From contig KN832557.1 in the NCBI GenBank assembly GCA_000827205.1, positions 1,270,445 through 1,334,444 of the forward strand: a stretch of 64,000 nt of DNA, in the 5' to 3' direction. The notes below the pieces were generated by a model, which was not told the origin of the DNA, did no database searches, and was given only the letters and a program-made list of their open reading frames with translations. Below are positions 1-64,000 of this stretch, piece after piece. Made by a program: the position numbers and the translations under genes. Source of the DNA: Plicaturopsis crispa FD-325 SS-3. Lineage: Eukaryota; Basidiomycota; Agaricomycetes; Amylocorticiales; Amylocorticiaceae. How positions within the stretch are numbered: position 1 is the first letter of the stretch; each line of letters opens with the position of its first letter.

Positions 1-1329
1 AACAAATCTTTCCTATGCACAGTATCCACATGTCGCCACAGCTGAGCGCAATCTCGCAACGTCGCAGCTTGACAATTTAGGCAGCAATATCGAAGGGTTC
101 TGCAGAGGTCCGTAGCACTCGAACACTCAGTGCCATTGCTGAAGGTGCGTGGTACTTAATATCGTATCGTCGTCGTCGCCTCATATCGCACGCAGGCACG
201 TTGATCGCGCAGCTTGCTTGGGTCTAGTACCCCTCAATGCGGCACGCAGTCATCATCCGTCGTCGCTCGCACGTCAGGATCAGCACCGCGCGCACTAGTG
301 CTGTCCCTGCGCCTCGCCCATGACAGTAGAACGCGCTCGACGGCTGCTGCCGTGCACAGCGACGTTACGAGTCTGCGACTCAGCGCCACCGCAGCTCTCT
401 TTGGAACATCTCTTCAACATTCTATCTCGTCCTGCTCCCTGTCAGCAAAAGGATTCCGGCAATCAGTTACCCCTCCCAGCGGCGTCCGCGCTGCTATCCG
501 ACCTTTGCATACAGCCGCACGCCCGCACATACTACACTGTGTACTAGCTACAATTTGTTTCGCAAATTAATGACGTTCTCTTCAATGGTTATCCGTGCAC
601 ATTTTGTCTGGTTGAGAATGAATGAAATGCATCTATTTGGGCCAACGATACCGCAGGCAGAGGCAGGCAGAATTTGCGTTTGCCGTGGAGCTGACCTAGC
701 TACCTCCTGCCTATAGCAGATGCACCAGATCCTCGAGAGGCGAGCCCGCGAGCAAACCTTACACGATTTTTGACTCCGACTTCCGGGCTCCGACGCCTCT
801 CAGGATCTGGAACCGAGATTAATGTTCTCTCGCGAAGACCGTCTACCATTTATCCAACAGCTCGACTTTTTCCCGCCGGAGACCTTGAATTTCCCGCACA
901 AGTTTCGCTTTCGCCGGTGGTCGCAACCGATTGTATGCAGCCCTCTGATTGAAGACTATTTATTGTCGTTGCGCGCAGTGTGCAGCTTGTGTATTACTTG
1001 ACATGGTATGCTGGCATACCAATACAGCATGCGATGCGGGGCAAATCCGCGCGAAGACCGGCGATAAAATGAACGAACTCACGGCGCCACATGAGATTCG
1101 AGAACGCCGTGACGCAACGAGGAGCCAATCAGAAGCTGCCAACTATTTGAGGCCTTTATCAAGGGCAACGTGTTGCTCCCGTTCCTTGTCGTCGTTTTCC
1201 CTCGTCCCCCGTCGTCGTCCCTCTCGTCGTCGTCGTCGCCGCCGTCGTTGTCGCCTCTGTTCATCGAGCGACTCGCTAGCTCAGACCAGCTACCGTCGAG
1301 CTCGAGCACAGGAATCTACGCTAGCAACA
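1..1329. other. gene-poor left end and upstream region of the first gene
   Basis: I recognise no gene here. The open frames (longest about 118 codons before position 570) have no family resemblance and overlap one another in several frames. From about 1185 to 1257 there is a pyrimidine-rich tract dominated by TCG/CCG triplets, ending some 70 bases before the ATG at 1330. Such CT-rich tracts are common just upstream of fungal start codons, so this is probably promoter or 5' UTR of the following gene. Confidence 0.5.
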
Positions 1330-2487
1330 ATGACCGTCATCGCTGCAGCTCCCTTTGACTTCGACATCCAACACCCCTCACATTGGCAATGGCTTCCCTC
1401 GTTAAATCTGCCCCCATTCCAGTCTTTCTCTATCCTTGCCCTAGTCCTTATCATACTCCTGGCCTGCCTCGCGCTCCGTCTCAGAGTCCGCAGGAAACCC
1501 AGTCCGAACGACGAGGTCAGCGGGAAACCGGGCGTGGGTGTGAGCGGCGAGCCAATTGAGAAGGCAGGACATACGAGCGGGGCGGGATCGGAAAAGGCAG
1601 GCGGTGTACCACGCTCGTGGTGGCCCCCACTCCGTATACCCATCCAGCTCGAGAATCCCGGCATGCCCGTATCGCTCGTCCTTCCCCCGGGCCTGCCGCC
1701 CCAGCGTGGCGTACTTCGTGCTGCACCGACGCTCCGCCAAGCTGCGCCTGCGCCCGCGCGACCAGTCCGTCCCACGCATGTACGGTCGGCGTCAACTCGA
1801 GGCCCCATAGCGTTGCCGCCCATGGAAGAGAAACCGCTTTCTGCGGCCAAGTTGATCATGTCCCGTCATGTGAGTTTTTGCCACCGTCAGATCGTCAGTG
1901 CACACTTTGTTGTGGATCATGCGCCTGAGGCTGTCGTTTCGACACGTTTGCTGAGCGTCTTTCGCTCTATATATACTGAGTGTTTGCGGGATAGGCGCTT
2001 GCGTTTCATCTCTTCTTTCGAGCACTTGAAAATTTTGCGGTTATCTCCGCTGGTGTACACAAGCTTGCTTTTTCACTCGTACTGATTGTTTTGTCTCCGA
2101 TAGACGTACCGTAGGCCGTCTCCACCTCCGTCCAAAGCTCCGTCCTCGTCACGACGTGCATCTCCACCAGCCGCGCCACGTTTGCGATCTCCACCTCCGT
2201 CGCCGCGCCCCATTTCCATGCCGGTGGCATCACGGCCTCTACTGCACGTACCGCCTCCGCCCAGTAGGAGTCCTAGCCCACCACACGTCCAGCCACCTCC
2301 CCCACGGTCACCGAGTCCACCTAATTCCACTCGCCCGCCGAGTCCACCGCACATCCGTACATCGCCCCCTCCCAGGAGGTCGCCAAGCCCGCCTACCCTT
2401 CTCATACCACGCATGGGTGGTAGCCGTAGCCCGAGCCCCCCGTCGCCTCCCCGGAGCGGGAGCCCGCCACACGAATGTATGGTATAA
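1330..2487 (+). CDS. single-pass membrane protein with proline/serine/arginine-rich tail (hypothetical)
   Basis: Two exons, 1330-1869 and 2104-2487, joined in phase 0 by a 234-nt GT-AG intron, give about 307 residues. The N-terminus is short. One hydrophobic helix at about residues 35-55 (FSILALVLIILLACLALRL) is followed at once by basic residues (RVRRK), so the C-terminal part is probably cytosolic. The rest is low complexity: a Gly/Lys/Pro linker, then a second-exon tail built of SPPP, PRSPSPP and PPSPP units. I recognise no enzyme domain. The ATG at 1330 is preferred over the longer frame opening at 949, because the intervening 127 codons are Arg/Ser-rich read-through of the CT-rich leader. 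SPxx-rich tails often carry phosphorylation sites or SH3/WW ligands, but the function is unknown. Confidence 0.6.
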
Positions 2488-3172
2488 TCACCGCCAATAT
2501 CAAATCAAATCTAGTTCCACAATGTCCTTTCGCTTCCTCGTCAACTCACAGACCGCGCGTCTCCACACTACTTATTCCGCCTTCGACTACAAACGGGCCT
2601 TCTTGCACGCTTGAGGACTACATGTTCACCGCACTCCAATGATATCAGGATCCGCGCGCACATACCAAGCTACTCGCGCACATTGCATTTCGTCATTCTT
2701 CGTCCGACGGCTTCTTCATGGCAATTTCTCATGTTCCACGCTTTTCTTTACGGCTTACGATTATTGATTCTTCTTCCTTCGAACTTTGTATCGCTCCTGT
2801 ACTCAGTGCTTGCTCCTCATGGCCCCAGATGCGATTTTTCTTTCCTCCTTCGACAGACGCTACCGCCCTGGTACTGTTTCTCTTGATACTTAAACTATTT
2901 CTGCATTGAGGTGGAATGTGTGGTGTAGAATGACACTGACGATGTAGACCTGGAGTACTAGACTTTGGACATGTGAAAAAATGATATTTGACAAAGCCAG
3001 AACGTGTTCGACATCCTTGACAATGGCAACAGACTACATTCGTGGCTAGCGTGGCTGGCCATCGTCGCCGCGAGCCTCGAGGCTCGAGATGAGCTCGACA
3101 AAAACCCAGCCTTCTGATTTGCTGGAGTCTGGAGAGGTGTACTACTTCATCCGATGGCCGATGCCGACGCGT
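2488..3172. other. intergenic, no supported gene
   Basis: This is the 3' flank of the proline-rich membrane protein gene, up to the left target-site duplication of the hAT-like element. A 150-codon minus-strand frame (2729-3181) has no recognisable domain, no convincing splice partners and runs into the transposon end, so I do not call it. Confidence 0.5.
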
Positions 3173-3180
3173 CTCCCACA
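3173..3180. repeat. 8-bp target-site duplication, left copy
   Basis: The octamer CTCCCACA lies directly before the CAGTT terminus of the element and is repeated exactly at 4208-4215, directly after its AACTG terminus. Eight-bp duplications are the hallmark of hAT-superfamily insertion. Confidence 0.8.
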
Positions 3181-3230
3181 CAGTTGCCCACTTTCCGCCC
3201 TAAACCTTAATCCCTAATAAGGCAATTTTG
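3181..3230 (+). repeat. left terminal inverted repeat of hAT-like element
   Basis: Begins CAGTTGCCC and contains TTTCCGCCCT at 3192-3201, followed by a TAAT/CTAA/AAGG core ending in ATTTTG. It pairs with the reverse complement of 4159-4207, with one extra base in the spacer after CAGTT. Confidence 0.75.
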
Positions 3231-4158
3231 GTTTCGGCATTTCGGCGGCGCCTTCGACCGCCGCGTCGGTTCGACGTTCAACAACTGCCCAAGTCCAACA
3301 TATGCATCCTTCATCGCTCAGCGCTGCAGCGGTTGCTCAACGGCCTTCCATCACTTCCTCCCCCATTTAGTAGAAAGCAATCCTCAGCTAATGTACTTAC
3401 TGAAGCCAGAACCGAGCGGGCATGAGGTTGAACAAATATAATTATCATGACATCTTACGGTAAAGTACATACACTCCCCGCAAGACAAACCACCTAGTAC
3501 CGCCGCGTGAGCAAGATATGCTAGAGCGAGCGTCGCCACCGGCGCAATAAGACGACGTGGAGGTGCTAGTGCGGAGATGGCATTGCATAGAGGCGCGTAC
3601 CAGCAGCGGGATGAGATGTCGTCCGGGGGCGCGAGGAAAGGTGGCACAGCGGCGCGAGCGCGTAATCCGTAAGCCAGCGCCTGCAGATGGCCATCGCGTC
3701 GTGCAGATAACATGGCGGGAGCAGCTTCCAGCGGGAACCACGGTGCTCTCGTGTGAGACGTGGAGACGGGGACGCAATGTCGGGCGGAAGCACGATGCCC
3801 AAGGGATGTGAACATGCAATGCACGGTGTCAGCATATAGCAGCAGCGTCCTGGCCCTCGAGAAGGTGCTGGCTGGAGGTGATGAAGTCCGCGGGGGCGAC
3901 GCAGCCGCAGCGAAGCGATGGGACTGTTCAACATGCTTACCTTCTAACCTTCTAACTAACAGCAGGCGGCACGGCTGCAGGCTGTATCCCGCGACGCTGG
4001 TCGCGGTGCTACGGCGTGGTAATGGCGGGGGCACAGAGTGCGGCGGGCGGGCGGCGGGAGGGTTGTACAATGAGCGAACGTTGTCGCGGGAGGTGAGGGA
4101 CAGGTAGACGATCGGCGAGCGCTCTTCGGAGAGTTGCAACAAAATTCAGACCCCGACG

Positions 4159-4207
4159 CAAAATCTCCTTTTTAGTGATTAGAGTTCAGGGCGGAAACTC
4201 AAAACTG
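4159..4207 (-). repeat. right terminal inverted repeat of hAT-like element
   Basis: Read on the minus strand it begins CAGTTTTGAG, then TTTCCGCCCT, matching the left terminus. The duplicated target octamer follows at 4208-4215. Confidence 0.75.
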
Positions 4208-4215
4208 CTCCCACA
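4208..4215. repeat. 8-bp target-site duplication, right copy
   Basis: Exact second copy of CTCCCACA, abutting the right end of the element. Removing the element and one copy would give an uninterrupted CTCCCACACACGG site. Confidence 0.8.
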
Positions 4216-4980
4216 CACGGTGGCGTCGACCTCGAACGGCGTCAATTTGCCTTGGACTTGCCTCGAGCTCTCACTGGATCTCACCGCAAGTAGTCAAGTA
4301 CTTGTTGCCCAAGGCATCCTGGAAATCCTCTCCCATACCCTACTAGGCTCCGAAAAACGACACCAAAAATCGGAATGCCACACCGGAATCCAAAACTTCC
4401 TACTAGGCCGCCTGCGCCGTTCCCCAAACCACCCTCTCGAAATTCACTGCAGGCCCGCAGGCTGCGTATGATACTGTTCTCTTTTCCACTTATGGTCGGG
4501 GCATCTGGTTAGTACCTTGTTCATCCGAAGGCTTTTACGCAGTACGGTGTCGGTTTCCGTCCGTGAAATGATTCACTCTTTACCACATCCATTAAAACGA
4601 AGTGCGATTTACTAATGCACGAGGACAGTCATTCTTTTCAAGCGAATAGAGCTTGGGGAGCCCAGGAGGACGCTGCCGCGTGATGGGTCTGAACGAATAC
4701 CGCCAAACCACGGACAGTCAGATCTGAATGTGGAGCTGGAGGAGAGTACGGGACTAGGATTCGGGGAGGGGCGGTAATGCAGCGGCACATTCGGTCGAAG
4801 CGTTCATAATGGGACATTCTGTATAATAGCAACAGCCGTGGCGCACGGCGAAGGAACGCACTTTCAAAGTGAGGCGATCTCAAAATTGACGCTGGCTCAG
4901 GATCCACGTACTGATGATATGCACAGACAAAATCTATTGCCATCTCCATCTACGTAGCGCGACACACTCCCCTCCACCTC
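4216..4980. other. intergenic between transposon and the MIC10 3' end
   Basis: No supported gene. Short frames at 4175-4471 (+) and 4638-4949 (-) show no domain or coding continuity. The stretch just before 4981 is expected to hold the MIC10 3' UTR. Confidence 0.45.
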
Positions 4981-5518
4981 TCACTTGCTCTCCGCTTCCG
5001 AGTGGGGGATAATACGCGTCCCGGGTATCCTCGCGGGGTTGAACGACCGGTCACAGTCTGCGTATGCAGCGCCCGCGCCGAATCCTGTCGACAGTGCGAT
5101 GGGCCATGCGCGTCCTGAAAAGTATATAGGATGGAAAGAATGAAAATTCATGTGTCAATAATTGCGTGTCATGAGTCGAACTTGAAGGAATGAACGCACG
5201 GCGGAAGAGAATGACGGACGCGACGACGCCTACGCTAAAACCCACGCCGCTATAAACCATCTGGTAAGTATCTTGTATTTAGAAGAAAAGAGTAAGGCGC
5301 ACGATTTCACCAAGAGATCCGCCACTGTTCACCACGGCATGTGAATGCATGAAGTCAGTCGCAAAACCTTGAGGAATGACAGCAAACTCACAGCAGCGGT
5401 CATACTGAGGAAATTGTGTTAGGGTCAGGGCCGCTATATGCAGTCTAGTCTGTGTGGTGCTTACTTTCTGTGCGACAATGTTTTCGCTCGATGTCGGTTT
5501 GGAGTTTGGCGTCGACAT
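4981..5518 (-). CDS. MIC10: MICOS complex subunit MIC10
   Basis: Five exons on the minus strand (5518-5465, 5404-5392, 5324-5303, 5249-5200, 5114-4981) splice to 90 residues with every GT-AG junction in frame. MIC10 is the small hairpin protein of the mitochondrial inner membrane that bends membrane at crista junctions. The spliced product contains the family core YDRCLADLLVKSGVGF, close to the human KWDRCLADAVVKIG segment. TM1 is at about residues 28-45 with GVGFSVGVVASVILF, followed by the basic loop RRR. TM2 is at about 50-66 with the glycine ladder STGFGAGAAY. Human MIC10 is 78 and yeast 97 residues, so the length fits. The 13-nt and 22-nt exons explain why no single open frame reveals the gene. 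It is divergent from BRO1, with about 300 bp between starts. Identification is firm. Confidence 0.93.
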
Positions 5519-5815
5519 GGCGTTCGGAGTACAAGTTGAATGGCACGGGCAAATACGGTTTCCGGTCGAATTGCACTTCGATGAAGTCACTGATTTCCTC
5601 AGTAACTTTCACTGATGATTCAAACTCAGATGTATAGAGGCTACAAATTGATTACAACTTTTTGTAGTCTATTCAAGCGCCGCTTATAAGCATTACAAGC
5701 TTCGGCAAGATAGTTTCCGACTGATGCGCAGCCATCCCATGCTACTGCCAACGTTCTAACATACTCATTTCTGGCCTGATAACAACGAAGAGTGCACCTT
5801 GCGACCCTGTATAAC
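5519..5815. promoter_or_regulatory. shared divergent promoter of MIC10 and BRO1
   Basis: The two start codons face away from each other across 297 bp, so both core promoters must lie here or in the 5' UTRs. I see no unmistakable TATA box or named operator. This is inferred from gene layout only. Confidence 0.5.
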
Positions 5816-8800
5816 ATGGCGCACCAGTCTCCGACGATCTCCATACCGAAGAAGACCACCGAGGAGGTCGACTGGACGACGCCCATCCGCACCCTCATCG
5901 CGCAGTCGTACGGTGAGAACCCAGACAATTACGCCGCCGAATGTGCAGCGCTACAGCGCTGTCGACAAGACGCCGTGCGTGGCGCAGGAAGCGATTTCAC
6001 CGGTGTGTCCTTGCGTGCAGTTGCATTTGGCTACATTGCTGAGCTGAGTGATCCATGTCCACAGCCCGCGATCTCTTGTACAAGTATTTCGGACAGTTAG
6101 AGCTGCTGGAGCTGCGGTTCGCCGAGATACGGGTGAATTTCCCCTGGCACGATGCGTTCACGAACAAGCTTGTCACCCAGACCAGCATTGCGTACGAGAA
6201 GGCCTCGATCCTCTTCCAGATCGCGGTAACACACTCCGCCATCGCGGCCTCGCAGAACAGGTCCGACCCCGAGGGCCTGAAGCGCGCGTTCTACTACTTC
6301 CGTACCTGCGCGGGTATGCTCACGTACATTAACGAGAACTTCTTGCACGCGCCCTCGACGGACCTTAGCCGCGACGTCGTTAAATTCCTCGTCAACCTCA
6401 TCCTCGCGCAGGCCTCCGAAGTATTCTTCGAGAAATGCACGGACGAGAAGAAGGGCAGCGCGCTTGTATCTAAAGTCGGCTCGCAAGTCGCATCTATGTA
6501 TAATTCCCTCTCCGAGGAGGTCAAGGAGTTCATGGGGAAGGGCATTCTCGATCGGAATTGGGTGACGCTGATCCAGATCAAGGCTAAATACTTCACATCA
6601 TTAGCGCAGTACTACAGAGGCCTAGCAGATGCCTCCAGCGGGAAACACGGCGACGCCCTCGTCCGATTCACTGTTGCGGAGGCAGCAGCCAAGGAGGCCG
6701 CACGCACTGCAGCCTCCTTCTCGTCGCTCTTCGTTACCAATATGTCGCCAAACCTCCCCGCAGATGCCGGCTCGTCCATCCATGAACGGACAAAGGCCCA
6801 TCTCGCTCTTTGCACCGAACGGCGGGGGGAGGCGCAGCGCGAGAACGATCTCATCTACAATGAGGCCCTGCCTGCCGCCGAGGCCCTCGCGCCAATTGAC
6901 AAGGCCGTCGTCGCGACACCTATCCCGATCCAGGAGGTATACGGCACGCCCGATGTGCAGAAGGTTATTGGCCCGGACCTATTCCTCCGCCTTATACCAC
7001 TCAGTGTTCACGAGAGCGCGAGCGTCTATTCTGAGGAGAAGGCGAAGCTCGTCCGTGGAGAGGTTGAGAAGGCTGAAAGTGCAGAGGTGGAAGCGCGGAG
7101 CGCGTTGGAAGCTTTGGGCATCAAGGAAGGGCTTGTACGTTTCAAAGCCATGGCGGAGGGAGAAGTCGGAGACGGGGAAGATGTTCCCGTGGAGGTTCGC
7201 CGGTGGCGGGATGATATACAGCTGGTTGAAGAACGGGAAAGCGTCGACAGCTTGATGGGTGAGCTTACACGGCTGAAGGACGGGGTAAGGCGCGAGTTGG
7301 AAGGCGTCTCCCGAGATCTGGAGATTGAGTCGAAGGACTGCGAGATGATGCGAGTGAAATACGAGCATAGGTGGACGCAGGCACCGTCTGCATCGCTCAC
7401 CAAAAATCTTCGGCAGGATCTCAAGGCACACCTCGGTGCGCTCGACGCCGCGAGTGCGTCAGACCAACAGGTCGGCACTCTCTGGGATTCTGTCCGTGGC
7501 GACATCGCACTACTCCTGTCCCCAGGCCTAGAACAGGTGTTCCGCGCCAGTGCGAGTACAGAAGCCGCTGGGGAGAGCCTCCTTGACCTTGACGTCGGCA
7601 CCGAAGTCAATGACCAGAAGGAGCGCGCACGGATCGGCCAGTTCGTGGAGGAGATTGAGGAACGTATTGGGCGACTTGAGAAGATTGGACGCGAGCGACA
7701 AGAGGTTCTCAAGGATCTCAAGGAAAAGGTATTTTTGCTCGTCCTTGTTCCTCTCCTCTCGTCGTTTGTCTAACCGCTAGTTCATTGTCATAGATTCAAA
7801 CCGACGACGTTTCACACTTGTTACTGCTAAATCGGCGGAATACGGGTGTAGAACCAACGCTCTTCGCAGCCGAACTCGAGAAATTCCGTCCTTACCAACA
7901 GCGGCTGGCAGCAACAGTTCACCACCAGCAGGTAGCGCTTCAGGATGTCAGTGTTTTATGGAAAGGCCTCCGCGACCTCGCAGGCCGTGGGCCCGGCGCT
8001 CGAAAGTGGGATGAACGCGAGAAGAGGAAACGTGAGACGGTGAGGAGATTTGAACGGGCGAGAGACGGATATATGGAGGTTCGCGACGGTCTTGCGTGAG
8101 TCTCCCACCGCACAACCTCAACCTCGCACGCCTACTTACTAACTGCTTTGTATATCCAGGAAAGGTCTACAATTCTATCGCGATCTAACAGACTTGGGCA
8201 CTACCCTTCGACAAAATGCGAAGTCCTTTGTCACGGAGCGAAACACAGAGCGTGCATCACTTTCTGCTCAGATATCTCTGGCCGCGCCGGAACGGGAGTA
8301 TGAAAAACCCCCTCGACCACCCCCACCACCCGCATCCGCTCCTGTGGACGCGTTCGCCAATATGAGCATTCGGTCGCCGCCACCGCATCAGTCTCAATAT
8401 GGTTCCCCTCCACCTTCATCGTCACAAATTCGATCGCCCCCACCTCCTGCTCCATCACAGTGGCAGCAGCAGCCACAGCATAGCACATCACACTTTCCTC
8501 CCCCTCCTGCCCCGCCGCAGCAATCTTCGTACTCGCCACAACCATCGTCTCCGTACGCACAACCACCTACACATTCATCGTCGCCTTACCCTCCAGCATC
8601 GGGTCAGCCCCAACAGTCTTCCTCGCAGTACTCATCGGACCCGTATGCTGCACTCGGCATGTTCGCGAATCCCAATTCGGGTGCCCCGAGTGCACCGTAT
8701 TCGACACCACCACCCCCGCCGCCATCTCAATATCAGCCCCCACCTTCGTCGCGATACCAGTCACCTCCCCCACCTCCGTCCCACTCGCAATACCAGTCGT

Positions 8801-8997
8801 CCCCGCAATCGCAGTATCAATATCAATCCCCTCCACCAGGGTCGCAATACCAACAGCCGCCTCCTGCGTCCCAGCACCGCCCTTCGCCCAATGCCTTCCC
8901 ACCACCTCCTCCTCCCATCTCGTATCAATCGCAATACGCTTCGCCGCCGCCGCCTCAAGGACACGGACAGCAATGGTATGCGCCGCAGCAGCGGTAA
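5816..8997 (+). CDS. BRO1: BRO1-domain ESCRT-associated protein (Bro1/Vps31, ALIX family)
   Basis: Four exons (5816-6002, 6065-7728, 7794-8095, 8160-8997) encode about 996 residues. Bro1 binds the ESCRT-III subunit Snf7 on endosomes and recruits a deubiquitinase during multivesicular-body sorting. The BRO1 domain fills about residues 1-390; it opens with the typical DWTTPIRTLIAQSYG and continues with ARDLLYKYFGQLELLELRF and IAYEKASILFQIAV. A coiled V-shaped domain (about 390-720) includes YSEEKAKLVR and TDDVSHLLLLN with ELEKFRPY, which align with yeast Bro1 segments. From about residue 755 the chain is almost only Pro, Ser, Gln and Tyr. The longer relative PalA/Rim20 of the pH-sensing pathway is the main alternative. 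The LLxLD segment and the ELEKF segment favour Bro1. Start and splice sites give one continuous frame. Confidence 0.9.
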
Positions 8998-9490
8998 TGA
9001 GTAACGGCCCTTATGACCGTACGACTTGGGACAGGGACTCTGAAGACTGGAATTGTCTGTTTGTACTGTTGTATGCGGACCTTTTCTCATTATACGGCTT
9101 CTCGTTTGCTCTTGAAGTATATACATAGGGTGTAAGCGCAAGGCATTATTGAGCACGTTCGATATGTCCAATTGTCGTTAGTAACTCAATAAAGACGATG
9201 TACGTGCCCCATGAACTGTGTTAACGTGTCCGTCCGTCTGTTGAAGTCTTCGTGCTCGTAAGTCCGCTAGCCCGCGATTTCAGATGCACTTCACCGCCAT
9301 AACGAGGCGGGGGCTTTGCCCAGGAATGACAATGTAGAATCTCGATGAATATTGGAAGGATCGCGACGGTAAGCACTACTTTTCGGAGCCAAGCGCTGCC
9401 AATGCCCTTCTAGTACCATCATGCATAGGTCTTGTTGTGAGCCTGCGGGCAAAGTCAAACAATAATCCTCGTCCACAAGCCACAAACTCA
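8998..9490. other. convergent 3' region between BRO1 and the GTPase gene
   Basis: The two genes end towards each other across about 490 bp, which should hold both 3' UTRs. AATAAA occurs at about 9188 on the plus strand and may serve BRO1 polyadenylation. No gene is seen. Confidence 0.4.
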
Positions 9491-11603
9491 CTAAGTGTGT
9501 CCCATGATACTCTGGGGTGCCTCGGAAGTCTCGGGCGGGAATCGATATTTCTCTATCAAGTGAAGAAGTTCTTCGAAAACGCGGTCTTTTTCTCCACGCC
9601 GACCAACTTTGAAGACCTCGACAAACCGGTCAATCGCAGTACCGACCTGATTCGAAATGTCAGACGTCCGGTATGTCTCGACAGTACCATCTATGACAGG
9701 TTCTGTAACACTGTGCTGTCCAGTGATGTGGAATAGGGCCTGCATCGTGTTCGTAAGGTGCACAATGTACCTCATGATGTTACGCAGGACACCAGGACTA
9801 GGCCGGGGATTGACGTTGGCGGATGTTTGAATATTAGCGGTCTGTGTACGCACATTCCTTTGTAACTTTCGTACACCCAACGCGCAAATGCGACGACAAC
9901 CATTGCGATTGGCAGCACGATGGGGGAGACGGGAATCGCCATCGCACTTATGGCACTTGCCACGGTTTCGCCTGCTTGGACATGATCCGCACTGAAGGAG
10001 ATGCCTATCAGTCTCAAATCCACCGTATCAACAAAACTGCCTACAATTTCGTGTGGGCCTCTTCTGGGACGATACTACTGATAAGACTGATCTCCGCTTC
10101 AAACCGCGGCCTCGTAAGAAGCTGTCCACACAACGGAGTCACTCTAGGGCACGCTCAGTAGTGACAGCATCGAACTCACCGCTTCGGGGTCACACAAGTT
10201 CCAAGCCATCACTATATCTTTGTGGATAACATGTAGAAAGTCCTTCGGGCGGACACCAGGCAGGTTGGTGCTTGAGGCAAGCCCTCGCCAGTATCCTGCA
10301 AATGAGATGTCTAGTCGGGTGCACACACGAGATTGTAGGAGTGCTTACGCTTCCGGCCTACCCTACACCACCGTCGAACTCGTTGCCACCAGAATTTACG
10401 AAAAGGGCCTGATGGACTCACTCGATACATAGCTTGATCTTACTGTCGATATCGACTCTTTGTGCGACAGCAATGAGGGCAGACGTCCGCCCTATAACAA
10501 GTTCGTCGCTGGTATCGGCAGGCACTGAAGGGGAGGTTTTGTCCGCCAGATTGACTCCCGAAGGTTCTCCACCGCATGCAGCCGCAATGGTGACTTTGAC
10601 AAGCTCTGTATGTGAAGTAGCGTACTTTGATTTGTCTGTCAGAATGAAAGTAAGTGAAGCATACTAACAATGCGTTGGACACAACTTACTTGAAACCTTG
10701 ATGCATGGAATTCTAGCCCTAAAATTGTACAACGGTGTTATGCATAATTTTCGGAAATCGACGTCAGCCTCTTGCCCCGCCAGCTCGTCGAGGCGATCGC
10801 GTTTGATGCCAGGATTAGCAATGCGTATGTTTGGCTTCTTCGCCGTGACGAGTAAATCATATTTCGTGAACACCACTATCACGGCCATATCTACGATGCT
10901 AGACCTCAGCCAAGGACGTGCCCCGATAGAATGCAGAATGAAGCAACGCACTTTTCGAGCAACTTTTGAGAAGTTCTTCTGTACCCGTTTCAAGCACCCG
11001 GCCATTGGCATACGGACACGTTATGCAAATCCTTCAGATTAGCTTCAGTGCGAAGATAGTACGACTATTTCAGATTACAGACCAGAGCACATGGATACGA
11101 TCATCGGGATTTGGCATCGCGGAGCGCTCGCGAATGAATTCTACGATGGTATTGTAGTTCTCCGCATTGCCGGGCTCATAGCCCTGCGAGTCGTGCACGA
11201 CCAAGCGTTCATTATCCGGGTATTTATATTCCGTCCTGATGTCCGCCTTGCCCGCCGTTTTATTCGAGATGTCCTGTCCGATCATCAATCCTCTACGTTC
11301 TGCATAGGGATGATATTGTAGCTCACCAGGCTATCCAATTTGAAGATTGCTTTCAACAAAGACGATTTTCCGGTGCCAGACTAAAGCAGAGATGAGTTCG
11401 ATCCATCGGATGTGCGTTACATCTTAGCCATACCTTTCCTACCACGAGAATGCGAAGTCTGCGATAACAATCAGGCAATTGAATGATATGTGGGCGACCA
11501 AAAATCAAATCAATCACCTTCCAGGCCCGATAAGCTGCTGTAACGTCGGCTCCAGAGGCGCTGCAGTCGAATCCGCGGTCGTGCGAGACAGATCGCTAGA
11601 CAT
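9491..11603 (-). CDS. fungal P-loop GTPase with C-terminal membrane segment
   Basis: A multi-exon minus-strand gene starting at 11603. The exon spliced through an intron ending TTATCGCAG yields LRILVVGKSGTGKSSLLKA, a Walker A/G1 motif. The next exon gives NERLVVHDSQGYEPG, with DxxG (G3) in the form DSQG. A later exon has VIVVFTKYDLL, a TKxD-type G4. Between G3 and G4 is PYANGRVLETGTEELLKS, typical of a GTPase family expanded in Agaricomycetes. Near the C-terminus the segment SAMAIPVSPIVLPIAMVVVA is hydrophobic and probably membrane-inserting; it is followed by RWVYESYK and a last exon ending at 9491. The early G2 region is short. The precise number of exons (about nine) and some middle junctions are uncertain. 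The role is unknown; Era/AIG1-like GTPases act on membranes or in signalling. Confidence 0.8.
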
Positions 11604-12637
11604 ACTTGGATCGATGAGACAAGGAAGGATAAGCGCGGGAGACATTACTTTGTGGGCTCCTTATAAATGGAATGACACGAACTAACCGCATGTCCCCCGG
11701 CGCTTGAAAGAATGGCATGATATTGCCGATAGAGGCAGAGACACTACGCCAAGATGGAGGCAGAGGAACATTGGCAGACGCCCACTTGCCCGGGCCGCGG
11801 AACTTTATCGGATTCCCGAGTGTATTTCACGAAAATGCCATTACTTCCTCGAAGTGTGCAACAAGAATTTCGAATTTCAAGCCGCTTGCCTTTGTTCGTC
11901 AGTCTGCCAGCAAATCGAGGTTCTGAGTGTATAGTCGGAATCGTAGCCATAGGATGATGATGTCCATGGGGCACAGAAAGCGCTCTATTTGGATTGGATC
12001 ACAACATGAGAGTCAACAAAGGGTGATCTACGGGGCTCGCTTGCAAGTGTCAGTGCGAGAACGAACATGGGTAACACATCAGTATACTCACCGTTCAAGC
12101 CAGCCTCGTCGCAACCAAATCGACCAATATGTGCAACATAAAATCGACAAGCAATTTTTGACGCAGTCTAACTGTAACGTCCAGATTTCTTGAAATCGGG
12201 TGTCCTAACGGAAAACGCTCATCAGGATCATCGGTGAAACTTACTGAGGCGTCGAGCTCGGATATTTCTGGCTGACGGTGAGCGCTCCAGGCCTTCAGAG
12301 TTGGACCAGTAGTCAACGCTTCGTCGTCCGATTTGACGATGAAACCTAGGCGTCATTTTATTCCCATGCGACGTCGCTGCCAGGAGTAACGAGCATTGAG
12401 GAAAAGAGAGTCATAGCTTGTATAGCTGTAGGTCTTCAAGCTTCAACAAGAAGTTCAAGATTCAAGAAGCTTCAAATAGATGTGGACTGGAAGAAGCTCG
12501 GATAGGGGCTATTCCTTCAATCCGCTAGCCTTGCGGCTGGAAATTGTGTCTATGTAGACTGTTTCCTTTCTGCGGTCGCGCTATAGAGGTTTTCTAGCCT
12601 TGTCGTATTCTGGATCCCATAGACGTGAATTCCCACA
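11604..12637. other. about 1 kb without a confident gene; possible exon of an unknown minus-strand gene
   Basis: On the minus strand at about 12241-12330 the frame KAWSAHRQPEISELDAS ends at a good GTAAGT donor and could be an exon of an unrecognised gene or a 5' exon of the GTPase locus. I could not connect it. Around 12434-12476 there is a degenerate run of TTCAAG/CTTCAA units. The region also contains the upstream sequences of the divergent GTPase and PNP genes. Confidence 0.35.
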
Positions 12638-13854
12638 ATGGCAGAATTGACCCTCCCCCTTCCTTTCGAATCGACGCTCTCTACGATCGCGAGCAGCCTC
12701 CCTGCCCACCTGCAACACCCGCGCGTCGGTATCGTCTGTGGTTCGGGCCTCAGCACGCTCGTCACGTCCTTGCGCGATGTGCACGAAGTCCCCTACGCGA
12801 ATCTCGCCGGATTTGCTAAAAGCACAGGTGCGCCGACTGTTGATCCGATTGTCGATGCGGCGTAAGATTGAGCGCGCAAATGATGTAGTGGCCGGCCACA
12901 AGAGCATACTCGCTTTTGGCCTCATGGGCGCGGACGACGTCCCAGTCGTGGCCATGCTCGGGCGGGTGCGTGATGATTTTTTTTGCTTTTGAAGGACGCG
13001 GAAAAGACTGACTGACGGTGACCTAGATAGTTTCACCCATACGAGGGCCATAAGATGGCTACAGTCGTATATCCGATTAGAATATTGGCTAGACTAGGAG
13101 TCACCGATATCATCAGTGCGTGCAAGAGTGCCAATTTTTCGTTCACCTCTAACCGAAAATATAGTTACAAACGCGGCCGGGTCCCTGAACCCTTCCATCC
13201 CAGTTGGCGCTAGTATGTACTGTCATTTTGACAATAGAATTTGTCTCATTTGTTTCTAGTCGTCGTCGTTCGTGACCACCTCGCTCTTCCGAACCTCAGC
13301 GGGCCTCTCAACCCGCTTCTCGGTCCACTATCAGCGCCAACACATGCGCGCTTCGTCCCGCTCTCAGACGCATACTCCGTGTCGCTCCGGCGCCTAGCGT
13401 TCCTCGCTGCACATGATCTCGCTCTTCCCGATTCTGCACTAGCGGAGGGAACGTATGCGTGGGTCAGCGGCCCGACGTACGAGACGCCGGCAGAGGGCCG
13501 GTTCCTGCGGGCAGCAGGTGCCGATGTCGTCGGCATGAGCACCGTTCCCGAAGTGGTCGCTGCGCGCGAGGAGGGCTTGAACGTGCTCGTCCTTAGCCTG
13601 GCCACGAATCCGGTCGTTGTTCCCGAAAAGTACAGGAGCATCAAGGAGGAGGTGGCAGCTGAAGTATGTCGTCGTGTTGCTCCAAATTAGCCCAGAACGC
13701 TGATGCCGGATATGCACAGCTCGCGGGAACTCCCCTGGTGGTCCCCGTCGTCCAGACCGTATCACACGAGGAGGTGCTTCAGGTTGGGAAGGAAAAGGCG
13801 GAAGTCATGAAGAAACTCGTTCAGAGGATCATTGAGCTCATTTCCAAGCCTTGA
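12638..13854 (+). CDS. PNP1: purine nucleoside phosphorylase (trimeric class)
   Basis: Six exons (12638-12827, 12889-12965, 13031-13115, 13165-13212, 13260-13663, 13696-13854) give 320 residues, all junctions in frame. The enzyme cleaves inosine or guanosine with phosphate to the free base and ribose-1-phosphate in purine salvage (EC 2.4.2.1). Visible motifs are VGIVCGSGLS (phosphate loop), the MLGR-FHPYEGH segment built across an exon junction, TNAAGSLNPSIPVG, GTYAWVSGPTYETPAE and GMSTVPEVVAARE, followed by ATNPVV. Human PNP is 289 residues; the extra length is in the N-terminal and C-terminal parts. Methylthioadenosine phosphorylase is a relative, but the SGPTYETPAE/GMSTVPE combination is PNP-like. 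It has no evident targeting signal, so it is probably cytosolic. Confidence 0.92.
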
Positions 13855-14110
13855 CATGCGTGAGACCTGCCCTTGCTTGCATATGCAATACGATCAACTC
13901 ATGTGATTACCCAGGAAAGCAAAAGTAATTGGCAGATGGTAAGAGTAGGAAGTTTGTGAGCCATAGCCATGTAGACGAGAATATAAGCAAGATGTAAAGA
14001 CGTGAATATAGATATAGACATGTAAAGTAAGATGTGTTTCGTGTTTGCGTGGTGGCGTAACTCCGGTAGAGGCGAGCGGATGCCATTGTACGTGTAATGT
14101 CCGAAGCGAA

Positions 14111-14616
14111 TTATACCCTTCGGCCGGGGACATGGTTCTCCCATTCACCGCTGCCATGGTCATACACCCTCTGGTTATCATCATCGTCATAAACCTACGC
14201 GAAAGTCAACAAATTGGGGTGGGCGAGCGAACAAGACCTCACCTTGACATACACCGTCTCTCCCCCGTCGAAGAGCGTGTCAATGCGCTCGTCAGACTGA
14301 GGTAGCTCCTGCCTATTCGAAAACAGATTGATATACCAGCCCTCAGGGAGCGGGAAACCCTCCTCCATCGAGACGCTTCCTACATGAATATTTGAATAAT
14401 CGACGTATAAGTAATCGATTCAGGTCGACCGTACTCTGCCAAATGCTTACTAGAGATTTGCATCCAAAAGTCATTGATAGTCATGTCTTCACGGACGTCC
14501 TGCCCCCGCGTACAGCCATAGGATCCCATGCGGACGTTAATCCACATGCATCCCCTGTCGCGGTATCCGGCTTTGTGCCATCCTTTACCACGGACGTTGC
14601 GCATGCTTCTGCTCAT
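14111..14616 (-). CDS. small hypothetical protein (5' end uncertain)
   Basis: At least three exons splice well on the minus strand. The first ends in INDFWMQIS at a GTAAGC donor. The next carries MEEGFPLPEGWYINLFSNR and IDTLFDGGETVYVK, and the last gives VYDDDDNQRVYDHGSGEWE and stops at 14111. The product is about 125 residues, rich in aromatic residues, Gly and Asp, without a membrane helix. The exon may extend upstream beyond the ATG at 14616, because the frame stays open to a possible acceptor near 14660. I recognise no family. The frame continuity across two introns is the main reason to call it. Confidence 0.5.
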
Positions 14617-14974
14617 GTCGAAGACCGGAACGGTATGTGACAGCCTAGCCTGTAGTTATGTATGATCACGTAGAGAGGTTTGACGCGTCAACGTGCAGTT
14701 TTCCGGTTATAGAACGCGCCGGGAGGGAAGAGATGCGGGGTAGTTGAGGGAAAGGACTCAGGCCCAGGAGGGACAGACACGAGTCAAGGTCGAAATTTAT
14801 ACACAATCTCGGAAACCGGAAACGCTGCCGCTGGTGACAGAGGTTTGCTTCAGATCGAGTACTACGCGACCAAAGAATGAAACGCGCAAGAAAACCAGTC
14901 GTTAACGATGGAAATATGTATGCGTACCGACGTACAAGACACGAGATCCTGGCTATCAAGAAATTGATCGTGGT

Positions 14975-15905
14975 TCAAAAGACCTTCAAGTCGTCCGGCT
15001 CCGTGACATCTGCGTACATGATATCGGTTCTCATCGTATACTTGACCCCGGACAGCACCTCGTCGCCTGAGTGAAGCAGACCTTGATGCTGGAAGATAAG
15101 CACTCGGCCTGCTTTAGGGTCCACGTCCAGACGCTTTTTCCTGTCTCTAGAATAGAACGTCGTCGCACCCCCAACCAGCGACTCATTGAGGTAAAGATGC
15201 AGGGTGTAGAACGATCGCTCGTGTGTAACGGGATCCTCGTACGGACCATCAGTGTGCGCTACAAGCCTTCAGTCAGCACATCATCGACAAGTGATTGAAG
15301 CCGTGCATACTTTTAAAATATTGACCGGGTCCATACTTCAAGAAGCGCATGCGTTCGTTCAGCCTCGCAAATCGCCATTTAGTCCCAAGCTGCGCCTCGC
15401 GCTTGCCTTGCAATGCAGGGTTTCGTTCGATGGTCCTGAGCGCATCCTCAATTCCTTCAGCCTGACGGCAGCGAGCCCACAGGCGCGCTACGATGGTGTC
15501 GTTATCCCATATTATCCGGTCTGAATTTCGGTAGTGGGTCGCCATCATCTCTTGGCCTACCCCAACGTTCACCATTGCCGGCTTCCACAGCGCAGCACGC
15601 TCACTTGTATCGTCTCTGATGACGCTATCCTCTGCCAAGGTGAGAAGCGTGGCGCATTCCGATGCACTCAATACGTTCTCGAGAACGACTGCATACGAGC
15701 CTGCGTACCCTGGCAGGGTTTGAGAGAAGTCGATGGGTGCGATGGTAATGGGCTGGGCGTCGCTGGGGGTCGTGGTGAGGAAGGAGTTGGGGATATTGAC
15801 AGGTTTCGATGTATATTGGGTAGAGACGAATTGCGCTGGCACGAACGATGACGCAGCCTGGTCGGCAGCCTGTCGTTTGTGGATGATGCTGCTCGTCGTA
15901 AACAT
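14975..15905 (-). CDS. 2OG-Fe(II) oxygenase, prolyl-4-hydroxylase-like, paralog A
   Basis: Two exons (15905-15311, 15258-14975) encode 292 residues. The fold is that of prolyl 4-hydroxylase-type dioxygenases, which use 2-oxoglutarate and Fe(II). The HxD pair is H200 and D202 in the sequence THTDG formed at the exon junction. The distal His lies in GLLHSGDEV, and the 2OG-binding basic residue in VKYTMRTDIMY. The long N-terminal part includes YAGSYAVVLENVLSASEC and LWKPAMVN, shared nearly word for word with the copy at 32585. Relative to that copy it lacks nine residues after LNES. The start at 15905 matches the start of the paralog. An upstream in-frame ATG at 15995 would add 30 residues with Arg/Lys and no acidic residue, which looks like a mitochondrial presequence. 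The substrate is unknown. Confidence 0.85.
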
Positions 15906-16304
15906 ATTACTACCTGTGGGATTCAGGCGAACAACAGCAGGAGACTGCAATATTGACACAAATGGCTTCATAAGTACCTGGCTGCGCAAGATCATATTCC
16001 GAGTCTGCTTGGCGGCAACCTGGAAGCATGCCTAGTACACAGGATAAGTGGCGTTGGACGGAACGACTGTCTTCCGAAGATATCGTGTGGGCTGGCTAGG
16101 GGAGACCTGGGGGAGACTAAAAAGTTCGCGACATCCAAATTCCAATAGGCACTGATCAGGGGCTTGTGGCACCATATTTGGAGGCGTCTATCCCAGGTCT
16201 ATCCCTGCGAGACAGCGGTTCCGTTCAACAGCCTCAGGAGCCCTCCTCCATTTCTTGTCGCTTCGTCGTGAATTTTACTGCTTGCCTCCGCGGAATGCTC
16301 AAAA
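15906..16304. promoter_or_regulatory. divergent promoter between oxygenase A and RTC1
   Basis: About 400 bp separates the two opposing start codons. No named motif was identified. The call rests on gene layout. Confidence 0.4.
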
Positions 16305-19300
16305 ATGCTGTCGTCAACGACACCTCGTAGTCGGACGACCTCTATACTACAAAACCATACGGCACCATCTGACTTATTTTCTGACTCCCGGACCCACGGC
16401 TACCCAGGTCCTATCCGAAATGTTCGTCTGCCTCGGGTCACATCGCCTGGTGGAGGTGCTGTGTCCAGAAGCGAAGATGAATCCCGATGCGTCGTGGCCG
16501 GAAAAGAATGTGCGTTATCGTCGACTTAGCAGTGGCGGTCGGTTGAACGTCGGAGCAGCATTGCGCATTCTCCGGATGTCGGACACATCGCACGGAACCA
16601 CACCAGAGCACAAATCTGCGGTCGGACGCGGTGGACACAGGATAGATGCGTCGCGCAACATGTGGGAGAGTAGTGGCTTGAAGATTGACAGCGCGAACAC
16701 GGACGTTGCATGGTGCCGTGGATGTATGTAAGGCAGGCCGGACGCGCGTGCACCAGTCCTGACTAGCCGTAGTATACAGCAATAAGATCCTGACCAGCTC
16801 ACGTAACGGTGATCTAGTGACATGGGACCTCAACAAGTCGGGCGCTACGAAGTTTGGTGAGCAGGTCACCGCGCACCTCCGTTATATGCATTGATCCGCC
16901 AGAATAGAGCGAAAGACGAGAGACCACCTGCGGTCAATTCATAAATTGTCTTGCTCAACGATTGTTCACAACTACTGTGTGACGGGCTCTGCTGACGGGG
17001 ACGTCCGCGTCTGGGTTCGATCCATTTTATTCCAACCGAGTGTTATCCTCAACTCATGATCCCTTTAGGACTTACGCGATATGACGCGTTCGATAATGAA
17101 GATTCATCATCCAACCTCCGTACGAAACGTTGTATTCTCTCCAAATCAGTCGCAGCCTTTGCAGGCCATAGCAGGTCTGGACAACGGTAGCATATACCGG
17201 TGGGACTTGAAGATGGGTCAGCGTGGCCAGCTCGATCGCTTGCCGATGGCTCACTCGGGAGCCGTCCTGGCCTTGGATTGGTGTAGCGGGCGAGGGGAAG
17301 GAGGAACAGGATGGCTTGTATCGGGCGGACTCGATCATACGGCCAAGGTAAACTTGCCTTTTCGCACGTAGCCACCATCTCAACGAAACCGCAGATATGG
17401 GACTTGACATCTTCAGGACTGACACACATGCCGCACCGGCCCACGTACATCTTGCACCCGTCTTTTCCAATACGTCGCGTACTTTGGCGACCATCGTACG
17501 AGACAGAACTCGCAATTGTCTCTAACGCTGAGTTTGGCACCGGGTCTAATCCCGATCTAGCTGCTACAGAGAGCGGGAAGGATGGGAAACCTGGAAGCGG
17601 AGACCGAATCGAGATCTGGGACGTACGGCGTGAGTGGGTTGCAAAATGGGCGGTCAGCGAGTCCGCATCAGGTGGTGGTGTGACAGGTGCGTATCAGTGT
17701 ACTGTTTAGCCTAGATAAGTGCTTATGCCCACGATGAAGATCTGGCGTGGGGTGATTCGCATGCACTCTGGGCTCAGCACTCCTCAGGTTGTTTCTCGCA
17801 GTTAGACTTGCGTAACTCCGTCAAACCCCTCGACTCCATACCCCGCGCAGCAGCGGCTTGGGAGGCTTCTGGTTCGCTTGCTTTCGTTGCCGATAAAACG
17901 CCGCAGTGGGAGGTTCCGTTCGATGATCTGTAAGAGCACTGCTCTTTGGATATTTCGCTGCTCATCCGTTTACTTTCTACAGCATACCTGAACGAAAACA
18001 CGAAGCACAGGAAAGACGAATAAAGCTCAAAAAGTTGGGCGACCCGCCGAGTGTGCCGGCATCGCAGAGTATGGGCTTCTTCGTCGACGACTCCGAAGAT
18101 GACCTCGATATGTTCGTGAAACTTGCGAAGACGTATGTTTTCCAAGGGCATGAGCGTACGACAATCTGCGACATAAATGCGAATGTAAGCATCTCTGTTT
18201 CTCCTTGTACATAATTAATGCTCACGGCTCGCTCCTTCTAAGGCTGCATTCGAGGCTGGTAACGACCAAGCAGCGCGTACGTGGCTTCTCTTGGGCTCGT
18301 TGCTGACAGATTTAGTACCACCACCCTCCCCTCCGATCTCCCTTGTCGAGCCCAAACCTATGCGCCCAGGCGCAGCTCCACACATGGCCCGCTCTGTCTC
18401 CGCACCCAAAGCTGACCCCACGGTGCACTTATTTCTCCCTCCTAATCGGTCGTCCTCGGTAGATGTGCCCCGTCCCACAATACAGTCACACTCGGTAAAT
18501 AACAGTCCGGCCGTTGATCGAAGTTCCAAACGCCTGCCAAGCGGTACCGTGGATCCCGGTTCGCACTCCCCTGCCGCTCGCCCGAACACCCCCTCATCCC
18601 CATATGCCCATCAGTATGCATCCACAGGTTCGCTGAGGTTGCCTCTATCGTCCGCTAATTCTTCTACATCCAATTCTCCACGTGGTGCCTCGGGGTCTCT
18701 CCCACCCTCTGCCGCAACATCGCCGCATCGACTACACAGTGCCCTGCCCTCTACTTCGTACACTCACCACCCTCTCTCCGGCAATGCCAATACCGAGCTT
18801 GAGCGCCGCAAGTCCATGGCTAGCCAATCACGTCCCCTCATCCGCCGTGAATCCACTGCTCTCGCTCAACGCTTGCGGCGACAGTCTATAACCATCGTTA
18901 ATACGCCAGTCCCCCATAGCCATTCCATAGGGCACGGAGAAAGCCCCCGGCCAGATAGCCTTCGTTCCCGGACCAGTTCGCGTCAGTATGGGGAGGGTGT
19001 CCTAGATGACTCGGATTCATCTGGTAGTTCTGAAAGTGAGCACGGAGAAGTTGAGACAGGTCTACTGAGCGAAGAGCGAAGCGACGAAGAAACGAGCGGC
19101 TTGAAACCACTCATATCGCCTCACCTCGTCCCACGGCTTGCTCTTGCGAATCCAAGTCCTTTGTCGCGGGTGTATGGCGGGGGTGTCGCAGAAGAAGAAG
19201 ATGACGAGTCTTCTCCATCTCCCGTATCTACGGATACCGAATCAAGCAGTGATAGCTTTGGCTCGGAGGAGCAGCATAGGCACATTGCGGCATCGTCTCA

Positions 19301-20833
19301 GTCAAGTCCGGCTACTTCGAAACGTGGCAAAGGGAAAAGAAGACGGAAAGCCCATACGCGCAGCCGAAGCTCGACTGTGGCGTCCTTGGCTGCATCTGCA
19401 GTCGATTTTCTTCAGGTGCATCGACCATTGGAAAAACAACATTCGACTGGGAGCATCAGGACCGTAACTGCCGGAGATGTGATATCCCTTCATGACGGTG
19501 ACCCCAGCGCCTCAGCAGGTCTCAGGCGCGAAGAGACCGTGACGCTTTCTTCTCTTGACCTGGGAGACACGGAGTTGACAAATTTGAGGAGGGGGAGCGT
19601 GGACACTACCGCTAGTTTTGCGTCGCCGTCCCAAAAGAAACAACGTTCACAGGCGTTCTCTTGGGCTGACTCGAGGCAGGCCCAGCAGGATCCTTTTGTT
19701 GATTATGGTCCTGATGAAGAACGATGGCATTCAGGGACGAGAGACGGCTTAAATCCGACCGAGTCGCGCAGTATGGACTACACCCAAAGGCGGAATAGGG
19801 TTGTACGAGCTGAGGAGGCTAAATTTCGCGAGATGGGGTGGAGGACGATGCGCGATACTCTTGATTATCTTGCCGAAGAGGTTTGTTCGCTCTTTTGACG
19901 TAGAACCCCTCGTGCGGCGCAGCTACTAATGGAATGCGTCCGCAGGGAGATGTGCAAATGTGTGCGTTCTTGTCGCTGGTTGCATCGCAAGAGTTGCAGG
20001 TGGGGAAAATGAAAGTGGTCCGCTTCTTGGATGCGTATATCGGTATGTGATAGTTTTCTGGAGATTTATTTTGCTTATTGCACGAATATTTTCTCCAGAT
20101 TCACTGTGTCGCCTACGGATGCATACTTCCGCTGCATACCTACGCAAATATGTGCAGGTTGACCAAATACGTGCGAGTACAACGGTGCGACGATATATTC
20201 TATTGTCAAGTCTTCTTCTCACTTTCTTTGGCTCAGCTCGAAACGACCATTTACTCGTCGTGCGGACGATGCCGCAAGCCGATCATACAGCCGGCCTTTT
20301 CCGCGCGAACGGCAGACGGCGGTGTCCCTCGCGGCGGATATTCGTACTGCATATCCTGTCATAATTATGCTACTCAGTGTTCCATATGGTATGCGCACTT
20401 GTAAGCTAATTGGTCCTAAGCAGCTAACCTTGTTAACAGCCACTTACCTGTGCGAGCCATGTTGTTCCAGTGCTCAATCTGCGAGCACGGAGGCCACCAG
20501 GAGTGCTACCGAAAGTACTATATGGATCGACCCATGCTCGAAATGCCCCTCCGTCAGGCTCCCTCGTCCCTCGCAGACTTCACGACCAGTCAGCCATCAC
20601 CGTCATTACAGTCGAAAATTCGCGGTCGATCACGGTCTGAATCTCGGGATATCTCTGATATTGAGAGTGGAACTGACCGCGACGACGAGAGCGTAAGTGG
20701 GACAACAGATGTCGCCACCGAATATGATGGGGGCGCAGTTGGTGTTAGTGGACATAAAAGACTGCTTGGACATCTCTGTGCCGCTGGCTGCGGGCATTTC
20801 TGCTGGGCCGCGAATGCGAACGCAGACGCCTGA
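16305..20833 (+). CDS. RTC1: RTC1/SEA2 (WDR24), GATOR2/SEACAT subunit
   Basis: A large multi-exon gene. The protein sits on the vacuole in the SEA (GATOR2) complex that signals amino-acid sufficiency to TORC1. The N-terminal third is a WD40 propeller: exons give SRCVVAGKE joined to SLRILRM, then ILTSSRNGDLVTWDLNKSG, YCVTGSADGDVRVWDLRD, RVLWRPSYETELAIVSN and GDRIEIWDVRREWVAKWAV. The middle contains DDLDMFVKLAKTYVFQG and AARTWLLLGSLLTDL, characteristic of RTC1/WDR24, then a long Ser/Pro/Arg-rich disordered insert (about 18330-19800). The C-terminus has paired zinc-binding Cys/His motifs: YSSCGRCRKPI, YCISCHNYATQC, CSICEHGGHQECY and CAAGCGHFCW, the RING-like end of this family. The first intron (16510-16558) was checked in frame. 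Small exon boundaries around 19950-20450 are approximate. Confidence 0.9.
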
Positions 20834-21129
20834 AGTCATTTTTGCTTGCAGCTGTAACTATATTATGACTGGCTTACTTGTATAGCAGATAATCTCGCCC
20901 TCAGTACTGTGACATCTCCACCTCTCAAGATCGCGGAGGTCAAAATGCTTAAACGCTTACTTGTGTGGCGCTTATCTTCAATGCCTTCTCATGGTTGCGC
21001 CACACTACGCCAGAACGACGCCCGTTCACGTTCAATCGACGCTCAATGACGAATGGTTCCTTCTCCCTCGAGAGCCAGTACAAGTATCGCTCATGATCAT
21101 GGTACGATCTCCCGTTTTCAGTACACATA

Positions 21130-23486
21130 ATGCTGTGTTCGGATCTCTTGCTCTGCAGTGTATTGGCGCTTGTCAGCGTAGCAGCAGCAGCTATTGATTT
21201 CGATGTTCCTCGCTTCCCCGCAACGCAACATGTCTTCTCACCTGACGAAGGCACGAAACGAAACGGGTTTCCGTTAGGAAACGAGTCCACCTACCGTATT
21301 GTTAAGCCCGTCAAGACCGTAGCCGTCATCGGCGCCGGTGCTAGTGGTCTCATCGCCGGCCGGGAGCTACTCGACCACGGTTTCACAGTTCGGTTGTTTG
21401 AGCGTGACCATTTGTACGTGTATCCACCTCATTTCTTTTCCCTGCGTATTAGCCATGTTCACCACTTATCTATAGGCCCGGTGGTGTCTGGCATTACACG
21501 ACAGAGTCCGCGGCTGCCCCGTTCTACAATGAGTCCGACGTCCTTCTCCAAGATTACATCCCCACCCTACCCCCTACAAACGTCACCCTTCCATTTGTCG
21601 ACTATTCAAAGGATTATGCCTCGGAACGCCGTATCCATCGCGCTCCCAAGCAGGTCTGGCGGGACCTCCATAGCAATGCTCCGAGCCCGAATCAACAAAT
21701 TACGGAGTGGCCTTGGCCTACGGCACAGCCTTGGAAGTCAAGTCAATGGGCCCTCGGCAGATACTTGCGTAGTTATGCTGCATTTTTCGGACTTGCTGCC
21801 GATGAAGACTATGGCGGTGAAGGAAGGAAGGAGGTTGCGAGTTACAATACTCGGTATGTCGCATATCCGTATTCGGAGTATTCCTCTTGGAATAATTATC
21901 GTACAATGTAGGGTCGAGCATGCAGAGAAGTTGCAAGGCAGTGACAAGTGGACCCTCACTCTCAAGCGCGTGACTCGCCACGATGAAACCAGCGCAAAGA
22001 TAGAATTATGGAAAGAGGTAGGTCTAGTCCCTTTCTCAGCATATCAATTGCTGATATGCCGACAACCGTATAGGAATTCGATGCCGTTCTGGTTGCAAGT
22101 GGCAGATATAACGCACCAAAGATTCCCAGGATCCCTGGTCTGGCAGCTTGGGCAGAAAAGTGGCCCAGCCATGTATTTCATTCTCGCAGCTACCGCGCTC
22201 CAGAAGGATGGGCCAATAAGGTATGTCCATCCTGGTCTCAATGTCGCATATACTAATGTCCGTGGGTAGACGCTTCTCGTGGTTGGCGTATCTATCTCCG
22301 CCTCTGAAATTTCGCGAGAGGTCGCACCATTCGTCGATAAACTCTATCAGTCCGTGAGGGAGCTCCCCAAGAACAACGACTCCCAAACGTTCCCCTCCTT
22401 CACGCGTAAGTATCAACTCCGTCGGCTGCCGGAAAAAGCGGAAGTCGTACCCGAAATCGAACGACTGGAGGTACCGGGAGAGGGAGAGGACATCAGTAAA
22501 GGGAAGGTTGTCCTGAAAAATGGCACTGTTCTTACCGGGATCGACGGCATCATATTAGGGTCAGGAGAACTCTTGACATACTCATTTATGCCTCGACGAC
22601 TGACTAACGATCTTTCGATTCTATAGCACGGGCTATCGCTACACCTTCCCCTTTCTTCCACAATACCACAATGCATCACTAGGAACAAATATCACTGAAA
22701 CTCGCGTCGCTCCGCTTGTCACGGACGGCACGCATATCCGCTCTCTCTTTCTCGATACATTCTATATACCTGACCCAACCCTGGCGTTTATCAACAGTAA
22801 GTCATAGTATCCGTTGAAGAGCTGTCCAGACTCTGATCTCTCTTCCTCCAGTAAATCGCCTTGTGGGAGACTTCACATGGGGCGCATACCAAGCCCTCGC
22901 GATTTCGAAATATTGGAAAGGTCGTATTGAAATCCCTTCTCAAGAAGAGCAATGGAAATTGCACTGGGAGCGCGTCCGCGAGCGTGGCGGATACACCAAG
23001 ACATTCCAATTTTACGTGAGGCTTGTTTGTGTTCAAGGCCTGACCTCATGTTGATAACACTTCCCCGTGGATCTAGGGAGGTCAAGCTCCTGCTGCTTAT
23101 CGGTACATCATTGGATGGCTGAACAGCGCCGCCCACAAATACGGCGGCAAGCAAGTTGACCGCCTGCCATCTTAGTGCGCTTTTTGCTAGCCCGTACACG
23201 TCACGGCGCCTAACTTCTTTCTTTTCAAGCCGTGAACAAGTTGGACGCTATTTCTCTGCAGGTTAGTGCCTTCTTTGCTGACATCCCATACCACATTCTA
23301 GCTCATGCGAGTTCTGCAGTTAATTGGGGCAGGGATTTTGTCGACGACGGCACGAACCCCGGATACGGTGATCAATCTGTCGGGGTCTTTTCCGGGAATC
23401 TTGAGGATGAAGAAGCATTCCTCCCCAACGCTGCGGGCTTATCTGAGGATGGACTGAGCCTCCTCGCAGATGCTGCAGACTGGTAA
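21130..23486 (+). CDS. flavin-containing monooxygenase with secretory signal (FMO-like)
   Basis: A multi-exon gene beginning with a hydrophobic leader (MLCSDLLLCSVLALVSVAAA), so the product probably enters the secretory pathway. It carries the FAD-binding Rossmann motif VAVIGAGASGLIAGRELL, the segment PSHVFHSRSYR next to the FMO-type region, the NADPH motif LLVVGVSISASEISRE and ILGTGYRYTFPFLPQ, the counterpart of the FATGY motif. FMOs oxygenate soft nucleophiles such as N or S with NADPH and O2. The product is of usual FMO length, about 570 residues. An apparent GC-AG intron (23151-23229) is needed to keep the last exons in frame, which end in WGRDFVDDGTNPGYGD and an acidic tail. N-hydroxylating or Baeyer-Villiger relatives cannot be excluded. 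Confidence 0.82.
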
Positions 23487-24034
23487 AGGGCTAGGTGACT
23501 GGTGAACTTGTACTTCTACTGTCTGATTGACCTGTGCTGAACATCGGAATGATTTGTTCCTTCTGATGACTCCTTGGTCGACGACAATATAGATTCTCTA
23601 CCTACTCCCGACGCTGGCAATTTCAGTATTCTCACGACCGACAATTGAGGCGAAACGAGTCGCTTCTTCAACGTATGTGCATGACCGCTGCCGAATTCCC
23701 AAATCGAAGGAACAAACTTCGTGTAAAAGGCTACTTTAGTGACCTCGAAGCTCAGCTCGCTGGGGTGGCAGCGAATCTTCCCCTCTTACTGCCACCACGT
23801 TCATCAAACGTTCATAGCCGTTTTCTCGCATTCAGTCAAGTAAGTCGCATTGTTTTGGCTTCTCGACGAGGACTATGGTCTCCCGGTTGCTCGAGCGGTA
23901 TCCGTTTTGTGCAGTGACGCGTCGGAAGCGCTGTCCATAGTCGCGTCGCGTTGTGTCGTTTTTTACGCTTCACGAAATCCCTTGCTGACCTATTTTCTAC
24001 TTTCAGCCGCCCAGTGCCGTCAGCTCCTCCACCC

Positions 24035-25502
24035 ATGAGCGTGTCGAATCATGCCGAGTCCCAGAGCATTATTCAAGAACGTCGACCCAACTCAGGAGCG
24101 ATGGTTTTCGGATCTGAGCCCCCTATGCATTTCCCCTTTCAAGGAATAGGCAACTTTCCCACTAGTGTATCGCAGACGTCACCCTCGTATGTGGTCACTT
24201 ATATCTAATCCGTTGACACTCACTCACGACGCGACTTCGCAAGGTCGACCGCATCGCAAGTCACGAGTCTCCCACCATTATATTACAGCAACGGCCAGGT
24301 CTTTGATCCAACCTTTCGGAATGGTTATGGCGTCTATGGCTCTCAAAACGCGTACTTCCCATCCACTCTGCCTATGCTGACCGCACCCGTACAATGGACT
24401 CCGTTTACATCCGAGGATGAAGCGACTCTCGTGGACGCCTTGAGGAAAAGCACGTCGAACGCAAGTACGTATAAAGTGGCGATAGAGGCTTTGAGCGGTG
24501 TGAGTTTACACGTCTATGATACTGCACCTTCCGTGCTGACTTACTACTCGTCACGAAAGCACAACAACCATACCCGGCAGGACTGGGTAGACTATTACTT
24601 GACGCATACGACACGAATTAATGACATGGTTTCTCGCGCCATGCCAGAAGACTCCGTAGCTGCTGAGAAGCCGACGCCACCTCGAACCGTCAAAAAGCCT
24701 ACCTTTTCCAAGTACAATAGCAAATCGCCCTCCCCGCCCTCTCAGAGCGACCGCCAACACACCACCGAACATAACTCTTTTACAGAAGCCGATAATAAAT
24801 ACTTTATGAAGGCCATCAAACACGAATACAAGAAGGATCCTATGCCCACACAGAAATCAATATGTGCAAAGCTCGCTGATAATGTACGTTATCCATATAA
24901 CTGTCCGATATTCGGAGTCTAATTGTTGAGCGCCTCACGGTGTCACTGGCGTAGGTTTCGTGCCACAGTGCCAATGCTTGGAGGTTATATTGGAAGAAGA
25001 ACAGCTCGACGGTGAAGGCAATACGGACTGGCTCCTTTCATAGTGGCAAACCGCTACTGATCAATACCGGCGATTTGGACGATGACGCCGAGTCAAGCTC
25101 GAGTGACGACTCAGATACTAGTGTCGAATCCGAGGACGAGCCAGATGTCGAGCCGGACCGTCCAGACTATGCAAAAGCACCAGCCGAATCAAATGGTCAG
25201 GCATACACTGAAGCAGACATACACATGCTCGCGAGATACATGGCAGGGCTCCCGAAGAACGTCCCGCGTATACCATGGAAAGAGATAAACCGCTTGGTTA
25301 GTCGTTCAATGGTTGGTACGGCTACAAAGAAGCTTCATTGACCTCACACACTGTAGCACCCTGCACACACCAGCAGAGCCTGGGGATCGTACTACCGCAG
25401 AAATCTGGAAGGTAAGTACATCCACTCTTTTGGATATCGTATAGTTCGCGCCCTTGACAGTATCTCCCAGAAATTTCCATGTTAGCGGAATTGTACCGAT
25501 AG
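24035..25502 (+). CDS. protein with three tandem Rap1-type Myb/SANT-like repeats
   Basis: Spliced exons carry three related modules of about 50 residues. Repeat 1 starts at FTSEDEATLVDALRKST and ends NHTRQDWVDYYLTHTTR. Repeat 2 is FTEADNKYFMKAIKHEY to CHSANAWRLYWKKN. Repeat 3 is YTEADIHMLARYMAG to PAHTSRAWGSYYRRN. The pattern (F/Y)TexD, a hydrophobic first helix and a final H-(T/S)-x-x-x-W-x-x-Y-(Y/W)-(R/K) helix is that of Rap1/TRF-interacting Myb domains, which bind DNA or act as protein modules. A Ser/Asp/Glu-rich stretch (DDDAESSSSDDSDTSVESED) separates repeats 2 and 3. The start at 24035 is chosen as the first ATG after a good acceptor. An exon at about 23593-23838 could belong upstream, and the C-terminal end is uncertain because another splice would extend it to about 25640. 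Telomeric function is only a possibility. Confidence 0.6.
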
Positions 25503-26475
25503 CCCACCCGCTCTTTAGTGGGTAACGTTTCACGCACCACGACTGGAACAGACCAGAGAAAATTCAGATTCCGGCGCCTCCAGCAAACCAAATGCACCAA
25601 AGTTCGATACCTTCGGCCGCTCTATGCAACGACTTCTCCGCTGACCTACGCAATACCTCCATTCCCAACCCTGCCCTCCCATGTACCCTGCTACGAAAGC
25701 ACACCCCGGGCGAAATCTGTCGGGCGACTAATATCCGAACCGCCCAATGCTGCTTGCTATGCCTGGACCTTACCCTTCATTATTCTCTAATATTAGCCCT
25801 CGAATCGAGTAATTTACTTACATGCACGCCCCCCAATACCTGCAGCTTACGCATTCACCACCATAGATCATCAGCTGCGGCTGCAGGACCACACCGAGAG
25901 ATACTGAATACTACGATGTATTTCAGGCAAATTCCATGTCTTACCTTACATACATACCAACCCAATGATTTCGACGGCGATACTTCAACTCAGTGCTCGT
26001 GAACTCTGCCTTGACGTTGAAAAATAATGGCAGGAACGTCATCGGGAAAAATTAAGAGAGTACAGTCGGTGGCCCCTTCTTGTTGGCTGTCGGCTCCAAC
26101 GTCCTCGCGTCCTCCCCCAAATCCGGACTAGTCAGAAGGTCCCCGCGATCGTCAGAACCTGTCAGGACAGTCGGCGACAGTCGGTGAACGTTTAAACTGT
26201 CGTCGCACCAGCAAGCGTCGTTCAGAAATAATATAAGTCGAGAGTAGGTAAGGAACTGGTCCTCGCGTCGCGGTGGCGGCCGATGAAAGTCCGACAGCCA
26301 CTGGGTACTTATTGATATTTTATCATGAAATTGTTTTCACCGAGTCCTGCCCGAGTCAGCAGGTACAGAGCAGGTGCACACAGCGCGGGAATTGAGAAGA
26401 TCATCTCCGCCAGTCGTCCGCTCTGCTACACTTATAACGAGCTCTATTTTGAGGTTCGGAGGTCCATCGCCCATC
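25503..26475. other. intergenic and NADP-IDH promoter region
   Basis: A 136-codon frame (25592-26002) could be a C-terminal exon of the Myb-like gene but shows no domain, so I do not call it. At 26060-26200 the motif CAGTCGG recurs at uneven spacing. The part next to 26476 must hold the IDH promoter. Confidence 0.4.
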
Positions 26476-28361
26476 ATGTTCACCCGCTCACTGCTTGCGA
26501 CGCGCGCGCGGCCATGCTGCCTCGCAGCCAGACGGAATGGTTTTGCGAGTAGTGCCAGCCTATGTACGTGCAATTCCTGGTCGAAACCTCCTGCAGTTGC
26601 TTACTTTGTGTTCCCAGACGCGGCGAGCAAGATCGTCGTCAAGAATCCTGTGGTCGAACTCGACGGTGACGAGATGACGAGGATCATCTGGAAGAAAATC
26701 AGGGAGGAGGTGCGTCCGCTGCTAGACTGCTAGATTGACCCCTGAGAGCTCATATTTAATGGGCCAATAGCTCATTGTTCCGTACCTCGAACTCGACATC
26801 AAATACTACGACCTTGGTCTTGAAGCCCGTGATGCCGTGCGTTCTTCAAGTTTTGCGTGTCCTTCAAACTACTAACAGAATGCTTAGACATACGATCAAA
26901 TTACTGTGGATGCGGCCAACGCGATCATTAAACACAGTGTCGGCATCAAGTGCGCGACAATTACGCCAGATGAGGCTCGTGTCAAGGAGTTCAAGCTGAA
27001 GGAAATGTGGAGGAGTCCGAACGGCACCGTATGTACCCACGTTTACCCACAGGGAGATTTCAACTGAGCTATGCGCAGATCCGGAATATCCTGGGCGGAA
27101 CCGTGTTCCGCGAGCCCATCATCCTGTCGCGCGTACCGAAACCTATTCCTGGATGGGTCAAGCCCATCGTAATTGGACGGCATGCATTTGGAGACCAGGT
27201 AAGTCGAGGTCAACTCGTGTATTTTACTGGGTTCTGACGAGAACCACAGTACCGCTCAACGGACTTTATTGCCCCGGGTCCAGGAAAACTCCAGCTTGTC
27301 TATACGCCTACTGACGGCGGCGTTAAGACGACCCTAGACGTGTACACTTTCAAAGGAAAGGGTGTCGCGATGAGTATGTACAACACGGACGAGGTAACCA
27401 TCCTCAACGTGGCATGTCTATATTTCTGCTCAACGTTGTGTAGTCTATAACAGGGTTCGCGCACTCGTCTTTCAAGATGGCACTAGCCAAGAAGATGCCG
27501 CTGGTGAGCATTCTATCTCGAAAGGCTGCTTGCCCTCCATGCTAAAAGACTCGTAGTTCTTGTCGACGAAGAATACCATCCTCAAAAAATACGACGGCCG
27601 ATTCAAAGACATCTTCCAAGCCATCTACGAGACGTGCGTCTATCCGGTACATGTCCTGCACCCACAGCCCCTAACAATTTATGCAGAGATTACAAATCTG
27701 CCTTCGAGAGCGCAGGCATCTACTACGAGCACCGGCTGATCGACGACATGGTTGCACAAATGATCAAGTCGTCCGGCGGCTTTGTCTGGGCGACCAAAAA
27801 CTACGATGGCGACGTGCAGTCCGACATCCTCGCACAGGGCTTCGGAAGCTTGGGCATGATGACAAGCGAGCTGATCACCCCGGACGGTAACATCATTGAG
27901 AGCGAGGCTGCACATGGTCCGTACTATCTCCTCGTTCTCTACATTTTTCACCTCACTGATACTTGCACTTTGTACAGGCACGGTCACACGGCACTACCGC
28001 GAATGGCAGAAGGGCAACGAGACATCTACCAACCCGGTCGCGTCTATCTTCGCCTGGACACGCGGACTGCTGCACCGCGCAAAGCTCGACAAGAACGACG
28101 CGCTGCGCGACTTCTGTGTTGACCTCGAGGCCGCCTGCTTGGAGGTCATCGACGGTGACGGGATCATGACGAAGGACCTTGCGCTCGCTATTCACGGGAA
28201 GGACATGAAGCGGGAGCACTGGGTCGTCACTGATGTCTACATGGACGCCGTAAACGTGAGTCTTCTGATGTTCTGCGATGGATCTACGGCGTTTGCTGAC
28301 GACGAGGACACAGGCTAAATTACAGCGCAAGATCGCAGCGAGGGCTTCTGCAACGGTTTGA
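26476..28361 (+). CDS. IDP1: NADP-dependent isocitrate dehydrogenase, mitochondrial
   Basis: About ten exons encode the dimeric NADP-IDH (EC 1.1.1.42), which converts isocitrate to 2-oxoglutarate and makes NADPH. The N-terminus [20 protein letters not shown] is rich in Arg and lacks acidic residues, so the protein is probably imported into mitochondria. After the first intron the mature enzyme starts with [20 protein letters not shown]. Further landmarks are [20 protein letters not shown], the substrate loop [34 protein letters not shown] and the cofactor segment [17 protein letters not shown]. The final exon ends [14 protein letters not shown] at 28361. A peroxisomal targeting end is absent. 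A downstream segment, about 410 bp, separates it from the convergent MFS gene. Confidence 0.95.
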
Positions 28362-28771
28362 GCGTGCACATACAATGGTGTCCATTGTCGATTCACTTCA
28401 ACTCCGTACGCTGGTGGCGTAGACTATGTTTCATCGTGTTTCGGTAGGAGGAACGGACAACTTGCTGGCTTGATGCAACAGCTACATGTACAAGAGATTT
28501 AGCATCTACCTGGAAGAGGTTGTAGCAATTTTATGTCGTATCCTCGGCTTTGATGTGTGGAAAATCTCGTACTTATGTACGGTGCCAATCGAATGCACTG
28601 CATATGAAGTACTACTGTCCATTCGTCTACTTAGTTCGGGGGCGTTCTGGTCATGGAAAGGAGGGCCCCCAGACCCGGAGGAGATGGACGCGGCGTTCTC
28701 TGGACGCGCATGAGGCAAAGCAGCGTTTTTGCGACGGTAAGTAGCACATGATCTAGCTGCGATCTAAACAT

Positions 28772-31456
28772 TCAGTGAGCAAACCTGAAATCTAAACGGC
28801 GGTTTCCGAGGTCTTTCGTCGTAGTGAGATAGTGGACTCGTTCCTAAGTATTGCGCATAGCAATTAGCACAGTGCTTCACGGGATGAATGAAAGAGTACC
28901 CACCGCATCTGTCATATTGTCCCATTTTTTGGCCCGTTGTCGATTACGCCACACATAATATGCCTTCGTGCCAGGGTAGAGAACCAGCAGGTTCACGCAG
29001 CAGATAGACAGAAGGATGCTATTACCCCGGCGATCTATTTCGTGTTTGAGTAAGAAGCGTGTACGCGAGGAAGAATTTACTTACACCTGGGGGCATCATC
29101 GGCCCTGTATATCTGAGCGCTGATGATCCCGCTCGCTTGGACAAACCTGAAGGAGAGCATTCAGTCAACGCGCATAATTAGGAGGGGCAAGCCGCAAGAC
29201 GAACATGTTGTACAACGAGGCATTGACCGTGCGGCTGGCGACTGCTCCAGCGTTTCGCGAACACCATCCCACCTGAGAATATGTGTCAACAGAGAACCGA
29301 TGGATAATGAGAATGAGCCCAATACCTGTACAGGATGGGTATATCTAGAGTGACGCACTCCGCGGTGAGCCCGTCAATCAGGGGATGTACAAGCAGAATC
29401 ATCTTACGGGTACGAAAGTAGGCCAGTAGCAACTCCCTACAAAAGAGGCGGTTAACGAAAACGAATGAAATGCAAATAAAAGGGGACAAGCTTACAAAGT
29501 ATACCCATTGGTTCGGATTAGCGGGGAGTAGATACAGCGCGATCAAGAAGGGAAGTGACCACAAGTCTTCCATGCTGGCTACAAGCGACCGCTCGTTGAA
29601 CGTCTCGGAAATTAACGTGATGCCGTACATGGTGATGATTCCTGCGGCAGAGTAAGGGATGCTAAGAAGATTTGTCTGGAACGTCGAGAAGCTACATTCA
29701 TAGCGAGGTTGTAAGTCACGTCAGAGTCTCAGCAACAGTATCATAAAGCATTACCCGAGATTGCGCAAGGACAGTGTCATGTAGTTTGTCGGCGTTGACG
29801 TTGGTATGCCAAACGTTAGGCCTCTACAATATACAAGGTGTAAGTCATTCGAACACTGGCCAATTTCGCTTATCTGACGGACTTACAGAATGTAGAGCGG
29901 CCAGAGGTCGTAGTCACACATGGCCTGCCAGAGCCTCTTCAGGCTTAAGCCCTCACGGTTGTGCATATCGCCCTATGGGATGATGGTCGACAAACGGGCC
30001 CAGTACGACTGAGAATAAACGTACCTTGGTCGGGTCGTCTCGTAGAATGCGAGACACGATGATCGTTTCTTCCCTTTCGGTAAACCAGCCATTAGGTCGA
30101 TACCATGTACGCGTATTGGTTGGAGAGGGGGGCATTTGAGTGTATGTCAACAGGCCGATAACGAAAGTAATCAGTCCCCTGGATGCTATGTTCACTTTTG
30201 TGCACCACCGTGGAGTATAGAAAGCTTGCTCACTCAATAAGGAATAGCCAGCGCCAACCTGCTTTGTCCAGGACTCCTCGCATGTGTAACACGCCAAAAG
30301 CGATGAAACTTGCGACTATAGTGCACGCGTTCAACGACATCCAAAAGATGGAGAGGCGGTATGGTAGCTCGTACTTCGTATAGAAATCTACACCCGTCGG
30401 GCTGTAAGCACACAAGCTCGTAGATAGAGGTGTCGGCTGCACGTACACGATAAGTACAAAATGAGATCCGGAATGAATCTAGATTCCAAGAAGATATATC
30501 ATGGGTGCGGTAAAGAAAGGGAGTTGCCACTCACCCGCCCTGTAAGGCGCTGTGTATGGGCGTCAGATGAGCCCAGAAACGATTGCACAAAACACATACC
30601 CTAAAAGCGCACGGCATACGAGAAAGCTTGTTCGACCGCTAAGGAAGAATTGGAACATTGTCACAATGCTCCAGAGACACCTACACGCATTTCTGTAAGC
30701 TGGTTTCGTGCGCAAGGATTAGGATCAGTACATTTGAGTGGGGATCCAACGGTCAGGGCCGACCTATCGTTCCATAATTAGTCGGTGTCCGATTTTTCCA
30801 AAGCTCATCCACGCACTCGCTTCGAGACAAGCTGCGATGGCAGTTCCGCGCAGAGAAAGGCGAGCTTGAAGACAGTATTGCCAAGGTTGTAATCTACACG
30901 ATATTTGTCAGGAAAAATGTTTCAAAGTGCAGCGTCACTCGCCGTCAGTCGTGAGCCCGAGGTCAGGCAAGAAATTATCCGTATTAGCCTGCAAAAGGTT
31001 ACTTCGGTCGATGTTGAGTGCGGAGAAACTGATGGCAGCCCAAAGCATGACTCTCCAGTCAATCTTTCGAACAAGGGCCTATATAAAGAATTAGTTGATA
31101 CAGGGCAGAGTTATAGATATTCTGCCCACCCTCTCCTCGCGGTACGTCCACCGAGCTGTTGGATCGAACCTATGAAGGTTCTCATATTCTTTCTTCGGCC
31201 AGTAGTGAGGTGCCAGCGCAGGATCGTCATAGACAGAACGTTTCGTCGCCGTCGCGTCGAGGTCAGCCGCCTTTCGCCTCCCGAACAAGACGTCTATCAA
31301 CTTGTACGGCGTGTCTCCTTCCTCCACCAGATCCCTGCCCGAGTCGGTCGTATCTGCAGCCACTTTCTTATCAATGGCTACCGACGACGGTGTTGGGCTA
31401 TGAAGCTCGGGTACATCACTCAGCGGTGCCTTCGTTATGGATGGAGAGTTAGGCAT
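28772..31456 (-). CDS. MFS transporter, Dal5/anion:cation symporter family
   Basis: A gene of many small exons on the minus strand. The cytosolic N-terminus ([20 protein letters not shown]) leads to [20 protein letters not shown] at TM1. The family hallmark [20 protein letters not shown], then [20 protein letters not shown], lies at TM4-TM5. The N-domain ends with [17 protein letters not shown], and the C-domain has [18 protein letters not shown] and [16 protein letters not shown]. The last exon reads [19 protein letters not shown] and ends with FRFAH, a typical ending of Dal5/Tna1/Vht1 relatives. Substrates in the family include allantoate, nicotinate, biotin and pantothenate; the actual one cannot be read from sequence. 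It lies in the plasma membrane in characterised members. Some exon borders are approximate. Confidence 0.88.
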
Positions 31457-32584
31457 CCTGGGGCAGCCGGTTATGAAAGGACGAGGGTAAGTGATGGCCA
31501 GTCAAGCTCCTTATACTCATTCGCGATCAACGAGCACATCATCTTTGGGTGCTCCTACAGCCACGGAGGCCATTGGCGTCGCTGTGCCTCGATTGTTTTC
31601 GGAATGTCGTTCCCTCACGCGCAGCCTGAGCCGTGTGCCGTGATGTATAGTATGCCGTACTGTGGGCCACTGTGAAAAAGAAGGAGCGCGATTGCGCAAT
31701 CGAGCACATTGCACATTTCAAAGTGGATTTATGGTGCATTCGCGTTTGGTCTCGCATGCAGTGCCAAGCAATGACAATGAGCTCCAATCGACGGCGACAC
31801 CTAGGTTTAGGTAGTCAACACCACACATTCAATCGAATAACGCTGAAGACGTGGATGTACCTAGTAGTTGAAGAGGCGCCCGGAGGTGATTGAGCCATCT
31901 CGAGAGCAAATGACGAGCTTCAAGAAGCACTATTGCTGCTCCAAGCCAAAATAGGGCGAAAACCGTTCAACGGGGGCCATACATATAGACCGGGATATTT
32001 ATCGAGCACTAAGTACGCGATAAAAAGATAAGGAATCGATTGTGCGAGTTGTGGGGGGACTGGCCTTTGGTTGGAGACCGCAAATAGCGACGAGGCAACG
32101 ACAATGGTACGCGCCGCAGGGTACGCGACTCGGATTAGTATTAACTTACGCGCCGACTGTCTCGTTGGCTTTCAGTCCTGAAATATCCAGAGGACCTCGA
32201 ATTCACTTCCTTCTGTATCGTCTTGTATAGTGCGCAGATATCGCGAATATATCAAAGAAAAGGTGTACGCAGTACATTGTGACTTGTCGAAGGAAACCTG
32301 GACATCGAAGTCGCTGCCGACGGTTCGGACGACGGAGGGCTTCCGATTACTAATTTATAGCAACGTTGTCCCCTGTCTTGGTCTCTGCTTGTATGGCTCT
32401 GGCTCTGAGTCTCAGGCTCTCGCAACCGCGGCCGTGAGCGCTTGCCCACGGCGACTTCTTGGCTTCCAGCACTCGAGTCAGTCTTTGACGCTGCACAGAC
32501 TCTGCACAGCAAATGCACAGCAGTTATGGACCGACATATAAAGCTCTCTAGGTCTGCCATATCCTGAACTACACTACATCTACG
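31457..32584. promoter_or_regulatory. divergent promoter region between MFS transporter and oxygenase B
   Basis: A 1.1-kb gap between opposing starts. Short frames in it have no domain or splice support. I see no inverted repeats of element type. Promoter function is inferred from layout. Confidence 0.4.
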
Positions 32585-33548
32585 ATGTTCACGAGCAAGA
32601 TCGCCAACACCTTCCGTAAACTGGCACCCGACAATCCTGCGCCTCCACGTCGACCGGAGCCACCTAAAGTTGTCCGCACAAGTTACACTTCGAAAGCTGT
32701 CGATATCCCCCAGACGTTTCTCACGGAACTACCTGACGACGCGCAGCCCATTACCGTCGCGCACATCGACTTCTCCAGGACTCCTCTGCCAGAGTATGCA
32801 GGCTCGTATGCCGTCGTGCTCGAGAACGTGCTAAGCGCATCAGAATGTGCCATGTTGCTCAAATTGGCCGAAGATAGCGTTATTGGAGGTGACGGGAGCA
32901 GCGATCGTGCCGCGTTGTGGAAGCCAGCCATGGTGAACGCTGGGCCAGGACGTGAGGTCTTGATAACCGAATACCGGAATTCAGACCGGATTATATGGGA
33001 CGATGTAACCCTGACGCAGCGCTTGTGGGCTCGCTGTCTACAAGCTGAGGGGATCGAAGCCGCACTGGGTACCATCGAAGGAGATTCTGCGGTTCAAGAG
33101 AAGTGGGCAGCGCGGTTTGGGCACAAATGGCGATTCACGAAACTGAATGAGCGTATGCGGTTCTTAAAATATGGCCCCGGCCAATATTTCCGAGGTGAGT
33201 ACATGTTCTCGTATGTTGAATGAGGCGCCCACTAAGTAGTCACGAACAGAGCATACGGATGGCGCATATCAGGACCCGGTCACGCACGAGCGCTCGTTCT
33301 ATACCCTACATCTATACCTGAACGACTCGGCACAAACCTGCGCTACCGACAAATCGCTGGTAGGAGGTGCAACGACGTTCTATTCCGATGACATGTCGAG
33401 GCGCCTGGACGTGGATCCGAAAGCTGGCCGAGTGCTTATCTTCCAGCACAAGGGGCTATTGCATTCCGGTGACGAGGTACTATCGGGAATCAAGTATACC
33501 ATGAGGACGGATCTCATGTATGCAGATGTCTCGAAGTCGGAGGATTGA
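32585..33548 (+). CDS. 2OG-Fe(II) oxygenase, prolyl-4-hydroxylase-like, paralog B
   Basis: Two exons (32585-33194, 33250-33548) encode 302 residues. The HxD pair is H205 and D207 in EHTDG, formed across the intron. The distal ligand is H275 in GLLHSGDEV, and R289 or K285 in IKYTMRTDLMY is the likely 2OG anchor. Residues GGATTFYS and RLDVDPKAGRVLIFQHKG belong to the same domain. The protein is closely related to the gene at 14975-15905 in inverted orientation about 17 kb away, with the intron at the same codon position. It has nine residues (AQTCATDKS) missing from that copy. The N-terminus MFTSKIANTFRKLAP is basic and could target mitochondria. The substrate is unknown; the family name does not imply collagen or prolyl substrates. 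Confidence 0.88.
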
Positions 33549-34478
33549 TTTCTTGAAATAGGTCTTTATGTATGCGCCTTGATGGAATAGGTCGTGTGTA
33601 ATCTGCTACGCCAATTTATCTCCCTCGAGTCCCATTGGATGCTTATCATGGTCAGTTATCAGTGCCCAGGTGTTGCAGTTGGCCAAAGTCACTAGTCACT
33701 ACGGAACGACCGACGGTGCCTGCCTCGGATGCGGCCACCACTCGAAGGTACGACGTTCCATTTGCCACCGTGGCGTCGCCACAGGAACCGCAGTTTCTCT
33801 GCCCAAAATCAAATTCAAACCTAAGCAGTCCCAGCCTGGCAAGTGCCGGATACTTCTTGGCGCTGCGTGTATATTTCTGGCTGACAAGGGTCATCGACGA
33901 CTACCCCAGGCCAAACCGCACCCGGAACCATACGATTCCTGTTACACAAATTCGGAGAGTTGTGACATCGGTGAGCCTTCTCTTCATCGGCGCCTCGGTC
34001 AACTACCACTAATCCCTCACTTTGCCTGTGGCCGCACTCTAATCGCTCATCAGCACAGTGCCAGACGTGCCTTCACTGGCACGATGAATATTCCAGGTGT
34101 CGCGCGTATATGTCCCATAAGCAAAGCAGCTGCATGTAGTGGCACAACCAGACACTGTCAACATTAGCTGGACAGAGTGTCCAGAAAGGCAATGAGGTGA
34201 CTGTCAATCTCTTATTGACAGCAGATTGCCCGTATTGACTGGAGCGCGCATCCAGATTGAAACATGTACCTTCTGTCAAAGTACGCATACTCCCGATAAC
34301 TCGATAAGTACGTCGCTTTTGTCCTGTGTAGTTCAACTCTTTTAGATTCAAGTTACACAGCTGAATGATCACGCCGGATTGCTTTGTCTGTCCCTCGAGT
34401 ACAGTGAGGGACATAAAGTGGCGAATACCGACAGCGCACATAGTTCAGTCACCACTTCGCACCCCAGCCTTTGCTTGA
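33549..34478. other. intergenic upstream of the receptor gene
   Basis: A 125-codon frame at 33635-34012 contains a mildly hydrophobic end (VVTSVSLLFIGASVNY), but overlapping frames on both strands are also open and no family is recognised, so it is not called as a gene. The rest is probably the promoter and 5' UTR of the GPCR. Confidence 0.4.
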
Positions 34479-36103
34479 ATGGCACCGGCAAACCTATCCC
34501 AGTTCGACGGCTCCGTATGCACCCTCTCCGAATGGCAACGCTCAAATGCCCCGGACGCATTGATACATTGTTTTACACGAGGGGAGACTGTCGGCTTGAC
34601 GGTGAGTGCGCTATCTCTTCCGTGCAGTGTAGCAACCATACTCATAACCTTTAACCTACGCAGATCAGCGTATTATCTGGCTCAGTGTCACTACTCGCAG
34701 TGACAGGAATTCTCCTCAGCATTATGGTGAGTCGGCGCCTACGCCCGTAAAATACATCGCCGCCTCTTACTTACAACCTCGTGTCATTAGTGGAACCTTT
34801 ATACCGCCTCTCCCGGGAAGCGGCGGCTGATACAGGAGCCTATGGACTTGTACATGGTCAGTCAACAGTCCGCTTTCAGACATGTACAAAATATTAATCA
34901 TGAAGCCATACTAGCTCTCTCTCTTTGCTGCGAACTTTCTACAAGCCCTCGGTCAAATGTTGGGTGCGAAGTGGGTAAACGACGGGAAATCGGAGGTCGG
35001 GGCGTTCTGTACCTCACAAGGTTAGAAATCGACTTGCCGACACCGTTGGTTGGGTGGGTGACATACCAGTGCCCATCTTGATTGGGATAGGTGTCGTACA
35101 GCAACTCGGGGAACCAGTCGTGGCATTGGCTACTCTCGTGCGTCGCCTTTTTGCGCTGACATCTGGAGCGCGATCTTTCTCACACTGGTCGCGCTGTTGA
35201 GGTTATCGCAATCCATTCCTTCGTGGCAGTTTGGTGGAGCAAGGGCGTCCACTCCCTCCGTGTCGCACAGTCTATTGTCGCGATCTACTGGTTGTTCGCT
35301 GTCCTTTTTGTCTCCGTCGGTATGGTCGTCCACCGCGGAGAAAACTATGTTTCCCCTAGTCCGTACGTTCAAAAGCATCACTTCTCCTACATTGAGGCTC
35401 TAACTTCGGCCGCGTCAGATACTGGTGCTGGTTGGGTCCTGCCTATCTCAAAGAGAAAATTCCGGGCGAATATCTTTGGTTCTGGCTTTGTCTCGCTGTT
35501 TCCTTTACGGTTTACATTCCTCTTTATTTATGGAGCCGGTGAGCTTGGATTAGAGTTCACGTCGAATTTTGTGTGCGGTAGCACTCCATCTGACAGTCGC
35601 ATTTTACAGAGGAAACATCACGATAGTGGATGAAAGCAAGTGGCTCAGCTGCCGCTTTCATGCTGCCACCAATGCCAGCTACATCGATGACGATGTCCTC
35701 CGTCGTAAACGCCGATCATACGCGATGCTTGCGTATGTGCTCGAGGCTCCGACTTACTCATAACGCGGCTGATTCCTCTGTTCGTTTCGTTAGGTATCCC
35801 TTCGCATATTGTGTGGCGGTGTTGCCGCTCAGCATAGTTCGCTGGATTGACTTTGTGCAAGAAGCGAAAGGACGACCCAACGGCATCTCGTATCAAGCGA
35901 CCTTCGGCGCGGCGTCCGTCTACGAGCTTTCCGGACTCTTCGACGTGTTGCTATTTCTTTACGCGCGGCCGGGGTTGCTGCTTCATAGTGAACGGCACCC
36001 TGCAGCCGCGTCGGGGAACCGGGGATACGCGCCCTCGCTCGCGACCGTAGACACGGAAAAGGATAACGGCGCTGGAGAGGTGTGCATTCACGAAGTAAAT
36101 TAG
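34479..36103 (+). CDS. fungal seven-transmembrane receptor, Git3/cAMP-receptor-like GPCR
   Basis: About eight exons join in frame. The extracellular N-terminus starts MAPANLSQFDGSVCTLSEW with an N-glycosylation sequon at residue 4. Seven hydrophobic segments follow: ISVLSGSVSLLAVTGILLSI, LSLFAANFLQALGQMLGAKW, GEPVVALATLVIAIHSFVAV, SIVAIYWLFAVLFVSVGMVV, YLWFWLCLAVSFTVYIPLYL, YPFAYCVAVLPLSIVRWIDF and YELSGLFDVLLFLYARPGLL. The Cys in FCTSQ before TM3 and YWCWLGPAY before TM5 is the expected disulfide pair. The pattern CTxQGxxQQLGE...ALAT and YWCW is characteristic of basidiomycete cAMP-receptor/Git3-like GPCRs, which sense nutrients through a Galpha protein. The C-tail is about 40 residues. The ligand is unknown. 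Confidence 0.85.
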
Positions 36104-36840
36104 TTGGAACCCAAAAGCACATACAGTACAGAGTCCAGCCCACTTCCAAAGTGCTTGATTCTAATTTAATGTGAATTTAGATGCAGTAGAGTAGGTCAGT
36201 GACCATTGCGTATCGAGCGCCATTAGACGAGAATGTGTACGCCATGATTCTCCACACATCGACCATCGTTTACAAGAAGTTGGGCAGTGCATTCGATGAC
36301 CACTCACTTGCCGCAGAACTTTCTATGCAGTGGCCAATTCTGCCATAAGAAAGAGTCAGAAACGACTTTGAATAAATAAAAAAGCTGTAACGCACGCGTT
36401 TTTGACATTCGGGGCTGCAGTACTAGTACTACTTAGTACTTGGTAGGCGGCAAAGCCTCTTTGCATTGGGAGCACGTCAATTGCAAAACTCCAAGATTCG
36501 TGCAGCTGGAGCCTCCATATAGTTTACATAGCTGGCGGTCAGCGGTAGCGGCAGACATTGAGGACTCTGTGTAACGTTGCACAAGTAGAGAGTAATTACA
36601 CGATCGAGTTGGACGCGTCCGAAAAAGCGCGCGGAACGTGCCACGTGTACATGCCGATATTCGACATGCCCCGTGGGGATCTCGCGTGGCCGGCTCGGGG
36701 AACACTCGCCCGGTACTGGACTGTATAATTATGCCTCTTGACTTGAAGATGAAAGTTGGGGAACCTGGAATCGTCTCTTGCTCTGAACCCTCATCTCTGC
36801 GGTTTTGTGGGCATATCAGCGTCTTCGCCAAGGTCTAACA
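36104..36840. other. intergenic and VWA8 promoter
   Basis: No gene is supported. The 132-codon minus frame at 36433-36831 is compositionally random and overlaps the presumed VWA8 promoter. Confidence 0.4.
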
Positions 36841-39800
36841 ATGGCCCCCCAGCGCCGTCTCAAGCAGGTTCTGGCTGGTCTAACGCCAGCACTACCACCT
36901 GTCGGAACCTTGAAGCTCGGGGACATCACCTATGAAGTCCCCGCTTCCACTTCACCGTCCAGGTTATCTCATTCGCGCGAGCTTTTGGATATACAGGACC
37001 CTGTGAATTTGGACAATTTGCACTTCATGTTACAGAAGACCCTGCTTGGACAGGACATTTTCTTGTTATCGCAGCCTGGTCCGTACGCTCGGCGGCTGGC
37101 CATGACATTCGCGACGTGAGCCAACTGGTTTTGACGCGTTTGACGGGTCGCTGAGTCTCTCCAGGATGGTGAATGCCGAGTACGAATATATCGCGCTCCA
37201 CAGAGACGTGGGCGAAACCGAACTCAAACAGGGCAGGGAAATTAGAGAGGGTGGAAACCTCGTTTACGTTGACAGTCCTGCTGTACGTGCGGTCAAACAT
37301 GGACGATTACTCATTCTGGAAGGTATAGAGAAAGCCGAGCGGGGCATTATGCCTGTAAGCATGCAGGTCGTTGTCGCACGTGCAGGCGCACTCTCTAAAC
37401 ACGGGTGCATAGGTCCTTAACAACTTGCTGGAAAATAGAGAAATGTATAACTTCTTGACTTGTGAAAAAGCAGCACCTGCTTACTATACGTGCACAGGAA
37501 TCTAGAAGATGGAACACATATCATTCACCCTCACCGACACGCGCAATTAGACTCGTCTGCCTCGGACGACATCGCCAGAGGCACAATATTTATCCCAGCT
37601 CACAAGGATTTCCGCGTTATTGCCATAGGTTTGTCGACTTCCTTCCCGCTCCCCGACTTTCCGGAATATTGACGCTTGCGCATATCCAGCCGCCCCAGTA
37701 CCGCCCTATCCCGGGCACACTCTCGACCCCCCCTTCCGAAGCCGGTTTCAAGCCCGATTCATAGACCCCGTGGGTTCGATGTTGGCCCTCTCCTCTGCAT
37801 TGAACGAACCCCTTCTAACGAAACTGCGGAACATCGTTCTCTCGACACAATACGCGAGCGAATCGCGCAATGCGCTCGAGGTCGTGTCGAGGTCTGAGCT
37901 TCCACCGTTTCCGCAAACAGCCCTCTCGAAGCTGCAACTCTTGACCCTATTCCCGCCCCCGCACGAAGTCTCTCCGGGCCAACTCGCGCGTCTTCTGCTA
38001 ATCATCCACCCAGGCCTCATCCACGCGTCCTTCCAGGCTTGGGCCGTGCTCGGTAGGCAGACGCAGGAAGCAGGTCTCGGAGAACTCGGTAGCCCGTCGG
38101 CTCTAAACTCAGAGGAAGATATCGGGATATTCGGTTACACCGTGACACGCATAGAGCGTGTCGACGCGAAGACCGCGCGCATCACATTCGAAAGAGGCGC
38201 GCCCGACGCGTCTTCTATAACATTAGTAGTACCCGCGGGGCCCAAGCCGCTCAGGCCGTTCCCTTTCTCCGGCACACTGGAATTCCACCCCACGCGGCGG
38301 TTTATGGGGCTGCTCACCTCAATGTTCCAAGTGCACGCGCTTGGGCGCGATATCTCACTCCTCCCGCCCCCGCTGCCCTCGACCGCATCGTCTTCGACCT
38401 CCACTCTCGTTCGCGTTTTCGGTCAGCTGCTTGGATACGAGACTGAGGCAGTGCATATGTACAAAGAGCTCGGCGGTAGGGAGCTTGTCATGCGCCGGCG
38501 GATAGAGAATGGAGGTGCGACTACTTGGGAGCCTAGGTAGGTTGCTTGCATCATAAAGTATGGCGCAGTGATTAATCGCAGTCCAGCCCTATTGTAGCGG
38601 GTGCATGGGAGGGACGGCTCCTTCACCTGGACGGTCTGGATGTGATTGGGCCGACGGCTGGATCGTTGAGTCGGCTTATCCAGGACCGCGAGATTGAATT
38701 GTGGGAGGGCAAGCGAATCGTCGGCGATGCTTCAGTTGACGAGGTAAGCATGAACCCTCGAGCATTGCTTCCACTGGCAGGACGCTAAACCGATGTTTCG
38801 TACAGCTATCTTTGGGAGAGCTTTCTGTGGCTCACCCGAGCTTCCGCATAATCAGTACGGCGTCCAAATCGCTGCCACTGAAGGATTGGATATCAGACGA
38901 ATACGCGAACATGTTCTTTCCCATCCCCTCGCAACCAATGGATCCCAAGGAAGAAGCCACCATCCTCTTGGAAACTGGCTGCGCTCCCGCTGCAGTGGCT
39001 ACACTTCTCTCTTTCGCGGAAAAGTACAGGCAAAGCATGACTGCGGACTCGGTTCAGAAAAACAGGAAGTTGGGGACGCGTTCGCTCGTGAGGATAGCAC
39101 GCCGGCTCGCAAAATACCCGTCGGACAACGATTTACATGCGATTGTTAGCCGCTCACTGCTTGCGGAGTTCTTACCCGCGGTGGAGAGGTTAAATCTAGA
39201 GGACTTGCTAGCGGAAGCCAATATCAGAAAGAAGACGCCATTCGTAGGTCTATGACATCGACTCCGTGCATATTTGCTCACTTTGACTGGCTTTCAGTTC
39301 AATCCAGCGCCCATGGCGGAGGGAGACACTATCGTGTTCCCCGGGTCCACTGGTGCACCCGGTAGCACAGACCCGACTCTGATATCGCGTTTCAATGCCT
39401 CTCAAGATCCTGAGGGTGCCGCAACACATGTGCCACATATGGACTCGTTTTACGATAATAGCCTGCAGACAGGCTTAATGCGTGACCTTGCCATAGACAT
39501 GGAGGTCCTGGGTGAGCACCTGGTATTGCTCGGTAACCAGGTACGTTGCACGTACGCGAAGGTGCCCCGCTGGTGCTGACCGCGCTTTGGATGACATAGG
39601 GTGTCGGAAAGAACAAGATTGTCGATCGGTAAGTCCTCTTAGCTGTGTCGACTAGCTTCGTCTCTAATAAAACTCTCCTCAGGCTTTGTCAGGTACTTAT
39701 CAAAATCGCGAAGTAGTTTTCTAACTGATTCCCTCCACTTCTAGCTGCTTGGGCGTCCAAGAGAATACGCGCAATTGCATAGAGATACGACCGTCAACCA

Positions 39801-42457
39801 GCTAATGTTTACAACTGCACTCGAGGCAGGTGTCATCAAGTACACAGACTCTCCGCTCCTACGCGCCATCACTCATGGCCGAGTCATCATCATCGACGAG
39901 GCCGACAAGGCACCAGAGCATGTCGTTGCTATTTTCAGGTCCCTCGCCGGGCATAGTGAGATGACTCTTGCAGACGGACGGCGGGTGAGGCCCAGAGCCG
40001 AGCGCGAAGGGGACATTGCTGTGCACCCTAATTTCAGATTGATCCTTCTGGCCAACCGACCCGGATATCGTGAGTGGAAGTGCAATGAGTGAAACCCTAT
40101 TTCTGACGGTTTTCCGCGCAGCATTTTTGGGGAACCATTTCCTCCAGGTCTTGGGGGATAACTTCTCCTGGTGAGCTATGATACCTTGATCTACCGCAAC
40201 ATGGAGTTCTGATACGTTTCTGCATAGCCATTCCGTGTCCAACCCAGACAATGAATCCGAAATCAAGCTCTTATCGCAACTCGCGCCAGAATTAGACGAG
40301 GACATGTTGCGTCGCCTTGTAGGTGTCTTCCAGGACCTACGCGTCGGCTACGAAAATGGGACACTTTCATACCCATACTCCCTGCGAGGTTTGTCACGGT
40401 CCAAGCTTTGAAATAGCGCGCACTGAAAGTTCTGCAGAACTTATCAATCTTGTTCGTCATATGCGGACATACAAGGATGGTCTCGGATCTGCGTTGCGCA
40501 ACGTCTTCGATTTCGACGTCTACAAGCCCGACACAGTTGACAAACTAGCGCAAATATTGGTACATCATGGGTAGGTGTTGGCTGAAGGCATTCACTTGTA
40601 TCAGAAACTAATTTGTCGGTCTGCATTCATTACTTAGACTGGACGTCCAGCACCTAGGGATAGAGGCTGCTCGTGAAGCTGCCAAGAAACGAATCTTAGA
40701 CCTTAAGTTCGAACCGAAAGGCGCCCAAGATCTCGATCAACCCAAGCACGGAAAAGATGATCCCAATAATGAGCCCCATTCAGGAGGAAATACTTGGGCC
40801 GGAGGAGTAAGTCAAATTATATGCATCTACCGGCGTCTTTTTACCCTTTGTTTCATCTAGACTGGTGGTCGAGACACCGCCGGACTTGGTGGCAAAGCGG
40901 GGTACAAGCGACTTTACAAGGGCCATGATATAAAACAGCTCTCTGATGAGCGCAAGAAAGACGTGCCCGACCATATCAAGGAACAAGCCCGCGAAATGGC
41001 ACGCCAGGAGTTGCAGCGCCGTCTCGAGGAGCTAGACATGTCCTCCTCTGACGCCGAGGGCTACGGAGCACTTTTGACCGCGGTACAAACGCACATAGCG
41101 TCTCTCCACGACCTCCTCGAAAGTGGGTTTCAGGTAGCAACTGAATCGTACCCGAAATGTCCTAACGACCTTTTCAGATCTTGCAGCAAGAGAGGAAGAG
41201 CGAGTGAGCATATTCCGGCCCAGTACGGAGACCACATTAATCAAGTTGCCTCCCTAGATTTGGGTCAAACGCCAGACTGACGGTGAACTCGACGACACGC
41301 GTCTCACGGAGGGCCTTACTGGTGAAGCGGCTGTTTACAAACGGCGTGGTATGGAAAAGCCAGAACAGGGGCGCCCGCAGGTGAAGTATGGGACAGTTCC
41401 ATGTTAAACATTGAAAGGCGTCGCTGAACACTCTTGATGACAGACCCAAGCGCATTAGATTTGTCTTTGACATTAGTGGCTCCATGTAGGTCTTCTTTTC
41501 CCCCCTCGGGTTACATCTAGTTGACCGTTGTGTAGGTATCGGTTCCAATACGATGGTCGGCTGCGAAGGAGTTTAGAAACTGGTACGCAAAACTCTGAAA
41601 CCATGGTCGACCGACAACCCATACCTATATCTTCTTAGCAACCATGCTCATGGAGACGTTTGACCGTATCTCCCGGAAGGAAAAATATGCTTGGGATGTG
41701 AGTGCAGCGTGCTTTCTCCTTGCTGTGCAAACTTACATGTGTGCCTGCTTTGCGTAGATCTATGGCCATGTAAGAATGATTCCTAACCAGATAGGAATCA
41801 CGCTCACGGAGATTACAGTCAGGAGATAGCCCCTTGATACCTTTGGTGGAGATAAACGAGCCTCCTACGGAAGTACGCGATCGATGGAAAGTCGTAGAAA
41901 AAATGTCTATGGTCACCCAGTATGGTCCTTCCCCTCTCATGTCTTCACTTAAATCAAATCTCCCTTGACAGGTATGCGTTCTCCGGGGATTACACGGGTA
42001 TGCGTGATGCATCGACATCATTGACAGATTTTCTAACTTGATCTGAAACAGTGGAAGCTATCGAGAAAGGCGTAGATGAGGTCGCGAAATACGATGCGGG
42101 TAAGCCTCAGTCCTGTCCTCGTCAGGCTAATTCGACGGTACTCAACGCGTTCCATTATAGATGACTGGTTTGTTATCGCAATCACGGACGCAAACTTTGG
42201 GCGGTATTTCATCACTCCGGAGGAGCTGAAGGCAGCGATAAACCGTAACCCAAAGGTGCACACAGCCCTTATCTGCATCGGCGAGGGAGCCGAGGCGTCC
42301 TGGTATGTTGTTTGTAGCAGACTACCATAGGCGCGCACACTGATCCAGACACAACAGGATTCCAAAGACACTTCCCGGGAGAGGCTTCCGAGTCGCGAAT
42401 ACCGCTGACATCCCCAATGTTCTCAGAAGTATCCTGTCGACTATGGTCGACCGGTAA
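36841..42457 (+). CDS. VWA8: VWA8-type AAA ATPase with C-terminal von Willebrand A domain
   Basis: A multi-exon gene whose spliced product follows animal VWA8, a mitochondrial-matrix AAA protein, almost module by module. Module 1 has DIFLLSQPGPYARRLAMTFA and IEKAERGIMPVLNNLLENRE. Module 2 has LVRVFGQLLGYETEAVHMYK and LIQDREIELWEGKRI. Module 3 has LLGNQGVGKNKIVDRLCQLL, ITHGRVIIIDEADKAPEHV and LILLANRPGYPFLGNHF. A linker with GGNTWAGGTGGRDTAGLGGK and ELDDTRLTEGLTGEAAVYKR precedes the VWA domain, whose MIDAS is FVFDISGSMYRFQYDG with ITDANFGRY. Compared with animal VWA8, several hundred residues between module 3 and the linker are missing, and module 2 lacks a P-loop lysine. Only module 3 looks able to bind and hydrolyse ATP. 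Start at 36841; the N-terminus is basic, consistent with mitochondrial import. Confidence 0.9.
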
Positions 42458-42584
42458 TTTATCTTCACGTACATGTATGATCGGGGAACGCCCATGTGTA
42501 ACTGATGTATCCCTGTGGACTCGGGGGGAACGGAGATTGGATAACAGTAGCCTGCGAACCACCCGTAGTGATAATACGCAAACA

Positions 42585-44313
42585 TCATGTCTGTTCTGCA
42601 AGCACAACCTTTTTTCGTTCTGCTTTTGGCTTGCTCTCCCCAGCCCTGGTGTGTTTTCTTCTGCGCTCCTCCTTGACTTTTCTTGCATCCAGCATGGTCC
42701 GCTTGAGTTGAGCTGCGTGATGTACTGGCTTTGGGATATGCCGAGTCCTGGACATTGTTTGGTAAGAGTAGGATAGAGCGGGGGTAAGTTACAACGCACC
42801 GTGACACGCGCCCAACCTCCGCATCCATTTTCCATCGCTCCCGCAGACCATCGCGGTACTCCATTGCCGCGCGCTCTCTCGCAGTGACGACACCAAGTTT
42901 ATCAGACGCCTTCGCCTTCCATATCCGCACGTTCCCGTCGTCCGAGCCCGTCAGCACGAACCGTGCATCACCGGAGAATACTGTCGAGGACACGCGCTGC
43001 ATGCGCTTCGTGTGGTAAACTTCGGGCTGGGTTCCGCGGTCTGTCTGCCAGATCCGCACAGTGCGGTCCCATCCACCGCTGACAAACTCGAGCCCCGTCG
43101 GACTCCAGTCGCAGCTCATCACCGCTGCGACGTGGGCTTTGTATATTTGTGTCGGCGTAGACAGATGCCGGATGTCGAAGGTGTAGAGATTGTGATCTTC
43201 GGAGGCCAATAGCATCGAGGTCGGGAATGTAGGTGACCACGAGAGAGCATTGCTGCGCATCTGGTCAATCAAGCGGTAAGAAGATGCTACAGTGTATGGC
43301 GTAAGATCAGATTCGGACCTGCATAACAACACGCCTTTCAGCCTTTCCTGTCCGTATATCATACAATGTGAATGTACGGTCAGAACCAATGCTGGCGAGG
43401 ATAGATGATTCGCTAAGGTTAAATTTGACGGCAGTGATAGTTTCGGTCGAGGTAGGAAAGGTGAGGTTTGATATTGGTGCGCTCCTGAATCCGATCATGA
43501 GCACACAGTAATCGGCACGTATCACTCTATCTTACTTTGTTTCGTCCCAAACTTGTACAAGGTTAGAGGCGGTTGCAAATAGGGGCTGATTTCGATGATG
43601 GTCTATTGAGCTGTGTATTCACTCAACGGAATGTCCTCGGATCTTGAAATAACGGGTGCTTACTTGAATGCAGATTTGCCAGGGAAAATATTGAGTGGTT
43701 TCCGCTCCTACGAAATGCTCAGCAGTAGAAAAGTAGTAGTAACTTAATACTCACAGAAGGACCCGCTTCAGTCTCGTCATCGCCGTTACTGGTGTCCCAT
43801 AGCTTGATATTGCGGTCGACACCACAACTTAGAAGCCGGTCACCGTCCGAGAAGCACAACCCAGACACTTTTCCCTTGTGTGCGGTCGGTATGTTCGCCA
43901 ACTTTGTTCTTCGTGCAATATCATGTACGATTATCCCTGCAACAAGTAAGCTGAAGCAATCATGAAAACACAAGCACCACGCACATACCTCCGTCCCAAC
44001 TGCCACTTGCCACTGCCGTCAGCGAGCCTGGTCTCCGCGTAAGGACTTCGACGGCGTCAATGTGGCCCTCAAGACTGTCTACAAAGGGCTTTGCAAATAT
44101 GCGGTCCATTTTGGCTGCGTTCAGCGCACGCGTTCGTTCGCGTGCGCGTGCAAAGGGATGCATCAGGGGGTCGAGGTTTCGCGACGTTGGCGCTGGATCA
44201 CCCTTTCGCACAGGAAGATGGGTTGATGGGGCATGCTGAAGAACCGATATTTTCTAATGTTGCCATTGTAAGCCTTGCTGCTACCGATAAAAAACTGAGA
44301 TGCTCACAACCAT
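42585..44313 (-). CDS. SOF1: SOF1 (DCAF13), WD40 protein of the small-subunit processome
   Basis: Minus-strand gene of about nine exons, convergent with VWA8 (128 bp between stops). SOF1 works with U3 snoRNP in early 18S rRNA maturation in the nucleolus. The first exon is only six bases (44313-44308, Met-Val), spliced to KISVLQHAPSTHLPVRKGDP; together they match the family start MKIK. Then come RNLDPLMHPFARARERTRAL, KMDRIFAKPFVDSLEGHID, WD repeats (GVDRNIKLWDTS, ILASIGSDRTFTLYDIRTG, FVSGGWDRTVRIWQTDRG, VLTGSDDGNVRIWKAKAS), YHTKRMQRV and a basic C-terminal region HIPKPVHHAAQLKRTMLDAR. It ends with ERKKVVLAEQT at 42585. The match with yeast Sof1 is colinear. Confidence 0.93.
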
Positions 44314-45023
44314 ATTGCATGAAGACTTTGAGTGAACCTTAGGATCGACTATCCTTTGTGTTCACCGAGAGTATGGGCCGTGCTATGAGCGTCCTTGGCA
44401 CCGTTCTGTGATGCGTCGGCAGACTTAAACGAGTCTTTGAGGAGACTTCTACAGATTTTCAGTTAGACAATTCGAGCCGCGAGAATGTGAAAGGCACAGA
44501 GCAGATTTTCGACGCTAGCTTACGTAATTAGGATAGTGCGCTGAGTTCGAAATGCAATTTCTTCAAGATCTCGACATTCACGCGTCGATAAAACGATTTT
44601 TCTCTCCTCTCCCATGATAGCAAGCATACGTTTTCATTCCCGGCCCTTGCGATCTGCCTTTTGCGCGTAAAAGCTATGCTCGTTAGCGCTCAAAAGTCAA
44701 GTAAGATGTGTCGGATGTACAATGACCGACCGTCGTGTCAATCTGTACGGATTGACTTAGCAACACTGATTACGACAGAGTTCTCCAGGAACTCGAATCC
44801 AGTGGCAACGGCTACTAGCAGCTTTCACGTTCAGCTCAATTCCCTTCTCTTTCGACTATCACTTTCATCCAAGGCGGCTGGCCAGTCTCTATCTATCTTG
44901 CAGCAAGCCTGCAGTCCACTCTTTCCCGACTTTCCTTCTCCCCTGCGGTGTGATTCTCTGGCAGGTCACCTTGCTTGACATGCCCCTGCGACTTCTGGCA
45001 TTCCCATCCAACAGCTTTCGTTA
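44314..45023. promoter_or_regulatory. divergent promoter between SOF1 and the polytopic membrane protein
   Basis: About 700 bp separates the SOF1 start from the membrane-protein start. No gene or strong repeat is seen in it. The start of the right-hand gene is uncertain, so its promoter may begin a little earlier. Confidence 0.35.
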
Positions 45024-47679
45024 ATGGGTACACTCTGCCTGTCTTCCGCCTTGATCCTTCGCTGCGAGTCGCTTTCAAGAATCGAATCAGTGGTTGTCCT
45101 TATACCCCCTGCTCTGGGACTCGTCTTTGCCCTGACCTTGGTAGTAGCGAAATGGAATTCCGGCCGGTACGTGCGCTTCAGCTTCCGGCGGTGATCGAGC
45201 GTGCGCGCCGATATTTCGACTAGTCCTAACATGTGTCGTGGAATGCGCTACTGACGAGATATGTATTGCAGGCGGCATCTCCTGCTCGCAGCAGAAGGAT
45301 TTGTCTATTTCGTCTTATCTCTTCTCGACTTTCTCTCGCACATTCTACCTGCGGCCCAACATATGAAAGCCTTCAAGGTTCTTGACATCATCATCGGTCA
45401 GTGAGATTGTAGCAAGCTAAATTCGTGGAATTCATCTCCATGGCTTCTCAGGTGCCAGCTCCTTTATCCCCTTGTCATCATATACGATTTTCCTTTTCCT
45501 GTTCGCGCGGAATGACCTCATTCCCCAGCTACCGCTGCGGTTTCAGCGTATTGCGATGTACTTTCTATTCCTCTTTATTCCTGCCACGGTAATCCTCAAC
45601 GAACTTGCCGGTTTCCTCGGTGTCTCGTATCGTGAGTGATCATAATTTGCATCTCGGTTCGCATTTATTCATCAATAGTGCGAAACCACTAGGAAATGTT
45701 CCTATCTCGCCAAATTCTTCGACTACCGTCTTAGCCATCGGTTTCGCAGATGTCAATGCCCAGACGCTGTGGACATTCTTCACAAGTTTTACGCTTGCGC
45801 TCTTGACTGTCTACCAGGCCCTCGCATTCGTGCTTACCTTCTACCGCATAGTCAAGGCCCTCGTCGATCAGCGGCGCATTGAAGCGAGTGGGACAGAAGA
45901 AACCGAGCGCCGTTTGTTCAATGGCGTCGGTTGGCTTGCACTGGGGACGAAACTCGGCGCAATCGAGACTGTCATCGGGTTTGCCGACGGCGGATTCGGC
46001 CTGTTTTTTACGAGGCGTCTATTAAGGCTTCTGGCTAGGGCGTGTCTCACGATCGGTGTCATAAAAGGGTGAGTGGGCGTCCCAGGACCATTTCCCGACC
46101 GATAATAATTTCTGTTCTCAGCATGGATCTGCTGGAAGATTTCCAATTGTTCCGAAACGAAAGCAACCTGCCTCAGACCCGTTCTGAAAAGCGTGATATC
46201 CGCGCGCTGATCTCCAACCCACGGGGTAGCACGTTCCTCCACATGTCGCCCACTGCGACAACCTTCCACCAGATCCCGCGCGCGGTGGAGAAGGCACGTC
46301 TAGGGCCATCTAAGCTGAGCACACCAATGGATCCTGGTTCCAGCGCACCGAAGGAACCAGGTGTCAACGCGCGTACTATAAAACGGACCCCCAGCGACCG
46401 AGTGACGGTGCATTACGCAGTAGGCGAAGCGCCGACACTCGACGTACGCTTCTCCGCGCTAGATCTTCCCAGCCCCACGGAGATGGTAGAGGAGATCAAG
46501 TCGCGCCCTGTCTCGCCGCAGACAATCAAGTCGTACGGCGCCTACTCCATAGCCAATACCACGGGCCCGATGGCGCCTATGCCATCGCCTGTGCATCTTG
46601 CCGAAGCGATGCGTGCTGCCGCGTCGCCCGCTCGCCCAGAATCGGCATATTCTTATACGCCCCCACGGATATCAAACGGCGGCTTGTGGAGGGACGACGC
46701 GTCGGTTGAGTCGTTTGTACAGGATGGCTATGGGGACCAGGAAGACAACTGGCGTGCAGACTCGCACAGGGCTACTCTTTTGTCGATGAAGAGTGGTGCT
46801 ACTTCGGAGTCACTCTCAGTGGTCCACCGTCTTGCCACGCAGTTCCCCAGTCTGCCTCCGCGCGTTGCGGCACCCCGACACCGTGACTCGGCGATCTCAC
46901 TGCCAATAGCTGACGGCGGACCAGACACATCCAGCAGCCCCACAGGCCTTGTGCGCGGGAATACTGTCCACCGCAAGCAATCGCTGACTAAGCGCAAACC
47001 GGCTCCGTCTTTGCTAGAAACGGACAGCGCTGCTCTGGCGAGAGAAGTACGGATGAAGGCTGCAATGGAAGCTATGGCCATCACCCCAGCGGCCGATGAC
47101 GGTCAGGGACAGAGGACCGTCAAAGATCCGTATAGCGCGGTCACCAGCCCCTCCACGCCGTCCTCAGCTGGCCGGTCCTACGGCTCTTCACACAATTCAG
47201 CCTCCGTTGGCACGCCCAACACAGAGGCATTTGGTGAGCAGTCTACCGACCACCACGCGAAGACAGACTCTGGTCTGTGGCTAGCGGATGGACATCGCCA
47301 AGGAGTCGCACATCAGAGCACCGCCGATTCCGTGGACGAATTACGGGGGCGCGTCGTCAGCGAGAGCACGCTTGATATTCCATGGTTGCAGACCACAGAA
47401 ACCATCGAAGAGGAGGAGGTGCTCACGGCCGAGAGGACGTACCAGATCAAGGCGCGGCCAAGCTTGGTAAGACTCAAAAGTGTGGGGAAGGTGCAGAATA
47501 AGAGGACGCCGACTCCCACCCACGTCGGGTTTTCAAGAGAGAGCATCGCAATCGAGCGGCATGGGAGCGATGGAAAGATTGTCGTACACCCGGACCTCGT
47601 TCCCAGGATGGGACCCAGAGTCGATTCGGGAGTGCTGGGAGAGGATGACAAGGACTATGTTCTTCAGGCCACGGTATGA
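45024..47679 (+). CDS. polytopic membrane protein with long disordered cytosolic tail (hypothetical)
   Basis: Exons splice in frame: LGLVFALTLVVAKWNSGRYV (TM), then after an intron HLLLAAEGFVYFVLSLLDFL, VLDIIIGASSFIPLSSYTIF, RIAMYFLFLFIPATVILNEL, then LWTFFTSFTLALLTVYQALA and a last region LGTKLGAIETVIGFADGGFG. This gives about six to seven helices. After ARACLTIGVIKGMDLLEDFQ there are about 500 residues without hydrophobic segments, rich in Ser, Thr, Pro and Arg with many SP/TP sites. The family is found in Agaricomycetes, to my memory, without an assigned function. The ATG at 45024 is a tentative start; a CTTGACATG at 44978 reads another frame. The layout resembles a receptor- or transporter-like protein with a regulatory tail, but that is inference. 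Confidence 0.6.
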
Positions 47680-47941
47680 GGGGAATCGTCAGAAGGGGGA
47701 AATACTTTCACCTTTACCTTCACCTTCCTCTGTTTGACATGTTTTGTGGATTCTGGAGTCGGGATGTATGTAGTCGATTTTTTGCTCTTACGCGAGGCCT
47801 TCAGGCGAAATGTACAAACTGACTTCTCTGTATTGTTATACCTGTTTATATTGCTTACTAGCAGGTGAACGTTATGGAGTCATTGAAGGATACGGCCTCA
47901 CGAAAGATATATAAAGTACGATATGCACAAAGTAGACATGT

Positions 47942-49217
47942 TCAGTTCTGCGGACAAAGTGGTGTTAGTGGCTGTTCACATGAGACGAGGAAGGCACGTA
48001 CTTCAGGTATCCTGAATATAGTTATTTCCTATATTATGGTCAGAACTGACTCGAGGCATAAAGGTGGCTAAACACTTACCTGTTGCTTGAAGTAACGCCG
48101 GTTTTCCTCGTCTATGAGGACTAAGTTGAGATAGTAACGGGTGCTGAACTTCTTGTTCACATCCCTGAATGTTGGTGTCAAGTCGAAACCACCCAGGAAC
48201 AGCCGGATTGGAATCGTCTCTCCTGTCATATGGGCAGTGAATTGAGATGACGATGGTAAACGAAAAGACTTGGCACATGGACTGACCCCGTACTGGTGCA
48301 CCGTCCATGATCTCGAATTTCGTGATAGTTTCGCTCTCGTTGTACTGATTTGGCGGCGACCCGGTCGTTTCTCGTCGAATAATCGACAGCTCCATGTGTT
48401 TGATCTTTATGCGTACAAGCAAGAAGTAAATCTTGCCAACGATGACGTCCTTCAAGTGGTATCTGAAATGGCGTGAGCAAAGTACACTTGGACCAGACGG
48501 AACGCCTCGCACTTGGACTTGTTGTATTCAAACTCAATGTGAAGACAGTCCTCGATACCGACTTCCATCTTTATGGAATTGTTGCTGTCTGGCGGCATGC
48601 GGTACGAATGTACCCAGATGTCCCGTTCCTTCGTGACGTCTGCCATCCTCCGCGACATACTCACGCGGATGAAGTATCTGGGGGAGCGTCAGCAACGTCC
48701 CGTGTGCACAACATGCCCGGCGCTAACCTCAGCTTTACATTGATACCCTGATAGCTTTCGAATTGCTTTTCGACGTTCTTGAATAGAAAGTCAAACGTCT
48801 GTGCTTGCCGCATATCTCCTGGGGCAGCGAGCTCCTGTGATAGGGAGAGGAATTCATGGTGGTGTCCGCGGTCGTAGAAGAGCTCTATGGCAAAGGCAAG
48901 TTCAGCCTTGCGAGTGGCAGAGTGTATTGGTCTACTCACCTATGCTCCCTACAAACTCGACTTTGATACCTTCGTGTGTTATTTTCTTCCCATCCCGAAC
49001 ACGTATGGATATCTAGAGGCCATGTCCATTTCGTCAATCTACCCAGGTTGCAGAGTACTTAACAACGCACCTGCCCGCCGACAGAGTCTCCGTCGTAGTA
49101 CACCGGGCAGCTTATTGTCCGTTCCTTCTCGACTTTCACATCAACATGCTTGCGCAACTCTTCTCCCTCCAGCTTGACGTCAACATCGACTGGTGACGCG
49201 AAGAAATATGCCGCCAT
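47942..49217 (-). CDS. VPS26: VPS26, retromer subunit
   Basis: Six exons on the minus strand give an arrestin-fold retromer subunit that sorts cargo from endosomes back to the Golgi. The start MAAYFFASPVDVDVKLEGEE is followed by KERTISCPVYYDGDSVGGQV and GKKITHEGIKVEFVGSI. Later exons give ELFYDRGHHHEFLSLSQELA, YFIRVSMSRRMADVTKERD, YHLKDVIVGKIYFLLVRIKI, HMELSIIRRETTGSPPNQYN and IPIRLFLGGFDLTPTFRDVN. The last junction joins RRYFKQQ to EITIFR, close to the usual EITLWR of the family. The fungal protein then adds about 22 unusual residues ending PLCPQN at 47942. Yeast Vps26 is 379 residues; this one is about 310. Identification is firm. Confidence 0.94.
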
Positions 49218-49684
49218 GTACGGTGTCGAGGAGATTTGAGACGCGTGAGATCTAATAACCGGTACGGGGAAGCTACCCAGTAAAGCACACAGACACGGGC
49301 GCTCGAAGGCACCGCAAGGTCAATCAGTCACTAGTCAGAGATGGAGGACAGAGTAACAGCCTGCAAGCACCCAAGATCCTAAGCGCAGTAGGAGACAAGT
49401 ACTTACACCGGCTGCGAATCCGCCACTGGGCGGTGTGTTCCACGTGGCTTCAATTTGGGGATCTGCAAGTCGACCGCGCATACTTATTTCATGTAAGTAG
49501 GATGGATGATACGCAGGCGCATTTCAAAACGCTGAGTATTCATTGAACAGTGTCAAGTCATTAGAAATATGGACAGTGGACGATTAATACGGGAAAAATA
49601 TTCAAAGGACAACAACAAACAAAGTGCTATAAAAAAGGAGCCGATTGAAGAAGAACAAGCTAGAAGAAATCAAAACGTCAAACT
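49218..49684. other. intergenic between VPS26 and the Sds3-like gene
   Basis: Both neighbours are on the minus strand, so this holds the VPS26 promoter and the Sds3-like 3' UTR. No coding signal is seen. Confidence 0.4.
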
Positions 49685-52600
49685 TCAAGGGCCATCCACC
49701 ATTTGCGCAACGTTCATCTTCGGCGGGGGGAGCACAGGGCCAGGAGGAGGCCGCGGAGAATGTGTTTCTGGTCCACGCAGAGGATGCGACTCTGGTCCGC
49801 GAACAGCATGGGGCTCAGGTCCGTTTATTGTAGGCGGGCCGCGCGCCGGAGGCAGCGACTGCATAGGGTTAGGTGCATACGACGAGTGTGGTGAAGCAGT
49901 GCGACTGCCTACATTGAATGGCGGAGCTCCCCGTGCCGGGCCTCCATTGCCATTGTGCAGGTCCATGGCAGCAGGCGTTACCGTACGACCTGGCCCAGAG
50001 AGCAAGGGCGAAAAGGGTTTTGGCGAGCTCGCGCGGTGAAGTTGTTGCTTGAGCGATGGACTTGTCGTGGTGTGCGACGGGGGAGGGATATTGAACGTTG
50101 GAGGATGGTTTGATAGCATGCCAGGGGGCTGAGAGGAAGGAGGACCATACCGCGTTGGCGAGCGCATAGGGCCCGGGAATCCATGTGTAGACGACGGGCT
50201 ACGAGGTGGGGGCGGTCTGCTGCGAGGGGAGCCCAAGCCCGACGAATTCTGCCGCGAATGCGTTGACTGCTGAGGAGGGCGAGAATATCGATGATCCGGT
50301 GGATTTCGATGTCCATCTAAGGCGTTCGCAAAGGGAGCGGAAGAAGACGAGGAAGAAGCCACACGGTGACCATCGTCTGGCGGTCCCCAAGGGGCACGTG
50401 GCGATGGCGCAACAGATGGCGGACCACTCGACGCAGAAGGGTACGATGAGGACATCGCGAAAGGCAGGGGAAGCGGGCGGTCGCGATCATCATGTATGCT
50501 GGGTGCAAGCGGAGGACCAGAGGAAGGTCTGCTTCCATGTTTGCTGTTCCTTATATCACGGTAATCGGATGGAGGTATATGGGAGTCGGAATCGGCTTTC
50601 CACAACGATCCTGACGGCGGGATTCCAGATTTCGAGGAGGGTGGAGCAAGGGACTCGCCTGGATGCACAGCGCTCGAATGCGAGCGGCTGGTCTCAAACT
50701 CCCTAACACCAACAGCACGAGGAGGCGCCCCAGCAATCCCCGGCATGGGGCCTTGCTGTGGATTATGATTATGGTGAACGTGATGGTGGTGGTGGTGATG
50801 ATGATGATGGGGGACGGTATGGTGGTGCGACCCTGGGCCAGAGGGTTGAGGATGTATGTGTGGATGAGCCGTAGGCGGATGCCTCTGTGATTGTTGTTGC
50901 TGTGCTAACATCTGTTGCTGCTGCTGCAACTGGTATCCCCTCTCCCGGTCAAATTCCCGATGCTCCCTCTCTAAATCGCGGTCCATCCGGTCCCGCTCTC
51001 TCATCTTATCCCTCTTGGCGTCATTGGCGCGCATCCTGGCTTCTTCCATCCGAGCATCTTCCTCGAAACTTCCAGGGTAGCCGTCAGGCCGTCGTCCATG
51101 GCCTGGCCACCGGGCTCCGCCTTCGGGCGGCCAAGCATTCCCGTTCTGTTTGTTATCAGGCCCAAGGTGAGCGGGCGATATCGAGCGCCTCAAGCCAGGG
51201 TACCCGTGCCCCAAATATCCATTGTTGCTATGCAATGCTCCCTGAGCCGAGGGTGCGTGCCCATGAAACGGTGGTTGCGGATGGCGGGGTGCCGAGCCTG
51301 AGGCAAGTATCGACATATCCTGGTCGCCTGTGAAAGGCGAGCGCGCGTGTAGATTGAGCACCGTGGTGGTAGGGGGCTGCGGGGGTCGGGAGGGAAAGCC
51401 TTGAGGTATCGCCTGAGATCCGTGATGATGGTGCGGAAACGGCGGTGGCGGTGGTGGCATACCATTTCGCTGCACCCCAAACGGCGGTGCACCCTCCATC
51501 GATACGCTGCCGTTGACGGTCATCCCATAACCCTCAAACGGCGGTGGCACATGAGCAGGAGCCATGCGCGGTTCGTACGCTGGCCGGCGATTCGCGTACA
51601 GGAATTCGAGGTCGGTCGCGATGTCCCCAGACGAGAGTGTCGATAACTCTGGGTAGAGAAGCGCACCGGACGCCGGGGCGGAAGACGGTTTGCGGCGAGT
51701 GTCTGAGAACGGGAACGACTTGACTATTTTGCGCAGCGTCGGCGCGGCAGGAACGGAATGGGGCGGATGCGGGATTCGACGGACTAACAAGATGTCTTAG
51801 AACGGGCGTAAGAGACGAAAAGAAAAAAGTACCTGGCTGAGGCCGCTCCAGCGCTCGGCGATCTCTATCCAGTCGTCTACGTTTCCGATTGGTCTCGGAA
51901 ATCATATCTGTCTGCAGCTCGTCGCCGGCAAACTGTGGAGGTCATTAGTATGAGACTAGGAGACAGACGCGTTGTGCGCACCTGCCACCAACTCCATACC
52001 GCGTCTTCATCGCACTTGCGCCGCTTGACGGCCATAGCTTCTTCGTAGCTACGTTTCTTGAACGCTAGATCTAGGCGCTTATCACGGCGCGCGGCTAGCT
52101 CGGTGTGTAGGTGTATGAGCTCCGGATGTGTTCCTGTCGCACTGCTGAGTATCTGCAAATGAAAGACAATGCCGCGCACGTACCCTCGTTGAGCAGTGCC
52201 TCCTCCCACGCGAGCCCTTCCATCTTCTCAATGTAAAGCCGTTCCCGGAGCAGCGCGAACTTGAGCTCGATCCCCGCGAGGACGTCCAGGGCTTCCATCC
52301 GATGGGCGGGCTGCAAGTCCGAATCGACCTCCATGTCTTCGTCATCGTTCGCCAAGTCTTGCTCTTCAGTGTCGTCGTGAGGAGCAGCTACCGGTGCTTC
52401 GGTCGAGACGGGGGCCGCTGGGTCTGCATTGGGGGCGGCTTCCGGTTCACCGGATGCTCCTCCTGGTGCAGGCGAGGGCGAGCGAGAGGACGCAGGGGAC
52501 GGGGACACGGAAGATGAAGGCGACGGCGTCGGTGGTTGAAGGACGGTAGAACCGGCCATAATCGAGGACGCCGCAGCTGCAGCTGCCAAGGGTGCAACTG

Positions 52601-53405
52601 CGGTGGCCGGAGGAGCGGTCACGTCCAATTCAACATCCATGTGCGTGGCGTCCGAAGTAGGGGCAGGTGGGACAGCGCTGGCGATGGGCACGACGTCTGG
52701 CGGTTTCGGAGCCTCCTCGTCATCTTCGGATTCCGTGTCATTAGATTCCAGGTCAGACGCGACCCGCGCCTGCACAGTGGTAGGGAGGACGTCGTCGTCG
52801 TCGCTGTACGAGTCGTTCCCAGACTCGTCAGGGGAGAGCGAGCGTCCTTTTGTTTTCGCGTCACGGTAGTACCCGTATTGGCTCAGCTCAGAGCCAGACT
52901 CGTCGTCTTGATTGGTTTTCCGACGTTTTAGGCGGGTGGTGGGAGGATCGGGCTCGTCGCCCTCGCCCTCTTCTTCCTCTTCCTCGCCGTCCGGGACGAT
53001 GGTAGTGTCGTGAGCGTGGACTTGGTCCTCGTCCTCTTCTTCTTCCATAGCTTCTGGAGGACCCGCGTTCTCCTCTTCCTCCTCTTCCTCCTGGACGACG
53101 GTCGCGGATTTGGGCTTCGCCCACTCCCACATACCAGCGGGGACGATACCGCCACGTTTCTTGCGGCCGCCCCTGCCTCTACGGAGAGATCGGGTGGTGC
53201 CGCTGTCTTCATCGTCCTCGTCCGAGTTATCGAGACGAGTGTCGGCCTCCTGCTCTTCTTCGGTCAGTTCAGAGAGCTCTGAACCGCTGTCGAGACCAGC
53301 GCTTGCGCCATTGGTGCCGTTGTTGGACACTGCGCGATCGGGATGTGGTGGAGGTGTAGGCGACGGTGAACTGAGCGATTCGAGAGACGCCGGGGAGCCT
53401 GTCAT
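49685..53405 (-). CDS. Sds3/Dep1-like subunit of an Rpd3L-type histone deacetylase complex
   Basis: Exons on the minus strand from an ATG at 53405. The N-terminal 390 residues are acidic and low complexity (stretches of Glu/Asp with SDEDDEDSG and ESEDDEEAP). The conserved Sds3-like domain is split over three exons: ALDVLAGIELKFALLRERLY, WEEALLNEG joined to THPELIHLHTELAARRDKRL, then FKKRSYEEAMAVKRRKCDED, WSWWQ and LQTDMISETNRKRRRLDRDR. In yeast Sds3 and Dep1, this domain holds Rpd3, Sin3 and partners together in the nucleus. The last exon (ends 49685) is about 690 residues of Pro, His, Gly and Ser, with a run of ten His in HHHHHHHHHHVHHNHN. In the upstream in-frame sequence a Met 46 codons earlier (53543) lacks conservation. 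BRMS1-type family members are the nearest alternative. Confidence 0.85.
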
Positions 53406-53734
53406 CGTTGGCAACGACGACGACGATGGCAGATGTAGAAAATAAACGGCGAAGATAGAAAATAAACGACGAAGAGAAAGAGAATCGCGGTTTCGGTGGT
53501 CCGAGCGCACAACCCAGAAACGCCCGATTCGATCTAAATCCACGTGTTCGGCCCATTATGGTCTCATACCATTATTATTTAAATAAATAAATATTGGGTA
53601 ACCTCTATGAGGCACTCAAGCGTCGCGGGTGGAGAGAAAACAGAAATGCCATAACATATATCTTCTGTACATAGACTTGACAGCGACATTAGACCAGTGT
53701 AATAGATACCCATGCAAGTGAGGAATAGAGATGC
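53406..53734. promoter_or_regulatory. promoter of the Sds3-like gene and RTF1 3' region
   Basis: Contains an AT-rich run of repeated AAAT units at about 53571-53598, far richer in A/T than the surrounding coding DNA. It may serve the Sds3-like promoter (minus) or RTF1 transcript end. Confidence 0.4.
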
Positions 53735-55876
53735 CTAAAAGTCGCCCAGATCGATTTCGACGGAGTCGATGATGTTCGACTCATACGAATTCTTGGCCTT
53801 GTCTGACCCTGTCTGTCCTGACAAGGCAGACGCCGGGAGAGGCGACAACGATCCGGTTGGTTTTGCGCCTTGAGCCTGCAACGACGGCGTGCCAGGTCTA
53901 GACATTAGGATGGGAGGAAAGACAAGACAAGAGGAACGCCAAGGCGCAGCAGAGGACATGAAAGCTGAGTGAGAAGGAACAACATCCGCGAAGAAAATCG
54001 GCCACAAACCTGGACGCAGAGTTGAATGTTCTTGGTATAGTCCTGAGCCTTGCGCTAGGATCGTGTGGCGTCGTCGTGCCACCAGCGGCTGCAAGCTTAC
54101 GCTCTCTCCGCTTACGCTCTGCTTCCGCAAGTTCGGCTTTCCGGACGGCCTCGATGTTGGCTTTGCGGTTCCGTTCGTTCACCTTGGCCAAGATATCGTT
54201 GAAGTCATCCTCACGCGGCGGCGCAGGGCCCCCACCGGCAGCAGCAATGGTCGCCGCGAGCTCGACTAGCTTCTGGTCGATTTCCGCAACCTCCGCCCAG
54301 TCTTGCCGACGATGCGCAAGAGTACGCGCTTGGTTGAGCCGAGATTTTTCCATGGTAAAGTTTGTTCCTTGTTTGTTGAGCAGGTTCTTCCGCGCCAGCA
54401 TTGCGCTGATGTCGCTCTGAGAAATGCCCGTCAGTGTCTAGTGGGACATACTGGAACAAGCCCGGGAGAGACCTCAGTCATAGGTTGGTTTGCGAGTTTG
54501 TGCAGGGCCGCTGCCTTCTTTTCGAGCTGTCGCTTGGTAGGCAGCTTGACGCTCTCCGAGGAACAGACCTTGACTACCCGATCGAACTCTTTCTATAGTG
54601 GGAATAAGAGATGCGGTAAACACAGACAAGGGCAAATGAAACACCAACCGCGTCGAAGGGCGTATTCGAGACTTTGTCCATGAGGAACTGCCTCACGGAT
54701 TTCCCGTGCTTGAGCTCGAACGCCTGGTCGACGATTTTGTCGTTGACCTTGTATGGTTTGACCTTGTCCGCGGCCAGGTCTTGGATACACTATGAGCTTG
54801 GGTATGACCAAGCAGCACAGTACGCACTGAATATCTCGCATATGCGATACACCGGCTGACCACCTTCCTGGCCAATGAGATACCTAACCCACGCGCCTAG
54901 AGATCCGCGCAAATTCAGTCGCCGAACGTGTACTGCGTATAGCTACGCTGATACCTTTGGCGTAATCCTCGAACCACGGGGCCCACGCGTATTTCGCGAG
55001 CATATCCCGCGTTACACGCACCGAATTCAAGTCCTCGATCGTGATGGGTTCCTCGTCCGGGTTCGCCTTGTTGAGCAATCTTCGGTCCTTCTCCTCGGCC
55101 TCTTCGTACTTGGTGATTTGGCCATCTTCCTCCTCGTCCGAAATTTCCATGTCTGTCGGTGAGGATGATCGGTCGCGTTTCGGAGAGTTTTTTGTCTGGA
55201 TACCATAGTAAAGTGCATGCATGCAAGCAGATAATGGGGGACATACCCGTTTCTTCTCGCCCTTCTCTTTCCGTTTCGCCTTCAGCTCATCTAACTTGCG
55301 GCTCTTCTCCTTCGTGGCACCTCGAACAGCATGTTGACCTGGCGAGGACTAATGCATCAGCAATGTATGGACGCTTCGATCGGTGAGCCCACGTTTTGCA
55401 GCTTGGGACACGCTATTGTCACCGCGTTGTTGTTTCTTGAGCATGTCATCCAGATTCCGCTTATCCTGAATGCGCTGCAACTCCTCCAACCGCTGAGCAA
55501 GGGTTTCCTCGCGCTCAATCTCGGACATCTGCATTAGCCTGCACCGGGGTAAGCCGTCATCGCACTGCAAGCCTACACCACCGACGAAGTATTTACCGTT
55601 GTCTATCCGCTTCGTCGATATATTTGCCCTCTAGCGGGTACGGGTTTGATTCATCTTCTTCGCTCTCAACATCATTCTCGGAGTCAGTGGATACGCTAGA
55701 TCCGTAGGAGCGTAACTGTTGGCAATACGGTCCCAGTCAAGAACTGAACGCGGTGCTCACGATGCTTTGCGGCGTTTAGAGGATTTCGAGGGCGCTTGGC
55801 GTCGTTTGCGTTTCTTTTCCGTAGCGCCAGCCAGCTCGAGAAGCTCGTCGTCGATGTCGCCTTCAGAGTCCGACAT
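53735..55876 (-). CDS. RTF1: RTF1, Paf1 complex subunit with Plus-3 domain
   Basis: A gene of at least ten exons on the minus strand. Rtf1 travels with RNA polymerase II as part of the Paf1 complex and stimulates H2B ubiquitylation and Chd1 binding. The start is MSDSEGDIDDELLELAGATE with a basic stretch KKRKRRQAPSKSSKRRK. The acidic middle has SPTDMEISDEEEDGQITKYE. The Plus-3 domain begins EEPITIEDLNSVRVTRDMLA, KYAWAPWFEDYAKG, WVRYLIG and VYRICEIF, followed by DKVKPYKVNDKIVDQAFEL, HGKSVRQFLMDKVSNTPFDA and KLPTKRQLEKKA. The C-terminal exon gives NFTMEKSRLNQARTLAHRRQ and VAEIDQKLVELAA. It ends in VEIDLGDF at 53735. Some N-terminal exon borders near 55600-55720 are approximate. Confidence 0.9.
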
Positions 55877-56307
55877 ATTGGCTTCAGCAGTAAGATATAA
55901 CAAAGAGTTGAGGTGGTGGGTGGTCAAGAAGTTGTCAAGATCAATGAAAGAGCGACGAACGACAAACAGTTGGCGTCCGAGATTCCGAATCCCGATTTGG
56001 GACTCAGCGCCGCGCCACAGTCTTTCTCAGTGCACTTTCAAGTTTCCTCCCTCAACTGTAACACGAAATTCTTAGGTTTCTCGTACACAGCTCGTGTAGC
56101 TCGCGTACGCGTATCATACGACAAGGCGACTCCAAACCAGGTGGCCCGCGAGAGAGCTGCGATATTGTGCTAGTAGACCCTGCACCAGTCGCCTCTTCGT
56201 AGATTGCTCCAAATTCATACGCGTGCGTCCGATTACTTATGGTCGTCGTGTCTGATATATCTGACACTCATTTATAGCCCATATCTCACGTCGTCAAATG
56301 CCCGACA
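55877..56307. promoter_or_regulatory. divergent promoter between RTF1 and the F-box gene
   Basis: About 430 bp between opposing starts. No specific motif could be named. Both core promoters are inferred to lie here. Confidence 0.4.
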
Positions 56308-57945
56308 ATGGTCGCTGCTGATAATCTCAACCTGGACGTCCTAGAGCTCATCTTTGCATATTTGTCTGGCAATGATCTCGTCGCTGTTGCGCTCGTCAGT
56401 CGGTCGTTCTTCGCAGGCGTCATTCCCAGACTCTACCGCACAATCTTGTTCCGCTTGAGCCAGGCAAAGAGATATCCCTCTGTAAGTCGCAAACAGCACT
56501 TTCTTACAAGCACCCACAATTGATTTCATGGTCGCGACCGAAGGTTTTATCTCCGTTTGCAGCTATCCTAGCTCATCCAGGCCTAGCCGTCCATGTACGG
56601 AATCTCGGCACGTATAGATTCTCTCCCTACTTGTTCAGCATCAGCTCTGACACTCTTACAGACATACGAACGATCCCTAAGGTCAAAGCGAACAACCAGT
56701 ATCACCCTGGATTTCTGCGCGATTGCATTGAAGTGCTCAGCATCGTCAGCAACCTCATATCGTTCACTTGTACCGCGGACGTGCTTCCGTCATTCCTCCT
56801 TGCACTCCAGAGAAAGGAGCGGCTGAAGGACATACGTATCAATGCGAATCTCACCGAAGCACAGGCAGGCAAACTGATTGAGCTGGAGAGACTGCGAAAT
56901 ATCACCCTTGACTTCCCCACATCGCATGTGATCAGTGTCTTGCCCGATTGGGCCCACTCATTGCAAAGAACACTGACAAGCCTAACATTATATGTGAGCC
57001 CGCTGCTTTTCGTCGCGGCGTTGTGTCTAACAATTCCGCATAGATGGCGTCAGATTTGAATCCCGACATATTAGAGACCGTTCTGATGCACCTGCCGGGA
57101 CTCACGGGCCTACACGTCCTTGGGAGTCCCAAGGTGGATCACATTGTACTCCTCAAACTCCTAGTACACACGCCGCAACTTGAAAGTCTCTCCTTCACGG
57201 CCTACGTCAGCACGTTTCTATTTCAGTCGACCCCATTTCACCACTTACGCTCAATCCAGGAATCCAAGCGCGCACTGAAGTCCACGGTGCCCTACTTGAC
57301 CAACCTCCGCAATCTATCAATCGATGTCCGTTACAGGCTCATTGCCACCACGAACACCGACCTCTTATCCTCCATACTTCAATTCCTCCGCCCATCGTCA
57401 CCTCCCCTCATATCATTCGCAATGAATCTATCCGACCGACAAATGCATGTCCCTGAAGACTTCGTCAAAAATCTCGTAGAGTCATATGGGGCGACGTTAC
57501 GGCGCGTTGCATTCATAAACTGCATCGTGAAGGTTGAATCCGTCGGGCAAGTGTGCGGGCAATGCACAGACCTAGAAACGTTGGAAGTTGCCCTACCGAT
57601 TATTCATTTCGTACGTATGCCAGCGGTCCCGACCACGCATGCATATGCACTAATATGGGCATGCCATCTTCCAGGATGCGTTTACGCATGTCCTTTCGCA
57701 TTCAAAAACATTGCAAACGTTCATCGACATGGGTGATGCGCACGCCAACCACGGACCACGTCTGAACCTCACGCCGGAGCACATTCGGAACATGATGCGT
57801 TCAATTCCGCGGCTTCGCAAAATTGTAAGCGACAATCGGGAGTGGAATGTATGTACATTTCTTTTTTATCCCTCCACAGGCTTTTCTCATGCCCGTGCTG
57901 CGAAGGGTCTTGAATGTGCTCGACACAAAGACACTTTGCACATAA
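56308..57945 (+). CDS. F-box and leucine-rich-region protein
   Basis: Five or so exons. Residues 1-45 form an F-box: LDVLELIFAYLSGNDLVAVA, then VSRSFFAGVIPRLYRTI, the part that binds Skp1 in SCF ubiquitin ligases. Downstream are irregular Leu-rich segments: SIVSNLISFTCTADVLPSFL, LRNITLDFPTSHVISVLPDW, LTGLHVLGSPKVDHIVLLKL and YLTNLRNLSIDVRYRLIATT. These resemble the divergent LRR-like halves of Agaricomycete F-box families that presumably bind targets. The last junction (acceptor at about 57881) joins NREWN to AFLMPVLRRVLNVLDTK, and the gene stops at 57945. No target can be inferred; such genes are numerous and fast-evolving in this class. Confidence 0.8.
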
Positions 57946-58675
57946 CACTGCAGAAACGCAAAGTCTTGACGTCGACGCATTGGTTCATGCCGATGAGAGT
58001 TGATCCCAGTGTCGTCAGGTCGGAAGCTCAATTAATTTAGAGTCTGGTCACTGGTCATTGGTGGAGGCGCGGCGCGGGGAGGCCACGCCCCATTCCTAGT
58101 CCGTAATATATCGCACTAATCTTGTACAACAGAGACTGTTCTCGCATTCACAGGCGCCTCCACCTTTCCAATGTAGTACACTCAACACGTGCTGCCCCCA
58201 AGCTGTTTCAGTGTTTAGAGAACTCACCGCCTACGCCGTCTGGTTTCTCCGCGGGCCCGTGTTACACGTGGGTGGTAACGCCGAACTTTCGTGTCTGCTC
58301 TTGCATGCCCTTTTTGCCCTCATACTCCCGCAACCTCAGGCAATTTCACAACGTTTGTCTAGGTGTACTGTCGCTTGTAAGTCCTTGTCATTTATTCTGC
58401 AGGAACGGAATTGATACCCGCTCTTTCAATGATCTAGGTGTGTGCCGGTCTGGACTATGTCGAGGCATTATAATCAATCCCCTCGTGGCGCCGCGTGCAT
58501 CGGTCGTGGAACGAAAGGAGCACAGCCGTTTTAATATCTCCCGCCTGCGACTTGCAGAAGTATCTAGCCATGATATGCGTGTAGGCCATGAGGACTAGAT
58601 CTCGCAGCACCATATAAGATGCCGCTCAACGTCTTCCTCATACCTCCCACTTGCGCCTATCACTAACATCTTACC
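57946..58675. other. intergenic before the DUF7587-like gene
   Basis: Short overlapping frames at 58122-58598 show no domain. The 3' flank of the F-box gene and the promoter of the next gene lie here. No RNA gene was recognised. Confidence 0.4.
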
Positions 58676-60166
58676 ATGCCCGATCCCTCCCAAGACATCT
58701 TCTCTCCCCGCGACAGCAGACCGCTTCCACAGTATGGATTTGGAGCGGAATTCACTTTCGATGACCTGATCGAAAACAATCCCTTCCTCTTCAAAGTCTA
58801 CAGTCGCCGCCCCTCGACATCGACGACAGATGCCGCATTTGTCGCCCAAGCGTTCAATGAAAACCACACGGTCGCACCCCGCAGTCTACGGGAGTCCATG
58901 TCGATCACCTCTTCCACTATCTCGGCTAATGGAAGCTACGCTGATGTCGCTCGGCACATGGACTGGACGACTCGGTCGTCGTCCCCATACATATCCACGT
59001 CGTTCAGCTTTACTTGGGCGATATGGGAAGCTACGCGTCGGTACCGTCTGAACTTCAAGCACGACATCGAGATTGCTGTCATCGATGCACGAGCCGTCGC
59101 CGGTCGTGCTGTGACTGCGTTGGAGCTCCTCCGAAAGAGCACTCCGAAAGAGTAAGTCGATACCTCCCCCTTCGATCCTTCCTCCGCAACCCTTCTCATG
59201 TACGATGTTATTGACTACCCCATCTATAGCCGTCACAAGGATTATTGGAAATGGTACCATTTCGCAATCGAGTCCCAGGATGTCCTCGTTCATGGCTTCA
59301 TTCCAAATGACGCTGTCCTCACATCGATACCGCTTCTCCCCCTCCTCGAGAGACTCCCATCCTATTTTATGAAGGACTCCGATGCAGGGAAGAGCGCTTC
59401 TCCGTTCGACCGCTTAGCCTGGGATAGCGCTGAGCGCAAACCTAGCTACCGGCAATTCTGCCAGGACATGTCAGAGCGCTTCTTGCGCATGCCTCCGCAC
59501 CTACGACTCCGCGACACCACGGGCGGATCCGTCCGTCTTGCCGTCGAGTTCTTGCGGCCGTGGTTCCACAGAGAGGCCGTGGATGATTTTGGGGTCGCGA
59601 CAACCAACTTGTGCAACCTTGCTTTCGTGATCGCACAGTGGCCGGGCCAGTGGTGGGCCCATGATCGTGCAGAGTTGTGGGACGTGATTCGGTCAATGGT
59701 ACAGCCTGTAGGGGAGGAAGTGAGGGCAAAGCAACAAATCAGCGCTGTTGCGGAGGTGAAGAGGCTGCAGGGAGTTGTGCACGATCTCGAACAACTTGTG
59801 CATGACCAGGAGGAGACCTTGGTCCACTCCCGAGTCTCGTCGTGGTACGAGGACGGCAAAAAGCTGTCGGGCCTCATTTGTCCGCCACCCGAACCGTCCG
59901 AGTCTCACGACGAATGGACGGTCTTGGATAAGCCGGACTCCTACGCCCCTTCCTCAACAGCCGTTCACAGCCGACCCGTTTCGCCTCACGAGGCTCATCC
60001 GTCGTCCGAGCACCACCATGAGCACCATGCACAGACCACCGACGTCCGACCCCATTCTATGGCGGAGACTGTTTCGTGCGTGGTCACAGGGTTCCTCTTT
60101 GGCTCCTTCATCACTCTCTGCATCATCTCCTCTCAACGACGGACGCTTATCACGAACTTGTATTGA
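58676..60166 (+). CDS. DUF7587-like protein with C-terminal membrane anchor
   Basis: Two exons (58676-59152 and 59231-60166, donor GAGTAAGT after PK) encode about 470 residues. The N-terminal domain has NPFLFKVYSRRP, MDWTTRSSSPYISTSFSFTW with WAIWEATRRY, and IEIAVIDARAV. This pattern of an early Arg-containing strand, a P-(Y/F)-I-S-T-S segment and a late acidic strand is typical of fungal DUF7587 and recalls ADP-ribosyltransferase folds. I do not see a catalytic Glu that can be placed with confidence. The middle region VRLAVEFLRPWFHREA and a coiled region (EVKRLQGVVHDLEQLVHDQ) precede a His/Ser/Pro-rich linker. At the C-terminus VVTGFLFGSFITLCIISS is a membrane helix followed by QRRTLITNLY. 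It could be a membrane-attached toxin-like or signalling enzyme; no function is known. Confidence 0.6.
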
Positions 60167-60743
60167 GCCGGCCTCTTACCTTGCATCACCGTGACTACGA
60201 CGATTCCGCAGCGCAGAAACAAATGTCAAACTGGTATGTGGACGCTGCCTGCTCCCTGTCAGAATTTGTACTCACTATTGAATCTACAGTATTTTTTATC
60301 TCTGGGACAACACCATGGGCTAGGATCCCAGCACTCTTTACTATAGCTATATTATTATTATCAAATTGTACGCGGTATTCCATGTACAGTATCCCTCTAT
60401 GTTTGTATGACCATGACGACGTGCAATAACAAATTCTTCACTACTCAGTAAGTACTCAGTACTCAGTGGTCGAGCATCGAACGAGATGCATGTTTACGGA
60501 GCATTTGCGCTGGTGCAGACGCTGTCACAACCGGCCTTCGAGGTTCGCCTTTGACGGGATAGACGCATGCAATGAGTATATATAGGTGACGTGTGCGGAG
60601 GAACGCGAATAAAGTTATACACAATGGAATATCCAGGGTACGCGGGAATCAGCAGATGTAAACGGCGATGAGAATGACGAAAAAAGCGAAACGATGATAT
60701 AACGATACAATGTGGTGATGCGGAAACCAAAGAAGAAAAGTCC
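60167..60743. other. convergent 3' intergenic region
   Basis: Lies between the DUF7587-like and Ldb17 stop codons. ACTCAGT occurs three times within about 30 bases near 60442-60468. No gene seen. Confidence 0.4.
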
Positions 60744-63036
60744 CTAGACAGCGCCAGCTTTCGAAAGCGGCCCCGCCGAGCTCGCAATAGTCGTGATCGT
60801 AGCACCGCTGTTTGTGCGCCCCGTAGGCACAGCAGGCGGCTTCCGGCGCTTTGGCGGCGCAGGCGGGGCGGATCGGCGGGGTTTGGCTACTGCCCCAGGT
60901 GTCGGCGAGGGCGGCAGGCTGCTCGCTACCGGTGCGGTGTGGACGTGACTGTGGCCGTGGTGGCGATGCACATCGACGATCGCTGTATCGAGCGAGTCGG
61001 CGCGCGAAGGTGAGGCGTGAGCATGCAGATGATGAGAGCCGCTCTCACCGTGGTGGTGATGCGCATGAGGTTGTTGCGGGAGGGGAATCGCAATGGTTGC
61101 ATCCAGGTCAGACTTTGAGACGCGTCTCCTGTGCGTGGTGCTGTGGGGGGCCGTGGCGGAAGCAACGCCGTTTATGCTGGCGGAGCTGTCGTTGCTTGCG
61201 CGCCTCGGCACCTCCAGCGTACGCGACGGAGGAGCTCGCTTCGGCGGGGCGGATATCTTGAAGTCGTTGACGCTCCGTGTCGGTTTCAACGTTTTGACCT
61301 TGCCGTTAGAGCTCGCCTGTTCGACATATAGAGATGCCGTCATCGGTTGAGGCGCAGTGCCCTGAGTAGCGATCGCCACACTGTCGTTGCTGGGACTGTT
61401 GACGCGCAACGCGTCGACCTCCCTTACCGCATCGATCTTCACGTTGCGGAACTGCACACACCAGTCGCCGCTGAGGCACCGCTCCACAAGCCGCCTTGTC
61501 GCTGGGTTGACTTCCCTTATCTCGGCATTCTCGACCAGCGACTCGAGTGATCGTACTATCTGGGCGCGTTTGTACGGCACGTCACGTAGCTGAGTCTTGG
61601 TGAGGAGTGGGTGAAGCACCCGCAAGTAGGTGTGCCGCAGCTGTGGGGGACTAAGGATAGCGAAAACTAGACAGCGAGGACCGGGAACTGACCGATTCAC
61701 TGTCTTCGTCGAGGTCAACCAGCTCACGGAGAAAGACGTCGACGAGCACGCATAGGTCATTGGTATAGAAGTACTCGGCTGCACCCTTGGTAGTGAACAG
61801 CAGGTAGAGTATCTTGAGCACGAGGAGCTGCATACACAAGTCCTCCGGGGTACGGTCTGCAGAAGAAATGCTAAGCATTTTTCGATCAGTTGAAAGCTCG
61901 AACACGTACCGGCACGATTCAACATGAAAATCATGTTTTCGCCAAAAGTTTTGCTGGATCCCAAGCGCCGCATGAGCACGTTCAAGACGCGGTTTTTGCC
62001 TTCGACCGGGGTGGCGGTAGCATCAGGGAGCGGCGTACTCGAACCCCCACTTAGCGAGGCAACCATGAATTGCTCGTTCAGCGCAACCTAATGCGTGGAC
62101 GGTCATTATTACAACATCTTGCTGTACGGCTGCACTTACTATTAGTTTGATTACAGAGTAATTAAAGCTCTCATCCTGCATATTTCGCGTCTGTTCAACG
62201 AGATCGAAAAGGGAGTCCAAAAAGGCGTCGTCGAATATTCCTGTTTGGCGTTCAGCGGGCGCGGATGGGTGTTGATAAAAAGACTTACGAAGGTCCTGCA
62301 CGGACAATTTCTGCACCCTGCATACCTCGTAAACCAATCGAACGGCCAAACTCCGCATCTTTGCCTCGATAGGCACAGGAATGGCGGCCATGCTTGTCCC
62401 GCCAGCACCGCTAGGCGCCGAGCCGATGCCAAAATACGTGTCCTCCACCTCGGGGTCAATTTCAACGAGGATATGGTCCATCAAGAGCGGAACGAGGGGC
62501 TGCCACCGTTTATTGGACCGGAAAAAGCTGCTATGTCGTCGGCCGTGATGGAGGAGGACATTGTACAGTATAAACTGTGTGTGTGGGTCCGTGTTCTGAG
62601 GACATTGTGTTAGCTGGGGGAGATGTAGAGGGACTTGGCAGACGCACCGACTGTGCTTCGTCCGACAGAATCTCGCACATGCGCTCCGAGTGAAATGCAA
62701 ACAGCTCCGAGTCTAGCAGGAGTTCGCAAGCATGCTCGAGCTGAAATGGGCTTTGCAAATATTGCTCTAAGAGTCAGGGGTCAATATAGTGTGGCGGATG
62801 GCGTAGAGTAGTCTGCATACCGTGATAGCTGGCACACACGGACAGGAACCTCTTCAACGACGAGTCCAGACGCGCAAGCGTCGTCGAGCTGGAATCCGGG
62901 ATGAGCAGGATATCGTCGATTTCTACAGTTGGAGCGCGAGGTTAGACGTGTCCGAGGTGCACACTGGAAAACACGTACCCGACCAGAACTGCTGGGCATT
63001 CTCGATCAGGTAGACTATTCCCAGTTCATCTTCCAT
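60744..63036 (-). CDS. LDB17: Ldb17/Dip1/SPIN90 family protein (Arp2/3 activator)
   Basis: Minus-strand gene starting MEDELGIVYLIENAQQFW at 63036. Family members (yeast Ldb17, fission yeast Dip1, animal SPIN90) bind and activate Arp2/3 to make linear seed filaments in actin patches for endocytosis. The conserved alpha-solenoid part has SSLTTLARLDSSLKRFLSVC, FQLEHACELLLDSELFAFHS, TQFILYNVLLHHGRRHSSFF, LAVRLVYEVCRVQKLSVQDL, DDAFLDSLFDLVEQTRNMQD, DLCMQLLVLKILYLLFTTKG and YFYTNDLCVLVDVFLRELVD. It also has RHTYLRVLHPLLTKTQLRD. After about residue 400 the chain is disordered: PKRAPPSRTLEVP, a His-rich stretch, and C-terminal SAPPAPPKRRKPPAVPTGR, which looks like an SH3 ligand. It ends GPLSKAGAV at 60744. 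Confidence 0.9.
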
Positions 63037-64000
63037 AGTTGCAGGGGAAGTCTCGGGGAAGCATATACTAAGATGAACGAGACGAAAATTTGAAGCAAAG
63101 GTGGGTTATTCTTGAACGCCGTATGAATTGAGACAGGCCCAGGGCGCAATGATAATCGGATGGAGCGCCTTGTCGGACCGTGCCTTGCGTCTGGAGTGTG
63201 GCCTTGCTTCTCGTGTGGTATAAGTTCTCAACGAGGCAGAAGAATACTGAAGGCGCGGTACTGGACGTTGAGCAGTGAGAGGAGTTTGGGAGGATTGTGG
63301 GATGGTTTTTACATAGGTTATGTATACAGCTGCAGATCTATAGAGATCTCCATCATTTGTGGCGGTACATATGGACCGTTGTTCGTTTCACACTTCGTGT
63401 TCCTCCTTCTTTATTGCCGTTTGCAGAAGAGTTGGCGCCGCGTCTCGACGCGAAAAAGGCGTTTCCGCGACCGATTTTTGGAATGCGATTTTCTCAACAA
63501 CCAACGGTCGGATGACCATGAATGTAGGGTGTTTTCGACTCGTTTTTTAGTGCTCTAGACGGCCCCGGGGTTTTTGAAGTGAAAGGATGAGTTTTGTACA
63601 AGTCAGGTACCACCTACCCCAAACTTGCTCTATCCACCTCGGGGGCTCGTTTGCACGAGTACGAAGGCTCAGATAAGATATTGGAATACACAGAAATGAT
63701 CATATATACCCATATAAGAGGGCCCCAGCAGAAAGAACCGCATGCGAGAGTGTGTCCGTACGCGAAATGACATCGCGCGGCGCCGCAAAATGCACCACAT
63801 TCCGAGCGCCGTTCCTCAACAGCTAATGAACGGAATATTATACATGTATAGGGTAACTTACTCAGTTTTATGTGCTCTTGACGGCCCCAGCGTTATTTTG
63901 AGAAAATCTATAGGATTGAGCAAACACAGGCATGTGCTCCTGCTCAGTCACTGCAAGATTGCGCACGCGTTTGTGACACTGCCACTGCACAGATCAGCTC
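63037..64000. other. gene-free right end with a diverged direct repeat
   Basis: No recognisable gene; the open frames at 63160-63558 overlap and lack domains. The first part should include the Ldb17 promoter. A direct repeat described separately occupies parts of 63516-63595 and 63841-63925. Confidence 0.45.
63516..63925 (+). repeat. pair of diverged direct repeats (about 80 bp, offset about 325)
   Basis: Copy 1 (63516-63595) and copy 2 (63841-63925) share GTGCTCT(A/T)GACGGCCCC and, on either side, TAGGGT, ACTC, GTTTT and T-rich stretches ending GGAT(G)AG. Short indels separate the two. They may be remnants of a longer duplicated or mobile sequence that continues past the window end. Confidence 0.4.

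Follow-up and report, generated by a model that had tools for sequence, protein, structure and literature searches.

We found that a 1,027-bp stretch in a contig of the wood-decay mushroom Plicaturopsis crispa is very probably a cut-and-paste DNA transposon that lacks genes, whether through deletion or otherwise, and that it belongs to a small family of which four copies were found in this genome. The element lies in a stretch of 64 kb that was analysed as a whole (the window), which corresponds to C4:1270445-1334444 of a 33.2-Mb assembly of 49 contigs with some N runs.

The window element lies between two identical 8-mers, and its inverted ends are imperfect and about 50 bp long. It begins with CAGTTGCCC and ends with CAAAACTG. 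In the inverted-repeat arms (3192-3230 and 4159-4197), 32 of 39 bases were identical. The octamers, the CAGTT...AACTG ends and this inverted repeat had been described in the initial annotation, and all were re-found in the sequence. Pairs of CAGTT and AACTG spaced 300-2,000 bp apart occur 28 times in the 64-kb window, and only one of the 28, the element at 3181-4207, has identical flanking 8-mers. The description of the element as GC-rich holds in a mild form (57.6% G+C, as against 53.0% for the whole window).

Other features of the stretch were recorded alongside. A BRO1 protein is encoded near the element at 6055-7770; its sequence agrees at 100% identity with one from Plicaturopsis crispa FD-325 SS-3. 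This species (Agaricomycetes, Amylocorticiales) is also listed as Plicatura crispa. Two clearly similar open frames lie about 17 kb apart at 15273-15995 (-) and 32585-33223 (+), both with GSYAVVLENVLSASECA (as judged by eye); the former had no match in Pfam.

Table 1. Coordinates of the window element and its parts, of the other family copies, and of the hAT elements delimited in the same genome.
Feature	Position	Strand	Length	Remarks
Left target-site duplication	3173..3180	.		CTCCCACA; 3181 and 3182 also agree with the bases past the right copy
Window copy, non-autonomous TIR transposon	3181..4207	+	1,027 bp	
Left terminal inverted repeat	3181..3230	+		CAGTTGCCCAC, then core TTTCCGCCCTAAACCTTAATCCCTAATAAGGC...
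252-aa open frame within window copy	3387..4142	-	252 aa	judged not a gene
Right terminal inverted repeat	4159..4207	-		outside inward: CAGTTTTGAG, then core TTTCCGCCCTGAACTCTAATCACTAAAAAGG...
Right target-site duplication	4208..4215	.		CTCCCACA
Family copy	C2:688318-689402		1,085 bp	flanking octamer GCTTGAAG on both sides
Family copy	C37:34467-35687		1,221 bp	flanking octamer TCGTGGGA on both sides
Family copy (L011)	C2:78977-80224		1,248 bp	flanking octamer ATCGACAA on both sides
Delimited hAT (L087)	C7:1115264-1118594		3,331 bp	ends CAGTGTTGTCCA
Delimited hAT (L088)	C12:181542-184940		3,399 bp	ends CAGTGTTGTCAA
Delimited hAT (L014+L082)	C10		4,081 bp	ends TAAAGTTGCCG
Delimited hAT (L013+L083)	C6		4,665 bp	ends TAGGGCTGTCC

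The core of the terminal inverted repeat (TIR) was searched in the assembly with up to 3 mismatches, a setting at which more diverged ends would escape detection. We observed 8 occurrences (4 forward and 4 reverse), which paired, facing each other, into four complete copies of 1,027-1,248 bp, with no unpaired core. The reversed core pattern, used as a control, had 0 occurrences in the same assembly. A genome search using the longest copy (1,248 bp) returned the same four loci and nothing else. The ends seen in the window are therefore also present at three other loci, each copy having its own perfect octamer pair, and the four complete copies share their ends at unrelated sites. The initial annotation had further proposed a search for a longer element carrying a hAT transposase between the same ends. 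No such element, nor any other longer element or solo end with the family's termini, was found in the assembly at up to 3 mismatches to the core, the assembly having N runs. When an 18-base right-end pattern was used with up to 3 mismatches, there were 28 genome matches as against 24 for the control, and we therefore place weight only on the four exact right-end matches. Three sites with 1-2 mismatches to the right end (C4:1532563, C4:1477603 and C26:50605) had no matching octamer downstream within 1.5 kb, and were set aside as chance. The left-end pattern had 0 matches in viral contigs.

We also evaluated the insertions by joining the flanks of each of the four across one octamer and searching the genome for the joined site. 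The C2:78977 insertion lies in a repeat, and its joined site was spanned by 8 paralogous places. Seven of these were uninterrupted: ATCGACAAG stands at six of them, and the remaining one differs by a substitution. At the eighth (L076, C34:53650-54060), 15 bp are missing right around the point of insertion, and this deletion could be an excision scar or a coincidence. For the C37 copy, one place (67% identity) was found to span the junction, and it has TCGTGGGA once. The C2:688318 junction had no spanning place in the genome, though part of its right flank is multi-copy; about 126 bp of this flank, an unrelated repeat, recurs at 98-100% identity in seven other places. The window copy likewise had no empty site in the genome, its flanks matching only themselves; its target site in single form would be CTCCCACA (or CTCCCACAC). 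Since uninterrupted paralogous sites are present for C2:78977 and C37, the paralogues demonstrate insertion for two of the four copies. The octamer is thus perfectly duplicated at all four copies, and single at the empty paralogues of two. A draft assembly with N runs calls for the usual caution, but four copies with four different perfect duplications, together with the empty paralogous sites, make a chance repeat or an assembly artefact extremely improbable.

When the coding content was examined, 7 open frames from the four copies matched 0 Pfam families at E<=0.1. The 252-aa frame of the window copy had no Pfam match and no homologue (0 of 4,185 candidates at E<=10), and it was not kept at such length in the other three copies. 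Its length was reached in 0 of 200 base shuffles of the window copy, which counts against calling it a non-gene; for the other three copies, 107, 139 and 17 of 200 shuffles reached the length of the longest frame. In the closest pair of copies, 3 of 20 indel lengths were multiples of 3, and the differences were even over the codon phases (73/379, 65/383 and 64/380). As multiple-of-3 indels were few and the differences phase-blind, with no Pfam match or homologue, the interior was treated as non-coding. The 252-aa frame was ruled out as a gene by the missing Pfam match and homologue and by its unconserved length. The statement that no transposase is seen in the 1,027 bp is therefore borne out; we found no credible gene, and hence no transposase gene, in any of the four copies.

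The copies differ far more in their interiors than at their ends. Over the six copy pairs, the ends were identical at 118-126 of 130 positions (3-9% different), while the interiors were 60-80% identical (20-40% different), values that are approximate since columns with gaps were excluded and the GC-rich interior is in places difficult to align. If all of this divergence had arisen after insertion, a simple neutral model would give a chance of about 4e-5 that all four octamer pairs stayed intact. Near-fixed ends, diverged interiors and perfect duplications together suggest that lineages already diverged continued to be mobilised. The sequence comparison, with its four copies and uncertain interior alignment, suggests that these lineages stayed mobile and that their ends were held by selection for binding.

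A transposase produced elsewhere would, in our proposal, bind the inverted ends of about 50 bp in trans, excise the element and insert it at a staggered break, whose repair would yield the flanking duplication. The helper would, on balance, be of the hAT kind, and may have been lost, be unassembled or have diverged ends. We consider it rather doubtful that this is an orphan family whose diverged gene-less copies were moved repeatedly by a transposase since vanished from the genome, possibly one of a 9-bp superfamily and not hAT.

The length of the duplication bears on this point. The initial annotation had called it an intact 8-bp duplication, and the 8-mers are indeed perfect in all four copies, while the direct repeat extends to 10 bases at the window copy (CTCCCACACA) and is 9 bases or longer in all four, the extra matching base or bases lying on the right side. 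The repeats therefore do not settle between 8 and 9 bp, and they admit a superfamily that duplicates 9 bp, as the Mutator-like and Merlin-like superfamilies do. A non-autonomous element of this kind would start with AGTTG and not CAGTTG. The ninth repeat base is C in three copies and G on both sides in C2:78977, and the empty relatives of the latter site (six of eight paralogues with ATCGACAAG) indicate that the target itself carried the G. The 8-bp reading consequently needs a mutated first base at C2:78977 that matches the target by accident, and the 9-bp reading needs no mutation there. With 9 bp, 10 bases would also precede the TTTCC core in both arms (by eye). In the other three copies, however, a C at this position is compatible with either reading, 8 bp before CAGTTG or 9 bp before AGTTG. 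In addition, the outer CAGTT of both ends pairs only in the 8-bp reading; with 9 bp and no gaps, only 3 of 10 outer bases agree (by eye). Among the four hATs delimited in this genome, the base after the right duplication equals the first base of the element in three, and the base before the left duplication equals its last base in three. Since a ninth-base match is thus seen in 3 of 4 genome hATs as well, the 9-bp signal is weak, and we regard membership in a 9-bp superfamily as unlikely.

We next turn to the hAT superfamily, which we hold to be the somewhat favoured assignment. The ends of hAT elements start with CAG or TAG (consensus YARNG), with G as the fifth base. In the family, the first three bases are CAG in 7 of 8 ends (the left end of the C2:78977 copy is GAG), and the fifth base of the CAGTT...AACTG ends is T, as against G in the hAT consensus. 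The Dimer_Tnp_hAT domain had 15 matches at 14 loci in the genome, two of the matches being one locus on C30. The family's ends were absent within 1.5 kb on either side of these hits, the best match being 15 of 22 bases. Seven of the 14 loci were read farther upstream for a left end, and three of those seven contain N runs and gave no element. Four hAT elements of 3.3-4.7 kb, with TIRs and perfect 8-bp duplications, could be delimited (Table 1), and the family's ends were absent from all four. In a TIR alignment to the two CAGTG hATs, 30 of 454 control CAGT sites did as well as or better than the best of 8 comparisons, and this similarity was set aside as within chance. A search for the PF21787 domain, which we take to be P-element kin, gave 0 matches, but the controls likewise gave none, so this result shows nothing. 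The Repbase grouping rule, as given in the available text of PMC4455052, asks for equal duplication length and positions 1-11 with at most 1 mismatch; by the rule in that form, the family's ends fail to match those of the four delimited hATs. Of the label non-autonomous hAT-like, the part that stands is a gene-less TIR transposon with duplications. For the hAT part, no transposase with the same ends was found in the assembly, and the termini are unlike those of the four hATs delimited there.

KDZ transposases were also considered as a source of mobility. The genome has 45 KDZ domain matches (exon pieces counted apart), 42 of them above the cut-off. According to the part of PMC12730594 available to us, Zisupton and one Dileera family make 8-bp duplications, in agreement with the perfect octamers of the P. 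crispa family, while Kyakuja duplicates 7 bp and is without TIRs. At the KDZ loci L068, L085 and L086, however, the best matches to the family's ends were 17/26 and 14/20 bases (raw counts), which is no close match, and mobilisation by a Zisupton or Dileera transposase seems to us quite improbable. True termini were looked for at these three loci and none were found. At L086, we noted one pair of 8-mers with TGTCGAG ends at a distance of 7,079 bp. KDZ domains are plentiful in general (e.g. C6:1845136, C36:35028 and C37:13253), in long related elements, several of them on small contigs.

A gene-less cut-and-paste transposon is a kind of element that is already well known. The 15- and 16-base end sequences were absent from the paper text searched (figures and supplements lay outside the search), and no paper text was found that treats hAT transposons of Plicaturopsis. 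Judged from paper text alone, the family is apparently unrecorded, and the initial annotation's claim to this effect is uncontradicted rather than proven. With this family, a mushroom genome gains a clean, small set of DNA transposons that lack genes, and empty paralogous sites document insertion. As its ends are conserved and its interiors diverged, the family can serve to study how elements without genes outlast their helper.

Within the same genome, the C7 and C12 hATs resemble the family in their perfect flanking octamers and CAGT ends, but no significant similarity to their sequences (ends CAGTGTTGTC...) was seen in the family's ends or interior. The domain matches of these two are weak: the C7 element matches DUF659 at 25.4 bits, a score below the cut-off, and the hAT dimerisation region at 20.3 bits in one search and 22 in another, and the C12 element matches the dimerisation region at 30.2 bits. 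The other two hATs, L013+L083 and L014+L082, whose ends we take to be Ac-like and Tam3-like respectively, have 8-bp duplications, comparable to the perfect octamers of the family, and ends unlike its own.

Of the described systems compared, the closest is that of Marasmius oreades, in which, according to the portion of PMC9674265 available to us, the gene-less MarorhAT-4, -11 and -12 (597-631 bp) occur beside the transposase-bearing MarorhAT-10 (3,396 bp), have TIRs that closely match those of MarorhAT-10, and were seen to move. Unlike MarorhAT-4, -11 and -12 as described there, the P. crispa copies are 1,027-1,248 bp long and no helper with the same ends was found; they cannot at present be assigned to hAT. 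In both cases, however, the host is a mushroom, and gene-less TIR elements are present in a genome having a hAT that carries DUF659 together with the hAT dimerisation region (PMC9674265, same portion). By analogy with this system, the P. crispa element would work likewise.
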